Below are positions 1-64,000 of a stretch of 64,000 nucleotides of DNA, one piece after another; position 1 is the first letter of the stretch; each line of letters opens with the position of its first letter. The position numbers were made by a program, and so were the translations under genes. The notes below the pieces were generated by a model that was not told the DNA's origin, made no database searches, and was given only the letters and a program-made list of their open reading frames with translations. Origin of the DNA: Neisseria leonii (GTDB lineage: Bacteria > Pseudomonadota > Gammaproteobacteria > Burkholderiales > Neisseriaceae); NCBI RefSeq assembly GCF_028776105.2, contig NZ_CP145606.1, positions 434,001 to 498,000 on the forward strand, read 5' to 3'.

Positions 1-809
1 TTGACGATTTGATCGTATACCGCACCAACGAAGCCGAAACCCAATACCGCATCGTTTCCAACGGCGCCACCCGCGAGAAAGATTCCGCCCAGTTTGCCAA
101 AATCGGCGCAGAATTCGGCATCGCGATCAATCCGCGCTACGATCTGGCCATGCTGGCCGTTCAAGGCCCGAAAGCCGTGGAAAAACTCCTGAAAGTGAAG
201 CCCGAATGGGCGGAAACGGTAAACAATCTGGCCGTATTCCAAGGTGCCGATTTGGGCGGCGACTGGTTTGTCGCCCGCACCGGCTACACTGGTGAAGACG
301 GCGTGGAAGTGATTCTTCCCGGCAGCGAAGCCAACGCCTTTTTTGCCCAATTGCGCGAAGCGGGTGTGCAGCCGTGCGGTCTCGGTGCACGCGACACCCT
401 GCGTATGGAAGCAGGCATGAACCTCTACGGCAACGATATGGACGACGACACCAGCCCGCTCGAAGCCGGTATGGGCTGGACGGTGGACTTGAAAGACGAA
501 AACCGCGATTTTGTCGGTAAAACCGCGCTGCTGGCTTTGAAAGAAAAAGGCGTGGCGTTCAAGCAGGCCGGCCTCTTGCTCGCCAAAGGCGGCGTATTGC
601 GCGACCATATGGAAGTGATTACCGACGCGGGCAAAGGCATCACCACCAGCGGCGTGTTCTCGCCCAGCCTGAAACAGTCCATCGCCATCGCCCGAGTGCC
701 GAAAGATTTCAACGGCGATACGGCCAAAGTATTGATGCGTGGCAAAGAAGTAGACGTGCGCGTGTTGAAACTGCCGTTTGTGCGCAACGGCAAGCAGCAG
801 TTTGAATAA
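1..809 (+). CDS. gcvT: Aminomethyltransferase GcvT (glycine cleavage T protein), 5' truncated
   Basis: This is the tetrahydrofolate-dependent T protein of the glycine cleavage system. It transfers the aminomethyl group from lipoyl-GcvH to THF, releasing ammonia and methylene-THF. The reading frame is open to the window edge; the codons at 3-8 (Asp-Asp) precede the family's LIVYR segment, so the TTG at position 9 is not the true start. About 268 residues remain of a family length near 360, so roughly the first quarter lies outside. Visible family features are GYTGEDG, the [18 protein letters not shown] block and the C-terminal GCV_T barrel with [19 protein letters not shown]-pair terminator follows. 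gcvH lies downstream, separated by two small lipoprotein genes. Confidence 0.97.
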
Positions 810-823
810 ATCGGTGTATTCTG

Positions 824-862
824 CTTTCAGACGGCCCAAATGAAGAAAGGCCGTCTGAAAAC
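824..862. terminator. Inverted DUS pair, probable terminator after gcvT
   Basis: TTTCAGACGGCC at 825-836 is followed by AGGCCGTCTGAAA at 848-860. Together they form a 12-bp GC-rich stem with an 11-nt loop, the usual neisserial arrangement of two uptake sequences acting as a terminator. Confidence 0.75.
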
Positions 863-899
863 GGATTGTCCGGTCAAACAGAAAGCAGAAAGGAATACC

Positions 900-1019
900 G
901 TGAACAAAGCATTGCGGCTTGTGCCGCTGCTGCTGGCATTGGCTGCCTGTGATGCCAAAGATATCTGTCTGGATCAGGGCGGGCGTTATCATGAAACAAC
1001 CAAACAGTGCGAAAAATAA
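900..1019 (+). CDS. Small 39-aa lipoprotein
   Basis: A GTG-start ORF of 39 codons, preceded by an AAAGGA ribosome-binding site 6-7 bases upstream. The protein has Asn-Lys after the start, a leucine-rich hydrophobic core, and the lipobox LALAAC ending at Cys17. The predicted mature peptide is only 23 residues and holds two further cysteines (CLDQGG and QCEK), which could form a disulfide. It lies between gcvT and gcvH. I do not recognise a named family; it resembles other tiny entericidin-like or envelope lipoproteins only in architecture. The call rests on the start, RBS and lipobox. Confidence 0.6.
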   Translation: MNKALRLVPLLLALAACDAKDICLDQGGRYHETTKQCEK

Positions 1020-1104
1020 GTTTTCGGCCTGTGCTGCCTGAATGATTTCCGCTGTATCAGGCCGTTTGAAAACCGTATGACTGTTTTATGAATCGTAAGT
1101 ATTG

Positions 1105-1551
1105 ATGATGAAAAACATTTTTCTGGCCGCCGCCGCTTTTCTTCTGGCAGCCTGTGCCGCCACGCAGCCCGTCGGCCGGCAGATGGGGCAGATTCGGCAG
1201 GCTGTGGTTGCCAAAGGTCAGGTTGTCGATCAGATGCTCTTTGTCCGAGTGCCGTCGCCGGGCAATCCGGTGTCGGAAGGCATGATGCTGGCCGCTTTGG
1301 CTGCCGGTACGCAGAGTAACGCAGTCAAAGGGATTACCGAAATCCTGACGGCACGTCCGAATGCACCCTTGGGAATTGTCGGTAACAGCCGCGCGGTGAA
1401 TGTGGCCACGCTCAAACGCGCATTGGCCGACCTGCCCGCCGTCCCCGCTGCCCGCGAATATGCCGTTTATCTTGATGCTTCACCCGCCGATCTGGCTGCG
1501 TTGCAGCAGGCAGCGGCCGGGAAAAATATCCGCATTTTCGGTTTGCAATAA
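1105..1551 (+). CDS. Hypothetical lipoprotein (148 aa)
   Basis: A predicted outer- or inner-membrane lipoprotein. It has a short Lys-containing N terminus, a hydrophobic segment rich in Ala/Leu, and the lipobox LLAAC with Cys near residue 17. The mature part is an alpha/beta mix with no motif I can assign; its middle ([18 protein letters not shown]) looks amphipathic. Three possible starts occur in tandem (TTG 1102, ATG 1105, ATG 1108); an ATG is preferred, and no strong Shine-Dalgarno separates the two ATGs. It sits directly before gcvH with a 32-bp gap, so it may be co-transcribed, but nothing shows a role in glycine cleavage. Confidence 0.75.
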
Positions 1552-1583
1552 ACCACACCCACCTTTTCAATATGGAGAATACC

Positions 1584-1967
1584 ATGAGCAATATCCCTGC
1601 CGAATTGAAATACGTTGCCAGCCACGAATGGCTGCGTCTGGAAAATGACGGGACTGTTACCGTCGGCATTACCGAACACGCGCAAGAGCTGTTGGGCGAC
1701 ATCGTGTTTGTCGAGCTGCCCGAAGTCGGCACCGGGCTGGCTGCCGACGAGCAGGCCGGCGTGGTGGAATCGGTGAAAGCCGCTTCCGATGTGTACGCGC
1801 CGATTGCGGGCGAAGTGGTGGCGGTAAACGATGCGCTGACTGCCGCACCCGAAACTGCCAACAGCGACCCGTACGGCGAAGGCTGGTTCTTCAAAATCAA
1901 ACCCGCCGATGCGGCCGATTTGGACGGCCTGCTGAGCGCGGAACAATACGCCGCAGAAATCGGCTGA
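1584..1967 (+). CDS. gcvH: Glycine cleavage system H protein
   Basis: The lipoyl-carrier protein that shuttles the aminomethyl intermediate from GcvP to GcvT and dihydrolipoamide to the L protein. It has 127 residues, normal for GcvH. The lipoylation site is Lys65 in ESVKAASD, inside a biotinyl/lipoyl hammerhead fold, with [13 protein letters not shown] before it and the family C terminus [13 protein letters not shown] after. The ATG at 1584 is chosen because GGAG lies just upstream; an in-frame ATG at 1572 overlaps that RBS. GcvP is encoded at 7710 and the lipoylation enzymes LipA/LipB at 38-40 kb. Confidence 0.97.
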
Positions 1968-1988
1968 GTGCGTTAAACGTTCTCGGCC

Positions 1989-2034
1989 AAGGCCGTCTGA
2001 AATGGCTGTTCGGGCTTTTTCAGACGGCCTTTTT
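1989..2034. terminator. Inverted DUS pair terminator after gcvH
   Basis: AGGCCGTCTGAAA at 1990-2002 pairs with TTTTTCAGACGGCC at 2016-2029, followed by a T-run. It matches the DUS-terminator layout used throughout the window. Confidence 0.85.
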
Positions 2035-2181
2035 GCGGTTTTGACGGTTCGCGGTTTGGCCGGAAACCGCCGGAGTTGCTTCCGCATACGGCAAGGCGTT
2101 TTTTCGGGCGGTGTTTTTTAGCGGTGTTTTTTAAGTAAAAATACGGGCGGATACCCGAAACGGACAGATAGGGAGCAAAAT

Positions 2182-2871
2182 ATGAAAACCTTGGGCATTA
2201 TCGGCGGCATGAGTGCCGAAAGCACGGTTCTGTATTATCAGATCATCAACCGCGAGGCCAACCGCCGTTTGGGCGGCAACAGCAGCGCGGATATTGTGAT
2301 GCACAGTGTCAATTTTGAAACAGTGGCCGCGATGCAGCGGGCGGGCGACTGGCAGGGTGCGGGTGCCATGCTGGCGGACAGTGCGCGCAAACTGGTGCAG
2401 GCGGGCGCACAGGCCATTGTGTTGGCCACCAATACCATGCACAAAGTCGCGCCTGCCATTGAAGCGGCTGTGCCGGTGCCGCTGATTCATGTGGTCGATG
2501 CCACCGCAGCGGCAGTTAAGGCGGCGGGCTTGCAGAAAGTTGCCCTGTTGGGTACGCGCTTTACCATGAGCGACAGTTTTTACAGCGGCCGTATGCGCGC
2601 TTTGGGCGTGGAAACGCTGGTGCCGTCTGAAAGCCATCAGGACGAAATCCACCGTGTGATTTTCGAAGAGTTGTGCTGCAACCGCATAACCGAAACGGCC
2701 AAACAAAGCTACCTGAGTGCCATCGAAAGTTTGCGGGAAGCGGGCGCGCAGGGCGTCATTTTCGGCTGCACCGAAATCGGCTTGCTGCTGAAAGCCGAAG
2801 ACTGTCCGCTGCCCGTATTCGACAGTGCCGAAATCCATGCGTTGGCTGCGGCCGATTTTGCGCTGGGGTAA
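2182..2871 (+). CDS. Aspartate/glutamate racemase family protein (YgeA-like)
   Basis: A 229-residue Asp/Glu racemase fold, predicted to interconvert L- and D-amino acids without PLP. The N terminus MKTLGIIGGMSAEST is the family signature. In classical members two cysteines act as acid/base pair. Here the first position is Thr83 (ATNTMH) and only the second is cysteine (Cys196, FGCTEIG). E. coli YgeA, described as an L-aspartate/glutamate-specific racemase, has the same Thr/Cys asymmetry, so activity is plausible and the substitution is not a defect. The RBS is GGGAGC before ATG 2182. It looks monocistronic, and the substrate is uncertain. Confidence 0.88.
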   Translation: MKTLGIIGGMSAESTVLYYQIINREANRRLGGNSSADIVMHSVNFETVAAMQRAGDWQGAGAMLADSARKLVQAGAQAIVLATNTMHKVAPAIEAAVPVPLIHVVDATAAAVKAAGLQKVALLGTRFTMSDSFYSGRMRALGVETLVPSESHQDEIHRVIFEELCCNRITETAKQSYLSAIESLREAGAQGVIFGCTEIGLLLKAEDCPLPVFDSAEIHALAAADFALG

Positions 2872-3017
2872 ATGGAAAGATACCGTTGGGTTTCTGGGAT
2901 TTTAACGCGGTCGATACAGAAGCTCGAACCGGGCTGATGCAATCATCACGGCTGAGGTTTCAAGGTGTTGTGAAGTTTTTTGAGTTTGTTTGAATCTATC
3001 ATATAGGCCGTCTGAAA

Positions 3018-3572
3018 ATGTCCGAGACATATTGCGCGTTCTGCCATGCTTTGCCCGAAAACAGCGATAATCCCAACCGCCGTTATCACGACTGCGAATA
3101 CGGTTTCCCCCTGGCGGACGACAACGCGCTTTTCGGCCGCCTGCTGCTGGAAATCAATCAGGCCGGTTTGAGCTGGACCACCATTTTAAACAAACAGGCC
3201 GCTTTTCAGACGGCCTATTCGGGCTTCGATATTGCCGCCGTGGCCGCATATGGTGCGGCCGACCGCGAACGGCTGCTGGCCGATGCGGGCATCGTGCGCA
3301 ACCGCCTGAAAATCGATGCGGCGGTTTACAATGCGCGGCAGATTCTGCTGTTGCAGGGTGAATACGGTTCGTTCCAAAACTGGCTCGATGCGCACCACCC
3401 GCAGGATTTGGTGCAGTGGGTGAAACTGTTTAAAAGCCGCTTCAAATTTGTCGGCCGCGAGATTGTGAACGAATTTTTGATGAGTACGGGCTATCTGCCC
3501 GGCGCGCATACGGCGGATTGTCCCGTTTATGCCGAAGTATTGCGCCGCAAGCCCAAATGGCATCAGGCATAA
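3018..3572 (+). CDS. tag: DNA-3-methyladenine glycosylase I
   Basis: A base-excision repair enzyme that removes 3-methyladenine from alkylated DNA. The protein has 184 residues, the usual length. Family features are the N-terminal Cys (YCAFC) and YHDCEYGFP, the QAGLSWTTILNK helix-hairpin-helix region, LADAGIVRNRLKI, KSRFKFVGREI, and the C-terminal HTADC (His164, Cys168) that together with Cys and His near the N terminus bind the structural zinc in Tag. A DUS (AGGCCGTCTGAA, about 3005-3016) abuts the ATG and occupies the place of a Shine-Dalgarno. Another DUS lies in frame inside the gene near 3206. It converges with ilvE. Confidence 0.95.
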   Translation: MSETYCAFCHALPENSDNPNRRYHDCEYGFPLADDNALFGRLLLEINQAGLSWTTILNKQAAFQTAYSGFDIAAVAAYGAADRERLLADAGIVRNRLKIDAAVYNARQILLLQGEYGSFQNWLDAHHPQDLVQWVKLFKSRFKFVGREIVNEFLMSTGYLPGAHTADCPVYAEVLRRKPKWHQA

Positions 3573-3600
3573 AAAAACCTGCCGTTTCCGGCAGGTTTTC
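3573..3600. terminator. Bidirectional rho-independent terminator between tag and ilvE
   Basis: A perfect AACCTGCC / GGCAGGTT stem with a short loop, flanked by an A-run on the left and a T-run on the right. It can serve both convergent genes and is not DUS-based. Confidence 0.85.
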
Positions 3601-3611
3601 GGGACGCGGCA

Positions 3612-4610
3612 TCAGCAGACGGCGGTCAGCCAGCCGTAGCGGTCTTCGGCCAGACCGAATTGAATATCGGTAACGGCTTTGCGGATGGCGTTGCCCTGTT
3701 CTGTGCCGGAAACGGCGATTTCTTCGCCGCCGATGATAAAAGACGTAACCGGCGAAATCACCGCCGCCGTGCCGGTCAGAATCGCTTCCGCGCCGTCCTG
3801 TACCGCCGCTTTGAGTTCATCGACTGTAAAGTTCCGCTCATCGACGGCATAGCCCAAGCCGGCAGCCACTTTCAGCACCGAATCGCGGGTAACGCCGTGG
3901 AGGAATTCGTCGGTCAGCGGCTTGGTGATGATGGTGCGGTTGTGGATCAGGGCGAAGTTGGACGCGCCGGTTTCCTGCACATCGCCGCCGGGGCAGAACA
4001 AGACTTGGGCCGCACCGTATTCGGCTTTGGCTTTCAGTACCCAAGGCATGGCCGAGGCGTAATTGCCGCCGCATTTGACGCGCCCCATATGCGGCGCGCA
4101 GCGGATATGTTCCGTTTCCACCAGCAGTTTGACCGGTGAGCCGGCTTGGAAATAGTCGCCCACGGGCGAGGCCAGAATATAGAGCAGGGCAGTATCGGAG
4201 GGTGCACCGGCCTTGCCGATGACGGGATCGGTGCCGATGAGGGTGGGGCGCAGATAGAGCGAGGCGGGCGCATCGGGAATTTCGTCGGCGGCACGGCGCA
4301 CCAATTCGACGAGTGCATCCAGAAACTGTTTGCTGTCGGGGACGGGCAGATTGAGAATGCGCGCGCTCTGCTGCATACGCGCGATATTGGCTTCGGGGCG
4401 GAACAGGACAATTTTTCCGTCGGCCTGACGGAAAGCTTTCAGGCCTTCGAAACATTCGCTGCCGTAATGCAGGGAATGCGCGCCGGGCGTCAGTTTCAAT
4501 TCGTCCGCAGACTGCCAGACGGTCGGCTGCCAAGTGCCGTCCTGGTAGGCGATAACGGGCATTTCGGCATGGAAAACGCTGCCGAATACGGCGGGTACGG
4601 GGCGGTTCAT
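3612..4610 (-). CDS. ilvE: Branched-chain amino acid aminotransferase
   Basis: A class IV PLP aminotransferase that performs the last step of Leu, Ile and Val synthesis, exchanging the amino group with glutamate/2-oxoglutarate. The protein has 332 residues. The PLP lysine is Lys179 in GRVKCGGNYA. Other class IV signatures are SLHYGSECFEGLKAF near residue 46, RPEANIARM near 71 and EAILTGTAAVISPV near 275. The length and the KCGGNYA motif point to the longer BCAT II type. AAAGGT precedes the ATG. It is divergent from the EamA gene at 4786. Confidence 0.97.
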   Translation of the reverse strand: MNRPVPAVFGSVFHAEMPVIAYQDGTWQPTVWQSADELKLTPGAHSLHYGSECFEGLKAFRQADGKIVLFRPEANIARMQQSARILNLPVPDSKQFLDALVELVRRAADEIPDAPASLYLRPTLIGTDPVIGKAGAPSDTALLYILASPVGDYFQAGSPVKLLVETEHIRCAPHMGRVKCGGNYASAMPWVLKAKAEYGAAQVLFCPGGDVQETGASNFALIHNRTIITKPLTDEFLHGVTRDSVLKVAAGLGYAVDERNFTVDELKAAVQDGAEAILTGTAAVISPVTSFIIGGEEIAVSGTEQGNAIRKAVTDIQFGLAEDRYGWLTAVC

Positions 4611-4658
4611 GGGTTTACCTTTTTCAATAGTGGTTGGGCAGGGCGGCGCAGCGGCCGG

Positions 4659-4689
4659 TTGCGTAAAGTTTTCTTAAAGTGTGTACAAT
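4659..4689 (+). promoter_or_regulatory. Possible sigma70 promoter for the EamA/MFS pair
   Basis: TTGCGT at 4659-4664 and TACAAT at 4684-4689 with a 19-bp spacer, about 100 bp before the EamA start. The -10 box is good; the spacing is long. Confidence 0.4.
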
Positions 4690-4785
4690 ACTCTGTGTTC
4701 CGCCTGTCTGGCAAGTAGGGCGGTGCGGGACGGCCGTCTGAAAAGCGGGTCGGACCGCGACGGGCAAAGCCGGAGGATAAAGGGA

Positions 4786-5664
4786 ATGGACGGACGTGAT
4801 GCACTGATTGCCGGATTGGTGGTAACGGCGTGGGGCGTGAATTTTGCGGTGATGAAGGCCGGTTTGGCCGAGTTGTCGCCTGCGGTTTTGGGTTTGCTGC
4901 GTTTTTCGCTGCTGCTGCCTGCGGTGTGTCTGCTGCCGAGGCCGGCCGTGCGTTGGTACTGGCTGGCACTGTACGGCTTGTGCATCAGTTTCGGCCAGTT
5001 CGGCATGATGTTTACCGCACTGTCGTGGGGTATGCCGTCGGGTCTGGCTGCGCTGCTGTTGCAGTCGCAGGTATTTTTTACCGTGATACTGGCGGTCGTG
5101 TGGCTGCGCGAACCGGTGGCCGGGCACCACCTGCCCGCCATGCTTCTGGCCGCTGCGGGTCTGCTGCTGGCGGGGATCGGCCAATACCGGGGGGTAGTGC
5201 CGCTGGCGGCACTGTGGGCGGTGCTGGCGGCGGCAATGTCTTGGGCCTTGGGTAATCTGACGGTGAAGTTTATCGGGCGGGTGAATCCGCTGTCTTTGGT
5301 GGCGTGGGGCAATATTTCGTCATGGGCGGCGTTTTTGCTGTTGTCGCTGTGGTTGTACGGGGCGGGCGAAGTCGGGCGGCAGATCGCGGATTTGAGTGCG
5401 GGCGGCTGGTTGGCGGCGGCGTTTTTGGCGTATGTGTCGGGGTTGTTCGGTTACGGCGGTTGGGGGCGCTTGTTGGCGCGTTATCCGGCTTCGCTGGTAA
5501 CGCCTCTGGCTCTGTTGGTGCCGGTTATCGCGCTGTTGGTATCCGCACTGGTGCTGGGCGAGCGTTTGAACGGCTGGCAGTGGGGCGGTGTGGCGGTGGT
5601 GATGGCCGCACTGCTGGTACAGGTGTCCGGCGGCCGTTTGCGTGTGCGCGGGAGGGAGAAATGA
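4786..5664 (+). CDS. EamA/DMT-superfamily permease
   Basis: An inner-membrane transporter of the drug/metabolite superfamily with two EamA repeats and about ten hydrophobic segments in 292 residues. The opening TAWGVNFAVMKAGLAELSP and the mid-protein GNLTVKFIGR are typical of the YedA/EamA group. The substrate cannot be told from sequence; relatives export amino acids or metabolites. The start is ATG 4786, preceded by CGGAGG; an upstream in-frame extension to 4681 has no RBS and crosses a DUS. Its stop overlaps the next ATG (ATGA), so it is translationally coupled to the MFS gene. Confidence 0.9.
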   Translation: MDGRDALIAGLVVTAWGVNFAVMKAGLAELSPAVLGLLRFSLLLPAVCLLPRPAVRWYWLALYGLCISFGQFGMMFTALSWGMPSGLAALLLQSQVFFTVILAVVWLREPVAGHHLPAMLLAAAGLLLAGIGQYRGVVPLAALWAVLAAAMSWALGNLTVKFIGRVNPLSLVAWGNISSWAAFLLLSLWLYGAGEVGRQIADLSAGGWLAAAFLAYVSGLFGYGGWGRLLARYPASLVTPLALLVPVIALLVSALVLGERLNGWQWGGVAVVMAALLVQVSGGRLRVRGREK

Positions 5665-6842
5665 CGGCGGGCAATACGCCTGTGCGGGCGGCGGATTGGG
5701 GGGTGCGGCTGGCGGTAATGCTGACCGGCCTGTTTGCGTTTTTGCAGGTGTATTCGGTGCAGGCCGTGCTGCCGTTTCTGATGCGCGATTTGGCGGCAGG
5801 TGAGGTGGAGGCCGGGTTGGCGGTGGGGGCGACGGTGGCGGGTGTAGATCTCGTTTCTCCCATTATCATTAAAAAAAAAAATGCGTTCGGGCGCAAACGC
5901 TTTATTGTCGGCAGCCTGCTGTTTCTGGCTGTGCCCACCGCGCTGCTGGGCTGGTCGGATTCGATGCGCGAAATGATGATGTGGCGGCTGTTGCAGGGCG
6001 TGGCGGTGCCGGGGATTACGGTGGTGCTGATTGCCTATGTGGGCGAAGAGTTTGAAGGGGCGCTGATGACGCGCCTGATGGGGCTGTATGTGGCGGGTAC
6101 GGTGTTGGGCGGTTTCCTCGGCCGCTTTCTGCTCGGCCATTTGAACGACTGGCTGGGCTGGCGGCAGGGGTTTTGGATAATGGCGGCTTTCAGCGCATTG
6201 GGTGCACTGTTCGTCCGGCAGCGGCTGCCCGAATCGCGCCGTTTTGAGGCCAAACCCGATTTTCAGACGGCCTTGTCCACGCTTTACGGCCATTTGCACA
6301 ACCCTTATGTGCTGACGGCCTGCCTGCTCGGTGCCTGTGTGCTGTATTCGCTGGTGGGCTGTTTTACCTATATCAACCTGCATCTGGCCGATACGCCGTA
6401 CCGTTTGGGCAGCTCGGATTTGGCCAATCTGTTTGCAGTTTATTTAATCGGCATGGTGATTACCCCTTTATCGTCGCGCCTGATCGGCCGCTGGGGCAGT
6501 GCGAAAACCGTCATGGGGGCGGTGCTGCTGTCGGCATTGGGGGTAGTCGGTACGCTGGCCGCGCCTTTGTGGCTGATTGTGCTGTCGCTGGCCGCCATGT
6601 CCAGCGGTGTATTTATCGCGCAGGCGGCTACCATCAGCTATATTGCCGCCTACGTTTCCCAAGGGCGGTCGCTGGCTTCGGGTCTGTATTATGCGGCATA
6701 TTACGGCGGCGGTACGTTGGGGGCGTGGCTGTGCGGGCTGGCATATGCCTACGGCCGGTGGCAGACGGTGGTGCTGATGCTGCTGGCGGTTCAGGCAGCG
6801 GCATTGGCGGTGGCGGCAAAAGGTATGCGCAAGGCCGTCTGA
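5661..6842 (+). CDS. MFS transporter (sequence locally corrupted at 5842-5881)
   Basis: A major facilitator of about 393 residues with twelve predicted membrane segments, similar to CmlA/Bcr-type or arabinose-efflux permeases; substrate unknown. The ATG overlaps the EamA stop codon. The conserved loop between TM2 and TM3, normally G-x-x-[SAD]-D-x-x-G-R-[KR], reads IIIKKKNAFGRKRF: the residues before AFGRKR are replaced by Ile-Lys-Lys-Lys-Asn, encoded by an 11-A run. Residues 61-74 look foreign to the family although the frame is intact. The DNA matches Illumina adapter sequence there (see findings). The stop codon is supplied by a DUS (GCC GTC TGA), giving the C terminus KAV. Confidence 0.88.
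   Translation: MTAGNTPVRAADWGVRLAVMLTGLFAFLQVYSVQAVLPFLMRDLAAGEVEAGLAVGATVAGVDLVSPIIIKKKNAFGRKRFIVGSLLFLAVPTALLGWSDSMREMMMWRLLQGVAVPGITVVLIAYVGEEFEGALMTRLMGLYVAGTVLGGFLGRFLLGHLNDWLGWRQGFWIMAAFSALGALFVRQRLPESRRFEAKPDFQTALSTLYGHLHNPYVLTACLLGACVLYSLVGCFTYINLHLADTPYRLGSSDLANLFAVYLIGMVITPLSSRLIGRWGSAKTVMGAVLLSALGVVGTLAAPLWLIVLSLAAMSSGVFIAQAATISYIAAYVSQGRSLASGLYYAAYYGGGTLGAWLCGLAYAYGRWQTVVLMLLAVQAAALAVAAKGMRKAV
5842..5881. other. Adapter-like stretch with A11 run inside the MFS gene
   Basis: GTGTAGATCTCG at 5842-5853, then ten bases, then TATCATT at 5864-5870, then eleven A's at 5871-5881. These blocks occur with identical spacing at the end of the reverse complement of the Illumina TruSeq universal (P5) adapter, and reads that run past the adapter end typically continue in A. 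The ten intervening bases encode family-like residues (V-S-P-I-I), so the consensus looks like a mosaic of genomic and adapter bases. Confidence 0.8.
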
Positions 6843-6912
6843 AAAACGGGTATACCAGCCAAACATCAGGATTTGCGTTACAATGGCACGCTCCGATGGA
6901 GAAAGATTCATT

Positions 6913-7653
6913 ATGCGGCCGGTTCTGCTGATTGCCGATTTGCATTTGTCGGACGACACGCCCGATTTGAACCGCCTGTTTTTGCAGTTTCTGCATAATT
7001 GGCAGGGCAGGGCGCAGGCACTGTATGTTTTGGGCGATTTGTTTGAGGCGTGGTTGGGCGACGATGTATTGAGCGGTATTGCCCGCGAAGCCGCTGCCGC
7101 TTTGAAAACGTTCGGCCAAAGTACGCCGGTGTATTTTATCTGCGGCAACCGCGATTTTCTGCTCGGCCGCAGATATGCAGAGCAGGCAGGCATGATTCTG
7201 CTGCCCGAAGTGCACAGCGTGGTGCTGCACGGCAAAAACTGCCTGTTGTCGCACGGCGACGAAATGTGTACCGACGATAAAGCCTATCAGCGTTTCCGCT
7301 GCATCATGCGCCGGAAATGGCTGCAAAAAATCCTGCTGTCGCTGCCGAAAAAACAGCGGGCGGCTTTGGCGGAGAAAATGCGCCGTGCCAGCCGTGCGCG
7401 GCAGCAGGCGGTGGGGCAGAGTGCTATTTCTGATGTTACCGAACAGGGCGTTCAGAAGGCCTGGCGGCAGTATCCGCACATTGAAGCGGTGATTCACGGC
7501 CATACCCACCGCCCCGCCGTCCATCATCATCAGAATCAAGGCCGCAGTCTCGCGCGTTATGTCATTCCCGACTGGTACGGCGGCAAAGGCGGCTATGTGG
7601 CGGTCACGCCGCAGCACATCGCGATACACTATATTGAACCGGATGCCGTCTGA
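6913..7653 (+). CDS. lpxH: UDP-2,3-diacylglucosamine diphosphatase LpxH
   Basis: A lipid A biosynthesis enzyme that hydrolyses UDP-2,3-diacylglucosamine to lipid X and UMP at the inner membrane surface. It is a calcineurin-like metallophosphoesterase with the full motif set: [39 protein letters not shown] and HGHTHRP. The protein has 246 residues. The ATG at 6913 is preferred over the upstream 6883 codon because GGAGAAAGA lies in front of it. The stop codon is part of an AT-type DUS (ATGCCGTCTGAA at 7643-7654). gcvP follows 56 bp later and may be co-transcribed. Confidence 0.96.
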
Positions 7654-7709
7654 AAACGGCACAACCGATTTTTTGGCCAACCGAACCGTTTCAACGAAAT
7701 GAGGAAAAC

Positions 7710-10565
<2,856 letters not shown>

Positions 10566-10594
10566 CGCAGTAGAAAGCTCAGGCTAAGGTAGGG

Positions 10595-10641
10595 AAAGGC
10601 CGTCTGAAAATGCCGTATCAGTGTTTTCAGACGGCCTTTTT
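10595..10641. terminator. Inverted DUS pair terminator after gcvP
   Basis: AAAGGCCGTCTGAAAA and TTTTCAGACGGCCTTT form a long perfect stem, followed by T's. Confidence 0.88.
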
Positions 10642-10981
10642 GCAGCCTGATCGGCGGCGTCGGAGAAAAGCAGACACGGCTGTGGAGTGGTGTTAATTTT
10701 GATACCTGAGGAAATTAGATGGATTTGATTTTTTAGATTTTGATTTCTAAAAGATTTTTCAGATTTTGGTGTAAAAAGCGGCTTTGATACTTTTTGACGG
10801 AACTGCTCAGGAATGAGCGAATTTTTGTGATGCCCGACAATCCGCTGTTTTCCTGCAATAAATTCCCTCCATAACCGTTGCGCGGCTTGCCAGTATCAAA
10901 GATAACCCGTTTACATCTGTCGGCCGGGTGTCAAAGGTCGCCCGAAAAGGTGTTAAAAATCGCGCGGTTTTATACGGCTGC
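10642..10981. other. Gene-free AT-richer spacer before tRNA-Ser
   Basis: About 340 bp without a supportable gene. It is richer in A/T than its surroundings, with several T-runs at 10720-10800. The short ORFs present have no RBS or family signature. The next feature is the tRNA promoter. Confidence 0.5.
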
Positions 10982-11010
10982 TTGCCTGCAAACCGTTTTG
11001 TCCGTATAAT
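10982..11010 (+). promoter_or_regulatory. Sigma70 promoter of tRNA-Ser(GGA)
   Basis: TTGCCT at 10982-10987 and a perfect TATAAT at 11005-11010 with a 17-bp spacer, ending 14 bp before the tRNA. Confidence 0.8.
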
Positions 11011-11024
11011 CACGTTTCTGCCAC

Positions 11025-11115
11025 AGAGAGGTGGATGAGTGGTTTAAGTCGCACGCCTGGAAAGCGTGTATACGTGAATAGCGTATCGAGGGTTCGAATC
11101 CCTTCCTCTCTGCCA
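11025..11115 (+). tRNA. tRNA-Ser (anticodon GGA)
   Basis: The acceptor stem AGAGAGG pairs with CCTCTCT; discriminator G and encoded CCA at 11113-11115. The anticodon loop has CCT-GGA-AA within the stem CACG...CGTG. A long variable arm (class II tRNA) and the T loop GGTTCGAATCCC confirm serine. Length 91 nt. Confidence 0.96.
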
Positions 11116-11264
11116 AATACCGAATCCCAAGCCGGAAAGGCTTGGGATTTTCGTTTTGCCGTTTTACATACAACTGACTGCCCGTTTTGTGCTGCCGGAA
11201 TATGGTTTGGCGACTGTATGGCAGGCTGTTTATCAGTTGTTTATCAATTGACGTATCGGGATAT

Positions 11265-12398
11265 TCAAACGGCTTTCTGTAAGGCTTCGGCAAAGGCGGC
11301 GACGGTGCGGTCGATGTTTTGCAGTTTGTCCAAACCGAACAGCCCCAAACGGAAAGTGGAAAAATCCGCTCCTTCGCCGCATTGCAGCGGCACGCCGGCG
11401 GCAATCTGTACACCTTGTCCGATAAAGGCACGACCGTTTTGCATATCGGCACGGTCGGTATAGGAAACGACCACGCCGGGGGCTTCAAAGCCTGCGGCGG
11501 CCACGCTGGGGAAGCCGTTTTCGGCCAGCAGGGCGCGCATTCTGCCGCCCAGCTCGTATTGGGCGGCTTTGAGGCGGTCGAAACCGATGGTTTCGGCCTC
11601 CTGCATGACGGCAGCCAGTGTGTACAGTGCGTCTGTCGGCGGGGTGGCGTGATAGGCATGGCCGCCGTTTTCAAAGGCCTCCATAATGGCCAGCCATTTT
11701 TTCAGATCCAGCGTAAAGCTGTCGGATTCGGCGGCCTGTACCTGCTGATAGGCGGTTTCGTTGAGCATGACCAGTCCGCAGCAGGGCGATCCGCTCCATC
11801 CTTTTTGCGGCGCGGAAATCAGTATATCGATGCCCAATTCTTCCATATCCAGCCAGATGCAGCCCGAAGCGATGCCGTCGATGACCAGCAGGCCGCCGAC
11901 GGCGTGGACAGCTTCGGCCAGACGGCGGATATAGTCCTCCGGCAGCATGATGCCCGAAGCAGTTTCGACATGGGGGGCGAATACCAATGCCGGTTTCAGC
12001 GCGGCGATTTCGGCGCAGACTTCGTCAATCGGCGCGGGGGCAAACGGGGCTTGCGGTGCGCCGCTTTGGCGGGCGGTCAATACACGGGTTTCGGCAGCGA
12101 GGGCGCTTTTGTCGAGAATCTGGCTCCAACGGTAGCTGAAAAAGCCGTTGCGGATAATCAGGCATTTCCGGTCGCGGGCAAGTTGGCGTACAACGGCTTC
12201 CATGGCCGAGGTGCCGCTGCCGGGAATCACGGCGCAATGGCGGGCGCGGTAGACATTTTTCAGTGTGGCAGAAATATAGCGCAGGGCGGTTTGGAATTTC
12301 TGCGACATATGGTTGAGCGCGCGGTCGGTGTAGACCACAGAGTATTCGAGCAGGCCGTCGGGATCGATATGGGGGTGGGGCAGGGGGCGGTTTGACAT
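11265..12398 (-). CDS. Class V PLP-dependent aminotransferase
   Basis: A fold-type I aminotransferase of the alanine-glyoxylate / serine-glyoxylate / 2-aminoethylphosphonate group, 377 residues. The PLP lysine is Lys199 in SAPQKGWSG. Supporting blocks are PGSGTSAMEAVV (cofactor phosphate region), HVETASGIMLP and the aspartate in LLVIDGIAS. The amino donor and acceptor cannot be fixed from sequence; an alanine- or serine-glyoxylate type is the closest guess. AAGGAGAAAG precedes the ATG. The C terminus QKAV ends in a degenerate DUS (GCCGTTTGA). It lies downstream of lysC on the same strand, separated by a DUS terminator. Confidence 0.9.
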   Translation of the reverse strand: MSNRPLPHPHIDPDGLLEYSVVYTDRALNHMSQKFQTALRYISATLKNVYRARHCAVIPGSGTSAMEAVVRQLARDRKCLIIRNGFFSYRWSQILDKSALAAETRVLTARQSGAPQAPFAPAPIDEVCAEIAALKPALVFAPHVETASGIMLPEDYIRRLAEAVHAVGGLLVIDGIASGCIWLDMEELGIDILISAPQKGWSGSPCCGLVMLNETAYQQVQAAESDSFTLDLKKWLAIMEAFENGGHAYHATPPTDALYTLAAVMQEAETIGFDRLKAAQYELGGRMRALLAENGFPSVAAAGFEAPGVVVSYTDRADMQNGRAFIGQGVQIAAGVPLQCGEGADFSTFRLGLFGLDKLQNIDRTVAAFAEALQKAV

Positions 12399-12420
12399 GA
12401 CTTTCTCCTTGTTGCATGGG

Positions 12421-12471
12421 AAAAAAGGCCGTCTGAAAACGGATCATGCGGTTTTCAGACGGCCTTTTTAT
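12421..12471. terminator. Inverted DUS pair terminator between lysC and the aminotransferase
   Basis: AAAAAAGGCCGTCTGAAAAC and GTTTTCAGACGGCC plus a T-run form a stem of about 16 bp. It begins right at the lysC stop codon and should end lysC transcription. Confidence 0.88.
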
Positions 12472-13694
12472 CAGGCTTTGTCCAGCTCGAATGCTTTGTG
12501 CAGCACCCGGGTGGCCAGTTCCATATATTTTTCGTCAATCAGCACGGAAACTTTGATTTCGGAAGTGGAAATCATCTGGATATTGATGCCTTCTTCTGCC
12601 AGCGTGCGGAACATGGTGGCCGCGACGCCCACATGCGAGCGCATGCCCAAGCCGACGATGGACACTTTGCAGACCGTATCGTCGCCGTCCACTTCGGCCG
12701 CACCCAGACTGTCTTTGAGGCTGTTCATCAGTTCCAGCGTGGGCTTGTAATCGCCGCGCGGCACGGTAAACGAAAAGTCGGTGGTACCTTCCGCGCCGAC
12801 ATTCTGGATAATCATATCGACTTCTGTGTTGGCATCGGCAACCGTCCCCAGAATCTGATAGGCGATGCCCGGTTTGTCGGGGACGCCGCGCACATTGATG
12901 CGGGCTTGGTTTTTATCGAAGGCAATGCCTTGTACGGCGGCTTTTTCCATGTTCTCGTCCTCTTCAAAGGTAATCAGCGTGCCCTCGCCGCCTTCTTCCA
13001 GGCTGCTCAATACGCGCAGGCGCACTTTGTATTTTCCGGCAAATTCTACCGAGCGGATTTGTAAAACTTTCGAACCCAAGCTGGCCAATTCCAGCATTTC
13101 CTCAAAGGAAATGGAGTTCATGCGGCGGGCTTCGGGAACGACGCGCGGGTCGGTGGTGTACACGCCGTCCACATCGGTATAGATTTGGCATTCGTCCGCT
13201 TTCAGTGCGGCAGCCAGTGCCACGGCGGAAGTGTCCGAACCGCCGCGGCCGAGTGTGGCAATGTCGCCGCCGGCCGTGACACCCTGGAAGCCCGCGACAA
13301 TCACGACTTTGCCGTCAGCCAAATCGGCACGCATTTTGGTATCGTCAATCGAATCGATGCGTGCTTTGGTGTGCGCAGTGTCGGTCTGAACCGCAACCTG
13401 CCAGCCGGTATAGCTTTTGGCAGGGACACCGATGTCTTTCAGCGCCATGGCCAGCAGACCGATGGTTACCTGCTCGCCGGTGGCCAGCACTACGTCCAGC
13501 TCGCGCGGGTCGGGAAATTCCTGCATTTCGCCGGCCAGTGCGACCAAGCGGTTGGTCTCGCCGCTCATGGCCGATACCACGACCACGACATCGTGCCCTT
13601 CGGCACGGGTTTTGGCTACACGGCGGGCAACGTTTTTGATGCGCTCGACCGAGCCTACCGATGTGCCGCCGTATTTTTGTACGATTAACGCCAT
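12471..13694 (-). CDS. lysC: Aspartokinase
   Basis: Phosphorylates L-aspartate, the first step to lysine, threonine, methionine and diaminopimelate. The protein has 407 residues. The N-terminal kinase domain opens with LIVQKYGGTSVGSVERI and contains GRGGSDTSAVALAAAL and DVDGVYTTDPR. Two ACT domains follow from about residue 265, with GVPDKPGIAYQILG and the C-terminal MISTSEIKVSVLI, so allosteric feedback is likely. The start at 13694 gives the canonical MALIVQKYGG opening; a longer in-frame extension to 13847 has no family similarity. It is divergent from pepN. Confidence 0.97.
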   Translation of the reverse strand: MALIVQKYGGTSVGSVERIKNVARRVAKTRAEGHDVVVVVSAMSGETNRLVALAGEMQEFPDPRELDVVLATGEQVTIGLLAMALKDIGVPAKSYTGWQVAVQTDTAHTKARIDSIDDTKMRADLADGKVVIVAGFQGVTAGGDIATLGRGGSDTSAVALAAALKADECQIYTDVDGVYTTDPRVVPEARRMNSISFEEMLELASLGSKVLQIRSVEFAGKYKVRLRVLSSLEEGGEGTLITFEEDENMEKAAVQGIAFDKNQARINVRGVPDKPGIAYQILGTVADANTEVDMIIQNVGAEGTTDFSFTVPRGDYKPTLELMNSLKDSLGAAEVDGDDTVCKVSIVGLGMRSHVGVAATMFRTLAEEGINIQMISTSEIKVSVLIDEKYMELATRVLHKAFELDKA

Positions 13695-13908
13695 TTGTCT
13701 GCTTTCTTGTATCAGGAAATTCGGGAGAGTGCCGCCGTGAAAGAAGCGGGCGGCAGAAATCGGGTTCAGTGAAGTATTATTACTATTTTTAACACAGAAA
13801 ACAAGCCGCAAAACAGGTTTGTCGCGCAGAATCGGGCAGTGCGGCATATTCAGGCCGTCTGAAAACCACTAAAATGCGCACTGTTTTGAACAGGAAAGGA
13901 AACGAGCG

Positions 13909-16548
13909 ATGGCCGCCGTCCACTATTTGAAAGATTACCGTACGCCCGATTATCTCGTCCGCCAAGCCGACCTGACTTTCGACATCGGCAAAGAAGAAAC
14001 GCGGGTCAGCTCCCGCCTGCTGATGACGGCGCAGCGTGCCGGTACCCCTCTGGTTTTGAACGGTTCGGCCGATCTGCTTTCCGTATCGCTCAACGGCCGT
14101 CTGTTGGCAGCGGAAGACTATACACTGGAGGACGGGCTGCTGGCCATCGAGGGTATCGGGGACGAGAGCGTGGTGGTAGAGGTGGAAACCGTCATCAGGC
14201 CGTCTGAAAACACGACATTGATGGGGCTGTACGAATCGGGCGGCAATCTTTATACCCAGTGCGAGCCGGAAGGGTTCCGCAAAATTACTTTCTATCCCGA
14301 CCGTCCCGATGTGATGGCGGTCTTTTCCACCACCATTATTGCCGACAAAACCCTATATCCCGTTTTGCTGTCCAACGGCAACCGCGTCGACGGCGGCGAG
14401 CTGCCCGACAACCGCCATTGGGCGAAATGGCTGGATCCGTTTAAGAAACCGGCCTATCTGTTTGCTTTGGTGGCGGGTGATTTGGTGCGCACCGACGATA
14501 CGTTTACCACACAAAGCGGGCGGGAAGTGGCGATTGCGTTTTACACCCGTGCCGAAGATGCGGGCAAAGTGGATTTTGCCGTTCAATCGCTGAAAAACGC
14601 GATGGCGTGGGACGAAACCCGTTTCGGCCTGGAATACGATCTGGATATTTATATGGTGGTGGCCGTCGGCGACTTTAATATGGGCGCGATGGAAAACAAA
14701 GGCCTGAATATTTTCAATACCAAATATGTGCTGGCCGACAGCCGTACCGCCACCGATGCCGATTTTGAAGGCGTGGAAGCCGTGATCGGGCATGAGTATT
14801 TCCACAATTGGACGGGCAACCGCATTACCTGCCGCGACTGGTTCCAACTGTCGCTCAAAGAGGGTCTGACCGTCTTCCGCGATCAGGAGTTTTCTGCCGA
14901 CCGCGCCAGCCGCGCGTTGCGCCGGATTGAAAACGTGTCGGCTCTGCGCGCGCACCAGTTTCCCGAGGATGCGGGGCCGACTGCCCACCCCGTGCGCCCC
15001 GAAAGTTATGTGGAAATGAATAATTTCTACACCATGACGGTGTATGAAAAAGGCGCGGAAGTGGTGCGCATGTATCATACTTTCTTGGGCGAAGACGGTT
15101 TCCAGAAGGGCATGAAACGGTATGTGGAACGCCATGACGGCCAAGCCGTTACCTGTGATGATTTTCTGGCGGCGATGGCCGATGCCAACGGCTTCGATTT
15201 CAGCGGTTTCGAGCGGTGGTACAGTCAGGCCGGTACGCCCGTGTTGGACGTAACAGGCCGTCTGAATGAAGCGGGCGACTATGTTTTGACCGTCAGACAG
15301 CATATTCCCGACACGCCGGGGCAAAGCGGCAAACAGCCGGTGCTGCTGCCGTTGAAAGTGGCACTGTTCGGCTCGGAGCAGGGCGCGTTCGGCGAAAAAA
15401 TCGCCTTCGACTATCAGGGCAGACGTTGCGATGAGGCCGTGTTGGCGGTCAGCGCGGCCGAGCAGGAATTTGTTTTGGCCGGTGTCGGACGTGCGGCGGT
15501 ACCCTCGCTGCTGCGCGGATTTTCCGCACCGGTCATCTTGAATTTTGCGTACAGCGACGAAGATTTGGCGGTATTGCTGGCGGCCGACGACGATGCGTTT
15601 GTGCGCTGGGAAGCGGGACAGACCCTCTACCGCCGCGCCATCGCCGCCAACGAGGCCGCATTGGCGGCCGGTGCGCCGCTGCCGGAACATCACGCGCTGT
15701 TTTCGGCGGTGGAATATGTACTGAAAGCCGACATTCCGCCCGCATTCAAAGCCCTGCTGCTGCAAGTGCCGTCTGAAAGCGAATGGTGGACGGGCAGGCG
15801 CGATATCGAGCCTTTGCGCGTTTACCGCGCGCGCGAAGCACTGTTGGACGAGCTGGCCGGCCGTTTTGCCAACGAAATCGGCCGTCTGCGTCTGCTGGCG
15901 CGCGAGCGCGAAGAAAACAGCGGCTTGGCCGCGCCGTACGAATACCACCCCGAACAGGCGGGTTGGCGCCGTCTGCGCAATGCCGCCCGTGCGCTGGCCG
16001 TGCGTGCCGAGCCGAAAATGGTGGATTTCATCGCGCTGGAATACGGTGCCATGGCGCACAATATGACCCACGAATGGGGCATGTTGCAGGCGGTCAATCA
16101 CAGCAGCAGCGAAAAACGCAATCAACTGCTGGCGCGTTTTGCCGAAAAGTTTGTCGGTGAAGCCTTGGTGATGGACAAATATTTCAGCCTGATTGCCGCC
16201 AGCCACCGTGCCGATACCCCGCAGCAGGTGGCCGCCGCCCTCCGCCATCCTGCGTTCAGCCTGAAAAACCCGAACAAAGCCCGTTCGCTTTTGGGTGCGT
16301 TCAGCCGCAATATTCCGCATTTTCATGCGGCGGACGGTTCGGGCTATGCCTTTTTGGCCGACCGCATTATCGAAATCGACGGCTTTAACCCGCAAACCGC
16401 TGCGCGTCTGGTACAGGCATTCAATATCTGCGAATATCTGGCGGCCGGACCGCGCGCACTGATGCGGGCGCAGGTGGCGCGGATTGCTGCCGGATCGGGC
16501 CTGTCCAAAGACGTGGGCGAAATCGTGGCGAAAATCCTCGAATCCTGA
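13909..16548 (+). CDS. pepN: Aminopeptidase N (M1 family)
   Basis: A zinc metallo-aminopeptidase that removes N-terminal residues from peptides in the cytoplasm. The 879-residue length fits bacterial PepN. GAMEN is at residues 259-263, and the zinc site is His295-Glu296-x-x-His299 (HEYFHNW) with Glu318 as third ligand (LKEGLT). The N-terminal beta domain, the catalytic domain and the long helical C-terminal domain are all present. AAAGGAAACGAGCG precedes the ATG. At 14201-14212 an AG-DUS is read in frame as part of the protein. A DUS follows the stop at 16550. Confidence 0.97.
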
Positions 16549-16689
16549 TTTCAGACGGCCTTTGCGGACATTTCCCGTGCAGACGGCTTGATAAACCCGC
16601 CAAAGGCCGATACACTTCATTGCGATATTAACGGCAGCCCGCCTGCCTTTTTTCCACCCGACCATCTCGATATGAGGAGAACCACCGGT

Positions 16690-17667
16690 ATGAAAACCCC
16701 CGTTCGTGTTGCCGTCACCGGCGCAGCAGGCCAAATCGGCTATGCCTTACTGTTCCGCATCGCCAGCGGCGAAATGCTGGGCAAAGACCAGCCTGTGATT
16801 TTGCAGCTTCTGGATCTGCCGCAGGCGCAGAATGCCGTCAAAGGCGTGATGATGGAGTTGCAGGACTGTGCGTTCCCGCTGCTGGCCGATATGTTTACCA
16901 CCGACGATCCCGAAGTGGCGTTCAAAGATGCCCAAATCGCTATTCTGGTGGGTTCGCGTCCGCGCAGCAAAGGCATGGAGCGTGCCGATCTGTTGCAGGC
17001 CAATGCCGAAATCTTCACGGTTCAGGGTGCCGCGTTGAACAAAGTGGCCGACCGCAATGTGAAAGTGCTGGTGGTGGGCAATCCGGCCAACACCAACGCC
17101 TACATCGCGATGAAATCCGCCCCCGATCTGCCGGCGAAAAACTTTACCGCCATGCTGCGTCTCGACCACAACCGCGCGTTGAGCCAAATCGCCGAGAAAA
17201 CCGGCAAAAAAGTGGCCGACATCGAAAAACTGTGCGTTTGGGGCAACCACTCGCCGACCATGTATGCCGACTACCGCTTTGCCACCATCAACGGCGAAAG
17301 TGTGAAAGACATGATTAACGACCAGCAATGGAATGCCGAAGTGTTCCTGCCGACCGTGGGCAAACGCGGTGCCGCCATTATTGAAGCGCGCGGTCTGTCT
17401 TCCGCCGCTTCTGCCGCCAATGCCGCCATCGACCACATCCGCGACTGGGTGCTGGGCACCAACGGCAAATGGGTTACGATGGGTATTCCGTCCGACGGTG
17501 CTTACGGTATTCCCGAAGGTACGGTGTTCGGTTTCCCGGTAACGTGCGAAAACGGCGAATACAAACTGGTGGAAGGCTTGGAAATCGATGCGTTCAGCCA
17601 AGAGCGTATTCATGCCACGCTGGCCGAGCTGGAAGAAGAAAAAGCGGGTGTGGCACATTTGCTGTAA
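16690..17667 (+). CDS. mdh: Malate dehydrogenase
   Basis: NAD-dependent oxidation of malate to oxaloacetate in the TCA cycle. The protein has 325 residues and belongs to the cytosolic-type MDH group common in Betaproteobacteria. The Rossmann motif is [13 protein letters not shown]; the substrate arginines lie in [18 protein letters not shown] contact is at VVGNPANTN; the catalytic histidine is in [12 protein letters not shown]. The ATG at 16690 follows GAGGAGAA; the upstream in-frame region to 16588 is non-coding leader. Confidence 0.97.
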
Positions 17668-17687
17668 CCGGTTTCCGTTTTGATTGA

Positions 17688-17731
17688 AAAGGCCGTCTGA
17701 AAATGCGATTGAGCGTTTTCAGACGGCTTCT
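17688..17731. terminator. Inverted DUS pair terminator after mdh
   Basis: AAAAGGCCGTCTGAAAATGC is followed by GCGTTTTCAGACGGC, giving a perfect stem of about 14 bp. Confidence 0.82.
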
Positions 17732-17781
17732 GTGTTTTATGCTGTTTTACTACTTATGGTCATTGCTGTCGAGAAAGTGCA

Positions 17782-17898
17782 GTAGGTCGGATACTTGTAT
17801 CCGACTTGCCCTTGCGATGGAGAGAGTTGTCCGATTGAAACATCAAACCTGATTGGCTTTTTAGGCATGGTTTTGTTGGATCCGAGAATCCGACCTAC
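17782..17898. repeat. 117-bp element bounded by GTAGGTCGGAT inverted ends
   Basis: It begins GTAGGTCGGATAC and ends GAATCCGACCTAC, so the outer 11 bp are exact inverted repeats. The left end contains a perfect palindrome GTCGGATAC-TT-GTATCCGAC (17786-17805). No ORF lies inside. It fills much of the 346-bp gap between mdh and the DUF3149 gene and belongs to a palindrome family seen at eight or more other places in the window. Confidence 0.7.
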
Positions 17899-18014
17899 GG
17901 CCTTTTTGCAGAAACGGCGGCAGTTTGCGCTGCGGTGCGGTAAACCGTTCAAAAAAACGGTGTGGCCGAGGCCACACCAAACACACACATCAAGAGGAAA
18001 GGATCATTGGGAAA

Positions 18015-18152
18015 TCAAGGTTTCTTGGGCGATTGTCCTGCCTGTTTTCTCACCCAGAAAAACAAATAGGCGGCAATGACCACAACAAAAGAAATAGTAA
18101 AAGCGGACAAAATACCGACCGGCGATTTGAACAGTTCGAGAAACACGCCCAT
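18015..18152 (-). CDS. DUF3149-like small membrane protein (45 aa)
   Basis: A 45-codon ORF with a strong RBS (AGAAGGAGCAGAAA before the ATG at 18152). The sequence opens MGVFLELFKSPVGILS, continues in one hydrophobic membrane segment (about residues 12-33) and ends in a basic tail VRKQAGQSPKKP. This layout and the opening FLELFKSPVGILS match the DUF3149 family of tiny single-pass proteins in Neisseria and relatives. The function is unknown. The topology is likely N-out or periplasmic, with the positive tail in the cytoplasm. Confidence 0.8.
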   Translation of the reverse strand: MGVFLELFKSPVGILSAFTISFVVVIAAYLFFWVRKQAGQSPKKP

Positions 18153-18286
18153 TTTCTGCTCCTTCTTTATCATGGTATTGCTGTATGGGTACGATTATCG
18201 GACAGGCCGGTTCCGCCTGCTTTGATGCAGGTCAAGACTTGTGTTTAGGGCCGTCTGAACGGGGTCGGTGCTGCGGGCGGGGATTT

Positions 18287-19240
18287 TCAGACGGCCTCGG
18301 CCGGGGCTGTATCGTCCCGGCCGGCTAAGAATGCTGCCAGTCCGGCACGGTCGGGCAGGGCAGGCATCGCGCCTTTGGCCGTGGTGGCCAGCGCACCGCA
18401 GGCGTTGGCCTGACGGACGGCTTCGGCCAGTACCGCTTCGTCGTGCAGATTGCCTGCCCGGTACAGGCCGGCCAGCAGCCCGCTGACAAATGCGTCGCCC
18501 GCTCCTGTGGTATCGACCGGTTGCAGCGGCCTGCCGGCCACGCGGCCGCTCTGTCCCCGGAAATAGTAAGCCGCGCCGTCTGCGCCGAGGGTAACGACAA
18601 TCAGCTGTTCGGGGGATTGCGCCGCTAATGTGCGGGCGGCTTCGTCGGGTGCGGTGATGCCGGTTAAGAGTGTCAGCTCTTCTTCCGAAAATTTGACGAT
18701 ATCCGCCATGGCTGCCACGCGGTTTACTGTGGTTTTCATTTCTTCGGCCGACGGCCAGAGTGTTTCGCGCAGATTAGGGTCGAAAGAGAAGCGTCCGCCG
18801 GCTGCTTTGATGCGGCGGACGGCTTCGAGCGTGGCGGAACGGGACGGTTCGTTAATCAGGGCGATGGAGCAGCAGTGCAGATAGTCGCCCGCCGAGAAAT
18901 GCGGCAGATCGCCGCTTTGCAGGAATTGGTCGGCACTCGGATTGACCATAAAGGTAAAGCTGCGTTCGCCCTGATCCAGATCCACGATAACGGTTGAGGT
19001 GCGGTGGTCGGGGTCGAGAATCATATGCTCGGTGGCCACGCCTTCCGCACGCAGCGTTTCCAGCATAAAGCGGCCGGGCGGATCGTCGCCGACCCGTCCG
19101 ATAAAGCCGGTTTCGATGCCCAAACGTGCTGCGCCCACCGCGACATTGGCCGGTGCGCCGCCCGGGCATTTGAGGTAGTGCTGTCTGCCGTCGGGAATCA
19201 AATCGACGACGGCATCGCCGAGAACCCAGATTCTGCTCAT
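18287..19240 (-). CDS. PfkB-family sugar kinase (probable fructokinase)
   Basis: A ribokinase/PfkB fold carbohydrate kinase of 317 residues. Signature 1 is PGGAPANVAVGAARLG and signature 2 is DTTGAGDAFVSGLL, whose Asp is the catalytic base; the ATP-binding region VTLGADGAAYY precedes it. The overall pattern is that of bacterial fructokinases, but a related nucleoside kinase cannot be excluded. The start MSRIWVLGDAVVDL is preferred over an 11-residue in-frame extension because it matches the family N terminus. The stop is provided by a DUS, giving the end AEAV. Confidence 0.88.
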   Translation of the reverse strand: MSRIWVLGDAVVDLIPDGRQHYLKCPGGAPANVAVGAARLGIETGFIGRVGDDPPGRFMLETLRAEGVATEHMILDPDHRTSTVIVDLDQGERSFTFMVNPSADQFLQSGDLPHFSAGDYLHCCSIALINEPSRSATLEAVRRIKAAGGRFSFDPNLRETLWPSAEEMKTTVNRVAAMADIVKFSEEELTLLTGITAPDEAARTLAAQSPEQLIVVTLGADGAAYYFRGQSGRVAGRPLQPVDTTGAGDAFVSGLLAGLYRAGNLHDEAVLAEAVRQANACGALATTAKGAMPALPDRAGLAAFLAGRDDTAPAEAV

Positions 19241-19315
19241 GTTTTTCTGTCCTGTGAAAACCGAAACCTGCACGGGGCGGCCGTGCAGGTCGGGAAAGTG
19301 CTGTCTTGCGGAAGA

Positions 19316-20065
19316 TTATTTTTTCGGCTCGACTTTAACCAGCTTGATGTCGAATACCAGTGCCGAATTGGCCGGAATATCGCCCGCTTCGCGTTCGCCG
19401 TAAGCCAGTTTGGCCGGGATGAACAGCGTGTATTCGCCGCCTTCCTTCATCAGCTGGACACCTTCGGTCCAGCCCGGAATCACTTGATTGAGCGGGAAGG
19501 TAACCGGCTGTCCCTGTTTTTTGCTGCTGTCGAATACTGTACCGTCAATCAGACGGCCTTCGTATTCCACCGTTACCACATCGTCGGCTTTGGGCTGCTT
19601 GCCGGTGCCTTCGGTTTTCACCGTATATTGCAGGCCGGAAGTAGTGGTTTTCACGCCTTCTTTGGCCGCATTTTCTTTCAGGAAGGCTTCACCTTTGCCC
19701 AGATTGGCTTTGGCCTCTTCTTCGGCTTTGGCCGCAGCTTTCTGCTGCTGTTCGGTCAGGAAAGCCATCATGACTTCCTGTGCCTGGGTTTCAGTCATTT
19801 TCGGCTCTTTGCCGTTTACCACGGCTTCGACCGCTTCGTTAAACAGTTTCAAATCGACTTCGGTACCCTGATCTTTCATCTGTTTGAATGTGCGGCCGAT
19901 GTCGATGCCCATTGCGTAGCTCGCCTGTTGCAGCGGCGAACCCAAATCGGCAGCCGCCGCCGATGCCGGCTTTTCCGCCGTACCGGCAGAAACGTTTTGC
20001 TTGCAGCCTGCCAGTGCCAAACCTGCGGCCACGGCCAGTAATCCGAATTTGAAACCCTGTTTCAT
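19316..20065 (-). CDS. mip: Mip-like FKBP-type peptidyl-prolyl isomerase lipoprotein
   Basis: A surface or periplasmic lipoprotein with PPIase activity, the neisserial relative of the macrophage infectivity potentiator. The 249-residue precursor has the lipobox LALAGC (Cys21), an N-terminal dimerisation region starting at SPLQQASYAMGIDIG, a long charged helix (EQQQKAAAKAEEEAKANLGKG) and a C-terminal FKBP domain from about residue 150. Active-site residues are visible in VTVEYEGRLIDGTVFDSS, VIPGWTEGVQLM and AYGEREAGDIPANSALVFDI. Confidence 0.95.
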   Translation of the reverse strand: MKQGFKFGLLAVAAGLALAGCKQNVSAGTAEKPASAAAADLGSPLQQASYAMGIDIGRTFKQMKDQGTEVDLKLFNEAVEAVVNGKEPKMTETQAQEVMMAFLTEQQQKAAAKAEEEAKANLGKGEAFLKENAAKEGVKTTTSGLQYTVKTEGTGKQPKADDVVTVEYEGRLIDGTVFDSSKKQGQPVTFPLNQVIPGWTEGVQLMKEGGEYTLFIPAKLAYGEREAGDIPANSALVFDIKLVKVEPKK

Positions 20066-20199
20066 GTGATTGACTTTCTGAAATATAAATACCGCATGGA
20101 GCGGAACGGCGGGGATTATATAATAATTATCCGGGTGAATGATGCAGGCCGTTTGTAAAAATCAGACAGAACAGGTTTACGGCGGCAACGGGGAGCAGC

Positions 20200-20228
20200 T
20201 TTACACTAAAAAGTCTTTACGCTATATT
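20200..20228 (+). promoter_or_regulatory. Sigma70 promoter before the acetyl-CoA hydrolase gene
   Basis: TTTACA at 20200-20205 and TATATT at 20223-20228, separated by exactly 17 bp, about 110 bp upstream of the start codon. Confidence 0.6.
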
Positions 20229-20338
20229 TGCCGCTGACCGGTTGCGGGCGGTAACCGTACGCCGGAAGCAGAAAATATCATGACAGGGTACTGCGCTGCC
20301 GTGCGGTGCCGTTTCCCGGTACAGAAAAGGAGAAATCC

Positions 20339-21859
20339 ATGACCCAAGCAGCAGAACGCGTGCGCCACGAGGGCTTGCGCGCCAAAATCATGTCGGCCGA
20401 ACAGGCGGCCGAGTTTGTGCAAAACGGTATGATGCTGGCCGTGAGCGGCTTTACCGGCGCGGGTTATCCCAAAGCCCTGCCTACCGCGATTGCCGAGCGT
20501 GCCAAAGCGGCACACGCGCGCGGCGAAGAATTTAAAGTCGGTATGGTAACCGGCGCATCGACCGCGCCCGAGTGCGACGGTGTTCTGGCCGCTGCCGACT
20601 GCATCAGCTTCCGCAATCCTTTTCAATCGGATCCCACTCTGCGCAACAATATCAATGCGGGCAATATTGCTTATCAGGATATGCATCTGTCGCATGTCGA
20701 GCAGCAGATGCGCCAAGGTTTCTACGGCAGCTTTGATTTGGCCGTTATTGAAGCTTCGGGCATTACCGAAGAGGGAAAAATCATTCCGGCCATGGGTATC
20801 GGCCACGGCAACGAAGCCTTGAAAGCGGCGAAAAAAATCATTGTCGAAGTCAATACGGCGCAAAACGCCAAATTGGAAGGTATGCACGATGTGGTATACG
20901 ACATCGGCGTGCCGCCGCACCGCAAACCGATTCCGCTGACCGGCCCGTTCGACCGTATCGGTTCGCCCTATCTGGAATGTGATTTGGACAAAATCGTTGC
21001 CGTCGTGATGACCGACAGCGGCGACCGCAACAGCAAATTTGCCGACCCCGACGACAATTCCAAACGCATTGCCGCGCAGATTATCGATTTCTTCAATCAC
21101 GAAGTGAAGGCAGGCCGTCTGCCGAAAAACCTTCTGCCGCTGCAATCGGGCGTGGGCAACGTGGCCAACGCCGTATTGGCCGGGCTGTTGGACGCGCCGT
21201 TCGACGATTTGACCGGCTACACCGAAGTGTTGCAGGACGGTATGCTCGATCTGATTATCGCGGGCAAAATGAAGTCGGCTTCGGCCACCGCGCTGTCGTT
21301 CAGTCCCGACGCGCTGCAACGCTTTAACGACAACATCGAATTCCTGCGCGACAAAATCATTCTGCGCCCGATGGAATACACCAACAATCCCGAAGTGATC
21401 CGCCGTTTGGGCATTATCGGCATGAATGCGATGATTGAAGCCGATATTTACGGCAACGTCAATTCCACGCACGTGATGGGCACCAAAATGATGAACGGTA
21501 TCGGCGGTTCGGGCGACTTTACCCGCAACGCGTTCTTCTCGTTCTTCGTGTCGCCCTCGGTGGCCAAAGACGGTGCGATTTCCTGCATCGTGCCGATGGT
21601 TTCGCACCACGACCACACCGAACACGATGTGATGTTCATCGTTACCGAGCAGGGCATGGCCGATTTGCGCGGCAAATCGCCGCGCCAGCGCGCGAAGCTG
21701 ATTATCAACAACTGTGCGCACCCCGATTACCGCGACCAGCTGAACGATTATTTCGACCGTGCCGAAAAAGCGGGCGGCCTGCATACGCCGCACATTTTGA
21801 GCGAGGCACTTTCTTGGCACCAGCGGTTTGTCGAAACGGGCGATATGCGCGTGAAATAA
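20339..21859 (+). CDS. Acetyl-CoA hydrolase / succinyl-CoA:acetate CoA-transferase
   Basis: A 506-residue member of the Cat1/AarC/ScpC class I CoA-transferase family. It converts acyl-CoA and acetate, probably succinyl-CoA plus acetate to succinate plus acetyl-CoA, or hydrolyses acetyl-CoA. Family blocks are LAVSGFTGAGYPKALP, VTGASTAPE, the GxGG-type loop MNGIGGSGDFTRNA and TEQGMADLRGKSPRQRA. If it is a transferase it could bypass succinyl-CoA synthetase in the TCA cycle, next to mdh. AAAGGAGAAATCC precedes ATG 20339; an upstream 11-codon extension is unlikely. Confidence 0.93.
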   Translation: MTQAAERVRHEGLRAKIMSAEQAAEFVQNGMMLAVSGFTGAGYPKALPTAIAERAKAAHARGEEFKVGMVTGASTAPECDGVLAAADCISFRNPFQSDPTLRNNINAGNIAYQDMHLSHVEQQMRQGFYGSFDLAVIEASGITEEGKIIPAMGIGHGNEALKAAKKIIVEVNTAQNAKLEGMHDVVYDIGVPPHRKPIPLTGPFDRIGSPYLECDLDKIVAVVMTDSGDRNSKFADPDDNSKRIAAQIIDFFNHEVKAGRLPKNLLPLQSGVGNVANAVLAGLLDAPFDDLTGYTEVLQDGMLDLIIAGKMKSASATALSFSPDALQRFNDNIEFLRDKIILRPMEYTNNPEVIRRLGIIGMNAMIEADIYGNVNSTHVMGTKMMNGIGGSGDFTRNAFFSFFVSPSVAKDGAISCIVPMVSHHDHTEHDVMFIVTEQGMADLRGKSPRQRAKLIINNCAHPDYRDQLNDYFDRAEKAGGLHTPHILSEALSWHQRFVETGDMRVK

Positions 21860-21875
21860 TCCCGTTTTCCGTTAC

Positions 21876-21921
21876 AGGCCGTCTGAAAATGCGATGGGTG
21901 CGTTTTCAGACGGCCTTTCTG
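21876..21921. terminator. Inverted DUS pair terminator
   Basis: AGGCCGTCTGAAAATGC and GCGTTTTCAGACGGCCT form a long stem followed by TTC. It ends the CoA-transferase transcript. Confidence 0.85.
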
Positions 21922-22012
21922 TATCTGCTGATCGGAGTGGAGTAATTGCTTCTATTTTCTGCTTGTTTTTCCTGCCGGAACGCTCTATAAAGACAAAAAT
22001 ATCCATAAATTT

Positions 22013-22030
22013 AAATTTGTTTACAATTTA
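22013..22030 (+). promoter_or_regulatory. AT-rich motif AAATTTGTTTACAATTTA upstream of pntA
   Basis: It lies 23-40 bp before the pntA ATG. It contains a TACAAT -10-like box and shares the 14-mer TTGTTTACAATTTA with the region just before glnB. It could be a -10 region, an operator, or both. Confidence 0.45.
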
Positions 22031-22052
22031 TTGTGTAATGTGAGGAAAACTT

Positions 22053-23591
22053 ATGAGAATCGGTATCCCGAAAGAATCTGCGGCGGGTGAATCCCGCGTG
22101 GCGTGTACGCCGGAATCGGCAGAGCAGTTGCAGAAGCTCGGTTTTACCGTGATGGTAGAGCGCGGGGCGGGTGTGGCGGCCGGTTTGGCCGATGCGGATT
22201 ATGAGGCGGCAGGCGCGGTGTTGGCCGATGCGCAAAGTGTGTGGGACTGCCCGTTGGTTTATCAGGTCAATCCGCCGAATGAGGAGGAGACAGGCCGTCT
22301 GAAAGCGGGGCAGACGCTGGTGAGTTTTTTATGGCCGGCTCAAAACCCCGATCTGGTGCAGAAACTGGCCGACAAAAAAGTGAATGTGCTGGCAATGGAT
22401 ATGGTGCCGCGCATTTCGCGCGCGCAGGCCTTGGACGCGCTTTCTTCCATGGCCAATATCAGCGGCTATCGTGCGGTGATTGAGGCGGCCAATGCGTTCG
22501 GCCGTTTTTTTACCGGCCAGATTACGGCGGCGGGCAAAGTGCCGCCCGCGCAGGTGCTGGTGATTGGTGCGGGCGTGGCGGGGTTGGCCGCGATTGGTAC
22601 GGCCAACTCTTTGGGCGCGGTGGTAAAAGCGTTCGACACGCGCTTGGAGGTGGCCGAACAAATCGAATCGATGGGCGGGAAGTTTCTCAAATTGGACTTT
22701 CCGCAGGAAGCGGGCGGCAGCGGCGACGGCTACGCCAAAGTGATGAGCGAAGAATTCATCGCCGCCGAAATGAAGCTGTTTGCCGAGCAGGCCAAAGAGG
22801 TGGACATCATCATCACCACCGCCGCCATTCCCGGCAAACCCGCGCCCAAGCTGATTACCAAAGAAATGGTGGAAAGCATGAAGGCGGGCAGCGTGATTGT
22901 GGATTTGGCTGCGGCCACCGGCGGTAACTGCGAATTGACCCGCCCGGGCGAATTGTTCGTTACCGACAACGGCGTGAAAATCATCGGCTACACCGATATG
23001 GCCAACCGCTTGGCGGGGCAGTCTTCCCAACTCTACGCCACCAATCTGGTCAGCCTCACCAAGCTGTTAAGCCCGAACAAAGACGGCGAAATCGCGCTGG
23101 ATTTTGAAGACGTGATTATCCGCAACATGACCGTTACCCGCGAGGGCGAAATCACCTTCCCGCCGCCCGCCATTCAGGTTTCCGCCGCGCCGCAACAGCA
23201 GGCCGCCCAAGCCGCGCCTGCGGCCAAACCCGAGCCGAAACCCGTTCCCGCTTGGAAAAAACTTGCGCCTGCCGTGATCGGCGCGGTGTTGGTTTTATGG
23301 GTGGGTGCGGTGGCGCCTGCCGCTTTTCTGAACCACTTTATCGTGTTCGTGCTCGCCTGCGTGATCGGCTATTACGTGGTGTGGAACGTGAGCCATTCGC
23401 TGCACACGCCGCTGATGTCGGTAACCAATGCGATTTCCGGCATCATCGTGGTCGGCGCACTTTTGCAAATCGGCCAGGGCAACGGCTTGGTGTCGCTGCT
23501 CGCCTTTATCGCGGTGCTGATTGCCAGCGTGAATATCTTCGGCGGTTTTTACGTTACCCGCCGTATGTTGAATATGTTCCGTAAAGGATAG
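22053..23591 (+). CDS. pntA: NAD(P) transhydrogenase subunit alpha
   Basis: The alpha subunit of the proton-translocating transhydrogenase, which uses the proton gradient to reduce NADP+ with NADH. The 512-residue length equals the fused E. coli type: domain I (NAD binding) from [21 protein letters not shown], the Rossmann motif [17 protein letters not shown] near residue 170 and the [11 protein letters not shown] loop, then a Pro/Ala-rich linker near 370-395, then four membrane segments at the C terminus. GTGAGGAAAAC precedes the ATG. It is followed by a short ABM-domain gene and pntB. Confidence 0.97.
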
Positions 23592-23632
23592 GCTTGAAGG
23601 CCGTCTGAAGAAACCACTGAAGGAATGCGGAA

Positions 23633-23965
23633 ATGACTTTTGCCCAAACACCCGAACCGCCTTACTACGCCGTGATTTTCACATCGCAGCGCACCGACGG
23701 CGACAAAGGCTACACCAAAACTGCCGGGCGCATGGTTGAGTTGGCGCAACAGCAGCCGGGCTTTCTCGGCGCAGAAAGCGTGCGGGCAGACGGCTTCGGC
23801 ATCACAGTTTCATACTGGGCAAGCGAAGCGGACATCACGGCATGGAAAAGCCATGCCGAGCACCGCATCGCCCAAGAAACAGGCAAATCCATCTGGTATG
23901 CCGACTTCGCCGTCCGCGTGTGCAAAGTGGAGCGTGCCTACGGTACGGTTTTTCAGACGGCCTGA
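23633..23965 (+). CDS. Antibiotic-biosynthesis-monooxygenase (ABM) domain protein
   Basis: A 110-residue ABM-fold protein: [48 protein letters not shown] are the typical beta-alpha-beta dimeric ferredoxin-like features, including W and H in the WKSHAEH stretch. ABM proteins range from quinol or haem-degrading oxygenases to enzymes of unknown role, and its substrate is unknown. It sits between pntA and pntB on the same strand with 41-bp and 34-bp gaps, so it is probably in the transhydrogenase operon. The C terminus FQTA is encoded by a reverse-orientation DUS running into the stop codon. Confidence 0.85.
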
Positions 23966-23999
23966 GCGATCTAAAATACAAAAATTCGGAGAACAAATC

Positions 24000-25382
24000 A
24001 TGTCTTCAGGACTCGTAACCGCGGCATACATTGTTGCCGCTATTCTGTTTATTTTCTCGCTGGCGGGGCTTTCCAAACAGGAAACCGCCAAAAACGGCTG
24101 CTATTACGGCATCGCCGGTATGGCGATTGCGCTGTTCGCCACGATTTTCAGCGAAAACACCGCCGGCTTGGGCTGGATTATCATTGCCATGGCGCTGGGC
24201 GCGGCAATCGGTATTTATAAAGCGCAAAAAGTCGAAATGACCGAAATGCCCGAACTGATTGCGCTGCTGCACAGCTTCGTCGGCCTGGCCGCCGTGCTGG
24301 TGGGCTTCAACAGCTTTATCGAAGCGGGCAATATGCCGTCTGAAATGCACACCATTCATTTGATTGAAGTATTTTTAGGCGTATTTATCGGTGCGGTAAC
24401 GTTTACCGGATCGCTGGTGGCGTTCGGCAAACTCAACGGCCGTCTGAAAAGCAAGCCTTTGCAGCTGCCGCACCGGCACAAGCTCAATCTGGCGGCTTTG
24501 GTACTGTCTTTTCTGCTGCTGACCGGTTTTGTCGGGGCGGACGGCAGTTGGCCTGCCCTGGTGGTGATGACCTTGATTGCCTTGGCTTTCGGCTGGCATC
24601 TGGTGGCTTCCATCGGCGGCGCGGATATGCCGGTGGTAGTGTCCATGCTCAATTCCTATTCGGGCTGGGCGGCGGCAGCGGCAGGCTTTATGCTCGGCAA
24701 TGATTTGCTGATTGTAACGGGTGCACTGGTCGGTTCCAGTGGGGCGATTTTGTCGTACATCATGTGTCAGGCCATGAACCGTTCGTTTATTTCCGTCATC
24801 GCGGGCGGTTTCGGTACCGACGGCTCGTCTGCCGTATCGGACAGCGGTGAAGTGGGCGAATACCGCGAAGCGAAGCCCGCCGAAGTGGCCGAAATGCTGA
24901 AAAACGCCGACAGCGTGATTATCACGCCGGGCTACGGTATGGCGGTGGCGCAGGCGCAATATCCGGTGGCCGAAATCGTGGAGCTGCTGCGCCGGAACGG
25001 TACGCAGGTACGTTTCGGTATCCATCCTGTTGCAGGGCGGCTGCCGGGCCATATGAATGTTCTGTTGGCCGAAGCCAAAGTGCCTTACGACATCGTGCTG
25101 GAAATGGACGAAATCAATGATGATTTTGCCGGTACCGACGTGGTGTTGGTAATCGGTGCGAACGATACGGTCAATCCTGCCGCACAGACCGATCCGGGCA
25201 GTCCGATTGCCGGTATGCCGGTTTTGGAGGTGTGGAAGGCCAAAGAAGTGGTGGTGTTCAAGCGTTCGATGAATACCGGTTACGCAGGTGTGCAAAACCC
25301 GCTTTTCTTCAATGAAAACAGCGTGATGTGTTTCGGTGATGCCAAAGCCAGCATTGATGGGATTCTGGCAGCGTTGAAGTAG
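24000..25382 (+). CDS. pntB: NAD(P) transhydrogenase subunit beta
   Basis: The beta subunit of the membrane transhydrogenase, carrying most of the proton channel and the NADP(H)-binding domain III. The protein has 460 residues. The N-terminal two-thirds has about nine membrane segments. Domain III starts near residue 280, with [11 protein letters not shown] (the NADP Rossmann-like motif), [34 protein letters not shown] and [13 protein letters not shown], all hallmarks of PntB. The ATG at 24000 follows CGGAGAAC; a long upstream in-frame extension only shadows the ABM gene. A DUS is read in frame as GRLKSK near residue 145. Confidence 0.97.
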
Positions 25383-25430
25383 GCAGGGTTATTGATTCCG
25401 AAATTGCCGGAGCGGGATTTTGAGGGCGTG

Positions 25431-25463
25431 GCAGGTGTCGGATACGGAGTATCCGACACCTGC
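25431..25463. repeat. Perfect 15-bp palindrome of the GTCGGATAC family
   Basis: GCAGGTGTCGGATAC and its exact reverse complement GTATCCGACACCTGC are separated by 3 nt. It lies between pntB and the DUS terminator. The inner 9 bp match the palindromes at 17786, 37607 and elsewhere. Confidence 0.85.
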
Positions 25464-25488
25464 TCTGAAATCCAGCCTGTCATATATT

Positions 25489-25533
25489 CGGCCGTCTGAA
25501 AACGCCGATGGTGCGGTTTTCAGACGGCCTTTT
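25489..25533. terminator. Inverted DUS pair terminator between pntB and purL
   Basis: CGGCCGTCTGAAAACGCC with TGCGGTTTTCAGACGGCC, followed by TTTT. It can serve both convergent transcripts. Confidence 0.85.
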
Positions 25534-25546
25534 GCTGTCGCGGCGT

Positions 25547-28500
25547 TTAACCCAGGGCTTTGCGCGCACCGGCAAACAGGCGGTACCAGCCGGACAATTC
25601 GCTGTCGCGCCATGTTTCGGGTGCCCAGCTCATTTGTACGGTGCGGTAAACGCGCTCGGGGTGCGGCATCATGATGGTGATGCGGCCGTCGGTATTGGTT
25701 ACGCCCGCGATGCCTTGCGGCGAGCCGTTGGGGTTGAGCGGGTAGGTTTCGGTGACCTCGCCCAAGCCGTCGGTGTATTGCAGCGCGATGGCGGTTTCGG
25801 ACGGCACGCGGCCGCCCTGACGGGCAAAATCGGCGCGGCCTTCGCCGTGGCTGACGACGACGGGCAGGCGGCTGCCCTGCATTTCGGCCAGAATTAGCGA
25901 GGGCGAGCGGGCAACGGACACCATGCTCAAACGGGCTTCAAACTGCTCGCTGCGGTTGCGGCGGAATTTCGGCCAGGCGGCGGTGCCGGGAATGATTTCG
26001 GCCAGATTGCTCACCATCTGGCAGCCGTTGCACACGCCCAGAGTCAGGGTATTCGGATCGGCGAAAAATGCGCTAAATTGGTTGCGCAGGGCAGGGTGGA
26101 ACAGAATCGATTTGGCCCAGCCCTCGCCCGCACCCAATACGTCGCCGTAGCTGAAACCGCCGCAGGCGGCGATCATTTTGAAGTCGGCGAGTTTGACACG
26201 CCCGGCCATCAGGTCGGACATATGCACGTCATAGGCATCAAAGCCGGCGCGGGTAAAGGCGGCAGCCATTTCGATTTGGCCGTTCACGCCCTGCTCGCGC
26301 AAAACAGCGATTTTCGGCTTGGCACCGCGGTGGATAAACGGCGCAGCGATATCTTCGCGAATGTCGAAAGTCAAATCGGCAGACAGCGCGCTGCGTTTGT
26401 TGTCGTCCAGCAGGGCAAATTCGCTGTCGGCGCATTCGGGGTTGTCGCGCAGGCGTTGGATGCGGTAGGACGTTTCCTGCCATGCCTGTTGCAGTTCGGT
26501 CAGCGGTTCGTCAAACAGAATGCTGCCTGTCTGTGTACCGCCGGTGCCGAGAATGCGCAGGCGGCCGTCTGAATTTAAATGTGCCGTGATGCCGTTGTCC
26601 AATGCGGCACGCAGGCCGCAATCGGCAAACATTTTTTCGACGGCGGCACGGTCTTCGTTGCGGATTTGAATGACTGCGCCCAATTCTTCGTTAAACAGGG
26701 TGCGCAGCACGGTATCGGGTGTGTGCGTTCCGGCACCCAGATCAACCGTCAGGCCGACCCGGGCGGCAAACGCCATTTCTGCCAGTGCGGCAAACAGGCC
26801 GCCGTCGCTGCGGTCGTGATAGGCCAAGAGCCTGTTTTCGGCCACCAGTTGCTGAATAACGGTGTAAAACGCTTTCAGACGGCCTGCATCGTCCAAATCG
26901 GGCGATTCTCCGGCTATTTGCTTGTATACCTGCCCCAAGGCAGAACCGCCCATACGCGCCCGGCCAAAGCCCAAATCCACTGCCAGCAGCACGCTGTCTG
27001 CTACATTTTTCAATTCGGGGGTAACGGTTTTGCGCACGTCCTGAACGGGCGCGAATGCCGAAATAATCAGGCTTAGCGGCGAGGTAACGGATTTTTGTTC
27101 CGCGCCGTCCTGCCACACGGTTTTCATCGACAGGCTGTCTTTGCCTACCGGAATACCGATGCCCAGTTCCTGACAGGTTTGCGACACGGCCTGAACCGTG
27201 CGGTAGAGTTTTTCGTCTTCGCCTTCGTTGCCGCAGGCGGCCATCCAGTTGGCGGAAAGTTTAATGTTGCCCATATCGCCGATATGGGCGGCGGCGATGT
27301 TGGTTACCGCTTCGCCGATGCACATGCGGCCGGAGGCGGGCGCGTCCAGCAGGGCGGGGGCGGGTCTTTCGCCCATGCTCATCGCTTCGCCGCGATAGGT
27401 GTTGAAACCCATCAGGGTTACGGCGCAGTCGGCTACGGGGGTTTGGTAGCGGCCGACCATCTGATCGCGGTGGGTCAGGCCGCCCACGCTGCGGTCGCCG
27501 ATGGTAATCAGGAAGTTTTTCGCGGCGACGGCGGGCAGGCGCAAAATGCGGTAGGCGGCTTCGGTCAGGTTGATGCCGTCTGTATCGAAGGCGGTTTCAG
27601 ACGGCCTGACGCTGATGTCGCTGCGCGTGGTTTTCGGCGGTTTGCCCAGCAGAACGTTCATCGGCAGGTCAACGGGGTGATTGTCGAACAAGTCGTCGCG
27701 CACTTGCAGACGACCGTCGTCGGTGGCCGTGCCGATAACGGCAAACGGGCAGCGTTCGCGTTCGCAAATGGCGCGGAATGTGTCCAAATCCTGTTCCAAA
27801 ACCGCCAAAACATAACGCTCCTGCGCTTCGTTGCTCCAAATCTGCATCGGTGTGAGGCCGTTTTCTTCCAGAGGTACGGCGCGCAGGTTGAATATTGCGC
27901 CACGCCCGGCATCATTGACCAGTTCGGGGAAAGCGTTGGACAGACCGCCCGCGCCCACGTCGTGAATCGAAATAATCGGATTGTCGCCGCCCAGCTGCCA
28001 GCAGCGGTCGATGACTTCCTGTGCGCGGCGTTCGATTTCGGGGTTGCCGCGCTGAACCGAATTGAAGTCCAGCCCGGCATCGTTGGTACCTGTATCCATA
28101 GAAGAGGCCGCGCCGCCGCCCAGTCCGATCAGCATACCGGGGCCGCCGAGCTGGATTAACAGCGCGCCTTCGGGGATTTCGTCTTTATGCGTTTGTGCGG
28201 CCTGAATATTGCCCAAGCCGCCTGCAATCATAATCGGCTTGTGGTAGCCGCGCACACGGCCGCCGAATTTTTCTTCAAAGGTGCGGAAGTAGCCCAACAG
28301 ATTGGGGCGGCCGAACTCGTTGTTGAACGCCGCACCGCCGATGGGGCCTTCGATCATGATGTCCAGCGGCGTGGCGATGTGGCCGGGTTTGCCGTAAGGC
28401 GTTTCCCAAGGCTGGCCGAAACCGGGGATATTGAGATTGGAGACGGTAAAGCCGGTGAGGCCGGCTTTGGGGCGCGAACCTTTGCCGGTGGCGCCTTCGT

Positions 28501-29458
28501 CGCGGATTTCGCCGCCCGCACCGGTGGCCGCACCGGCAAACGGCGCGATGGCGGTGGGGTGGTTGTGGGTTTCCACTTTCATGATAATGTGGGTGTTTTC
28601 TTTATGAAAACGGTAGGCCTGACCGGCGGCGGCATCGGGATAGAAACGCTCGATTTCCGCACCTTCGATGACGGAGGAATTGTCTTTGTAGGCGACCACC
28701 GTGCCTTCGGGGTGGGCGTTGTGGGTGTCGCGGATCATGGAAAACAGGGATTTTTCCTGTTTTTCGCCGTCCAGAATAAAATCGGCGTTGAAGATTTTGT
28801 GGCGGCAGTGTTCGCTGTTGGCCTGCGCGAACATCATCAGTTCGACGTCGCTCGGATTGCGTCCGATGGCTTGATAATTTTCCAGCAGATATTCGATTTC
28901 GTCCGGCGAGAGTGCCAGTCCCATGTCACGGTCGGCCGCTTCCAGGGCCGCGCGGCCGCCGTTCAGAATATCGATGCGGGCAAAGGTCTGCTCCGGCGCG
29001 CTGTGGAACAGTTTTTCGGCCGACTGAAAATCGGACAGCACGCTTTCGGTCATGCGGTCGTGCAGCAGAGCCGCCCAGCGGCGGTAGTGTTCTTCGTCCA
29101 AATGCCCGTCCAGCCACACGGCCGTACCGCGTTCGATGCGGTGTATGCCCGACAGGCCGCAGTTGGCGGCAATGTCGGTGGCTTTCGAGGCCCAAGGCGA
29201 GATGGTGCCGATGCGCGGCGTGATGAGAAACAGCGTGCGGCCGCCGGTATCCTGCCCCCCGTCGGCTTCTGCGGCCAGCAGGGCTTGGAGGCGGGCGGTA
29301 TCGGATTCGTTCAGTGGGGCGTCGCTGTGGACGAAATAGCGGTATTCGCTGCTGACGGCGGCAGGCGGCAGCCCGGCCGCAGCGGCTTTTTGCAGCAGTT
29401 TTTCAATACGGAAATCGGACAGGGCGCGCTCGCCGCGCAAAGACAGGACGACAGACAT
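25547..29458 (-). CDS. purL: Phosphoribosylformylglycinamidine synthase (single chain)
   Basis: The fourth step of purine synthesis: FGAR, glutamine and ATP give FGAM. At 1303 residues it is the large fused form of Gram-negative bacteria, with an N-terminal domain, two AIRS-like halves and a C-terminal glutaminase. Visible motifs are [52 protein letters not shown], and the GATase triad region [10 protein letters not shown] (nucleophile Cys) with PHPERVYR near the end. The start at 29458 is chosen as [17 protein letters not shown] matches the family; nine extra upstream codons are possible. Several DUS copies are read in frame. Confidence 0.98.
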
Positions 29459-29540
29459 GGATACAGTTTCCGGGCAGTTGGACAAACGGGCGGATTATAC
29501 GCGATTTGTATTGTTTTGGCTTGGGATTTGTCGGGCGGGG

Positions 29541-29582
29541 AGGCCGTCTGAAAACGGTGTCGGAACGGTTTCGGACGGCCGG
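29541..29582. terminator. Imperfect DUS inverted pair downstream of the TauE gene
   Basis: AGGCCGTCTGAAAACGG is followed by CGGTTTCGGACGGCCGG. The second arm carries a degenerate DUS (TCGGACGGCC), so the stem has mismatches. The position suits termination of the argF-TauE transcript. Confidence 0.5.
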
Positions 29583-29599
29583 CAGGGCAGCGGCGCGGT

Positions 29600-30412
29600 T
29601 CAGCGGAACACCTGCCACAGCATTTTGGCGGCAATCAGCAGCAACAGGATACCGAAACCCGTTTTCAGACGGCCTGCGGGCAGTTTGTGCGCCAGCCGCA
29701 CGCCGATGGGGGCGAATAAGACGGTAGCGGCGGACAGAACCAGCACGGCAGGCAGATAGATGAAACCGGCGGAGCCTTCCGGCAGTACGGCACCGGATGT
29801 GAGGCCGGCCAGCCAGTAGCCCAGCGCGCCGGTCAGCGCAATCGGCCAACCCAGCGCGGCCGAAGTGGCAACGGTGCGGTGCATGGAAACATGGCAGGCG
29901 GACAGGTAGGGAATGACAAGCGAACCGCCGCCGATGCCCACCCAGCTCGACAGAATGCCGAACAGGCCGCCCATGCCGAAGAGCGTGCGCCGGCCGGGCA
30001 GGCTGCGCATGTTTGCGGGACGGATGCCCAGCAGGGTGCGCAGAGCCAGAACGGCGGCAAAACAGGCGAAGAAAATCTGCATACCGCTGTTGGGCAGATA
30101 GCGTGCCATCTGCGCACCGGCGGCCACGCCCAAAATCATGCCCGGTGCCATGCTTCTGAACACCGGCCACTCGATGGCCTGTTTGCGGTATTGGGCATAG
30201 GCACTGGCAAACGACGTGAACACCATCACGGCAAACGAGGTGCCGACGGCCAGATGCTGGGCATGTGCCGACCCCGCACCGCCCTGAATTTGCAGCACCC
30301 ACAGCACCACCGGCACCAGAATCATGCCGCCGCCGATACCGAACAGTCCCGCAATCAGGCCGGCCAGCGCACCCATGCCCAGCATCAGGCCGACGGCTTC
30401 GGGCGACCACAT
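29600..30412 (-). CDS. TauE/SafE-family membrane transporter
   Basis: A 270-residue inner-membrane protein with about eight hydrophobic segments and two copies of the family signature: GLIAGLFGIGGGMILVP near residue 18 and SSWVGIGGGSLVIP near 155. The family includes sulfite and sulfoacetate exporters and other anion permeases; the substrate here is unknown. Its ATG overlaps the argF stop (TGATG), so it is translationally coupled to argF, which does not by itself imply a link to arginine. The C-terminal region contains a DUS read in frame as GRLKTGF. Confidence 0.9.
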   Translation of the reverse strand: MWSPEAVGLMLGMGALAGLIAGLFGIGGGMILVPVVLWVLQIQGGAGSAHAQHLAVGTSFAVMVFTSFASAYAQYRKQAIEWPVFRSMAPGMILGVAAGAQMARYLPNSGMQIFFACFAAVLALRTLLGIRPANMRSLPGRRTLFGMGGLFGILSSWVGIGGGSLVIPYLSACHVSMHRTVATSAALGWPIALTGALGYWLAGLTSGAVLPEGSAGFIYLPAVLVLSAATVLFAPIGVRLAHKLPAGRLKTGFGILLLLIAAKMLWQVFR

Positions 30413-31416
30413 CAGCTGTGATCTCCCAGCAGGGCCACCAGAACGGCTTTGATGGTGTGCATACGGTTTTCCGCCTGCTCAAAGACGATGCTGGCCTCGC
30501 TCTCAAACACATCTTCGGTGACTTCCACGCCGTCCAGCCCGAATGTTTGGTAAATCCATTCGCCGACTTGGGTTTCGCGGTTGTGGAAGGCGGGCAGGCA
30601 GTGCATAAACTTCACATTCGGGTTGCCCGAGGCGGCCATCAGGCCGGCGGTGACGCGGTAATCGCGCAGCAGCCCGATGCGTTCGCGCCACACTTCGGCC
30701 GGTTCGCCCATGCTCACCCAAACATCGGTATGGATAAAATCGACGCCGTTTACCGCTTCCTGCGGCTTGTCGGTCAGCAGAATACGCGCGCCGCTTTTTT
30801 CGGCCAGCCGCTGTGCGGTGGCAATGATGTTTTCAGACGGCCACAGCGATTTGGGCGCGCCGATGCGCACGTCCATGCCCAAAAGTGCGCCGGTAATCAG
30901 CAGCGAATTGCCCATGTTGTAGCGCGCGTCGCCCACATAGGCATAGGCCGTCTGATTCAGCGGTTTGCCGCTGTGTTCGCGCATCGTCAGCATATCGGCC
31001 AGCATCTGTGTAGGGTGGAATTCGTCGGTCAGGCCGTTGAACACCGGCACACCGGCGTACGCAGCCAATTCTTCGGCTACGGCCTGGCCGTAGCCCCGGT
31101 ATTCGATGGCATCGTACATTCTGCCCAGCACGCGCGCCGTGTCTTTGATGCTCTCTTTGTGGCCGATTTGGCTGCCGGAGGGTTCGAGATAGGTAACACC
31201 CGCGCCTTGGTCGCGCGCGGCCACTTCAAATGCGCAGCGGGTGCGGGTGGAAGTTTTCTCGAAAATCAGCGCGATGTTTTTGCCGGTCAGGCGCGGTACT
31301 TCGCGGCCGGCTTTTTTCGCCGCTTTCAGTTCGGCGGCCAAATCCAATAAGGCGGTGATTTCTCCGGCGGTGTAATCGAGCAGTTTCAGAAAATGTTTTT
31401 GGCTGACAATGGGCAT
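30412..31416 (-). CDS. argF: Ornithine carbamoyltransferase
   Basis: Joins carbamoyl phosphate and ornithine to citrulline in arginine biosynthesis. The protein has 334 residues, the normal length for anabolic OTCase. The carbamoyl phosphate loop is STRTR at residues 56-60; other sites are the Q-I/H region [21 protein letters not shown], the ornithine-binding DxxxSMG region ([10 protein letters not shown]) and HCLPAFHN. hemF lies 24 bp upstream on the same strand, so a hemF-argF-TauE transcript is likely. Confidence 0.97.
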
Positions 31417-31440
31417 GATCAGGTTTCCAAGGCGGGGCGG

Positions 31441-32358
<918 letters not shown>

Positions 32359-32471
32359 CTATTCCTTCAAGGGCTGAAAAACATCATTATATACCGTCTG
32401 CACGCTTGGCAGGCCGTCTGAAAAGCCAGTAAGATGGCTTTTTTACAACGGCTTTTGTCAGGAGTATGCTG

Positions 32472-32927
32472 ATGGCTTATTCTTTCACACTTCCTTCTTC
32501 CGCAGGGCGCGATTTTGTTTCAGACGACCATCTGCCTTTGGTGCTGTATTTCTATCCGAAAGACCACACCCTGGGCTGCACCACCGAAGGGCGCGACTTT
32601 CAGGCACGGCTGGCCGATTTTCAGGCTTTGGGTTACACCGTGGCGGGCGTATCGCGCGACAGCGTCAAAACCCATCAGAATTTCTGCGCCAAACAGGGTT
32701 TTCGGTTTGAACTGCTGAGCGATGCCGACGAGACCGTCTGCCGCCTGTTCGATGTCATCAAACTGAAAAAACTGTACGGCAAAGAATCTTTGGGTATCGA
32801 GCGCAGCACTTTTGTGCTGGACAAAAACGGCGAAGTGGTTCACGAATGGCGCAAAGTCAAAACGGCCGGCCACGCGCAGGAAGTGCTGGACACTTTGCGT
32901 GCGGCCTCGGAAAATCAGGCGCGCTGA
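32472..32927 (+). CDS. bcp: Bcp-type peroxiredoxin
   Basis: A thiol peroxidase of the AhpC/PrxQ (Bcp) group, 151 residues. It reduces hydrogen and organic peroxides. The peroxidatic cysteine is in PKDHTLGCTTE, matching PxxxTxxC; the usual TPGCT has Leu for Pro. There is no cysteine five residues later, so it is not the C45/C50 type of E. coli Bcp; a more distant Cys (NFCAKQG, VCRLF) could resolve it, or the enzyme works as 1-Cys. ATG 32472 is preferred over ATG 32466 because GGAG at 32461 is then correctly spaced. Its 3' end overlaps the convergent RidA gene by 13 bp. Confidence 0.9.
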   Translation: MAYSFTLPSSAGRDFVSDDHLPLVLYFYPKDHTLGCTTEGRDFQARLADFQALGYTVAGVSRDSVKTHQNFCAKQGFRFELLSDADETVCRLFDVIKLKKLYGKESLGIERSTFVLDKNGEVVHEWRKVKTAGHAQEVLDTLRAASENQAR

Positions 32928-33268
32928 ACGGCGGACACTTTGATTTCCACCGCCCACGCGCTGTCGGCCAGCTTAGCTTCGACACAGGCGCGGGCGGGCG
33001 CGCGTTCGGGATTGACCCATTCGTCCCATGCCTCATTCATGGCCGCATAATCGGCCAAATCGCGCAGGAAAACAGTGGCTTCCAAGATATGGTTTTTATC
33101 CGAACCGCATTCGTTCAGCCAGTAATCAATCTGGCGCAGCACATCGCGCGTTTGTGCCCGGGTATCGGCTTCGGGGTTTTCCGGCACCATGCCCGACAAA
33201 AACACCAAGCCATTGGCGCAGACGGCCTCGGACAGGCGCGCGGTTTGGCCGAAATAGCGGATAGTCAT
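32915..33268 (-). CDS. RidA/YjgF-family enamine/imine deaminase
   Basis: A 117-residue RidA-family protein predicted to hydrolyse reactive enamine/imine intermediates such as 2-aminoacrylate released by PLP enzymes. Family features are NGLVFLSGMVPENP, TRDVLRQIDYWL, ATVFLRDLADYAAMNEAWDEWV and PARACVEAKLA with the conserved Arg that anchors substrate carboxylate. The start at 33268 (MTIRYFGQTARL) is preferred; the in-frame extension to 33376 has no similarity. It is convergent with bcp, overlapping tail to tail by 13 bp. Confidence 0.92.
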   Translation of the reverse strand: MTIRYFGQTARLSEAVCANGLVFLSGMVPENPEADTRAQTRDVLRQIDYWLNECGSDKNHILEATVFLRDLADYAAMNEAWDEWVNPERAPARACVEAKLADSAWAVEIKVSAVQRA

Positions 33269-33452
33269 AGCTTGCTCCTGAGTGATGATGGGGTGGAAAA
33301 TCAAAGTGCAGACGGCAGAAAGGCCGTCTGAAAATACGTTTGCCGGACCGGCAGCCCTTGGCGGGCGCAGCCGCATTTACGGCGGGCGCCCGACTAATAT
33401 AACGGCCGCAGCCGCGGCAGGCAAGGGCGGAAGATTAGTGCGGAGTATCAAC

Positions 33453-33932
33453 ATGGGCAAAACCGATTATCCGATTACCGCAGCGGTGCGCTTTTTACGC
33501 GCGCACCAAGTGGACTTTACGCCGCATCTCTATCCTTATGCGGAACGCGGCGGCACGGCGCATTCGGCCGCCTGTCTGGGCGTAGACGAGCACAAAGTCA
33601 TCAAAACCATTATCCTGCAAAACGACCGCAAACAGGGCTTGGTGATGCTGATGCACGGCGATAAGCAGATTTCCACCCGCAATCTGGCGCGCCATCTGGG
33701 CATGAAGCACATCGAAGCGGCAGACCCCGCGCAGGCCGGCCGCTGGACGGGCTATCTGGTCGGCGGCACTTCCCCGTTCGGCCTCAAAACCGCGCTGCCC
33801 GTGTTTGTCGAGCAGAGTATTTGGGATTTGGACGAAATGTATATCAACGGCGGCAAACGCGGTTTTCTGGTGTCGGTACGGCCGGAGGCGTTGAAGCATC
33901 TGAATCCGCAAACGGTCCGGGTGGCGGTGTAG
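33453..33932 (+). CDS. ybaK: Cys-tRNA(Pro)/aminoacyl-tRNA deacylase (YbaK/EbsC type)
   Basis: A 159-residue trans-editing domain protein, predicted to hydrolyse mischarged Cys-tRNA(Pro). YbaK features are the early segment FLRAHQVDFTPHLYPY, LGVDEHKVIKTIILQND with the conserved Lys, the QISTRNLARHLGMKHIEAADP helix and YLVGGTSPFGLKTALPVFVE followed by INGGKRGFLVSV. CGGAG precedes the ATG at 33453; in-frame sequence upstream to 33282 lacks similarity. It stands alone between RidA (divergent) and the EamA gene. Confidence 0.93.
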   Translation: MGKTDYPITAAVRFLRAHQVDFTPHLYPYAERGGTAHSAACLGVDEHKVIKTIILQNDRKQGLVMLMHGDKQISTRNLARHLGMKHIEAADPAQAGRWTGYLVGGTSPFGLKTALPVFVEQSIWDLDEMYINGGKRGFLVSVRPEALKHLNPQTVRVAV

Positions 33933-34035
33933 CAACGGGTCGCCGTTGTGCATGAAAAACCGTACGGTGCGACACCCAATCCATTCAAATGCGGTGGCAG
34001 TACGGCCGTTTTGACTATTTTTTCAGGGAGCAGTG

Positions 34036-34887
34036 ATGATTTATCTGTTAATCAGTATTGTGTGCAGCGTGGCGGTGTCCGTGCTGTTGAAAGTGGCGCG
34101 CAGCCGTCAGGTGGATTTGGAACAGGCGGTGGCGGTGAATTACCTGATGGCGATTGCGTTATGCCTGTATTGGCTGCAACCCGATGTGGCCGGCTGGCGG
34201 CAGCTGCTGCCGACTTGGTGGCTGTTTGCCGCTTTGGGTGTGCTGCTGCCTTCGGTATTTGTGGTGATGGGGCGGGCGGTTCAGACGGCCGGGATTGTCA
34301 AATCCGATGCTGCACAGCGGCTGTCGCTGTTTCTGCCCGTGCTGGCTGCGTTTACCCTGTTCGGCGAACCGTTGGCGCAAAACCGCCTGATCGGCTTGGT
34401 GCTGGCATTTTGTGCGCTGTTCTGCCTGTTGTGGAAAGACGGCGGCGGCAAAAAAGCGGCGGGCGGTTCGGGTGCGCTGTTGCTGCTGGGTGTATGGGGT
34501 GGTTACGGTATTATCGATATTCTGTTTAAACAGTTGTCGAAAAGCGGGCAGGCTTTTTCGGCCAACCTGCTGGTGGCCTTTATGCTGGCGGCGGTGCTGA
34601 TGTTTGCCTATCTGTTTGCCAAAGGGACGCGCTGGCGGACGGGCAGCGTGGCGGGCGGCCTGCTGCTGGGTGCGCTGAATTTTGCCAATATTTTGTCGTA
34701 TATCCGTGCACATCAGGTGATGTCGGCAAACCCCACGCTGGTGTTTGCCGGTATGAATATCGGTGTGATTGTGCTGGGTACGCTGGTGGGCGCGGCGGTA
34801 TTCGGGGAAAAAATCAGTACGCTGAATGCGGCGGGCATCGTACTGGCACTGGCCGCCATCGGCTGTTTGTTCTACTGGCTGCCGTAA
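34036..34887 (+). CDS. EamA/DMT-superfamily permease
   Basis: A second drug/metabolite transporter, 283 residues with about ten membrane helices. It opens MIYLLISIVCSVAVSVLLKVARS, resembling the SMR-like start of many DMT proteins, and ends FGEKISTLNAAGIVLALAAIGCLFYWL, the usual EamA repeat end. The substrate is unknown. The start could be GTG 34033 or ATG 34036; the ATG suits the AGGGAGC RBS. The 3' end overlaps the convergent metallophosphoesterase gene by 16 bp. A reverse DUS is read in frame near residue 85 (VQTAG). Confidence 0.88.
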   Translation: MIYLLISIVCSVAVSVLLKVARSRQVDLEQAVAVNYLMAIALCLYWLQPDVAGWRQLLPTWWLFAALGVLLPSVFVVMGRAVQTAGIVKSDAAQRLSLFLPVLAAFTLFGEPLAQNRLIGLVLAFCALFCLLWKDGGGKKAAGGSGALLLLGVWGGYGIIDILFKQLSKSGQAFSANLLVAFMLAAVLMFAYLFAKGTRWRTGSVAGGLLLGALNFANILSYIRAHQVMSANPTLVFAGMNIGVIVLGTLVGAAVFGEKISTLNAAGIVLALAAIGCLFYWLP

Positions 34888-35978
34888 GCGTGGGCGGGCA
34901 GTGTACCGCGGACGTCAATCACGGCGATTTCCGACTGCGAACCCAGTCTGAACGGTACCGCCCAAAAGCCGAAACCCGAGGTAACGATAAAATGGCCGCT
35001 GCCGATTTGGCGGTAGCCGTAATTCATAAAATTGACTGCTTGCGCGATCAGGTTGGCGGGAGCAATCTGCCCTTTGTGGGTGTGTCCCGCCACCGCCAGA
35101 TCCACCGGCAGGGTACTTAATTTGGGAAACTCTGTCGGACGGTGTTCCACCAGAAAAACCGGTTTTTCTGTATCCAGGTCTGCCAAGAGTGTATCGGCGT
35201 TGCGGCGGTTTTTGACCATGTCGTCTTTGCGCCCGACCACATAAAACCGCCCGTCCGGCGAAATGCTTTCGTCTTCCAAAACCGTCAGGCCGGCTTTTTC
35301 CAGCTCCTGCCGTACTTTTTGCGGCTCGACCATATAATCGTGGTTGCCCAAAGCGGCATATACGCCGAGCGGTGCTTTCAGACGGCGTAGGGCGGATTGC
35401 AGATTGCCCGCCGTATAAGCTTCTGTACTGTCGTCCATGATGTCGCCCGCCAGCAGAACCATATCGACTTTCTCTGCCGCAAATAAGGCGGTCAGACGGT
35501 CGATCTGGTGTTTGCCGACCAGTCTGCCCAAATGCAGGTCGCTGGCCAGCCCGATGCGCAGCGGTTCAGCCAGGGGCTTGTCGATCTGCACCGAATAATA
35601 GACGGTACGCGGCGTGTAGGCATGGTAAACGGCCCAAGCCGCCAGTGCGGCGAATACAAAGGGATAAGCGGCTTTCAGACGGCCTTCCAGCCCGGCGCGG
35701 TTTCTGCCCAGTTTTAAGATACAGAATGTCAGCGCACTGACGATAAACACCAGCCACAATACCGCAAACAGCGCACCAATCCATTTAAAACTGATGCCCA
35801 AGCGTAAAAATGCCGCCGCCGGAAGCATGTTCAGCGCGGTTAAGGCGGCAGCCAGCAGTATTTTCCGGTTTCGGGGTGTAAGCTGAGACAGCCAGGCGAG
35901 GGTACGGACTAAATTCCAGATCAGAAGCTGCAAGGTAAAAAATGCGGCGGCAAAGATGAAGTAGTAATAAAATTCCAT
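34872..35978 (-). CDS. Membrane-anchored metallophosphoesterase (YaeI-like)
   Basis: A 368-residue protein with about four N-terminal membrane helices (residues 3-26, 42-60, 64-88 and 105-122) and a calcineurin-like phosphoesterase domain from about residue 140. Metal and active-site motifs: GLASDLHLGRL, LLAGDIMDDS, ALGNHDYM, and AGHTHKGQ. Relatives such as YaeI are phosphodiesterases proposed to act on lipid substrates; the substrate here is unknown. A DUS is read in frame as EGRLKAAY just before the fourth helix. Confidence 0.9.
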   Translation of the reverse strand: MEFYYYFIFAAAFFTLQLLIWNLVRTLAWLSQLTPRNRKILLAAALTALNMLPAAAFLRLGISFKWIGALFAVLWLVFIVSALTFCILKLGRNRAGLEGRLKAAYPFVFAALAAWAVYHAYTPRTVYYSVQIDKPLAEPLRIGLASDLHLGRLVGKHQIDRLTALFAAEKVDMVLLAGDIMDDSTEAYTAGNLQSALRRLKAPLGVYAALGNHDYMVEPQKVRQELEKAGLTVLEDESISPDGRFYVVGRKDDMVKNRRNADTLLADLDTEKPVFLVEHRPTEFPKLSTLPVDLAVAGHTHKGQIAPANLIAQAVNFMNYGYRQIGSGHFIVTSGFGFWAVPFRLGSQSEIAVIDVRGTLPAHAYGSQ

Positions 35979-36302
35979 TGTGTGTCGAGCCGGAATGGGA
36001 AGTGCATGCTGCGGACAAACCGCCGTTCAGACGGCCCGGAAAAGCAGCATCCCAGTACCGGCGGGGGGCGGAAGTGCGCTGTGGCGGTGTTCCGCCGTGG
36101 GCGGCACTGTGTGTGGTGGGTAGAAATATTTTATCGGTTTGGGAGAACAGCGGGATTGTGTTGTCTTCCTACTTTCTGTTCGGGCAGCCGGAGGACGGTA
36201 GCAGAAAATGAAAAATCCGCCATCTGTCTGCCGATAACACAGACTGACGGCGCATTATAGCACCCGACGGGCGTTCGGGCGGTTTTCGAGAAAGGTAAAA
36301 AT
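35979..36302. other. Intergenic region without a supportable gene
   Basis: 324 bp between divergent genes. It contains a DUS-like TTCAGACGGCCC near 36025 and some G-rich tracts (GGCGGGGGGCGG near 36060). No ORF here has an RBS and recognisable sequence. It must hold promoters for both flanking genes, but I see no convincing consensus box. Confidence 0.5.
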
Positions 36303-36713
36303 ATGAAATGGCAAACGGTTCCGCAGGAAATCCGCCTGCATTCGGGCGGCCGTTTTCTGTCGCTTTATTACAGTAGTGGCGAAAAAGTTCTGAGTGCGGA
36401 GTATCTGCGCGTTTATTCGCCCAGTGCGCAAGTGCGCGGACACGGGCGGGGCAATGGGGTGTTGCAGGCGGGAAAAGCAGACGTGTCTGTTGTGTCGCTG
36501 GCGGCGGCAGGCCATTATGCGTTGAAAATAACGTTTTCAGACGGCCACGATTCGGGTTTGTACGATTGGGATTACCTGTATAAATTGGCGCACGGATACG
36601 CTACAATGTGGCCTGATTATCTGCAACGCCTCCAAGCTGCGGGTGCTTCGCGTTTTGCCGAGTCGGCACAAGAGCACCAAGCGGCAGGCATGAAGAGCCA
36701 GAGAAAGACATGA
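36303..36713 (+). CDS. DUF971 domain protein
   Basis: A 136-residue protein dominated by the DUF971 domain (gamma-butyrobetaine hydroxylase N-terminal-like): [38 protein letters not shown] and [27 protein letters not shown] are the diagnostic stretches; the second half reads [10 protein letters not shown] where eukaryotic hydroxylases have a related beta domain. In many Proteobacteria DUF971 genes precede ubiE, as here, where the stop codon overlaps the ubiE start (ATGATG). A role in ubiquinone or iron-sulfur metabolism has been suggested for relatives; function not established here. Confidence 0.9.
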
Positions 36714-37450
36714 TGAGCGACAACAAAACCCATTTCGGCTACCAAACCGTCGATGAAAGCGAAAAAGCCGGCAAAGTGGCCGAAGTATTCCATTCGGTTG
36801 CCAAAAACTACGACATCATGAACGATGTGATGTCCGGCGGCCTGCACCGCGTTTGGAAACATTTCACTATCAGTACCGCGCGCCTGAAAAAAGGCGATAA
36901 AGTCTTGGACATTGCGGGCGGCACGGGCGATTTGTCGCGCGGCTGGGCCAAGCGGGTGGGGAAAACGGGCGAAGTGTGGCTCACCGACATCAATTCTTCC
37001 ATGCTCGGCGTCGGCCGCGACCGTCTGCTCAACGAGGGTATAATCTTGCCCGTTGCGCTGGCCGATGCGGAAAAACTGCCGTTCCCCGACAATTATTTCA
37101 ATCTGGTTTCCGTGGCTTTCGGCCTGCGCAATATGACGCACAAAGAAGATGCCCTCAAAGAAATGTACCGTGTACTCAAACCGGGCGGCACTTTGCTGGT
37201 GCTGGAATTTTCCAAAGTCTTCAAACCGCTGGCACCGGCTTATGATCTTTATTCGTTCAAACTGCTGCCGCTGATGGGTAAGCTGATTGCCAAAGATGCC
37301 GACAGCTATCAATATCTGGCCGAGTCGATCCGCATGCACCCCGATCAGGAAACCCTGAAACAGATGATGTCGGATGCGGGCTTTGATGCGGTGGACTATC
37401 ACAATATGAGTGCGGGTGTGGTGGCACTGCACAAAGGTGTAAAGTTCTAA
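36713..37450 (+). CDS. ubiE: Ubiquinone/menaquinone methyltransferase
   Basis: A SAM-dependent C-methyltransferase in ubiquinone (and menaquinone, if made) synthesis. It has 245 residues from ATG 36713, or one more from ATG 36710, which overlaps the previous stop. UbiE signatures are [18 protein letters not shown], the SAM motif [28 protein letters not shown], and [38 protein letters not shown]. It is coupled to the DUF971 gene and followed by a DUS terminator. Confidence 0.96.
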
Positions 37451-37538
37451 TCGGCTGCCGTGCAGATTCAAATCGAAAGATGCTGTGAGGTCTAGTTAAT
37501 TTTCTTTGGGTCTGTAATAATATCAGCCTGTAATATAT

Positions 37539-37582
37539 AAGGCCGTCTGAAACCCAAACCGGTTTTCAGACGGCCTTTTTTG
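37539..37582. terminator. Inverted DUS pair terminator after ubiE
   Basis: AAGGCCGTCTGAAACCCAAACCGGTTTTCAGACGGCCTTTTTT-type arrangement: two opposed DUS with a GGTTT-containing inner stem and a T-run. Confidence 0.85.
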
Positions 37583-37606
37583 TCCGGGCTGTATGCCGCT
37601 GTGCAG

Positions 37607-37626
37607 GCCGGATACTTGTATCCGGC
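37607..37626. repeat. Palindrome GCCGGATAC-TT-GTATCCGGC
   Basis: A perfect 9-bp inverted repeat with a TT centre, a one-base variant of the GTCGGATAC palindrome family. Confidence 0.75.
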
Positions 37627-37775
37627 TTGTCGGGCTGCACCTATGGGCAAACGGGAGCGGCTTTTACGCCAGAGGCAAAACAAGTTTTTGCCGATGTCGC
37701 CGATCTGATGGCTGCGGCAAAGTAGATAATAGCAAAATCGTGCAAGATTTGATGCCGTCTGAATTGTGTGATTGC

Positions 37776-37925
37776 GTAGGTCGGATATTTATATCCGACA
37801 TAACAAAATAATCCACCCCCTACAAAAGTCGGATACAAGTTTCGTAGATTGGATTTTCAAACCGACATTAAAAAGGCAATGGCACAAAATGGCGTTGAAA
37901 TGTTGGATTCAAGAATCCAACCTAC
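37776..37925. repeat. About 150-bp repeat element with GTAGGTCGGAT-type ends
   Basis: Begins GTAGGTCGGATAT and ends GAATCCAACCTAC. The left palindrome is GTCGGATAT-TT-ATATCCGAC (37780-37799) and the right is TTGGATTC-AA-GAATCCAA (37903-37920). A degenerate copy lies between them near 37843-37866. A further palindrome TCGGATTT-TC-AAATCCGA follows at 37969-37986. These elements occupy most of the 590-bp gap between ubiE and lipA, in which I find no gene. Confidence 0.65.
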
Positions 37926-38040
37926 AATTATCATTATCCGAATGCTGTAAATGTCAAAAGACCGTAGATCGGATTTTCAAATCCGACATCGGCAAACTCC
38001 TTGCCATAATTGCAAAAAAAATAGCAAAAATAGTGAGTAT

Positions 38041-39009
38041 TCACAGCGCTTCCTGCAAGGCTTGCGAAGCCTGCTCGTCGGCGTGGTAGGAGCTGCGTAC
38101 CATGGCGCCGATGGCGGCGTTGGTAAAGCCCATGTCGTAGGCTTCGCGCTCAAACTGCTTGAACATTTCGGGCGTAACATAGCGCAACACAGGCAAATGC
38201 CCATCAGACGGTTGCAAATATTGCCCAACCGTAATCATTTCAATATTGTGTTCACGCATATCGCGCATGATTTCGCGCACTTCCTCGTCGGTTTCGCCCA
38301 AGCCGACCATAATGCCCGATTTGGTGGGAATGTCTGGCTTCATTTCTTTGAAGCGGCGCAGCAATTCCAAAGAATGCTTGTAGTCGGAACCGGGGCGTGC
38401 CTGTTTGTAGAGGCGCGGGTGGGTTTCCAGATTGTGGTTCATCACATCTGGCGGGGTTTGCGCCAGAATATCCAGGGCGATGTCCAAACGCCCGCGAAAA
38501 TCGGGAACCAGAATTTCGATTTTGGTTTCGGGGCTGCGCTCGCGGATGGCACGGATGCAGTCGGCAAAATGCTGCGCACCTCCGTCGCGCAAATCGTCGC
38601 GGTCCACCGATGTGATGACGACATAGCGCAGTTTCATCGCCGCCACGCTTTCGGCCAGATTCTTCGGCTCGTCGGGATCGAGCGGGTTGGGGCGGCCGTG
38701 TCCCACATCGCAAAACGGACAGCGGCGCGTGCAGATGTCGCCCATAATCATAAAGGTGGCCGTGCCTTTGCTGAAACATTCGCCGATATTGGGGCATGAG
38801 GCTTCTTCGCACACGGTGTGCATTTTTTGGTCGCGCAGAATGTTTTTGATTTCGAAAAACTTTTTTCCGGTCGGCACTTTGGCGCGGATCCAACTCGGCT
38901 TTTTCAGTTTTTCTTCCAACGGCACGACTTTAATCGGAATACGCGCGGTTTTCGCCGCGCCTTTGTGTTTCACGCCTTGGGCGTTGTCGGGCTTGATTTC
39001 GATACTCAT
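38041..39009 (-). CDS. lipA: Lipoyl synthase
   Basis: A radical-SAM enzyme that inserts two sulfurs into octanoyl groups on GcvH and the E2 subunits. The protein has 322 residues. The auxiliary cluster cysteines are Cys67, Cys72 and Cys78 ([12 protein letters not shown]); the radical-SAM CxxxCxxC is Cys93, Cys97, Cys100 (CTRRCPFC). The family block [27 protein letters not shown] and the SSYHADEQ C-terminal motif are present. It is the last gene of a ybeD-lipB-lipA cluster and supplies the GcvH encoded at 1.6 kb. Confidence 0.98.
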
Positions 39010-39068
39010 GTGCTTGCTTTCTGTACAGGCCGTCTGAAAACGGCTGCGGTTGGGTTGATACCTGCGGT

Positions 39069-39671
39069 TCAGGCCAGTTCGTGCTGTAAATGGGCCGTCA
39101 GGGTTGCCGACACTTCGGACATCGGCGGGCAGGGGGTCAGCCGGTCGGCCATCTGCGTCATTTCCAGACCGGCATAGCCGCAGGGGTTAATCTGCCGGAA
39201 CGGGGCCAAGTCCATATCGACGTTCAATGCCAGCCCGTGATAAACCGAGCCGTTTTTAATCCGCAAACCGAGCGAGGCGATTTTTTTGCCGTCCACATAC
39301 ACACCCGGCCGCTGCGGGTCGGCGGCGGCAGTGATGTCGTAATCGGCCAGCGTGGCGATGATGGCGTTTTCCAGCGCGGAAACGATGTGGCGCACGCTCT
39401 GTTTGCGCCGTTTGAAATCGATCAGGGTATAAACGACCAGCTGGCCGGGGCCGTGATAAGTGATTTGGCCGCCGCGGTCAATCTGTACAACGGGAATATG
39501 GCCGGCCTCGTGCAGGTGTTCGGGTTTGCCCGCCAGACCCTGTGTGAACACCGGCGGATGTTCCACCACCCACAATTCGTCTTCCGTATGTTCGCCGCGC
39601 GAGTCGTTAAAGGCTTTCATGGCCTCGAAAACGGGTGCGTAGTCGGCCAGACCGAGATGGACGGTTTTCAT
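39069..39671 (-). CDS. lipB: Octanoyltransferase LipB
   Basis: Transfers octanoate from acyl carrier protein to lipoyl domains. The protein has 200 residues. Key motifs are [38 protein letters not shown] with the catalytic Lys, and [14 protein letters not shown] with the catalytic Cys of the acyl-enzyme. It lies 59 bp upstream of lipA and 3 bp downstream of the ybeD-like gene on the same strand, a common proteobacterial order. Confidence 0.96.
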
Positions 39672-39674
39672 GGT

Positions 39675-39944
39675 TTACAGCACCACTTTCACCAGCTCGT
39701 GGCCGGTCAGTGCACGGTAGATATTGTCGAGCTGTTCCTGATTTTGAATATCGGCCAGCTGAACGGTCGCGCCCAAATAATTGCCCTTGCTGCTGGGGCG
39801 GACGGTAATGTCGGCTTCGGTGGTGGCCGGTGCGTGTTCGCGGATGCAGGCGAGAATGCGTGCCTGAAACTCGGGGTGTTGCACGCCCATCACTTTAATC
39901 GGGAAATTGCAGGGGAATTCGATTAACGAAGTTTGCTCTGACAT
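39675..39944 (-). CDS. ybeD: YbeD/DUF493 family protein
   Basis: An 89-residue DUF493 protein: FPCNFPIKVMGVQHPEFQARI, then VRPSSKGNYLGATVQLADIQNQEQLDNIYRALTGHELVKVVL, the typical ACT-like small domain. The function is unknown, though it is usually linked to lipB. The ATG at 39944 is chosen on family length and a GGAAAG upstream; the much longer in-frame extension runs antisense to lon and is a shadow. Confidence 0.92.
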   Translation of the reverse strand: MSEQTSLIEFPCNFPIKVMGVQHPEFQARILACIREHAPATTEADITVRPSSKGNYLGATVQLADIQNQEQLDNIYRALTGHELVKVVL

Positions 39945-39978
39945 AAGGGGTTTCTTTCCATTTGATACGGATTGCCGC

Positions 39979-40022
39979 AAGGCCGTCTGAAAAGGCCATA
40001 TCCGATTTTCAGACGGCCTTTG
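39979..40022. terminator. Inverted DUS pair between ybeD and lon
   Basis: AAGGCCGTCTGAAAAGG and CGATTTTCAGACGGCCTT are opposed. The pair lies upstream of both divergent genes, so here it is either a terminator for upstream transcription or simply a DUS pair. Confidence 0.5.
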
Positions 40023-40187
40023 CGGCCATTTAAACGCGGCTGCGTATTTTAGCCGAAAGCGGCGGTAAAGTCTGCCGCTATATGCGGCCGGTGTCCGTGC
40101 CTGCCAAGGGCGGAAAATGCAGCGGTACTCTTGAAATCCTTTTTTCAGCCCGCATTTGGCGCGCATCATTCTAAGAAGGTAGGAAAA

Positions 40188-42626
40188 ATGGCCGATAATC
40201 AAGATTGGGACGAAATCCGTACACTGCCGCTGCTGCCGCTGCGCGATGTGGTGGTTTATCCGCATATGGTGCTGCCGCTGTTTGTGGGGCGCGACAAATC
40301 GATTGCCGCTTTGGACAGTGCGATGGATGCCGGCCGTCAGGTATTTTTGCTGGCACAGCGCAACCCGAACGAGGAAGAACCGCAGGCAGACGATCTGCAC
40401 GAGGTCGGAACGGTCGCCAATGTGTTGCAGGTATTGAAACTGCCCGACGGCACGGTCAAGGTTTTGGTCGAAGGAATCAGCCGCGCCCGCGCGCTGCGGG
40501 TGGGCAGTACCGAAGACCATTTCTTCGCCCATGTTGAGGCAGCGGAGGAGACGGAAACCGCCAATGCCGATTTGGTGGCACTGCGCCGCGCGCTGCTGTC
40601 GGAGTTTGCCCAGTTTGCCAAATTGAACAAAAAAATTCCCGATGAAGTATTGGCCACCATCAACGGTATTGAAGACAACAGTTGTCTGGCCGATACCGTG
40701 GCCGCCCATCTGCAATTGCGGCTGGACCTGCGCCAGATGGTGCTGGAAAAACTCGATGTGGCCGAGCGTATGGAATTTCTGCTCGGCCAGCTGGAAGCCG
40801 AGTTGGACATTATGCAGGTGGAAAAGCGTATTCGCGGCCGGGTAAAACGGCAGATGGAAAAATCGCAGCGCGAATATTATCTCAACGAACAGGTCAAAGC
40901 GATTCAGAAAGAGCTGGGCGAAGAAGACGAGCGCAGCGAACAGGATGCTCTGGAAGGCAAAATCAAAGCGGCGGGCATGAGTCGGGAGGCAGAGGAAAAA
41001 GCCTTGTCTGAGTTGAAAAAACTCAAAATGATGCCGCCGATGTCGGCCGAATCGACGGTGGTGCGCAACTATATCGATACTTTGCTCGAACTGCCGTGGA
41101 AGAAGAAAAGCCGCGTGATTAAAGATATCGCCAAGGCCGATTTGGTACTCAATGAAGACCATTACGGCCTGGAAAAAGTCAAAGAGCGGATTTTGGAATA
41201 TCTGGCGGTTCAAAAACGCAGCGACAAACTCAAAGGGCCGATTCTGTGCCTGGTCGGTCCGCCCGGGGTGGGTAAAACGTCGCTGGGCCGTTCCATCGCC
41301 AAAGCCACCGGCCGCCAATATGTGCGCATGGCTTTGGGCGGGGTGAAAGACGAGAGCGAAATCCGCGGCCACCGCCGTACCTATATCGGCTCAATGCCGG
41401 GCAAAATCATTCAGGGTATGATTAAGGCCGGTGTGAAAAATCCGCTGTTTCTGCTCGATGAAATCGATAAGTTGGGCAACGATTTTCGTGGTGACCCTGC
41501 TGCCGCGCTGCTGGAAGTGTTGGATCCGGAACAGAATAATGCGTTTGCCGACCACTTTGTCGAAGTGGATTATGATTTGAGCGATGTATTGTTTATCGCT
41601 ACGTCCAACAGTATGAATATTCCGCCTGCCTTGCTCGACCGCATGGAGATTATCCGTCTGTCGGGTTATACGGAAGACGAGAAAGTCAGCATCGCCATGC
41701 AGTATCTGGTTCCCAAGCAGATGCAGCGCAACGGTGTGCGTGATGGTGAGGCGCGCATCGAAGAGTCGGCCGTGCGCGATATTGTCCGCTATTACACCCG
41801 CGAAGCCGGTGTGCGCGCACTGGAACGGGAAATTGCCAAAATCTGCCGCAAGGTGGTCATGGCGGCCCAGTTGGCCGAAGATGCACAGAAGGGCAGAACG
41901 CGCCGCACTAAGCCGAAAACCGTTGTGGTAGACAGCAGCAATCTGCAAACGTATCTGGGCGTGCGCCGCTTCGATTTCGGCGTGGCCGAGAGTGAAAACC
42001 GCATCGGGCAGGTAACCGGTTTGGCATGGACGGAAGTCGGCGGCGAATTGCTGACGGTAGAGGCAGCCGCACTCAAAGGCAAAGGCAATATCGTGCGCAC
42101 GGGCAAACTCGGCGATGTGATGCAGGAATCCATCAGTGCGGCGTGGAGCGTGGTGCGTTCGCGTGCGGAAGGCTTGGGGATTGCGGCCGATTTCTACGAA
42201 AAGCGCGATATCCATATCCATGTACCCGAAGGTGCGACACCGAAAGACGGCCCCAGTGCAGGCATTGCCATGACTTTGGCGATGATTTCGGCATTGACGG
42301 AAATTCCGGTGCGTGCCGATGTGGCGATGACGGGCGAAATTACCCTGCGCGGCGAAGTGCTGCCCATCGGCGGTTTGAAAGAAAAACTGCTGGCGGCACT
42401 GCGCGGAGGCATTAAGCACGTGCTGATTCCGCAGGGCAATGTCAAAGACTTGGAGGAAATTCCCGATAATGTCAAAGCCGGTTTGACCATTCACCCGGTC
42501 AAATGGATAGAGGAGGTTTTGGCGTTGGGTCTGGAACGCCAGCCCGAAGCGGCCGAGGTTGCTTCTCTGCCTGCGCCGGTTCTGGAAAAAAGCGTCAAGT
42601 CAAGCACAAAAGCACGCAAACACTGA
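40188..42626 (+). CDS. lon: ATP-dependent protease Lon
   Basis: An AAA+ serine protease that degrades misfolded and regulatory proteins in the cytoplasm. The 812-residue length is normal for LonA. The N-terminal substrate domain opens [24 protein letters not shown]; a coiled-coil region spans about residues 190-290; Walker A is [13 protein letters not shown] and Walker B FLLDEIDK; the proteolytic serine is Ser690 ([12 protein letters not shown]) with Lys731 in [13 protein letters not shown] 40188 follows AAGGTAGGAAAA. HU follows, the same order as lon-hupB in E. coli. Confidence 0.98.
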
Positions 42627-42705
42627 ATCCGGCCGGAATGTGTTGTAAAAGTAGGGGAGCGGATCGGATGTGCGGCAGAAAAAGCATTCTGCCGCCGTCT
42701 TTTGC

Positions 42706-42735
42706 TTGACACAGTGAATTTAGCCTTGCTATAAA
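42706..42735 (+). promoter_or_regulatory. Sigma70 promoter of the HU gene
   Basis: A consensus TTGACA at 42706-42711 and TATAAA at 42730-42735 with an 18-bp spacer, 82 bp before the start codon. It gives HU a strong promoter independent of lon. Confidence 0.85.
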
Positions 42736-42817
42736 GGCGGACATGGTGTTTTGATGTTTCCAGATACCCGATATTTCGGGGTTTTATCTAAACCTTTACG
42801 ATAGAAAGGGACTTATT

Positions 42818-43087
42818 GTGAACAAGTCTGAATTGATTGAAGCGATTGCTCAAGAAGCCGATATTTCCAAAGCCGCCGCAGGCAAAGCCTTGGACGGTCT
42901 GGTTAATGCCGTTACCGGCGCGCTCAAAGCGGGCGATACGGTTACTCTGGTTGGTTTTGGTACTTTCTACGTAGGCGAGCGTGCCGAGCGTCAGGGCCGT
43001 AACCCGAAAACTGGCGAACCGCTGACCATTGCCGCAGCCAAAACCCCGAAATTCCGCGCCGGCAAAGCCCTGAAAGACGCGCTGTAA
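42818..43087 (+). CDS. hupB: DNA-binding protein HU
   Basis: An abundant nucleoid-associated histone-like protein, 89 residues. It starts at GTG ([22 protein letters not shown]), with AAAGGGA upstream. The HU signature [26 protein letters not shown] forms the DNA-binding arm, and the C terminus [12 protein letters not shown] is typical. A strong promoter at 42706-42735 and a terminator after the gene suggest high, independent expression. Confidence 0.98.
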
Positions 43088-43108
43088 GCAAGAGACGGAA
43101 TAATATAG

Positions 43109-43146
43109 AACCGCCGCAGGCCTTTGTGTCTGGCGGCGTTTTTTTA
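43109..43146 (+). terminator. Rho-independent terminator of the HU gene
   Basis: CGCCGC and GCGGCG form a stem around a loop of about 15 nt, followed by seven T's. Confidence 0.8.
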
Positions 43147-43224
43147 TTTCTGTACGGCAGAGGATGTGTACCGGTACGGACGGTTGGCTTCGAGGCCGTC
43201 TGAAAACGGCAGCAAGGCGGTTTT

Positions 43225-44070
43225 TCAGTCGTTTCGGCTGTCCAGATGACTGCGCGCACCGCTGTCCTGAGCGAGCAGGCGGCACAGTGCGGGCAGGGTG
43301 TCTGCCAATTGCTGAGCCAGCAGATAGGGCGGATTAATGACGAACATACCGCTGCCGTGCATACCGAAACCGTCGGCGCGCGGGGTGTGGACGTGCAGTT
43401 CGGCTTGCAGATAATGATGGGGGGCGAGTTTTTTCAGCTGTTCGGGCAGTTTGCGGCTCTCTTCGCGGCTCAGGCAGGGATACCAGATCAGATAGCAGCC
43501 CGAGGCAAAGCGTTTTTGTGCCGCCTGTACGGTTTTAATCACGCGCGCGTAATCCTGTTTTTCTTCATACGGCGGATCCATCAGCACCACGGCGCGGCGG
43601 GTCGGCGGCGGCAGCAGGGCGGTCAGGCCTGCGAAGCCGTCTTCTTGGCGGACGAGGCCGCGCTTTTTCAGTCCGGCAGCCTGCATATTGTTTTGCAGGT
43701 GGGCAAAGTCGGCAGGGTGCAGCTCGAACAGGCGCAGTTTGTCGTCGGCACGGGTGTGTGCCTGTGCCAGCCAAGGCGAGCCGCAATAGCGGCTTTCCTG
43801 CGGCAGAATGGCTTTCAGACGGCCTCGGAAGGTTTCCAGCAGCGGCGGCAGCGTTTCGGCCTGCATCAGACGCTCGATGCCTTGGCGGTATTCGCCGACT
43901 TTCTGTGCTTCGCTGCCGTCCAGCCGATACAGGCCGGCACCGCTGTGGGTGTCGATATACCAATACGGTTTGTCTTTTCGGTTGAAGTAATCCAACGTCA
44001 GCCAGAGAATAAAATGTTTGAGAACATCGGCATGGTTGCCGGCATGGTAGGCGTGGCGGTAGCTGAGCAT
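43225..44070 (-). CDS. rlmJ: 23S rRNA (adenine2030-N6)-methyltransferase RlmJ
   Basis: Methylates A2030 in 23S rRNA. The protein has 281 residues. RlmJ features are the opening MLSYRHAYHAGNHADVLKH, YIDTHSGAGLY (SAM-binding region), the catalytic DPPYE in VVLMDPPYEEKQDYARV, and the WYPCLSREE and GSGMFVINPPY stretches. It is convergent with HU. The N-terminal methionine codon at 44070 gives the invariant MLSYRH start. Confidence 0.96.
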   Translation of the reverse strand: MLSYRHAYHAGNHADVLKHFILWLTLDYFNRKDKPYWYIDTHSGAGLYRLDGSEAQKVGEYRQGIERLMQAETLPPLLETFRGRLKAILPQESRYCGSPWLAQAHTRADDKLRLFELHPADFAHLQNNMQAAGLKKRGLVRQEDGFAGLTALLPPPTRRAVVLMDPPYEEKQDYARVIKTVQAAQKRFASGCYLIWYPCLSREESRKLPEQLKKLAPHHYLQAELHVHTPRADGFGMHGSGMFVINPPYLLAQQLADTLPALCRLLAQDSGARSHLDSRND

Positions 44071-44466
44071 GGTTGAAGGGGAGAGGTCAAAAGGGTTATT
44101 TTATCGGGAATACGGCCGGCCGTCTGCCGGTGGGCAGGCATGTTTTGGCAGGATTTCGATGCATTCTACGTAATGGAAATTCGGTTGATGCCCGTAAAAC
44201 ACAAATAACCCTGCATACTGACAAACAGCAGGATCGGGTAGAGATATATTCAGTCCATTCAGGCGGCAGGCACCAGTCTGCCGCCTGCTGTGTTTGATGC
44301 TGGTTCTGCCGGGGGCGAACGGTGTGCCGGTTTGCATACAGATGCAGGCAGATTTAGCATCTGGCACATCATCAGGCCGTTTGAAAGCCTGCCGTTCCTT
44401 ATCCGGCGCTGCGGTGTAGGTGGCAGGCTGTTTGAAGGAATGTATGCGGAGAAGGACGGCTGCCGT
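44071..44466. other. Gene-free region with a hairpin, between rlmJ and amtB
   Basis: 396 bp with no supportable gene. It includes a perfect 9-bp GC-rich stem AGGCGGCAG / CTGCCGCCT with an 8-nt loop (44261-44286), which could end amtB transcription although no clear T-run follows, and two degenerate DUS (AGGCCGTTTGAA near 44375 and a GGCTGTTTGAA near 44426). The sequence resembles eroded coding or DUS-derived DNA. Confidence 0.4.
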
Positions 44467-45777
44467 CTATTCGACGCGTTCGCCGTGGATATTCACATCC
44501 AAGCCTTCCCGTTCGACATCGTGTCCGACACGCAGGCCGCCGCATACGAGGCCAGTGGCTTTCAAAATCACAAAGCTCATGATGCCGCTGTATAGGACGG
44601 TAATCAAAGCGTCTTTGGTCTGGATCCATACCTGGCTGCCGATGGCGGCTTCGCCGCCGAAGATGCGGTTGTCGAACAGCAGGCCGGTAAGTATGGCGCC
44701 GATCAGGCCGCCGAAGCCGTGAATACCGAAAGCGTCCAGTGAGTCGTCATAGCCCAGTTTGCGTTTTACGGTAACTGCCGCCCAGTAGCAGCCGAGCGCG
44801 GTCAGGCCGCCGATCATCAGTGCGCCTTTGGGGCCGACAAAGCCTGCCGCAGGCGTAATGCCGACCAAACCGGCCACCGCACCGGAAGCCAGCCCCAGAG
44901 CAGAGGGTTTGTGGCCGACGGATTTCTCGCACAGCAGCCATGCCAGTGCGCCGGCAGCCGCAGCCAGTTGGGTAACGGCCATTGCCATACCGGCAGAAGC
45001 GTCCGCAGCTACGGCCGAACCCGCATTAAAGCCGAACCAGCCCACCCACAGCATGGCCGCGCCGATCAGTGTCAGTGCCAGATTGTGCGGCGGCATGGCT
45101 TCTCTGCCGTAACCTGTCCGTCTGCCCAGTACCAGTGCAGCCACCAGACCGGCGATGCCCGCATTGATGTGCACGACGGTGCCGCCGGCATAATCCAGCA
45201 CGCCGCCTTCACTCATAAAACCGCCGCCCCACACCCAATGTGCGGTCGGTACGTAGACCAGCAGTATCCACAGGCCGGAAAACAGCATCATGGCAGAATA
45301 CTTCATCCGTTCGGCAAATGCACCGGCAATAATGGCGGTTGAAATAACGGCAAACGTCATTTGGAAAAACATAAATACCGTTTCGGGTATGCTGTCCGCA
45401 TTGGGGGAGACGCTGACCGAATTTTGAGTCAGATCCAGTCCCATTCCGTTCAGGAAAATGCGGTCCAAACCGCCGATAAAGGCATTTCCGGGCGTAAAAG
45501 CCAGCGAATAGCCTACCGCAGCCCATAAGATACTGACCAGAGCGGCTGCCGAGAAGCTGTGCATCATGGTTGAGAGAAGGTTTTTCTTGCGGACCATGCC
45601 GCCGTAAAAAAGCGCCAATCCGGGAACCGTCATAAACAATACCAGTATGGCCGAAATCATGACCCAAGCAGTATTGCCGGAGTCAATGGCCGACAAGGGC
45701 TGCTGCCAGCTGACTGTTGTGTCGGCCGAAGCGGAGGCGGACAGCAGAAAAAACGGGAGTAGGGAAGCGTATCTCAT
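44467..45777 (-). CDS. amtB: Ammonium transporter AmtB
   Basis: An inner-membrane ammonium channel of 436 residues with a cleavable signal peptide (FFLLSASASA-DTT) and about eleven membrane helices. Amt signatures: PGLALFYGGMVRKKNLLSTMMHSF, the pore-lining His in AGGTVVHINAGIAGL and IHGFGGLIGAILTG, and GWFGFNAGSA. The adjacent glnB product is expected to gate the channel when nitrogen is replete. It lies 37 bp downstream of glnB on the same strand. Confidence 0.96.
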   Translation of the reverse strand: MRYASLLPFFLLSASASADTTVSWQQPLSAIDSGNTAWVMISAILVLFMTVPGLALFYGGMVRKKNLLSTMMHSFSAAALVSILWAAVGYSLAFTPGNAFIGGLDRIFLNGMGLDLTQNSVSVSPNADSIPETVFMFFQMTFAVISTAIIAGAFAERMKYSAMMLFSGLWILLVYVPTAHWVWGGGFMSEGGVLDYAGGTVVHINAGIAGLVAALVLGRRTGYGREAMPPHNLALTLIGAAMLWVGWFGFNAGSAVAADASAGMAMAVTQLAAAAGALAWLLCEKSVGHKPSALGLASGAVAGLVGITPAAGFVGPKGALMIGGLTALGCYWAAVTVKRKLGYDDSLDAFGIHGFGGLIGAILTGLLFDNRIFGGEAAIGSQVWIQTKDALITVLYSGIMSFVILKATGLVCGGLRVGHDVEREGLDVNIHGERVE

Positions 45778-45814
45778 GTTTCAAACCTTTCATTGTGTTC
45801 ACTATCGGGTCGTT

Positions 45815-46243
<429 letters not shown>

Positions 46244-46385
46244 TTATATATTAGTTTGGGGCGGTAAAAACGGTTTGGTTCGGAAACAGGTAACGGGGAG
46301 CCGTGTACCCGGCGGCAGCCATGGGCAGTCGCAGGACATGGCTTGAGAAGGGCAGGTGGGATATGTTGGAAATGTGCAGGCAGGA

Positions 46386-46433
46386 AAAAGGCCGTCTGAA
46401 ACGGCACCGGTGCGGTGTTTTCAGACGGCCTTG
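46386..46433. terminator. Inverted DUS pair terminator after the polyamine-binding protein gene
   Basis: AAAAGGCCGTCTGAAACGG and GTGTTTTCAGACGGCCTT are opposed around CACCGGTGC. It ends the minus-strand gene that stops at 46448. Confidence 0.8.
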
Positions 46434-46447
46434 ATGAGGGCGGAGAA

Positions 46448-47608
46448 TCAGCTGCCGGCTTTAATCCGCTGCCATTCGCGTACCATGTCGCGCAGGCGTG
46501 CAGGATCCAGCGGCACCATAATGAAGCTGTTGGCCAAATCCTCTTCCGATAAGAAAACCGTCGGGTCGTTGCGCAGAGACTCGTCCATCAAATCGCGCGC
46601 GGGCATGGAGGAGGGCGAGTAGGACACGTAATTGCCGTTTACGGCGGCGACTTCGGGGTCGAGAAAGTCGTTGATAAAGCGGTGGGCGTTGCGCACATTG
46701 GCCGCATCGGCCGGAATGGCGAAGGAGTCCACCCAGATGCCCACGCCTTCTTTGGGAATCAGCACTTCGATGTTTTCGCCGCGTCCGGCTTCCTGTGCGC
46801 GGCGTTTGGCGACATTGAGTTCGCCGCTGAAACCGATAGTCGCACAAGTATCGCCGCGCGCCAGATCATCGATATAGCCCGATGAGGTAAAACGTTTGAT
46901 ATTCGGGCGGTTGGCTTTGAGAAGCGCGGTGGCCGCATCGGTGTCGGCCTGATCGCTGCTGTTGGGGTTTTTGCCCAGATAATTGAGTACCAGCGGGTAA
47001 ATTTCCGCCGCGCTGTCGAGATAGGAAATGCCGCAGCTTTTGAGCTTGGCGGTGTATTGCGGGTCGAAGACCAAAGCCCACAGATTCTCGGGCATCGGCA
47101 GGCCGTTCAAGGCTTTTTCCACCCGTTCGGTATTGATAGCCAGCGTATTGCTGCCCCAGAAAAACGGTACGGCGTATTCGTTGCCCGGATCCACCTGCTG
47201 CATCAGTTGCAGCAGTTTCGGGCTGATGTGTTTCAGGTTGGGAATCAGCTCTTTATTGATTTTTTGATAAGCCCCCACCTTAATCTGGCGGCCGACAAAG
47301 GCATTGGACGGGGCGACCACATCGTAGCCCGATTTTCCTGTCAGCACTTTGGCTTCCAGCGTCTCATCGCTGTCGTAAATATCGTAAGTCAGTTTCACGC
47401 CGGTTTTCTGTTCGAACCCGCGCAGCGTCTGCGGATCGACATAGTCCGACCAATTATAGACTTTGACGGCCGCCGTTTCCGGCAGACCGGATACGGCTTC
47501 CGAAGCGGCGGAAGCAGGAGACGAAGTGTTTGGCGGCTGCTCGGATTTGCCGCCGCAGGCTGCCAGCGAAAACACGGCAGCACCGAGCAGAAACAGTTTT
47601 TTCAACAT
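46448..47608 (-). CDS. Spermidine/putrescine ABC transporter substrate-binding lipoprotein
   Basis: A periplasmic polyamine-binding protein of the PotD/PotF family, 386 residues, anchored by a lipobox (FSLAAC, Cys18). Family features: VKVYNWSDYVDPQTLRGFEQKTGVKLTYDIYDSDETLEAKVLTG at the start of the mature domain, YDVVAPSNAFVGRQI, AVPFFWGSNTLAIN, and IWVDSFAIPADAANVRNAHRFIND. ATG 47608 is chosen because AAGGA lies six to seven bases upstream; an ATG at 47614 would overlap it. No permease or ATPase gene is adjacent, so the rest of the transporter must be elsewhere. Confidence 0.92.
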   Translation of the reverse strand: MLKKLFLLGAAVFSLAACGGKSEQPPNTSSPASAASEAVSGLPETAAVKVYNWSDYVDPQTLRGFEQKTGVKLTYDIYDSDETLEAKVLTGKSGYDVVAPSNAFVGRQIKVGAYQKINKELIPNLKHISPKLLQLMQQVDPGNEYAVPFFWGSNTLAINTERVEKALNGLPMPENLWALVFDPQYTAKLKSCGISYLDSAAEIYPLVLNYLGKNPNSSDQADTDAATALLKANRPNIKRFTSSGYIDDLARGDTCATIGFSGELNVAKRRAQEAGRGENIEVLIPKEGVGIWVDSFAIPADAANVRNAHRFINDFLDPEVAAVNGNYVSYSPSSMPARDLMDESLRNDPTVFLSEEDLANSFIMVPLDPARLRDMVREWQRIKAGS

Positions 47609-47770
47609 GGACATTCCTTCATGGTAGACACAATACGGATAAGGCCTGCATGGCGGAAAATACAAAAGGCCGCGCAGGCCGGCCGCCAGTATAAAGGACT
47701 TGCCCGTTTTTGAGTAGGCGCGGCGGGAAAACTGCGGTAATATTCGGAGATTGCCGGATACGGTTTTTCC

Positions 47771-47815
47771 TGTTTTTCAGACGGCCTCCCTTCCTGTTGC
47801 AGCCGTCTGAAAAAC
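47771..47815. terminator. Inverted DUS pair upstream of alaS
   Basis: TTTTTCAGACGGCC at 47773-47786 and CAGCCGTCTGAAAAA at 47800-47814 are opposed. The stem lies just before alaS, so it would sit in its leader or promoter zone; its role here is uncertain. Confidence 0.4.
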
Positions 47816-47842
47816 GGTTTATTTTTTAAGAAAAAAGTGATG

Positions 47843-50467
<2,625 letters not shown>

Positions 50468-50490
50468 TGGGCTGATTCCCGATAACCCCG

Positions 50491-50529
50491 AGGCCGTCTG
50501 AAATCTGTTTACCGATTTCAGACGGCTTT
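50491..50529. terminator. Inverted DUS pair terminator after alaS
   Basis: AGGCCGTCTGAAATC and GATTTCAGACGGCTT form a perfect stem. Confidence 0.82.
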
Positions 50530-51337
50530 GCTGTTGCTGATTGCAGGCCGTATTGATGGTATGCCGTTTCAACATGTGTACGGCTCTTGTCGGATTCAAG
50601 AATCCGACCTACATGTGGTTTAATCCTGATACGTTGGTTATGAAACACAAATCCGACTTTGTGGGAAGAATCAAATTGTCTTCGGTATGATAAGAGACGT
50701 AGGTTGGGTTCGAGAATCCGACACATTCGGATCATGAGCAGCATTCTGATTCGGAGTTGTCCAAACGCAGAATGTGGACTGGATATTGATGTCCGGTTTC
50801 AACCTGTGCGGGTTTGTCGGATTCGGGAATCCGACCTACGGGTACTGTACAAAGGCGTGAAATAACAGACAGCTGCTGTGAAAAAGGCCGTCTGAAATCC
50901 AAACCGGTTCAGACGGCATGCTTTTTCCCGAACGGTTTGTACCGCTTTGCAGGCCGGATTAAGTCGGTAGCCGGCCTGCCCGGCTCAAATCCGATCAATT
51001 CCCTGCCGCCGCTGATGCTGATGCCGCCGCCCGGATTCGGCCTGCCGGATACAGTTGCCCGCCCTGCATTCTGCCGTCAGCCTGTTGACGGGCTGCCGAC
51101 AGCAAATGCCGTCTGAAAACACCTGAAACGGTTTTCAGACGGCATGTCTTTACCCGAATGGGCATTATGTGTAGGTAGGATTCCCGAATCCGACCAATAC
51201 GCTGGCAGATGCTTAAACCTGCCAACAAATCCCGCCGCTGTTGCCGAAACGCCGGATAGGGGCGGCCGCGATGCCGTTTCACATTCCGGCCGGCGGCCTG
51301 CTTCGTATCGGCACAGAAAACTGCGGTTGCAGACGGC
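50530..51337. other. Gene-free region rich in palindromes and DUS
   Basis: About 800 bp without a credible gene. It holds GTCGGATTC-AA-GAATCCGAC (50589-50608), a 141-bp unit from GTAGGTTGGGTTC (50699) to GAATCCGACCTAC (50839) whose right end is the palindrome GTCGGATTC-GG-GAATCCGAC (50816-50835), GGATTC-CC-GAATCC (51178-51191), an opposed DUS pair at 50884-50919, and an opposed AT-DUS pair at 51106-51145. The remainder looks like degenerate DUS-rich sequence. Confidence 0.6.
51106..51145. terminator. Inverted AT-DUS pair
   Basis: ATGCCGTCTGAAAAC and its exact reverse complement GTTTTCAGACGGCAT, separated by 10 nt. Both arms carry the AT-DUS dialect, unlike most pairs in the window. The position suits ending of minus-strand transcription from the ETF-QO gene. 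Confidence 0.7.
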
Positions 51338-52996
51338 CTACATTGCGCTGTAATTCGGCCCGCCGCCGCCTTCGGGGCAGACCCAGACAATATTCTGCGT
51401 CGGGTCTTTGATGTCGCAGGTTTTGCAGTGTACGCAGTTGGCGGCATTGATTTGCAGGCGCGGGCCGTCGGCGTTTTCAACCGTTTCGTACACGGCGGCG
51501 GGGCAGTAGCGCGTTTCCGGCGCGGCGTATTCGTGCAGATTCACATCAATCATGGTCTGCGGGTTTTTCAGCGTCAGGTGCGCGGGCTGGTTTTCCTCGT
51601 GATACACATTGGCCAGTGCCACGCTGCTCAAACGGTCGAAGGTCAGCACACCGTCGGGTTTGGGGTAGTCGATGGGGCGGCAGCGTGCCGCTTTGCGCAG
51701 GGCGTTGTGGTCGCCGCCGTTGTGGTGCCTGAGCGTCCACGGCGTGCGGCCTTTGAACAGATATTGTTCCAAACCCGTGTAGGCAAATGCGGCAAACAGC
51801 CCCCATTTGAAAGCGGGGCGGATATTGCGTGCCTGATGCAGTTCTTCATACAGCCAGCTTCGGCGGAAACGTTCCGTATAGTCTGCCGCCTCGGGCGCGC
51901 TGTCGAGTTCGGTACCGTTTTCGGCCAAACAGCCGAAAACGGCTTCGGCCGCGAGCATACCCGATTTGATGGCCGTATGAATGCCCTTGATGCGCGGCAC
52001 ATTCAGAAAACCGGCCGCATCGCCCGCCAAAACCGCGCCGGGCGCAGTCAGCTTGGGCAGGCTCTGCAAACCGCCTTCGTTGAGCGCGCGCGCGCCGTAG
52101 GCAATCCGCCGCCCGCCCGCCAGCGTTTTGCGGATTTCGGGGTGGGTTTTGAAACGCTGGAATTCTTCAAACGGCGAAAGATAGGGATTTTCGTAATCCA
52201 GACCGACCACAAAGCCGACAGCGACTTGATTGTTGTCCAAATGATAGACAAACGAACCGCCGTAAGTCTTCCGGTCCAGCGGCCAGCCCGTAGTATGCAC
52301 CGTCAGACCCGGCTGCGACTGCCCGGGCGGGATTTCCCAGATTTCCTTGATGCCCAGCCCGTAGGTTTGCGCCTGACAGTTTTCGTCCAACCTGAAACGG
52401 CGGATCAGCTGTTTGCTGAGCGAACCGCGGCAGCCCTCGGCAAATACCGTCTGTTGCCCGTACAACGCCATGCCGCGCTGAAACATATCGGTCGGCGTGC
52501 CGTCTTTGCCGATGCCCATATCGCCCGTGGCAATCCCTTTTACGCTGCCGTCTTCGTGATACAGAATCTCGGCAGCGGCAAAGCCCGGATAAATTTCTAC
52601 CCCGAGGCTTTCCGCCTGTTCCGCCAGCCAGCGCGTCAGCAGGCCGAGGCTGATAATATAATTGCCCCGGTTGTGGAAACTCGGCGGCGTGGGCAGCCTG
52701 TATGCCTTTTCTTCTGTGAGAAACAGTACGCGGTCTTCGGTAACACTGCGCGTCAGCGGCGCACCGTCCGCCTGCCAGTCGGGCAGCAGCTCGGACAATG
52801 CTTTGGGATCGATGACGGCACCGGACAAACTGTGCGCCCCCACTTCCGAGCCTTTCTCCACCACGCACACACTCACTTCGCGCCCGGCGGCGGTGGCAAG
52901 CTGCTTCAACTTGATGGCGGCGGACAAACCGGCAGGACCGGCGCCCACCACCACCACATCGTACTGCATACTGTCGCGTTCAACGGTTTCGTTCAT
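51338..52996 (-). CDS. Electron transfer flavoprotein-ubiquinone oxidoreductase
   Basis: A membrane-associated FAD and 4Fe-4S enzyme that passes electrons from ETF to ubiquinone. The protein has 552 residues. The FAD motif is VVVVGAGPAGLSAAIKLKQL near residue 14, followed by GAHSLSGAVIDPKAL. The family blocks WEIPPGQSQPGLTVHTTGWPLDRKTYGGSF and GDAAGFLNVPRIKGIHTAIKSGMLAAEA are present. The C-terminal cluster cysteines lie in CVHCKTCDIKDP and WVCPEGGGGPNY. AAGGAACC precedes the ATG. No etfAB genes are visible in the window. Confidence 0.96.
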   Translation of the reverse strand: MNETVERDSMQYDVVVVGAGPAGLSAAIKLKQLATAAGREVSVCVVEKGSEVGAHSLSGAVIDPKALSELLPDWQADGAPLTRSVTEDRVLFLTEEKAYRLPTPPSFHNRGNYIISLGLLTRWLAEQAESLGVEIYPGFAAAEILYHEDGSVKGIATGDMGIGKDGTPTDMFQRGMALYGQQTVFAEGCRGSLSKQLIRRFRLDENCQAQTYGLGIKEIWEIPPGQSQPGLTVHTTGWPLDRKTYGGSFVYHLDNNQVAVGFVVGLDYENPYLSPFEEFQRFKTHPEIRKTLAGGRRIAYGARALNEGGLQSLPKLTAPGAVLAGDAAGFLNVPRIKGIHTAIKSGMLAAEAVFGCLAENGTELDSAPEAADYTERFRRSWLYEELHQARNIRPAFKWGLFAAFAYTGLEQYLFKGRTPWTLRHHNGGDHNALRKAARCRPIDYPKPDGVLTFDRLSSVALANVYHEENQPAHLTLKNPQTMIDVNLHEYAAPETRYCPAAVYETVENADGPRLQINAANCVHCKTCDIKDPTQNIVWVCPEGGGGPNYSAM

Positions 52997-53088
52997 GGAG
53001 GTTCCTTGTCATATTATTTTCATTGATGGGCGGATTATAACCGAAGCAAACGGCCGTCTGCATTTCCCGATACGCTGTATCTGTGCAG

Positions 53089-53190
53089 GCCGGATTCTTT
53101 GAATCCGACACTGCCGGAATCCGACACACCGCTTGTCCATAGCGGTACGGGTAAGGCATTCGGCGGTTCGGATTCGAGAATCCGACCTAC
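53089..53190. repeat. Two GGATTC/GAATCC palindromes near folA
   Basis: CGGATTC-TTT-GAATCCG (53091-53107) and CGGATTC-GA-GAATCCG (53169-53184), the latter followed by ACCTAC. They belong to the intergenic palindrome family and border the duplicated block that follows. Confidence 0.65.
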
Positions 53191-53410
53191 CGTCTGCCGT
53201 TATACGGGAATGTCCGCCCGATGCCGGAAAGCGATTTTCAGACGGCCGCCCGACAGTTTGACGTTCGGCCCGCCCGGCCGTCGGCTGCGATACCGTCGGA
53301 TTCAGGCATCCGGCCTGCCACAGTAAAGCGGCCATTTCCGCCGCTGTCTGCCACACGGCTGCAATCCGCGCCGTCTGTCTGCTCTAAACGCGTACATAGC
53401 GGACAAACGC
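53170..53410. repeat. Tandem duplication, unit 1 (241 bp)
   Basis: Starts GGATTCGAGAATCCGACCTAC and ends CATAGCGGACAAACGC. It is nearly identical over its length to 53421-53661. It contains a reverse-orientation DUS and, at its right end, a copy of the last codons and stop of folA (TAAACGCGTACATAGCGG). Confidence 0.85.
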
Positions 53411-53420
53411 CATGTAGGTC

Positions 53421-53661
53421 GGATTCTTTGAATCCGGCCTACCGTCTGCCGTTATACGGAGATGTCTGCCCGATGCCGGAAAGCGGTTTTCAGACGGCCG
53501 CCCGAAGTGTGACGTTCGGCCCGTCAGGCCGTCGGCTGCGATACCGTCGGATTCAGGCATCCGGCCAGCCACAGTAAAGCGGCCATTTCCGCCGCTGTCC
53601 GCCACACGGCTGCAATCCGCGCAGTCTGTCTGCTCTAAACGCGCACATAGCGGACAAACGC
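53421..53661. repeat. Tandem duplication, unit 2 (241 bp), overlapping the folA 3' end
   Basis: Starts GGATTCTTTGAATCCGGCCTAC, with the same DUS at the equivalent place and the same right end. Its last 27 bp (53635-53661) are the functional 3' end of folA. A spacer of 10 bp containing GTAGGTC separates it from unit 1. Confidence 0.85.
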
Positions 53662-54120
53662 AAAGCGCAGCCCGTTTTGGGAAATCCCTGTCTCGCGCGA
53701 CATCTCGCGCCAGTTTTCAGACGGCCATTCGGGGAAAAACGCATCGCCCTCGACGTCGGTTTCCACTTCCGTGATACGGAGTTCGGTAGCCAGCGGCAGA
53801 GCCTGACGGTAGATTTGCGCACCGCCCATAATGACGGCTTCCTCGCTGCCCGAGCACAAAGCCAGTGCCGCTTCCAGACTGTGCACCGTTTCCGCGCCTT
53901 CCGCACGGTAGCCGGTTTGGCGGCTGATAACGATATTGCGCCGCCCCGGCAGCGGTTTTTTCGGCAGCGATTCCCACGTTTTCCGCCCCATAATCACGGG
54001 TTTGCCCAGCGTATAGGCTTTGAAGAAAGCAAAATCTTCGGGCAGATGCCAGGGCATACGGTTGTCGGTGCCGATACAGCGGTTGGCGGCGGCATAGGCG
54101 GCAATCAGGGTAATGTTCAT
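53635..54120 (-). CDS. folA: Dihydrofolate reductase
   Basis: NADPH-dependent reduction of dihydrofolate; the target of trimethoprim. The protein has 161 residues. Family features: ITLIAAYAAANRCIGTDNRMPWHLPEDFAFFK with the substrate Trp-His-Leu-Pro-Glu-Asp, GKPVIMGRKTWESLP, GRRNIVISRQ, and VIMGGAQIYRQALP. A DUS in the gene encodes the WPSENW stretch. The final residues FVRYVRV lie inside a tandemly duplicated 241-bp block, and a pseudo-copy of that tail exists at 53385-53410. Confidence 0.96.
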   Translation of the reverse strand: MNITLIAAYAAANRCIGTDNRMPWHLPEDFAFFKAYTLGKPVIMGRKTWESLPKKPLPGRRNIVISRQTGYRAEGAETVHSLEAALALCSGSEEAVIMGGAQIYRQALPLATELRITEVETDVEGDAFFPEWPSENWREMSRETGISQNGLRFAFVRYVRV

Positions 54121-54243
54121 GGGTTGAAATCGGAATAGGGAAGATGGAACGGTATGGTATTCTGAATCAGGCCGTCTGAAAAGCGGCCAGCGGTTTTGCC
54201 GGTAGAATAAACAAAAGCCGCTGAAAAATCAGCGGCCTGAAAC

Positions 54244-54333
<90 letters not shown>

Positions 54334-54352
54334 GGTTTATGCGTTTCAAGAT

Positions 54353-54442
<90 letters not shown>

Positions 54443-54523
54443 GTTTCTTGAAAGACGGAATCATAAGGGGTTTTACCGTTTTTGCCAAGCAGTTTTGTCG
54501 GCTTGCGGCCTAAAATTCTGTTT

Positions 54524-55303
54524 TTATTTTGATTGTTCCGGGCGCAGGAATACCCATTCGTTTTCGGTGGAGGCAGCCTCATGGAAGCGGTAGCCTTCGC
54601 TGTCGAAGTTTTTCAGCATTTCGGGATCGGTAATGCCGTTCTCGGCGGCATAGCGCACCATCAGGCCGCGCGCGCGTTTGGCGTAGAAGCTGATGATTTT
54701 GTGGCGGCCGTTTTTTTCGTCTTGGAAGACGGGGGTAATCAGGCGGGCATGGAGTTCTTCGGCTCGGACGGCTTTGAAATATTCCTGAGAGGCGAGGTTG
54801 ATAACGGTGCGGCCGTTTTGTGCGGACAGGGTGCGGTTGATGAGATCGGTCAGGCTGCTGCCCCAAAACTCATAGAGGTTTTTGCCGCGCGTGTTGGCAA
54901 ACGGTGTGCCCATTTCCAGACGATAGGGCTGTATCAAATCCAGCGGGCGCAGCAGGCCGTAGAGGCCGGAGAGTATGCGCAGGCGGTGTTGCAGGTAGGC
55001 GGTGGCGGTTTCGCCGAGTGCGGCGGCGTTCAGGCCGTCGTAAACATCGCCGTTGAACAGATAGACGGCGGGCTTGGCGTTTTCGGGTGTAAACGGGGTG
55101 TGCCATGCGGCGTTGCGTTCGGCGTTGAGCAGGGCGATTTTGTCGGAAATGTGCATCAGTCCGGCCAGATCTTGCGGTGCGAGCGGTTTGAGCTGCGCCA
55201 TCAGTTCGGCGGCATCGTCCAGTAAATCGGGCAGGGTGTGTGCGGCAGGCGGTGCGGGGTCTTTTTCGTTCAGGTTTTTGGCGGGGGAAAGCAGAAACAG
55301 CAT
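54524..55303 (-). CDS. yaaA: YaaA/DUF328 family protein (peroxide stress)
   Basis: A 259-residue cytoplasmic protein of the UPF0246 family. E. coli YaaA limits free iron and protects DNA during peroxide stress. Family blocks: [83 protein letters not shown] and [15 protein letters not shown]. It lies downstream of purE on the same strand, separated by a DUS terminator. Confidence 0.95.
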
Positions 55304-55332
55304 AGCGGTGTCCTGTGGTGCGGTCGGTCGGA

Positions 55333-55374
55333 AGGCCGTCTGAAAAGCTGTAAAGAGCGGTTTTCAGACGGCCT
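55333..55374. terminator. Inverted DUS pair terminator between purE and yaaA
   Basis: AGGCCGTCTGAAAA and TTTTCAGACGGCCT are opposed with a 14-nt loop, 20 bp after the purE stop on the minus strand. Confidence 0.8.
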
Positions 55375-55394
55375 CGGGCGGTGATTCGGCGGGG

Positions 55395-55880
55395 TCAGGG
55401 CTGCGGCAGTGACATGGCCAGTACGGCGGCTTCCTGTTCGGCACGGAATGCGGCCAATTTCTCTGCCAGTGCGGCATCGTGGTTGGCCAGCAGGGAGACG
55501 GCGAACAATGCGGCATTGGCCGCACCGGCCTCGCCGATGGCGAAGGTGGCGACGGGCACGCCTTTGGGCATCTGGACGATGGAGAGCAGGGAGTCTTCGC
55601 CGCGCAGGTATTTGCTGGGTACAGGTACGCCGAGAACGGGAACGGTGGTTTTGGCGGCGACCATACCGGGCAGGTGCGCTGCGCCGCCCGCTCCGGCGAT
55701 AATCGCCTGAATGCCCCGTTCGCGCGCGGTTTCGGCATATTCGAACATTAAATCGGGGGTGCGGTGGGCGGAAACGACGCGCGCTTCATAGGCGATGCCG
55801 AATTTTTCGAGAAAGTCTGCGGCGTGCTGCATAACGGGCCAGTCGCTGTTGCTGCCCATGATGATGCCGATTTGAATCAT
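55395..55880 (-). CDS. purE: 5-(carboxyamino)imidazole ribonucleotide mutase
   Basis: Class I PurE converts N5-CAIR to CAIR in purine synthesis. The protein has 161 residues. Family motifs: [32 protein letters not shown] with the catalytic His, [30 protein letters not shown], and the substrate loop [32 protein letters not shown]. No purK lies adjacent in the window. Confidence 0.96.
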
Positions 55881-55985
55881 GATGCTTGTCCTTGTTCAAG
55901 TTTGCCGTTTGGGCCGACGGTTTGCCGCCGGCAGGGTAAGGCCGTCTGAAAGCGGCTGTCTGCCGGCAGACGGTGCCGGCCGGTT

Positions 55986-56645
55986 TCAGTATTTCAGGTA
56001 TCGGGCGGTACGGCGGGCGGCGGCACTGTCGGGATAGGTGGCCGCCAGTTTGCGCCACGTGGCGCGGGCGATGTCGCGCTGCTGCATCGTCCACTGGCAC
56101 CGGCCGACGGTATAGAGGGCTTCGGCGGCTTCGGGGCTGGTGCGGAAACGCGAAAGGTAGCGGTTGGCAATGTTGATGGCCGATTCGCAGTTGCCCTGTC
56201 TGTAGTGGCTTTGCAGCAGCAGATACATGCTTTTGCGTTCGGTTTCGCTGCCGTTGCCGCCACTTTCGGCGGAGTTCAGTATTTTGATGGCGGCAGCATA
56301 GTTGCCGTTGCGGTAATGGGTTTGTGCCTGTGTCAGGTTTTGCGCTGAGCGGGCGGCCCGGTCGGCTGAGGGCGAGGCAGTCCGGGCAGGCGGTGCAAAG
56401 TTTTGTGCAGGGCTGCTGTGCCGGGTTTCGAAACGGTCGATGCGGTTTTCCAGTTCGTCCAAACGGTATTGCAGACGGCCGATTTCCACGCTCAGACGGC
56501 GGATTTGTGTTTCGCTGTCGGCTTTAGGGTGGGGAATGCCGCTGTCGGCGGCGGTGGGGGGCGTCTGCGGGGAGGCGGCCGGTTCGCTGTGTGCGGCGCA
56601 GGCGGCCAACAGAAAAAGTGTCGGAAGCGGAAAAGCATATTTCAT
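55986..56645 (-). CDS. CpoB/YbgF-like TPR lipoprotein
   Basis: A 219-residue envelope protein with a lipobox (FLLAACAA, Cys near residue 16). A coiled-coil at about residues 46-74 (SVEIGRLQYRLDELENRID) is followed by a Pro/Ala-rich linker and two to three TPR-like repeats: AQTHYRNGNYAAAIKILN, SHYRQGNCESAINIANRYLSRF and ALYTVGRCQWTMQQRDIARATWRKLAATYPDS. This layout is that of the Tol-Pal-associated CpoB (YbgF), which links cell-wall synthesis with outer-membrane constriction. No tol-pal genes are adjacent, so the assignment is at family level only. Confidence 0.8.
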   Translation of the reverse strand: MKYAFPLPTLFLLAACAAHSEPAASPQTPPTAADSGIPHPKADSETQIRRLSVEIGRLQYRLDELENRIDRFETRHSSPAQNFAPPARTASPSADRAARSAQNLTQAQTHYRNGNYAAAIKILNSAESGGNGSETERKSMYLLLQSHYRQGNCESAINIANRYLSRFRTSPEAAEALYTVGRCQWTMQQRDIARATWRKLAATYPDSAAARRTARYLKY

Positions 56646-56678
56646 TTTCAGACGGCCTATATGCGGGTAAGGGCGGGT

Positions 56679-57347
56679 TCAGCGTTTTTGCAGCAGGGTC
56701 AGCCCGTCGCCCAAAGGCAGGGTAATCGGGATAATCCTCGGGTCATGGGGCAGGGCGGCGTTGAAAGCCTGCAAAACCGGCCAGGCTTGCGGTGCGTTTG
56801 GCGGGGCATCGTGCAACACGCGGCCGCCGAGCAGGATATTGTCGATGGCGATGATGCCGCCGGGGCGCACCAGTTGCAGGCAGCGTTCGTAATAGTGCGG
56901 CGTGGGCGGCTTGTCGGCATCGATAAACGCCATGTCGAAGCTGCCGCTTTTTCCTTCGGCGATCAGTTCGTCCAAGGTAAACAGTGCCGGTTGCAGATGC
57001 AGGGTAATCTTGTCGGCGACACCGGCCTGCTGCCATGCGGTTTGCGCCAGTGCGGTAAAGCCCGCGTTGATGTCGCAGGCAGTGATGCGGCCGTGCGGCG
57101 GCAGGGCCAGTGCCATGGCGGTGCTGCTGTATCCGGTGAATACGCCGATTTCCAGATAGTTTTCGGCGCGGATCAGGCGGGCCAGCCATGTGAGCAGCGC
57201 GGCCTGTTCGGGGGCGACCGCCATTTTGCCCATGCGGTGGCCGGTATTGGCGGCACGGATGGCGGCGAGCGCGGGGTGTTCCGGCTCGCCGATGCGGCGC
57301 AGATAGGCCAGAAGCTCGGGCGTGGCGGCGGTGGCCGTGATGCTCAT
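56679..57347 (-). CDS. Class I SAM-dependent O-methyltransferase (COMT-like)
   Basis: A 222-residue methyltransferase_3 family protein. Motifs: GKMAVAPEQAALLTWLARL, the SAM motif YLEIGVFTGYSSTAMALALP near residue 64, ACDINAGF, the metal/catalytic DMAFIDADKPPTPHYYERCLQLVRPGGIIAIDNILLGGRV, and a C-terminal ITLPLGDGLTLLQKR. Bacterial members methylate catechols, phenols or other small molecules; the substrate is unknown. A DUF3460 gene lies 4 bp upstream, suggesting a two-gene operon. Confidence 0.92.
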   Translation of the reverse strand: MSITATAATPELLAYLRRIGEPEHPALAAIRAANTGHRMGKMAVAPEQAALLTWLARLIRAENYLEIGVFTGYSSTAMALALPPHGRITACDINAGFTALAQTAWQQAGVADKITLHLQPALFTLDELIAEGKSGSFDMAFIDADKPPTPHYYERCLQLVRPGGIIAIDNILLGGRVLHDAPPNAPQAWPVLQAFNAALPHDPRIIPITLPLGDGLTLLQKR

Positions 57348-57351
57348 GTGC

Positions 57352-57537
57352 TTAATCCGGCTGGTAGGCGTAAGGCTTTTTCGGCAGTTTGGCCGCTTCG
57401 TAGTTTGCCTGTTCTTCGGGATTGACGGCCACGTCCCACAAGATGCCGCGGTTTTTCAGCCGCTGCTCGGCTTCCTGCGGGTTTTGTTCGAGATAGTCGT
57501 TGATAAATCGGGTGGCATCGGATTGATAATGGTACAT
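57352..57537 (-). CDS. DUF3460 family protein
   Basis: A 61-residue soluble protein: FINDYLEQNPQEAEQRLKNRGILWDV is the DUF3460 signature, followed by a charged and Pro-rich tail. The function is unknown; the family is widespread in Betaproteobacteria. GGAGCGGACTT lies before the ATG. It sits immediately upstream of the O-methyltransferase gene on the same strand. Confidence 0.88.
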   Translation of the reverse strand: MYHYQSDATRFINDYLEQNPQEAEQRLKNRGILWDVAVNPEEQANYEAAKLPKKPYAYQPD

Positions 57538-57668
57538 AAGTCCGCTCCTTTGACGATGGCGGCATTATACCCAAAATCGCCGCCTGCGGTGTGTAAATGG
57601 CAAAACGGGCGGAGGGTGAGTATAATCGGCCGCTGCTGTTCGAACCTGGTTTGCAGAAGGAAAAAAAC

Positions 57669-58148
57669 ATGACGGATATTCAAATCGAAAAAAAGATGAA
57701 TGTGGAGAGTTTTAATCTCGACCACACTAAGGTCAAAGCACCTTATGTGCGTCTGGCTTGTGTTACCGACGGCGATTTCGGCGACAAAATCTATAAATAC
57801 GACCTGCGCGTGTGCCAGCCCAACCGCGATCATATGGAAATGCCCGCGCTGCATTCGCTGGAACACTTGATGGCCGAATTGTCGCGCAACCATTCCGATA
57901 AGATTGTGGACATCAGCCCGATGGGCTGCCAAACCGGTTTTTATGTCGCGCTGCTGAATATGGGCGATTATGAGGAAGTTTTGTCGCTGATAGAGCGCAC
58001 ACTCAAAGATGTGTTGGCGGCCGAAGAAGTACCGGCCTGCAACGAGGTGCAGTGCGGTTGGGCGGCCAGCCACAGTCTGGAAGGGGCGAAAAAAATCGCC
58101 CGAACGCTGCTGGACAAGCGCGGCGAATGGCCGGAAGTGTTCGCATGA
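57669..58148 (+). CDS. luxS: S-ribosylhomocysteine lyase LuxS
   Basis: Cleaves S-ribosylhomocysteine to homocysteine and DPD, the precursor of autoinducer-2. The protein has 159 residues. The metal site is His62 and His66 (HSLEHLMAE) with Cys129 (VQCGW); catalytic Cys87 is in [10 protein letters not shown]. The opening [19 protein letters not shown] is typical. ATG 57669 follows AGAAGGAAAAAAAC. Its stop overlaps the mtn start (ATGA), so the two steps of SAH recycling are translationally coupled. Confidence 0.97.
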
Positions 58149-58870
58149 GGGCGCAGACTGTCGGCATCATCGGCGCGATGCAGCCGGAAATCGAGCTGCT
58201 CAAAGGCCGTCTGAAAAACAGGGAAACCCACCGTTTCGGTGCGTTTGAAATCGATACGGGCGAATTGGGCGGCTGCCGCGCGGTGCTGTCGCTCAGCGGC
58301 ATCGGCAAAGTGAATGCCGCCGTGGCGACGGCTCTGCTGGTGCGGCATTTTTCTCCCGACTGCATCATCAATACCGGCAGCGCGGGCGGTTTGGGCAGCG
58401 GGCTGAAAGTGGGCGATGTGGTGGTGGGCGTGCAGACGGCGCATCACGATGTCGATGTTACCGCTTTCGGTTATGCGCCCGGCCAAGTGCCGCAGCTGCC
58501 CCCCGTGTTTGCTTCCGATGCGGATTTGGTGGAGGCGGCCGGACAGGCTGCGGCGGCATTTGACGGTGCGGCCGTGCATTTCGGGCAGATTGTCAGCGGC
58601 GACCAGTTTATCCACAGTACGGAAAAATCGGCACAACTGCGCGCGCTGTTTCCCGGAGCGTTGGCCGTGGAAATGGAAGCGGCGGCGATTGCCCAAACCT
58701 GTGCGCAGTTGGACGTGCCGTTTGTGGTGGTACGCGCCCTGTCGGATACGGCCGACGAGCAGGCAGAGGTGTCGTTTGACGAATTTTTGCAGCAGGCCGG
58801 CCGCCGTTCGGCGCAGATGGTGGAAGCGATGATTGCGGCTTTGGCACAGCGGGGCGGCGATGGCGGCTAA
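58145..58870 (+). CDS. mtn: 5'-methylthioadenosine/S-adenosylhomocysteine nucleosidase
   Basis: Hydrolyses SAH and MTA to adenine and the thioribosyl moiety, providing the substrate of LuxS. The protein has 241 residues. Active-site residues: Glu15 (GAMQPEIE), Glu178 (AVEMEAAA) and Asp201 (RALSDTAD), all conserved with Pfs. The phosphorylase-fold motif NTGSAGGLG is also seen. A DUS is read in frame near the N terminus as KGRLKNRE. The gene is sandwiched by overlaps with luxS (ATGA) and recR (11 bp). Confidence 0.97.
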
Positions 58871-59474
58871 ATCCGGCGATGCTTACGGCCGTCTGATTCA
58901 GGCACTCAAAGGCCTGCCGGGCGTGGGGCCGAAATCGGCGCAGCGCATGGCGTTCGAGCTGCTGCAATACCGGCGCGACGATGCGGCACAATTGGTTTCG
59001 GCCTTGCAGGCGGCTTTGGGGCAGGTGCGGCACTGTTCGGGCTGCAATACGTTTTGCGAAGCCGATTTGTGCGCGATTTGTGCCGATGAAAGCCGTGATG
59101 CGACGCGGCTGATGATTGTGCACCTGCCGGTGGATGTGGCCGGTATGGAAGCGGCCAACTGCCACGACGGGCTGTATTTTGTTCTGATGGGGCAAATCAA
59201 TCCCGCGCAGGGTATGGATTTGACCCATGTGGCGGTGAAAGAGCTGGTCGGCCGTCTGAAAAACAGCGCGGTGGAAGAAATCATTATTGCCACGGGCTTT
59301 ACCGCCGAGGGCGATGCCACGGCGTATGTGCTGTCCGAACTGCTCAAACCGCTGCCGTATAAAATCAGCCGTCTGGCGCGCGGTATGCCGCTGGGGGCGG
59401 AGTTGGAGCATATCGATGCCGGTACGCTGGCGCAGGCGGTATACGAGCGCAAGCTGCTGAAAGAAAAAAGCTGA
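58860..59474 (+). CDS. recR: Recombination protein RecR
   Basis: With RecF/RecO it loads RecA on SSB-coated gaps. The protein has 204 residues. Features: helix-hairpin-helix LIQALKGLPGVGPKSAQRMAF; zinc finger Cys59, Cys62, Cys71, Cys74 (CSGCNTFCEADLCAIC); Toprim domain with LMIVHLPVDVAGMEA and GFTAEGDATAYVLSELL. The start [13 protein letters not shown] at 58860 overlaps mtn by 11 bp; an upstream codon at 58833 is possible but less likely. A DUS is read in frame as VGRLKNS. A strong terminator follows. Confidence 0.95.
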   Translation: MAAKSGDAYGRLIQALKGLPGVGPKSAQRMAFELLQYRRDDAAQLVSALQAALGQVRHCSGCNTFCEADLCAICADESRDATRLMIVHLPVDVAGMEAANCHDGLYFVLMGQINPAQGMDLTHVAVKELVGRLKNSAVEEIIIATGFTAEGDATAYVLSELLKPLPYKISRLARGMPLGAELEHIDAGTLAQAVYERKLLKEKS

Positions 59475-59500
59475 ATGCCGTCTGAAAACGGTATGGCGGC

Positions 59501-59538
59501 AGCCGCAGGCAGAAAATGCCGTGCGGCTGTTTTTTTTG
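59501..59538 (+). terminator. Rho-independent terminator of luxS-mtn-recR
   Basis: The arms CAGCCGCA and TGCGGCTG, with inner GGCA/TGCC pairs, are followed by eight T's. It is flanked by an AT-DUS at 59476 and a reverse DUS at 59563-59574. Confidence 0.85.
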
Positions 59539-59584
59539 AGGCTGCCGCGGGCAGTGGCTGTTTTCAGACGGCCTTTGAAGCTGC

Positions 59585-60376
59585 CTATTCGGAACGGTAA
59601 AACGTTTCAGGATCGGTAAAGCGGCCGATGGCCGGTTTTTGGAATGACGGGCGGATCAGACCGGCCAAATCGCTGTTTTGGATGCCGAGTACCACAAAAC
59701 CCATGGCATACGGCCCCAATTCATAGGGGTTGTAGCTGAATGTGATGCCTTGCGGCGTGAAATAGAAATTGTCGGTTACGGCCATCGGCCAGGCGTTGAG
59801 ATGTTCGGTAAACGCGCGTTCGCCGAGGAGGCCGCCGCTTTCTTTTGCCTGTTCCTGCATCACGCTTTTGAGCCGTGCCGTCAGCCGTTTTTTCAGGGCG
59901 GTTTCCCGATTGGGCAGCAGTATATCGGCAAGCGTCAGGCGTTTTTGCCGTTTGCGGTCGAATACATAGAACGTGCGTGTGGGGATACCGTGCGCCCCGC
60001 CGCTGAAACGGTAATCGTCGGCGGCAATCTGTATGATTTGCGGCGATGCGCTGATCAGGCCGAGGCGGCGCGTGTACGTCAGGATGGCAGGGCGGCCGTC
60101 GCGCAAGGTTTCGTTCAGCCACGGGACGGTTTCGCCGATTTCCTGCCGCATCAGGGCGGCATCCCGATTGACGGCGGTGTTGAGCCACGGCAGGCGGCTG
60201 CGCAGCAGGGCGATATTGATGTCGGTACACGGGGTTTCGGCATTCTGTCGGCGGCACAGCCGTTTGGTTTCGGCAGGCAGGGTGTAGGCCATTCGGGTGG
60301 TGGCAAAGTCGATGCCGCGTGCGGCGGCGGGCATGACAAATGCGGCAAGCAGGGCGGACAGGAAGATTTTTTGCAC
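59585..60376 (-). CDS. RsiV/DUF3298-family secreted protein
   Basis: A 263-residue exported protein with signal peptide MQKIFLSALLAAFVMPAAA. The mature part shows the DUF4163/RsiV pattern: PWLNTAVNRDAALMRQEI, YRFSGGAHGIPTRTFYVFDRKRQKRLTLADILLP, DNFYFTPQGITFSYNPYELGPYAMGFV. Related domains include RsiV and lysozyme-binding or peptidoglycan-associated proteins; the role here is unknown. The GTG at 60376 is chosen because AAAGGAAAC lies 6-7 bases upstream; a 12-codon longer ATG start exists at 60412 but would bury that RBS. Confidence 0.82.
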   Translation of the reverse strand: MQKIFLSALLAAFVMPAAARGIDFATTRMAYTLPAETKRLCRRQNAETPCTDINIALLRSRLPWLNTAVNRDAALMRQEIGETVPWLNETLRDGRPAILTYTRRLGLISASPQIIQIAADDYRFSGGAHGIPTRTFYVFDRKRQKRLTLADILLPNRETALKKRLTARLKSVMQEQAKESGGLLGERAFTEHLNAWPMAVTDNFYFTPQGITFSYNPYELGPYAMGFVVLGIQNSDLAGLIRPSFQKPAIGRFTDPETFYRSE

Positions 60377-60460
60377 GGCGGTTTCCTTTACCGTTAATGG
60401 AGGGGCGGACAAAGATTGTAAGGTAATTGGCGGGGACGGGATAGCGGGCGATGGTGTGAA

Positions 60461-60503
60461 CAGGCCGTCTGAAACCGGAGGGGAAGGTTTCAGACGGCCT
60501 TTG
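60461..60503. terminator. Inverted DUS pair terminator after norB
   Basis: AGGCCGTCTGAAACC and GGTTTCAGACGGCCT are exact inverted repeats with a 10-nt loop, 25 bp past the norB stop on the minus strand. Confidence 0.85.
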
Positions 60504-60525
60504 TGTTGCCGTATCTCGCAGACTT

Positions 60526-62772
60526 TTATGCTTTATTGCGGCTGAATACGGCTTTGGCCGTTTGCCATGCGATGCAGCATGCGCCGCCGATAAAGATCAG
60601 GTCGGACAGGGTGCGGATCCAGCGCAGGGTTTGGAGAAAGTCCTGCTGCATAAAGCCTTCGGAACGGGCATACCACAATCCCTGTGTAATGCTGGCATAG
60701 GCTTGGAACACGCCCACGGGCAGCAGACTGGTGGCAATCATGCCGGCCAGCCCGCCGTTGAGCAGCCAGAATCCCCATGTCATGACCTTGTCGTCAAATA
60801 CCGCATCGGGTTTCAGATAACGCGCAACCAGCAGGACAAAGCCCAGAGCGAGGAAGCCGTAAACACCGAACAGGGCGGCATGGGCATGGACGGCGGTGGT
60901 ATTCAGACCTTGCAGGTAGAACAGCGAAATCGGCGGATTAATCATAAAGCCGAATACGCCCGCGCCGATCATGTTCCAAAATGCCACGGCAACAAAACAC
61001 ATCAGCGGCCAGCGCAAACGTTTCATCCACGGCGTAGCGTGCTGGTAAGACCAATGCTCGTAGGCTTCGTATCCCAACAGAATCAGCGGTACGACTTCCA
61101 GTGCGGAGAATGATGCACCGACGGCCATAATCGGTGTGGTGGTACCGGCGAAATAAAGATGGTGGAAAGTGCCGGGTACGCCGCCGACCATAAACAGGGA
61201 GGCGGAAACCAGCGCGGCCACGGTGGCGGTACGGCGGCTGACCAGTCCCAGATTGAAGAAAATAAAGGCCAGGGCGGCAGTGGCAAAGACTTCAAAGAAG
61301 CCTTCCACCCACAGGTGCACCACCCACCAACGCCAGTATTCCATCACGGTCAGGCTTTCGCGCTGGCCGTAGAACAGGCCGGGGGCGTAAAATAGTCCCA
61401 CGCCCACCATCGATGCAACAAAAATCGCCAGCAGGTTTTTATCGGCATTTTTGTCGCGGAAGGCGGAAACGGTGCAGCGCAGCATCAAAAACAGCCACAG
61501 TATCAGGCCGACCAGCAGCAGAATCTGCCAGAAGCGCCCCAAATCCAGATATTCGTAGCCTTGATGGCCGAACCAAAAGGCGGTGCTGCCCGGTTCGATG
61601 GCGCCGGAAAGGGTCAGGAAATTGCCGCCGTACGAACCCAATACCACGACAAACAGCGCGATATACAGAAAGTTCACGCCCAAAGCCTGATATTTGGGAT
61701 CTTTGCCGCCGTTGATAATCGGCGCGAGAAAGAGGCCGGCGGTCAAGAAACCGGTGGCAATCCAGAAAATGGCCGTCTGAATATGCCATGTGCGCACCAA
61801 GGCATAGGGGAACCATTTGGACAGGTCGATACCGTAGAACTGCTGGCCTTCAACCGTATAGTGTGCGGTCAGACCGCCGAGCAGCACTTGGGCGACAAAC
61901 AGGGCGACGGTCAGGAACACATATTTGCCCAATGCCTTTTGCGACGGAGTCAGTCTGATTTTGGCGACGGGGTCTTCTGCCGGTACGGCGGGTGCGGCAT
62001 CATGCTTGCGCAAAAACGCATAACCCCATACCAACAGACCGATACCGGCCAGCAGCAGCACAATGCTGGCAATCGACCAGGCGATGTTTTCGCCGGTCGG
62101 CACATTATTGATTAAAGGCTCGTGCGGCCAGTTGTTGGTATAAGTGGCTTCGCTGCCCGGGCGGTTGGTCGAGGCGACCCAGGAAGTCCAGAAAAAGAAA
62201 TCGGTCAGGCGTTGGCGGTGTTCCGCGCCGGGCAGTGTGCCGTTTTTCATGGCAAAGGCTTCGCGGGTGGGAATCATGGCCGGATCATCACCGTAGAGTG
62301 CGGTGTAATAGGGGGCAACGGCTTTGATGGCGCGGATGCGCGTGTCTGACAGGACAACCGTACCGTTTTCGTTCATTTGGCTGCCTTTGCGGTATTCGTC
62401 GGCCATCTCGGCTTTCAGCGCGGCCTGCGAGGCGGTATCCAAGTCGGCAAATGCCTTGCCGTGCCGTGTTTGGGCGGCGGTTTCCAGCCAGGCGGTCAGC
62501 TCGCGGTGCAGCCAGTCGGCCGTCCAGTCGGGTGCCTGAAAAGCACCGTGGCCGAACATGGAACCTAATTCCATGCCGCCGGTGGCTTGCCAGGCTTCCT
62601 GTCCGGCCAGAATCTGATCGCGCGTCATCAGGGTTTCGCCGGCGGTACTGACATATTGTTGGGGAACGGGCGGTGCTTGGCGGTAAACTTCTACGCCCAA
62701 GTAGCCCAGCAGGGAAAAGGTTACGGCTAATACGGCGATCAGCGATAACCACAGCTTTTTATACTGGCCCAT
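60526..62772 (-). CDS. norB: Quinol-dependent nitric oxide reductase (qNor)
   Basis: A single-subunit inner-membrane enzyme that reduces two NO to N2O with electrons from quinol. At 748 residues it is the long qNor form, with an N-terminal periplasmic extension (residues 30-220, fused NorC-like domain) and about fourteen membrane helices. Haem-copper oxidase family histidines occur in TWHIQTAIFWIATGFL, YWRWWVVHLWVEGFFEVF, GTFHHLYFAG and VHAHAALFGVYG. It is divergent from aniA. An NsrR-like palindrome lies 39-55 bp upstream. In other neisseriae norB is repressed by NsrR and relieved by NO. Confidence 0.97.
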   Translation of the reverse strand: MGQYKKLWLSLIAVLAVTFSLLGYLGVEVYRQAPPVPQQYVSTAGETLMTRDQILAGQEAWQATGGMELGSMFGHGAFQAPDWTADWLHRELTAWLETAAQTRHGKAFADLDTASQAALKAEMADEYRKGSQMNENGTVVLSDTRIRAIKAVAPYYTALYGDDPAMIPTREAFAMKNGTLPGAEHRQRLTDFFFWTSWVASTNRPGSEATYTNNWPHEPLINNVPTGENIAWSIASIVLLLAGIGLLVWGYAFLRKHDAAPAVPAEDPVAKIRLTPSQKALGKYVFLTVALFVAQVLLGGLTAHYTVEGQQFYGIDLSKWFPYALVRTWHIQTAIFWIATGFLTAGLFLAPIINGGKDPKYQALGVNFLYIALFVVVLGSYGGNFLTLSGAIEPGSTAFWFGHQGYEYLDLGRFWQILLLVGLILWLFLMLRCTVSAFRDKNADKNLLAIFVASMVGVGLFYAPGLFYGQRESLTVMEYWRWWVVHLWVEGFFEVFATAALAFIFFNLGLVSRRTATVAALVSASLFMVGGVPGTFHHLYFAGTTTPIMAVGASFSALEVVPLILLGYEAYEHWSYQHATPWMKRLRWPLMCFVAVAFWNMIGAGVFGFMINPPISLFYLQGLNTTAVHAHAALFGVYGFLALGFVLLVARYLKPDAVFDDKVMTWGFWLLNGGLAGMIATSLLPVGVFQAYASITQGLWYARSEGFMQQDFLQTLRWIRTLSDLIFIGGACCIAWQTAKAVFSRNKA

Positions 62773-62810
62773 GGTTTGCTCCTTATGGTTGGCAGTGGTG
62801 TGTAAAATAA

Positions 62811-62827
62811 ATTCATAAAATATGAAT
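62811..62827. promoter_or_regulatory. NsrR-like palindrome upstream of norB
   Basis: ATTCATA-AAA-TATGAAT, a perfect 7-bp inverted repeat 39-55 bp upstream of norB. It resembles the A/T-rich ATGCAT/ATTCAT-type half sites of NsrR operators. The assignment rests on similarity and on the known NsrR control of norB in Neisseria. Confidence 0.6.
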
Positions 62828-63047
62828 GTTAAAAAATGGTAGCACAGCTTGAATGCGAAATAAACAGCCTGTTTTTGAGCTTGAACTCAATTTCAGTGGA
62901 GGTGCCGCTATATTGATTCATTGCTTTTTATTTTGATTTTAATGGATAATTTTATTTTTCCGAACGGGAGTTGGCCATCTGAAAATATGACGGGGATGTT
63001 GTTTGTGTTTTTTACTGTCTTTTAAAGTTTCATTTTATGTAAATAAT
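62828..63047. other. AT-rich intergenic DNA between norB and aniA
   Basis: Part of the 360-bp divergent control region; no ORF with an RBS lies here. It is much richer in A/T than the rest of the window. A degenerate DUS (TGGCCATCTGAAAA) occurs near 62973. Confidence 0.5.
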
Positions 63048-63061
63048 TTGATGTGCATCAA
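63048..63061 (+). promoter_or_regulatory. FNR box of aniA
   Basis: TTGATGTGCATCAA matches the FNR consensus TTGAT-N4-ATCAA exactly. It is centred at 63054.5. A CATAAT -10 box at 63084-63089 places the predicted start of transcription near 63096, so the site is at about -41.5, the class II activator position. This fits oxygen-limited induction of nitrite reduction. Confidence 0.9.
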
Positions 63062-63132
63062 ACAGGCGGCAGCACGCTGCACGCATAATGGTTTCCAGAC
63101 AAAAAAACAAACCCGCCAAAAAGGAAACCACT

Positions 63133-64000
63133 ATGAAACTGCAAGTTTTATCCGCCCTGATTGCTTCTGCCTTTGTGCTGGCCGCCTGCGGTGAAAAGGC
63201 ACAGACGGTTCCGCCCGCGCCGGTTGCCGTAGCGGCTTCTTCCGCACCGGCGGCATCTGCGCCCCAGGGTGAATTGCCGGTGATGGATGCCGTGCTGACT
63301 CAGGCACCGGATGTGCCGCCCGCCATCGACCGCGACTATCCGGCCAAAGTGGTGGTAAAAATCGAAGTGGTGGAAAAAGTGATGGAGATGGCCGACGGGG
63401 TCGAATACAAATATTGGACGTTCGGCGGCGATGTACCGGGGCAGTTTATCCGTGTGCGCGAGGGCGACACGGTGGAAGTGCAGTTTTCCAATCACCCCTC
63501 TTCGACGGTGCCGCACAATATCGACTTCCATTCGGCCACAGGCCCCGGCGGTGGTGCGGAGTCGAGCTTTACCGCACCCGGCCATACTTCGACATTCAGC
63601 TTCAAAGTGCTGAATCCGGGGCTGTATGTGTATCACTGTGCCACCGCGCCGGTGGGAATGCATATTGCCAACGGTATGTACGGCCTGATTCTGGTCGAAC
63701 CTAAGGAAGGGCTGCCCAAAGCCGATAAAGAGTTTTACGTGATGCAGGGCGATTTCTATACCAAAGGGGCATACGGCGAGCGCGGTTTGCAGCCTTTCGA
63801 TATGAATAAAGCGATTAAGGAGCAGCCCGATTATGTCGTATTCAACGGCCGTGTCGGTTCGATGCTGGGCGATAAGGCCTTAAAGGCCGAAGTGGGCGAA
63901 ACCGTGCGTATGTATGTGGGTAACGGCGGTCCGAACTTGGTTTCTTCGTTCCACGTCATCGGCGAGATTTTCGATAAGGTATATATTGAAGGCGGTTCGG
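63133..64000 (+). CDS. aniA: Copper nitrite reductase AniA, 3' truncated by the window
   Basis: The outer-membrane-anchored two-domain cupredoxin nitrite reductase that makes NO from nitrite. The lipobox is FVLAAC (Cys19), followed by an Ala/Pro-rich linker. Copper ligands visible: His128 and His133 (HNIDFH), His168-Cys169 (YHC), His177 and Met182 (GMHIANGM). These equal AniA His94, His99, His134, Cys135, His143 and Met148 with a constant offset, so type 1 and part of the type 2 copper sites are intact. 289 codons are in view of a family length near 390; the gene runs off the window. AAGGAAACC precedes the ATG. Confidence 0.97.

What the first reader, a model, noticed from the sequence alone, without database searches (positions are those of the whole stretch)
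5842..5881. Probable Illumina adapter sequence fixed into the MFS gene
Seen: GTGTAGATCTCG, a 10-nt gap, TATCATT, then eleven A's. Known: the reverse complement of the TruSeq universal (P5) adapter ends GTGTAGATCTCG, ten bases, TATCATT, and reads past the adapter end often call A. Both anchor blocks and their spacing match exactly, which is very unlikely by chance. The effect on the protein supports it: residues 61-74, the TM2-TM3 motif A of an MFS transporter, become Gly-Val-Asp-Leu then Ile-Lys-Lys-Lys-Asn, while flanking AFGRKRF and the intervening V-S-P-I-I remain family-like. Inference: read ends with untrimmed adapter overwrote the consensus (for example during polishing). The real gene is probably intact, and other sites in this assembly may be affected.
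Basis: partly seen in the sequence, partly recalled or inferred. Interest (0 to 1): 0.85.

Follow-up and report, generated by a model that had tools for sequence, protein, structure and literature searches.

The report
Sequencing adapter overwrote a transporter gene
A short stretch of a bacterial transporter gene in this assembled genome is almost certainly a piece of Illumina sequencing adapter written over the real bases during assembly, so the gene only looks damaged and the finding is a data error, not biology.

Summary
Window 5842-5880 matches the 29-nt Illumina P5 end plus ten A's at 33 of 39 bases, against a mean of 16.7 for 21 genus relatives; both flanks are normal. The closest protein found, from Neisseria leonii, is 97% identical and intact there; 8 of its 12 substitutions fall in these 14 residues. 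The block keeps length and frame, and 5 of the 6 bases that depart from adapter equal the relatives' base. That fits column-by-column polishing, not insertion. The genome (2,206,085 bp, one contig) is probably N. leonii 3986T, a Unicycler assembly of NextSeq and nanopore reads (PMC11316581); Unicycler ends with Bowtie2/Pilon polishing (PMC5481147). Corrections: the P5 end is shared by TruSeq and Nextera; the A-run is best read as the copy of a T10 oligo spacer (60 of 100 uncut public cases are A10-A12), and the eleventh A is native; no second site was found in this genome. No reads were available, so how the adapter entered remains inference.

The parts
5661..6842 (+). MFS transporter gene (393 aa), reading frame open across the block
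   Evidence: PF07690 MFS_1, E 3e-35; 20 NCBIfam hits, all below their curated cut-offs; open frame to 6842
5782..5841 (+). Extremely G-rich flank just before the block (35 G of 60)
   Evidence: 0.022% of 60-mers in the window have as many G
5842..5853 (+). First 12 bases of the reverse complement of Illumina P5, exact
5854..5863 (+). Middle 10 bases, mostly gene-like: 4 of 10 match P5; of the 6 that do not, 5 equal 21 of 21 relatives and 1 (5862) equals neither
5864..5870 (+). Last 7 bases of reverse-complement P5, exact
5871..5880 (+). Ten A's, read here as the copy of a T10 spacer of the surface-bound P5 oligo
   Evidence: 0-1 of 21 relatives has A at each of 5872-5880 (5871 A is also in 21 of 21); best-fit footprint ends at 5880; A-runs of 10-12 follow P5 in 60 of 100 uncut public cases
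5881..5881 (+). Eleventh A, native gene base
   Evidence: A in 21 of 21 relatives

Best explanation
Bases 5842-5880 are an assembly artefact. Short reads that ended in the Illumina P5 adapter (29 nt) plus ten A's were aligned over an otherwise normal MFS transporter gene, and a column-by-column consensus or polishing step replaced most gene bases with adapter bases without changing the length. Shown: the match, its approximate borders, the intact conspecific protein, the preserved length and the mixed adapter/gene calls. Inferred: that the step was short-read polishing (Pilon inside Unicycler; about 0.75), that poor short-read support near the G-rich flank let few adapter reads win, and that the strain's real gene is intact. 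The confidence given is for the artefact as such.
For: Adapter identity 33/39 inside the block against a relatives' mean of 16.7/39, with normal flanks (upstream 9/29 adapter, 23.1/29 relatives; downstream 6/33 A-run, 24.8/33 relatives). The best-fitting footprints start in 5838-5846 and end at 5880 or 5881, ln likelihood ratio about 52 (model settings are mine). N. leonii protein P0001 is 97% identical with the stretch intact; 8 of 12 substitutions lie in these 14 residues, Fisher p about 1e-10. All 22 ortholog rows over the site keep the family sequence. No gap against the 21 relatives with full columns. Methods passage of PMC11316581 and Unicycler's final Bowtie2/Pilon step (PMC5481147 passages) supply a polishing step.
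Against: No reads could be inspected. Base 5862 matches neither adapter nor any of 21 relatives. Only the outer P5 part is present, without the read-1 or index part expected between insert and P5 in an ordinary read-through. The DNA of another N. leonii strain was not available, only its protein. The identity with strain 3986T rests on genome size and one protein. None of the 124 public occurrences has a gene-like middle, so this form is unusual.
Confidence: 0.97

Rival explanations
1. A real mutated patch or phase-variable A-tract in the gene of this strain, resembling the adapter by coincidence.
For: The frame stays open, and homopolymer tracts can mediate phase variation in Neisseria (recalled). 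A real polymorphism cannot be excluded for base 5862.
Against: Adapter match E 1.6e-6 in the genome; none of 21 relatives has the A-run, and the close N. leonii protein is intact; the change sits inside a stretch kept in all 22 ortholog rows.
Confidence: 0.02
2. An artefact too, but adapter joined to the gene in a de novo short-read contig (an assembled chimera or insertion) rather than polishing. This confidence is a share of the artefact reading.
For: 118 of 124 public occurrences lie near an end of the stretch fetched, as assembled adapter would.
Against: The sequence returns to the gene at 5881 with no length change, and the middle bases are gene-like; a read holding A10 followed by gene sequence is not expected (inference).
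Confidence: 0.12
3. Entry route, compatible with the best explanation: a P5 primer or surface oligo primed directly on genomic DNA, giving molecules with P5 flush against the gene that adapter trimming does not recognise; as opposed to soft-clipped ordinary adapter read-through.
For: The footprint can start at the first base of P5, with no read-1 adapter before it (upstream 9/29). Seven of 124 public occurrences also have P5 plus an A-run flush with non-adapter DNA: L063 (where one T interrupts the run), L101, L106, L124, L128, L134, L146.
Against: The start is only fixed to about 5838-5846. Native P5 likeness is modest: relatives share a mean of 10.6 of 29 bases with P5 at the site, and in the median relative 9% of positions in its locus are as similar or more. 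Molecules without a read-1 site should rarely pass filters (recalled).
Confidence: 0.4

Closest known systems
Illumina adapter contamination of microbial assemblies (Moeller et al. 2024, PMC11536531; abstract and passages seen)
   Same: Adapter bases of sequencing origin in published bacterial genomes; isolates affected as well as MAGs
   Different: There contamination is concentrated at contig ends and counted by exact matches; here it is interior, length-preserving, partial, and in a single-contig genome
Public contigs with P5 plus an A-run, and genome G110 with a Nextera-type end, index, P5 and a long A-run
   Same: Same P5 29-mer followed by A's, most often 10-12
   Different: Their middle ten bases are true adapter in 120 of 124 and differ at 1-2 bases in the other 4; none has the gene-like middle seen here
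MFS transporter PF07690 orthologs in the genus
   Same: Same gene, 62-72% identity over the best-matching stretch in 22 of the 45 other genus genomes
   Different: None of the 22 rows over the site shows the adapter-like block

Membership tests
Illumina adapter contamination | Sequence match to an Illumina adapter beyond chance | tested here: met
   33 of 39 bases to P5 plus A10; E 1.6e-6 genome-wide with the A's, only E 1.63 without them
Illumina adapter contamination | Absent from independent close relatives at the same place | tested here: met
   P0001 intact; 22 of 22 ortholog rows without it
Illumina adapter contamination | A-run of about ten after P5 | tested here: met
   Ten A's and then one native A here; 60 of 100 uncut public cases have 10-12
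Illumina adapter contamination | Location at contig ends (typical, not essential) | tested here: not met
   Interior of a 2.2-Mb single contig
Illumina adapter contamination | Contiguous full adapter (typical, not essential) | tested here: not met
   Only the P5 part, and six of its middle bases are not adapter
Illumina adapter contamination | Raw reads carrying the adapter at this site | not testable with these tools
   No reads held
MFS transporter (PF07690) | Curated Pfam profile score | tested here: met
   122.2 bits against a cut-off of 33.4
MFS transporter (PF07690) | Conserved loop motif between helices 2 and 3 (motif A, name and place recalled) | tested here: not met
   Disrupted in the deposited sequence, present in the 22 ortholog rows and P0001; attributed to the artefact, so it does not speak against the gene's membership

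The most novel reading that the evidence does not exclude
Hybrid-assembly polishing can leave length-preserving, partly adapter and partly gene footprints inside complete reference genomes. These score too low for contiguous-match adapter screens, and so form a hidden class of false amino-acid changes in type-strain genomes.
Probability: 0.3. Interest if true: 0.45.

Novelty: not a real feature. Interest (0 to 1): 0.25.

Why it matters
The genome searched here is the one held for its species and is probably the type-strain assembly, so the false residues may have passed into protein databases. The case shows that adapter can hide inside a finished chromosome in a form that a simple adapter screen could miss: the best ungapped match scored +1/-5 is 12, or 17 with the A's, below the usual VecScreen internal cut-offs (scoring and cut-offs recalled). 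It gives a testable signature for screening: the P5 end blocks with ten free bases between them and A10 after them, in frame.

Tried and rejected
Chance match: rejected. Real A-tract or phase variation: rejected because relatives and the conspecific protein lack it. Insertion: rejected because length and frame are preserved. Site chosen because the gene resembled P5: weak; relatives share a mean of 10.6 of 29 bases (range 8-13) with P5 at the site, median tail fraction 0.09. Other adapter sites in this genome: TruSeq index adapter, Nextera read 1 and Nextera read 2 gave no match better than E 1.6; partial footprints could be missed, without the A-run, scores this very site only at E 1.63. Complete E. 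coli genomes: no match to P5 plus A10 in 20,395 records (megablast needs a 28-base exact word and would miss partial footprints). Phage records: 19 of 50,697 have a match.

Papers: searches (9 of 9 papers listed; 12 of 60 listed; 10 of 195 listed) looked for adapter contamination and polishing error; from these listings I opened PMC11536531 (abstract and passages) and PMC5481147 (passages). I saw no listed title about interior partial adapter footprints; with most of the hits unlisted this is not a full search. One search found the P5 reverse complement printed in 102 papers (15 listed, none opened from that list). For the T10 spacer the only paper found with the exact string was PMC11123353 (one passage), which describes its own surface primers with an added 10-T; that Illumina's grafted P5 oligo has the same T10 is recalled. 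PMC7331155 and PMC11384075, from the listing (10 of 21 listed), were looked at in passages only for the P5 sequence and oligo layout. For PMC11316581 I saw the abstract, passages, and part 1 of 2 of section 11.

Rows dropped: L025 was left out of the base-by-base counts because its alignment did not cover the whole span. In the tail-only class (11 of 124), by my reading L091 and L132 are ordinary adapters misfiled by the script (short contig start, one base error) and L061 and L149 have no A-run, leaving seven.

Full report
Observation. The bases are exactly as described. The spaced pattern is found once in the window and GTGTAGATCTCG once in the 2,206,085-bp genome. The TruSeq reverse complement plus A11 hits the site at E 1.6e-6; the only other hit is a 14-nt match at E 1.6. 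The spaced pattern is in 1 of 83 family genomes, this one, and in 2 of 398 genomes drawn from the phylum: this one and G110. In G110 it is a Nextera-type end with index and a long A-run.

The gene. The block lies in a 393-aa MFS transporter (PF07690). NCBIfam gives 20 weak hits, many to efflux and symport families, all below their curated cut-offs, so the substrate is not assigned. In one search, 37 of 46 genus genomes (own included) have some match at E <= 0.001; 22 of the 45 others have a clear ortholog (62-72% identity over the best stretch).

Comparison with relatives. One search aligned 22 ortholog rows over the site; 21 cover every base. All 22 keep the family sequence that the window lacks. 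Over 5842-5880 the window matches adapter at 33 of 39 bases and relatives at a mean of 16.7 (range 14-19). Upstream, 5813-5841, it matches TruSeq adapter at 9 of 29 and relatives at a mean of 23.1. Downstream, 5881-5913, it matches a continued A-run at 6 of 33 and relatives at a mean of 24.8. In 21 columns where at least 19 relatives agree on a base that differs from adapter, the window has the adapter base in 15, the relatives' base in 5 and neither in 1. The 5 and the 1 all fall in 5854-5863. If the six were random miscalls, the chance that at least 5 hit the relatives' base is 0.018, so that the middle is surviving gene sequence is likely but not certain. The three adapter-like informative columns inside it (5855, 5858, 5861) are third codon positions and may be native too, so I cannot tell a contiguous native stretch from base-by-base mixing.

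A conspecific. The nearest protein found is P0001, 'MFS transporter [Neisseria leonii]', 392 aa, longest contig 2,321,692 bp. It is 97% identical; outside the 14-residue block there are 4 substitutions and one 1-residue gap, inside the block 8 substitutions. The species paper (PMC11316581: abstract, passages, and part 1 of section 11) gives 2.21, 2.32 and 2.23 Mbp for strains 3986T, 51.81 and JF 2415, sequenced on NextSeq 500 and nanopore; 3986T and JF 2415 were assembled with Unicycler 0.4.8, 51.81 with Trycycler. Size points to 3986T for this genome and to 51.81 for P0001. This is inference, not a label in the data.

What the A-run is. In public contigs the same P5 end is followed by A-runs: 100 uncut cases peak at 10 (21 cases), 11 (20) and 12 (19). 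This fits a ten-T spacer on the surface-bound oligo. A paper on solid-phase amplification adds such a 10-T to P5-like primers (PMC11123353, one passage); that Illumina's own oligo has it is recalled. The fitted footprint ends at 5880 or 5881 and starts between 5838 and 5846. Base 5881 is A in 21 of 21 relatives.

How it got there. The return to gene sequence with no change in length, and the partly gene-like middle, point to base substitution on aligned reads. Unicycler's final step is Bowtie2 plus Pilon polishing with short reads (PMC5481147 passages). The 60 bases before the block hold 35 G, reached by 0.022% of 60-mers in the window. Poor short-read support there, letting a few adapter reads win, is a plausible but untested cause. 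How P5 came to lie flush with the gene, without the read-1 part, is unsolved. Seven of 124 public occurrences have P5 plus an A-run flush with non-adapter DNA. Of the six occurrences more than 250 bases from either end of the stretch fetched, L063, L101, L128 and L134 are of this flush kind with no N beside them, L124 adjoins a run of N, and L113 has ordinary TruSeq adapter before it. Whether those four are substitutions or insertions was not tested.

Verdict. An artefact of sequencing and assembly, very probable. The MFS gene should be treated as intact but mis-deposited until reads are checked. Intact copies exist in the conspecific and in relatives. I file it as 'not a real feature' because the bases are very probably not in the organism; as a kind of error it belongs to adapter contamination, which is known (PMC11536531), in an unusual interior and partial form.

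Noticed in passing
5862: One base in the block matches neither adapter nor any of 21 relatives; could be a miscall or a real polymorphism.
   Followed up: partly
L156 (G110:C1:1691894-1691922): Another genome of the phylum carries a Nextera-type end with index, P5 and a long A-run.
   Followed up: partly
L063, L101, L128, L134: Public contigs with P5 plus A-run flush with non-adapter DNA, more than 1 kb from either end of the stretch fetched.
   Followed up: partly
phage records H1-H19: 19 of 50,697 phage records contain P5 adapter bases, among them NC_048651.1 near its start, MK170160.1 between two tail fibre genes, and PQ462667.1 overlapping an annotated endonuclease.
   Followed up: partly
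5782-5841: Exceptionally G-rich stretch on the plus strand inside the transporter gene.
   Followed up: partly
L124: P5 plus six A's stands directly against a run of N and is followed by a repeat of the preceding sequence, like a scaffolding error.
   Followed up: no
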